From assembly GCA_021826605.1 (NCBI GenBank), contig JAKAZF010000207.1, positions 1 through 5,908 of the forward strand: a stretch of DNA of 5,908 nt. Reading direction: 5' to 3'. Shown here one piece after another: positions 1-5,908 of this stretch. The notes beneath the pieces are model-generated. The model made no database searches, was not told where the DNA came from, and was given only the letters and a program-made list of their open reading frames with translations. Numbering within the stretch: the first letter of the stretch is position 1; the number at the start of each line of letters is the position of its first letter. This stretch comes from Planctomycetota bacterium. GTDB taxonomy: Bacteria > Planctomycetota > Phycisphaerae > WQYP01. The position numbers were made by a program, and so were the translations under genes.

Positions 1-24
1 CTAGCGATTGCTGAATAGCACATG

Positions 25-40
25 TCCCGGCACATCGGGA
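25..40. repeat. REP-like palindrome (TCCCG-N6-CGGGA)
   Basis: Perfect 5-bp inverted repeat TCCCG/CGGGA around a 6-base loop (GCACAT). It shares its arms with the palindrome at 381-396 and, extended by one base, with that at 328-343, which suggests one dispersed family. Confidence 0.45.
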
Positions 41-75
41 TGGAGCCTGGAAGCTGGAAGAGCCGGAAAAAGATT

Positions 76-158
76 ACGAACCGCAAAAGAAGCAAAACAA
101 CGCAAAGAAGTGGTTGGGCAGTTAAATACTCTTCGTGTCTTTGTGTCGTTGTGGTGAA
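76..158. repeat. Imperfect inverted repeat of GCAAAG-type units
   Basis: The left arm (about 76-113) is an A-rich run of GCAAA units following ACCGCAAAAG. The right arm (131-158) reads CTTCGTGTCTTTGTGTCGTT and onward, and its reverse complement begins TTCACCACAACGACACAAAG. The arms therefore match imperfectly in inverted orientation (ACC-R-CAA ... GAAG), with the left arm about 6 bases longer. The roughly 9-base internal period suggests a small non-coding mobile or palindromic repeat rather than a gene. A T7 run follows at 164-170 but no strong hairpin stands directly before it. Confidence 0.45.
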
Positions 159-205
159 AAGCGTTTTTTTGTTCACAAGGAGGAAGCGGAGGGTGCCACA
201 ATGAA

Positions 206-221
206 TCCCGGCGCGGGCGGG
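206..221. repeat. REP-like palindrome, degenerate
   Basis: The sequence TCCCGGCGCGGGCGGG can pair as CCCG (207-210) with CGGG at 214-217 or 218-221. Its left half, AATCCCGG, resembles the ATTCCCGG of the element at 381-396. It is a weaker member of the same palindrome set. Confidence 0.3.
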
Positions 222-267
222 TATATGCGATGGCGAATTGGATTAGCTTCCTAACAGGATGAGGTGG

Positions 268-292
268 ACCGCCCCGGCGCGCACGGGGTAAA
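268..292 (+). repeat. 25-base inverted repeat, left copy
   Basis: Perfect inverted copy of 502-526 (25 of 25 bases). It contains its own hairpin, CCCCG (272-276) and CGGGG (284-288) around a 7-base loop. Similarity continues past the perfect block: 299-315 holds GCGGAT then CGCGGAT, matched in inverted orientation by CATCCGCGCTATCCGCGC at 478-495. Each copy thus looks like a unit of about 45 bases, arranged as a REP-doublet or BIME-like pair. Confidence 0.7.
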
Positions 293-327
293 CTCTCTAA
301 GCGGATGACGCGGATACGGGAGGCTCG

Positions 328-343
328 TCCCGGGGTGCCGGGA
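328..343. repeat. REP-like palindrome, 6-bp stem
   Basis: TCCCGG (328-333), GGTG loop (334-337) and CCGGGA (338-343) form a perfect 6-bp hairpin. The surrounding 327-347 is an imperfect inverted copy (17 of 21 bases) of 377-397. The stem plus the downstream CAATAATG and TGACA words recurs at 581-600. Confidence 0.55.
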
Positions 344-380
344 ATCAATTACCAATAATGAGTGACAGATGTGCAGTGAT

Positions 381-396
381 TCCCGGTGCGGCGGGA
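381..396. repeat. REP-like palindrome, inverted partner of 328-343
   Basis: TCCCG (381-385) and CGGGA (392-396) pair around a 6-base loop, GTGCGG. The wider 377-397 block is the inverted copy of 327-347, with all four mismatches in or next to the loop, so the stems are better conserved than the loops. Confidence 0.5.
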
Positions 397-441
397 CGGC
401 AGGTGGGTCCGGCAAGTGAAGATTCATGCTCCAAGATCCAG

Positions 442-473
442 ATGCTCAATGCCAAATGCTCGGTGCTCAATGC
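442..473. repeat. Short-period ATGCTCAATGC-type repeat
   Basis: ATGCTCAATGC (442-452) recurs as GTGCTCAATGC (463-473), 21 bases apart, with a partial ATGCTC unit at 456-461 between them. This is a small degenerate direct repeat lying between the palindromes. It has no gene and no regular spacer, so it is not a CRISPR. Confidence 0.4.
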
Positions 474-501
474 ACTTCATCCGCGCTATCCGCGCAGGAG
501 C

Positions 502-526
502 TTTACCCCGTGCGCGCCGGGGCGGT
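502..526 (-). repeat. 25-base inverted repeat, right copy
   Basis: Exact reverse complement of 268-292, with an internal CCCCG (506-510) / CGGGG (518-522) hairpin. A GGAG tetranucleotide lies five bases before the stem (497-500). That layout, a GTAG- or GGAG-type tetranucleotide followed by a GC-rich hairpin, is how REP elements recognised by RAYT transposases are organised. The left copy, read on the minus strand, has GAGAG at the equivalent place. Confidence 0.65.
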
Positions 527-565
527 TTCTTGCTGTTTCTGTTGATTTGGAAGCGAACAGTGAGC

Positions 566-586
566 AATAAACCCGGCACGCCGGGG
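566..586 (-). terminator. Possible shc terminator, also a REP-like palindrome
   Basis: On the minus strand CCCGG, loop CGTG and CCGGG form a perfect stem followed by TTTATTG, about 117 bases past the shc stop. The T tract is short and interrupted, so this is a weak intrinsic terminator candidate. Its sequence belongs equally to the palindrome family of the region (compare 328-343), so it may only double as a terminator. Confidence 0.3.
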
Positions 587-702
587 AACAATAATGTGAC
601 AACTTTAGATCAGGACTTGACATCCGCCTCAATGCGTCGGCAGGTTTTGCGTAAACTAACATTGCATTGCCAATTCGGATTCTTTGCGCTGCCGAGGCAA
701 TA

Positions 703-2733
703 TCAGCTTTGTGACTGTATGCGGCGGAATCGCGCCAGGGCCATTAACGGGAAATACAGCCGATATAAATGATATTTCAGGTAGAACACGCGCGGAAAAC
801 CCGTTCCGGTAAACCACTGTTCGTCCCAATTTCCTTCCGAATTCTGCGAATCAATCAGCCAGCGAATGGCTTTTTGAACCGCCGGATCGTCCACACCCGA
901 TGCGGCTAACAATCCCATCGCACCCCATGCGGTTTGCGATGCGGTACTTGGCCCCCGGCCTTTGAGTTCCGGGTTTTCATACGTCTGGCATGATTCGCCC
1001 CAGCTTCCATCCGGCTTCTGGCATGAACGCAACCAATCGGCGGCCTTGCGGATAAACCGCTGGTCCATTTTTTCGCCAACGGCATTCAAACCCGTCAGCA
1101 CCTGCCAGGTGCCATAAATGTAATTAACGCCCCATCGGCCGAACCAGCAGCCCTCTTTTTCCTGCGTTTCTTTCAGGAAATTCACCGCTTTGCGTACCGC
1201 CGGATGCTTATTGCCTATTCCGCAATGCCCCAGGCACTCCAGCGTGCGTCCCGCTATATCCGGGCACGATGGATCCTGAATGGCGTTATGATCCGCAAAT
1301 GGAACATGCTCCAGAATGGGCCGGTTCCGTGTGCGGTCAAATGCCGCCCAGCCGCCGTCATCATTCTGCATGGCCAACAGCCAATTCACGCCCCGGGCCA
1401 CCGCCGCTTCCGCGGCTTTTCCGCCCAGCCGCTTCAGCGCCATGGTCACCATCGCGGTATCATCAACATCCGGATAATGCGGATTGTTAAATTCAAAATA
1501 CCAGCCGCTGGGTTCACAATCCGGGCAGTTTTTCATCCAGTCACTGCCCGTGCGACATTCCTTGGATAACAGCCACGCCGCCGTCTTTCCCGCCACCGCA
1601 TGCTCCGGCTGCATGTGCGTTTCCGCCAATGCATGCAGTGCAATTCCGGTATCCCATACCGGCGACCAGCAGGGTTGAATGCGAATCGTGTCATTTTCTT
1701 CAATAAATAAGTCACGCAAATCTTTTTGCGCTTTGACCACTACCGGGTGGTCATCGGAATAACCCAATATCCGCAGAACAATGAGAATGTAGACCATTGG
1801 CGGAAAAATGGCCCCCAGGCCGTCGCATCCTTCCATGTGCTCCAGCAGCCACTTTTCCGCTTCCCGGATTGCCAATGGCCGCAATGGTGTAATCGCCGTT
1901 TTTTCATAGCGTTTCAGCGACAAATCCAGCAGCAGAAACATCTCCCGCCAGCTTCGCGGCAGCCCCTTCAACCGCCCCACCGTGCTGTTGGCGGCCTCGG
2001 AATCATTAAACAATTCCGATATCCCCTTTTCCGCCGACAATTTTCGCACGGGGCGATACGCGCTGACAATCGCCAGCGGCAGAATCATCGTGCGACTCCA
2101 GGCGGAAACCGCATAGAGGTTAAAGTAGATCCATTTCGGCAGGAGAATAATTTCCGGCGGAATACTCGGGCACGCATCGTAGCTGATTTGCCCCAGCGCC
2201 GCGAGATAAAACTTTGAAAAGCTGTTGCATTGCTCAGCTCCGCCAAGATGCCGAATGACCTGTCGCGCCACACGCATATGCGGAGCGTCCGGGTCATCAC
2301 CCATAAGCTTCAGGGCAAAATAGCCTTTAACCGTTCCGCTTAAATCGCTGTTGCCCCCGGGAAACAGGCTCCAACCCCCGTCCGCTTGTTGATTGCTCCG
2401 CAGATAATTGGCTATTTTGGGCAGAGCCGGATCATTTTCCTGGCTTAAAATAAATTTCAGCAGTATATATTCTGATTCCAGAATACTGTCGCCCTGCAAC
2501 TCTCCCACCCAATAGCCATCGGCATGCTGCTTGGCCAATAACGCCGCCGTGGCTCGGTCTACGGCGGCATCCAGTTCGCTAGTAGTCAATTCCATCTGAT
2601 CGATCATAGTTTCCAGTTCAGTCTGGGAAAGCGTTTCCAAGGCTTCCAATGATGGTTGAGACGGTAAGGCAACATCGCGCAGTGTCTGCGTACCAACCGC
2701 CATTGCTGCCCGTGCTTGCCGAGTATTTCGCAA
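703..2733 (-). CDS. shc: Squalene-hopene cyclase
   Basis: Class II triterpene cyclase that folds squalene into hopene (or hopanol), the committed step of hopanoid synthesis; family members are monotopic membrane proteins. The 676-residue product carries the catalytic DxDD motif as DVDD at 425-428 (DVDDTAM). This distinguishes it from oxidosqualene cyclases, which have DCTA/DCTS there. QW-type repeats are seen at about 69-75 (QHADGYW), 114-120, 459-465 (QNDDGGW), 527-533, 575-581 (QKPDGSW) and 633-639. The GRWGVNYIYGTW (535-546) and STASQTAW (599-606) blocks are typical of the family. The start is TTG, chosen because AGAGG (2744-2740) lies 6 bases upstream; an internal ATG at residue 11 lacks such a site. 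The roughly 50 residues before the conserved core make it somewhat longer than the 631-residue Alicyclobacillus enzyme. It appears monocistronic, and no hpn genes are visible. Confidence 0.96.
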   Translation of the reverse strand: MRNTRQARAAMAVGTQTLRDVALPSQPSLEALETLSQTELETMIDQMELTTSELDAAVDRATAALLAKQHADGYWVGELQGDSILESEYILLKFILSQENDPALPKIANYLRSNQQADGGWSLFPGGNSDLSGTVKGYFALKLMGDDPDAPHMRVARQVIRHLGGAEQCNSFSKFYLAALGQISYDACPSIPPEIILLPKWIYFNLYAVSAWSRTMILPLAIVSAYRPVRKLSAEKGISELFNDSEAANSTVGRLKGLPRSWREMFLLLDLSLKRYEKTAITPLRPLAIREAEKWLLEHMEGCDGLGAIFPPMVYILIVLRILGYSDDHPVVVKAQKDLRDLFIEENDTIRIQPCWSPVWDTGIALHALAETHMQPEHAVAGKTAAWLLSKECRTGSDWMKNCPDCEPSGWYFEFNNPHYPDVDDTAMVTMALKRLGGKAAEAAVARGVNWLLAMQNDDGGWAAFDRTRNRPILEHVPFADHNAIQDPSCPDIAGRTLECLGHCGIGNKHPAVRKAVNFLKETQEKEGCWFGRWGVNYIYGTWQVLTGLNAVGEKMDQRFIRKAADWLRSCQKPDGSWGESCQTYENPELKGRGPSTASQTAWGAMGLLAASGVDDPAVQKAIRWLIDSQNSEGNWDEQWFTGTGFPRVFYLKYHLYRLYFPLMALARFRRIQSQS

Positions 2734-2739
2734 CTTTAA

Positions 2740-2744
2740 CCTCT
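2740..2744 (-). promoter_or_regulatory. Ribosome binding site of shc
   Basis: AGAGG on the minus strand, 6 bases before a TTG codon. It is the main reason for choosing the TTG start at 2733 over the ATG ten codons downstream. Confidence 0.6.
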
Positions 2745-2880
2745 ATAACTGCCGGCCTCACACGCCCGGCACGGTTTTTTCCATCCGCCAACGTCCAAAA
2801 CGTTAGCAGAACTTGCACCTGTCGGCAAGAGACAAGCGGTGCGCCAGGCCGGGTTGCATTCCCCGCCACGGTTCGCGTCA

Positions 2881-2904
2881 CCCGGCACCAGGCAACAAGC
2901 CGGG
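2881..2904. repeat. GC-rich hairpin in the shc upstream spacer
   Basis: CCCGGC and GCCGGG form a perfect 6-bp inverted repeat with a 12-base loop. The CCCGGCAC half resembles the palindrome at 572-585, so it may be another, more diverged member of the intergenic palindrome set. No T-run follows on either strand. Confidence 0.35.
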
Positions 2905-3113
2905 GAGCCGGCACAGTCAGGATTATCCGTATGGATCAGCACGGGGCTGCGGTCATGCTCCCATGATCAGGCCGGAAGGCTCACTGGGCAGGCAGCTTGC
3001 CCGGCTGATTCGCCAGGAAACTCAGGCATATCGGCGATTCTCTCAATTATTGCAGCAATCCTCGGTCCAATTTCCCCGTACGATTTCTCGACGCCGTGGG
3101 GCCTGGCCGCATG

Positions 3114-3140
3114 CCGTTGGCGATTTTTCACCCGTTGGCG
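3114..3140. repeat. Direct repeat CCGTTGGCG, 18-base period
   Basis: CCGTTGGCG occurs at 3114-3122 and again at 3132-3140, exactly 18 bases apart start to start. It lies about 100-125 bases downstream of the hsdM stop and 380-410 bases upstream of shc. Two half-sites spaced under two helical turns could be a protein-binding site, but nothing else supports a function. Confidence 0.35.
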
Positions 3141-3238
3141 GGAAAGCAAACTGTATTGGCCGGTGAAGTTTTTTGAGACAGACTGGGAGACACAACGGGA
3201 TTGTTGTACCTCCGTTTTCCGCCGGGCACCCACGGTGC

Positions 3239-4723
3239 TTACCCCTTCAGGCTATTGAGCACGGTGGTGAACTGGTCAATGGCCGTCTGGAGGTCATCGG
3301 TAATTTCCTGAGCCAGCACATCCGGTTCGGGAAGATTTTCGGAGTCTTCAAGGCTTTTATCCTTGAGCCAGAAGATGTCCAGACTTAATTTATCCCGTTT
3401 GGTGAGTTCCTCATAATCATAACACCGCCAGCGGCCATCGGGATTGGTTTGATTCCATGTTGGCTTGCGGCTGTGCCGGTTTTCAGGATTAAAGCACGCC
3501 ACAAATTCATCAAGGTCGGAGCGTTTGAGGGGATTTTCCTTGAGCGTAAAATGCATATTGGTGCGCAGGTCATAAACCCACAATTTTTTAGTCCACGCCA
3601 TTTCCTGGCCGGGGCGGTTGTCAAAGAACAGCACATTGGCTTTGACGCCCTGGGCGTAAAATATGCCCGTCGGTAATCGCAGCAGCGTATGAACATCGCA
3701 TTTTTGCAGTAAATTCCGCCGAACAGTTTCGCCGGCACCGCCTTCAAACAACACATTATCCGGCACGACAATGGCGCAGCGGCCGTTGGTGCCGAGCAGC
3801 GTTTTTACATGCTGCAGAAAATTCAACTGCTTGTTTTTGGTGGTGGTCCAGAAATCCTGCCGCTCATAGGCGACATCTTCTTTTTCCAGTTCACCATCTT
3901 CTCCCACAATGGCAATGCTGCTTTTCTTTCCAAACGGCGGATTGGTCAGAACCATGCTGAAGCGTTTTCCCGGATCAGCGGCAAGGCTATCCACGCCGCT
4001 TTGGATCGGGCAGGGATCGGCCTCAATACCATGCAGCAACAGGTTCATGATGCACAGCCGGGCTGTGCCGGCGACAAGTTCCCAACCTGTTACAAAACTT
4101 TTACGGAGATGCTTTTTCTGATCGGGATCCAGCTTTTTACCGAACTGTTTGACAACATAGTCATGGGCCGCCAATAGAAATCCACCGGTGCCGCAGGCCG
4201 GATCGCAAACGGTATCCTCCGGTTGCGGCCGCATGACATCCACAATGGCCTTGATTAATTCCCGCGGGGTGAAATATTGCCCGGCCCCCTTGGGCGACTC
4301 GGCCGCACTTTTGGCAAGCAGTCCTTCATAGATGTCTCCCTTTACGTCGGCCTCCATGGTGCTCCACGTTTCGGCACCGATCAGTTCAGTAATAAGCCTG
4401 CGAAGGGCGGCAGGGTTTTGTATATCCTGCCGGGCCTTTTTGAAAATTTCACCCAGCATGCCGGGCTTACGGCCAAGTTCCTCGAGAATATGCCGATAGT
4501 GGACCTCCAGTTCGTCGCCGTCTTTTTTCAGCAGTGTCGGCCAATCCAGCCCTGCGGGCACGATCCGCGGCCGGTTATACGGCGGGCGGGTCAGTTCATC
4601 AGCCATTTTCAGGAACAGCAGGAACGTGATCTGCTCGGTATAGGCCATATAGGAAAGGCCATCATCGCGCAGGACATGGGCAAAATTCCAGGCTTTATTG
4701 ACGATTTGTTGGGAATCGCTCAT
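3239..4723 (-). CDS. hsdM: Type I restriction-modification DNA methyltransferase subunit HsdM
   Basis: N6-adenine methyltransferase subunit of a type I system; in the family two HsdM subunits plus one HsdS methylate a bipartite target using S-adenosylmethionine. The 494-residue protein has the HsdM N-terminal helical domain (roughly 1-140), then the GQYFTPRELI block just before motif I. Motif I is DPACGTGGF at 174-182 (SAM binding) and motif IV is NPPFG at 261-265 (catalytic). Length and motifs are those of an intact enzyme. The ATG overlaps the stop of the upstream small gene by ATGA, and GAGG lies 8 bases before it, so translation is probably coupled. No hsdS or hsdR follows: past the stop there is a 505-base spacer and then shc. 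The gene is therefore solitary within this window and may depend on an HsdS encoded elsewhere. Confidence 0.94.
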   Translation of the reverse strand: MSDSQQIVNKAWNFAHVLRDDGLSYMAYTEQITFLLFLKMADELTRPPYNRPRIVPAGLDWPTLLKKDGDELEVHYRHILEELGRKPGMLGEIFKKARQDIQNPAALRRLITELIGAETWSTMEADVKGDIYEGLLAKSAAESPKGAGQYFTPRELIKAIVDVMRPQPEDTVCDPACGTGGFLLAAHDYVVKQFGKKLDPDQKKHLRKSFVTGWELVAGTARLCIMNLLLHGIEADPCPIQSGVDSLAADPGKRFSMVLTNPPFGKKSSIAIVGEDGELEKEDVAYERQDFWTTTKNKQLNFLQHVKTLLGTNGRCAIVVPDNVLFEGGAGETVRRNLLQKCDVHTLLRLPTGIFYAQGVKANVLFFDNRPGQEMAWTKKLWVYDLRTNMHFTLKENPLKRSDLDEFVACFNPENRHSRKPTWNQTNPDGRWRCYDYEELTKRDKLSLDIFWLKDKSLEDSENLPEPDVLAQEITDDLQTAIDQFTTVLNSLKG

Positions 4724-5019
4724 GCACCTGCCCTCTTGTTTTTTCCACTCAATCGGGATTTTCTTCTCGGCGATTTAATACGAACAACTTTGTGATCATG
4801 TGCCATCAAAAACGCATCGGCTTTGCGTGCGGACGGCTGTGCCTGCCTCACAGCCGCGGCAGGACGCTTTGCACCAATATTGACAATCTTACCGGCTCGC
4901 AGAACGTAACAAGGCGTGCCGGTCTGGATAGCCAATCGCAAAGCGCTGCGAGCGGCGCGGCGCAGTGCGGGCAGAGCACCAAGCAAATCAGTATCTTTGG
5001 GAAGTCTGCTGTTTCTCAT
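4720..5019 (-). CDS. Small basic protein, probable antitoxin partner of the zeta-like kinase
   Basis: 99 residues. The N-terminal half (about 10-52) contains LRRAARSALRLAIQTGTP followed by YVLRAGKIVNIG. I associate this R-x-A-x-x-TGTPxxVxxxGKIV pattern with small proteins encoded beside COG4185 zeta-like kinases, from memory and without a search. The C-terminal 50 residues are basic and low in complexity (KSPRRKSRLSGKNKR) and look disordered. Its ATG overlaps the kinase stop by ATGA, with GGAGA 6 bases upstream; its own stop overlaps the hsdM start by ATGA. Lying after the toxin, it has the opposite order to the classical epsilon-zeta operon. An antitoxin role is inferred from size, pairing and coupling; a DNA- or RNA-binding accessory role is also possible. 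Confidence 0.7.
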   Translation of the reverse strand: MRNSRLPKDTDLLGALPALRRAARSALRLAIQTGTPCYVLRAGKIVNIGAKRPAAAVRQAQPSARKADAFLMAHDHKVVRIKSPRRKSRLSGKNKRAGA

Positions 5020-5534
5020 GCCGATTCTCCAAACTCAAGGGGTTGGGGCGTGTCGCCCGAACAATCATATATTATCCATTCATCCACAAGCGGGCGATAA
5101 ATTTCAAGAAAGTTTTTCCAGCCGGCCGTGAAGCGCGAACGTATGACGTCTGCCGGCACATCATGCCCTCCCTGCAACACACGCGCTCTCACGCGATGCA
5201 GTGCCAACGCAACGTGCGGCAACCGCAAGAACACGATCTTCACGACGTAACCTGCCATCTTCCATTCTCGAATGCGATGAACGTACGTTCTCCCGGCCAG
5301 TGTGGTCTCAAAAGCAAAGCTTTTGCCAATTAACATCAATTTATCCATGCGATCCAGCATGATGCGGGCCGCTTCGACCGCCGCAACCTCCGGGACTAGC
5401 GGTGAAAGCCCCTGGGCGATTAGATCGGCGTTGATAAAGTCGGGGCATTGAGCCTCGCGAAGCAAAAACTCCCTTGCAAATGTCGTCTTCCCCGCCCCGT
5501 TGGGCCCTGCGATAATTACTATACGTTTCTTCAC
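5016..5534 (-). CDS. Zeta-toxin-like P-loop kinase (COG4185 type)
   Basis: Zeta toxins are cytoplasmic kinases; the classical ones phosphorylate UDP-N-acetylglucosamine and so block cell-wall synthesis. The substrate of this shorter chromosomal branch is not known to me. Numbered from the GTG start (172 residues), the Walker A motif is GPNGAGKTT at 10-18 with Lys16. Then come FINADLIAQGLSP (Asp37), FAFETTLAGRTY (Glu76) and a basic lid RVRARVLQGGHDVP around 114-127. All are features of the family and no key residue is missing. I prefer GTG at 5534 because family members begin just before the KKRIVIIAGPNGAGK strand, and because a TATAAT box at 5590-5585 would give a leader of about 44 bases. 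A TTG at 5573 would add 13 residues but leave almost no leader. It is the first gene of the ATGA-coupled operon with the small partner and hsdM. Confidence 0.88.
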   Translation of the reverse strand: MKKRIVIIAGPNGAGKTTFAREFLLREAQCPDFINADLIAQGLSPLVPEVAAVEAARIMLDRMDKLMLIGKSFAFETTLAGRTYVHRIREWKMAGYVVKIVFLRLPHVALALHRVRARVLQGGHDVPADVIRSRFTAGWKNFLEIYRPLVDEWIIYDCSGDTPQPLEFGESA

Positions 5535-5584
5535 GCGGGCAATCTCAAAACCTGTAACAATTTCACCGGGCAAACCATGGCCGC

Positions 5585-5614
5585 ATTATAACCAAACAAC
5601 ACGCTGGCAGTCTT
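5585..5614 (-). promoter_or_regulatory. Candidate promoter of the kinase-antitoxin-hsdM operon
   Basis: A perfect TATAAT (-10) lies at 5590-5585 on the minus strand. The best -35 is poor: AAGACT at 5614-5609 with an 18-base spacer. Transcription would begin near 5578, in front of the GTG start at 5534. It is the only good -10 I see upstream of the operon. Confidence 0.35.
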
Positions 5615-5632
5615 GACACCGAAAATCGCCGC

Positions 5633-5707
5633 GGGGTTGGGGAACTCCGGGGGGAGCTCCGGGCAAGCCCGGGGGTATTTGTTTGGTGGCGGGGGTGGGA
5701 TGGGGGG
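5633..5707 (+). repeat. G-rich palindromic tract with tandem 12-mers
   Basis: Two adjacent 12-base units, GGGGAACTCCGG (5639-5650) and GGGGAGCTCCGG (5651-5662), differ at one base. They run into a hairpin CCGGGC-AA-GCCCGG (5659-5672) preceded by GGAG (5653-5656). G-tracts at 5633-5636, 5639-5642, 5649-5654 and 5661-5663 are separated by loops of 2, 6 and 6 bases, which fits the canonical G-quadruplex pattern. A second G-run cluster follows at 5691-5707. The tract sits between the divergent kinase operon and the transposase-like gene. A GGAG-plus-hairpin next to a RAYT-like gene is what a REP element would look like. Confidence 0.5.
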
Positions 5708-5723
5708 AATTACAATTGGTGGC

Positions 5724-5908
5724 ATGAGGGAATCTGTTGAAACGTGGGGTAGGACGTTGGCCATTCATACGGTCTGGACGAGGTATTTATCATGGTTGCC
5801 GGGGGATCAGCGCGGCCATTGGTCGCCGTTGTTTGATTTTTACGGGCAGCTTGTGCGTGACGGGCACCAGATCAATGCCGGTGATGAAGCCACACGCCAG
5901 GCCGCCAT
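5724..5908 (+). CDS. REP-associated/IS200-type (Y1) transposase-like protein, N-terminal fragment
   Basis: The open frame continues past the window end; 61 residues are visible. After a short lead it reads AIHTVWTRYLSWLPGDQRGHW and onward, resembling the N-terminal strand of RAYT/Y1_Tnp-family single-strand transposases (typically TxTTYGTWLPGDxRGW). These HUH enzymes cut and join REP or IS200-type hairpin DNA. The HUH motif and catalytic tyrosine would lie beyond the edge, so activity cannot be judged. ATG 5724 is chosen because family-like sequence begins soon after it. An in-frame ATG at 5700 would add eight Gly/Ile-rich residues inside the G-rich tract. No clear Shine-Dalgarno distinguishes them. 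Family assignment rests on recall of the motif, hence moderate confidence. Confidence 0.6.
   Translation, partial: MRESVETWGRTLAIHTVWTRYLSWLPGDQRGHWSPLFDFYGQLVRDGHQINAGDEATRQAA

Follow-up and report, generated by a model that had tools for sequence, protein, structure and literature searches.

Why should the genes for a small zeta-like kinase and an even smaller partner protein be joined to the gene for the methyltransferase subunit (HsdM) of a type I restriction-modification system, and does such a pair act together with the restriction enzyme or on its own account? The question is raised by a stretch of planctomycetal DNA of 5,908 nucleotides, which in its whole length is called the window here. 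The three intact genes with successive ATGA overlaps that a first-pass annotation of this DNA had described were found as open reading frames, all of them on the minus strand (Table 1). Neither hsdS nor hsdR is present in the window, which is cut on the upstream side; an Rfam scan yielded no match at gathering scores, and the result of a promoter scan was no better than that obtained with shuffles.

Table 1. Positions of the genes, gene junctions and neighboring elements in the window
Feature	Position	Strand	Remarks
HsdM, type I DNA methyltransferase subunit	3239..4723	-	494 aa; intact
ATGA overlap, partner stop / hsdM start	4720..4723	-	
Small partner protein	4720..5019	-	99 aa
ATGA overlap, kinase stop / partner start	5016..5019	-	
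Small P-loop kinase, Zeta_toxin/AAA_33 type	5016..5534	-	172 aa from GTG 5534
Alternative kinase start	TTG 5573 (ORF 5016-5573)	-	185 aa
REP-like palindrome CTCCGGGC-AA-GCCCGGGG	5657..5674		between kinase and transposase
Divergent IS200-like (Y1_Tnp) transposase gene	5724..5908	+	5' part; runs off the window

The same annotation reported a good ribosome site before each overlap, and inspection by eye agrees, as the GGAG ahead of the partner start and the AGAGG/AGG ahead of hsdM are both plausible sites of this kind. Given the overlaps and these sites, co-translation of kinase, partner and HsdM is likely, in keeping with the view that the trio is made as one unit. The HsdM protein matches the Pfam models N6_Mtase (224 bits) and HsdM_N, and with 623 bits against the PADLOC model MTase_I it qualifies as a type I HsdM; its best solved relative is 2okc.

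The zeta-like character of the kinase is borne out by its match to the Pfam family Zeta_toxin (35.4 bits; cut-off 22.3). Its homologs number in the thousands (7,998 of 7,999 scored candidates). In structure comparisons the protein resembles both zeta and Pnkp, with polynucleotide kinases as the best matches, slightly above zeta. The partner, in contrast to the kinase, matched no family in Pfam (above cut-off), NCBIfam or PADLOC, and these libraries revealed no recognizable antitoxin or DNA-binding domain in it; 15 homologs were retrieved by searching. Its conserved core is predicted to consist of one helix and a β-hairpin, followed by a variable tail, in a structure model of a fused protein whose overall pTM is moderately good. 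Since this model comes without inter-domain confidence, no kinase-partner interface is claimed from it.

The kinase and its partner form a module of their own. Among 80 kinase loci whose neighborhoods were surveyed (loci are cited by their L numbers), the partner gene lies directly downstream of the kinase gene in 75 (72 under stricter limits), it is contained in a longer frame in two, and it is naturally fused to the kinase in three (L041, L080 and, weakly, L036). A fourth candidate fusion, L114, was dropped, since its frame is not in phase with that of the kinase. In 53 of the 75 loci with a downstream partner the kinase gene ends in ATGA, and the overlap between kinase and partner is thus a trait of the family. 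Two small co-translated genes in conserved pairing, as in type II toxin-antitoxin modules, are therefore present. In a sample of mostly more distant kinases from Planctomycetota, a partner was recognized by our model in only 16 of 40 loci, a count that may miss distant partners, as it did in L140.

Kinase and partner are probably a toxin and its antidote. An alternative is a kinase whose substrate is a small metabolite or the end of a nucleic acid, with the partner serving as its activator or targeting subunit; the slightly better structural match to polynucleotide kinases fits this proposal, a partner without an antitoxin-like domain fits it too, and natural fusions suit a subunit as well as they suit an antitoxin. 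Pnk enzymes, however, need an Arg three residues after the Asp that corresponds to Asp37 of our kinase, whereas 80 of the 81 kinases carry Ala at this position and the remaining one has a gap. The pair also keeps the company of toxin-antitoxin and defense genes on the Synechocystis plasmid pSYSG and in L140. Hence, we regard a function other than that of a toxin as unlikely.

Zeta-type kinases with dedicated antitoxins are known from other settings. The epsilon/zeta and PezAT systems (Zeta_toxin, PF06414) have the Zeta_toxin kinase domain in common with the window, but the kinase described here is a minimal core of 172 aa, its gene comes first, an epsilon- or PezA-type antitoxin gene is absent, and the partner has no library match above cut-off. 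AvrRxo1-ORF1/ORF2 combines a zeta-like kinase with its own antitoxin, the kinase being a type III-secreted protein of plant pathogens (PMC4938570), whereas a short kinase beside restriction genes is found here.

The adjacency to hsd genes, for which a search of other genomes had been suggested by the first-pass annotation, is not confined to the genome from which the window was derived; restriction genes are near the pair in 13 of the 80 surveyed loci, more often than expected by chance, and the pair is embedded in restriction operons more than once. In this survey, N6_Mtase genes were found from the HsdM protein of the window and were complemented by HsdS and HsdR searches whose seeds were partly drawn from linked loci. 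Any match to an hsd gene was obtained in 16 loci, always on the kinase strand, and the 13 counted as linked are all co-oriented with the pair; 11 are of type I and two (L029, L066) stand beside a fused restriction-methyltransferase. L002 (an 87-aa match 6.6 kb away), L052 (a weak helicase match) and L065 (an hsdM fragment of 49 aa) were dropped, and L037 and L064 were not counted in view of weak matches to the hsdM profile. L029 was rejected as a type I locus, for HSDR_N_2 and N6_Mtase are fused in its methyltransferase, and the gene first taken for hsdS matches nothing in Pfam; the neighbor in its rearranged sister L066 is, or derives from, such a fused protein, and both loci are therefore kept as restriction-linked only.

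All three hsd genes are supported by Pfam in L008, L015, L018 (motor part of hsdR), L023, L026, L027, L033 and L074, hsdM additionally in L054 and hsdS in L020; the hsdR piece of L040 has no Pfam match and is 81% identical to hsdR of L008. The pair clearly lies between hsd genes in these eight loci and in L140, the order being hsdM-hsdS-kinase-partner-hsdR in L008, L015, L018 and L033, and hsdR-hsdS-kinase-partner-hsdM in L023, L026, L027 and L074. Wherever hsdS is confirmed, it is upstream of the pair (nine of nine loci), within 49 bases in eight of them and at 793 bases in L026. The pair has thus been captured repeatedly in restriction operons, chiefly type I operons, where its usual place is directly after hsdS.

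An N6_Mtase gene is present in ten of the 80 loci, against 0.72 expected by chance (P 3.3e-9), and the nine that remain without L029 still give a P of 5.1e-8; the expectation was derived from 134-135 N6_Mtase matches in 40 genomes (168.3 Mb) and leaves the general clustering of defense genes out of account. The HsdM proteins, including those of the window and of pSYSG, fall into six groups, and long alignments between members of different groups show about 32% identity at most. In a tree of 94 kinases, 15 of them labelled as linked (among these L029, L066, L140 and the window), the label requires 12 changes, and well-supported branches force at least four of these; as few changes are reached in 24 of 500 label shuffles, and support is weak for 43 of the 90 inner branches. 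None of the 13 linked loci has lost the partner. No convincing restriction gene is nearby in the other 67, and since 37 of these have at least 5 kb on both sides, its absence is not just an effect of short contigs. Only one of 40 Planctomycetota loci (L140) is linked, this sample representing 40 of 64 matches among 392 genomes; within this phylum, the count speaks against a strong association.

How the pair comes to be positioned in front of hsdM is illuminated by the HsdM family of the window, which we followed through 40 loci of Planctomycetota. The gene order of this family is hsdR-hsdS-slot-hsdM, and elsewhere the slot carries other defense genes. In the 29 closer loci (L157-L185), hsdS was found in 19, always upstream of hsdM; it directly adjoins hsdM in seven of the 19, and at least one ORF intervenes in 12 (only short ORFs on the opposite strand in L179). 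In none of the 29 was hsdS or hsdR seen in the roughly 2 kb examined downstream of hsdM, whereas hsdS is downstream of hsdM in eight of the 11 more distant loci (L186-L196). In or next to the slot we find PIN proteins (L158, L159, L164), a Y1 transposase (L178), an AAA_21 protein (L171), a schlafen-like protein (L185), a UG14 reverse transcriptase (L181) and PDC-S28 (L160); no hsdS was seen in L164 and L181, where the upstream sequence is short. Nearer relatives of the window carry a NACHT-Mrr protein on the opposite strand (L105) and a metallo-beta-lactamase-fold protein (L104). In L140, SIR2, HerA pieces, DUF3800, a nucleotidyltransferase and DUF2283 precede the distant kinase and its partner.

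The overlap between partner and hsdM is seen again in L026, and in L023 the ATGA of the partner precedes a broken-off copy of the hsdM start, with the complete hsdM about 0.7 kb further on. An ATGA before hsdM is not peculiar to the pair: in L174 and L175 it is hsdS that shares an ATGA with hsdM, and in L159, L176 and L182 a different gene does so (in L171 the ATGA follows a doubtful ORF; L161 was dropped as an example after inspection of its junction). It is therefore a habit of the slot and not of the pair.

The recent history of the locus can be followed in related genomes. A genome of the same species, G060, has the same genes (kinase 99%, HsdM 100% identical); on the upstream side its contig stops some 0.7 kb before the kinase start, and its sequence departs from that of the window from about position 5640 on. 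Three further HsdM relatives with 89-91% amino acid identity, two of them cut by contig ends, show hsdR, hsdS, other genes and hsdM in this order and lack the pair (hsdS is truncated in L103), and their HsdR is conserved at 95-98%. No homolog of this HsdR was found in the fragmented G060 genome, and the locus thus looks rearranged. Nor was a homolog of the relatives' HsdS found there by a weak search that also missed the truncated hsdS of G061; the only HsdS Pfam match in G060 belongs to a different type I system, which is located on a contig of its own. DNA homology to the relatives starts, within two bases, at the hsdM start codon (blastn), and HsdM has remained intact, differing from that of L104 at 245 third positions as compared with 90 first and second positions. 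The nearest relatives of the pair for which flanking sequence could be read, in turn, stand without hsdM (L001, 86%; L091, 89%; L084, 74%, on a short contig).

Next to the kinase, positions 5657-5887 of the window are 71.6% identical to positions 7608-7841 of L104, within an ORF that matches Pfam Y1_Tnp. The same kind of divergent transposase stands beside kinase and partner in L001, a transposase is next to hsdM in L104, and the REP-like palindrome has the same GC core in L001, L104 and L090. From these sequence comparisons we read a capture of the pair in the slot, followed or accompanied by a rearrangement around a REP-type transposase. The hsdS and hsdR genes of the window appear to have been lost or displaced, as judged from the fragmented G060 genome, whose contig ends there too. 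A homology that begins at the hsdM start codon, nearest relatives of the pair without hsdM and a single linked locus among 40 in Planctomycetota might also be explained if a deletion had merely joined the pair to hsdM, with no functional link between them. The same kind of neighborhood in many lineages, always co-oriented, makes such a chance encounter highly improbable.

The first-pass annotation compared the locus with that of PrrC. The prrC gene lies between hsdS and hsdR, and no small partner of PrrC is known to us. The protein, an anticodon nuclease, is encoded in the EcoprrI type IC operon, where it is held by the restriction enzyme and released on infection (PMC3874165, PMC12707154). 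By analogy, the type I complex would keep the kinase inactive, and inhibition of the complex by a phage would release it. What stands of the comparison is the embedding of an accessory gene in a type I operon: in L008, L015, L018 and L033 the pair is placed within an hsdM-S-R operon at the position of prrC, on the same strand and with tight junctions, whereas the window, cut upstream, shows hsdM only. Other observations speak against it. In place of an anticodon nuclease there is a kinase of the zeta/Pnkp fold, accompanied by a partner of its own, the pair is mostly seen without restriction genes in view, its nearest relatives lack hsdM, the linked kinases are not a single lineage, and their HsdM neighbors span six groups. 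A kinase guarded by the restriction complex would depend on that complex and would not need its partner, which is nevertheless retained in every linked locus. Because of this retention, and because most loci have no restriction genes nearby, we prefer a cargo module to a guard of the PrrC type, which we consider improbable. Another precedent is TgvAB of the Vibrio cholerae island VPI-2, a type IV restriction system resembling GmrSD (PMC11411939). Its two genes likewise sit within a type I operon and function as a system of their own, the pair of the window being a kinase pair and not a type IV restriction system.

Could the pair instead act by addiction, stabilizing the restriction locus or its mobile carrier segment through the death of cells from which it has been lost? 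The kinase occurs on 10 plasmid records, with a small gene behind it in all five examined; a search of viral contigs gave no relative, and one of phage records a single weak one. A transposase beside the pair (window, L001) or beside hsdM (L104) would suit such an addiction, as would the toxin-antitoxin-like neighbors on pSYSG. Against it speak the change at strain level beside the pair (window versus G060) and the closest relatives without hsdM; the pair therefore does not keep the combination together over time, and a role in addiction is possible but doubtful.

On pSYSG the order is hsdM (ORF 6652-8346; N6_Mtase, 184 bits), DUF433, PIN-like, hsdS, nucleotidyltransferase, kinase, partner, DUF4433 and macro domain, the last two of which resemble DarTG. 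Like the window, this defense island has hsdM, the kinase and the partner, and it has hsdS as well. By gene order, the kinase corresponds to sll8004 and the partner to ssl8003. The genes sll8001-ssl8005 are listed beside type I genes as toxin-antitoxin-related, below the criteria of the study (Kopfmann 2016, PMC4963859), and in the part of that paper available to us the island is neither described as a kinase-partner module nor tested. In the literature searched, sll8004 and ssl8003 were named nowhere else and COG4185 did not appear by name; among the matches listed, with few subscription papers covered, there was no description of zeta kinases inside hsd loci beyond the list in PMC4963859. 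Zeta toxins and hsd genes are mentioned only separately in the available parts of PMC6211672 and PMC6581861.

We favor, as on balance the probable reading, an autonomous module of the toxin-antitoxin type that is carried as operon cargo. The sequences show the module, its conservation, its embedding in restriction operons and the slot; toxicity, neutralization, mobility and any role in defense are what we infer, as follows. The minimal P-loop kinase, akin to zeta and polynucleotide kinases, would act as the effector; the helix-plus-hairpin partner would neutralize it, the two proteins being made in coupled amounts. The module would be mobile cargo that, in restriction-modification operons, may share their expression and spread. 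The window would represent one such capture in a planctomycetal system, at the hsdS-slot-hsdM position; hsdS and hsdR of this system may have been displaced or lost near REP/IS200-type transposase activity. The pair may provide a second, growth-arresting layer of defense or help to keep the locus, and HsdM would not be required for either. A bolder version, quite unlikely in our view, is that of a widespread kinase defense module recruited by restriction operons at least four and perhaps about ten times, and firing when restriction fails or is inhibited; if true, this back-up module would be the counterpart of PrrC among kinases, equipped with an antidote of its own.

Few cases of accessory genes in type I operons are known, and a repeatedly captured kinase-partner pair, usually located behind hsdS and beside HsdM proteins of six groups, is added to them here. 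Its copy on pSYSG in Synechocystis PCC 6803 puts the ideas of toxin, antidote and guard within direct experimental reach. The planctomycetal cargo slot between hsdS and hsdM, with its several kinds of defense genes, is a place in which to seek new ones.

The slot between hsdS and hsdM described for the HsdM family of the window is also filled in the second type I system of the same-species genome G060, where a small uncharacterised ORF occupies it, and in the locus of a close HsdM relative (L105) it holds a divergently encoded protein that gave only a weak PADLOC match (mad8). The slot of L140, the one linked locus among 40 Planctomycetota loci, carries a whole string of cargo genes that includes the kinase and its partner.

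The pair also occurs in other settings, among them a position behind a fused restriction-methyltransferase (L029), an arrangement of which L066 looks like a rearranged version, and natural fusions of kinase and partner. On the Synechocystis plasmid pSYSG, it is flanked by DUF4433 and macro-domain genes, which look DarTG-like, and by a small nucleotidyltransferase gene.

An IS200-like transposase gene of the REP type, oriented divergently and accompanied by a REP-like palindrome, adjoins the kinase in the window and in a near relative of the pair without hsdM (L001), and adjoins hsdM in L104, the locus of another close HsdM relative; at this site, the sequences of G060 and the window differ.

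Features of the window and of the compared loci
Locus	Position	Feature	Remarks
Window	703-2733	Squalene-hopene cyclase gene, complete	Minus strand; TIGR01507, 673 bits; downstream of hsdM
Window	5657-5674, 5724-5908	Palindrome, transposase gene	
L001	2006-2640	Transposase gene, palindrome	
L104	7169-7894	Transposase gene, palindrome	
L104	4120-5475	Slot protein	
L168	4532-5515	Slot protein	
L173	11129-12871	Slot protein	
L102 (G060)	9234-15454	hsdR-hsdS-80 aa ORF-hsdM	Complete
L105	1183-3696	Mrr-type nuclease domain + NACHT NTPase	
L140	7810-14560	SIR2, HerA pieces, DUF3800, nucleotidyltransferase, DUF2283, kinase, partner	
L029	206-4913	HSDR_N_2 + N6_Mtase fusion, unassigned 481-aa protein, pair	
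L066	6412-7516	Apparently a rearranged form of the L029 locus	
L041	6425-7159	Kinase-partner fusion	Caenimonas
L080	6714-7442	Kinase-partner fusion	Comamonadaceae MAG
L036	6974-7729	Kinase-partner fusion	Akkermansiaceae MAG; weakly supported
L156 (pSYSG)	1920-4655	DUF4433, macro-domain genes, small nucleotidyltransferase	Type I locus

The slot proteins of three compared loci (L173, L168 and L104) gave no Pfam or PADLOC matches at the limits used; they are candidates for new defence genes.
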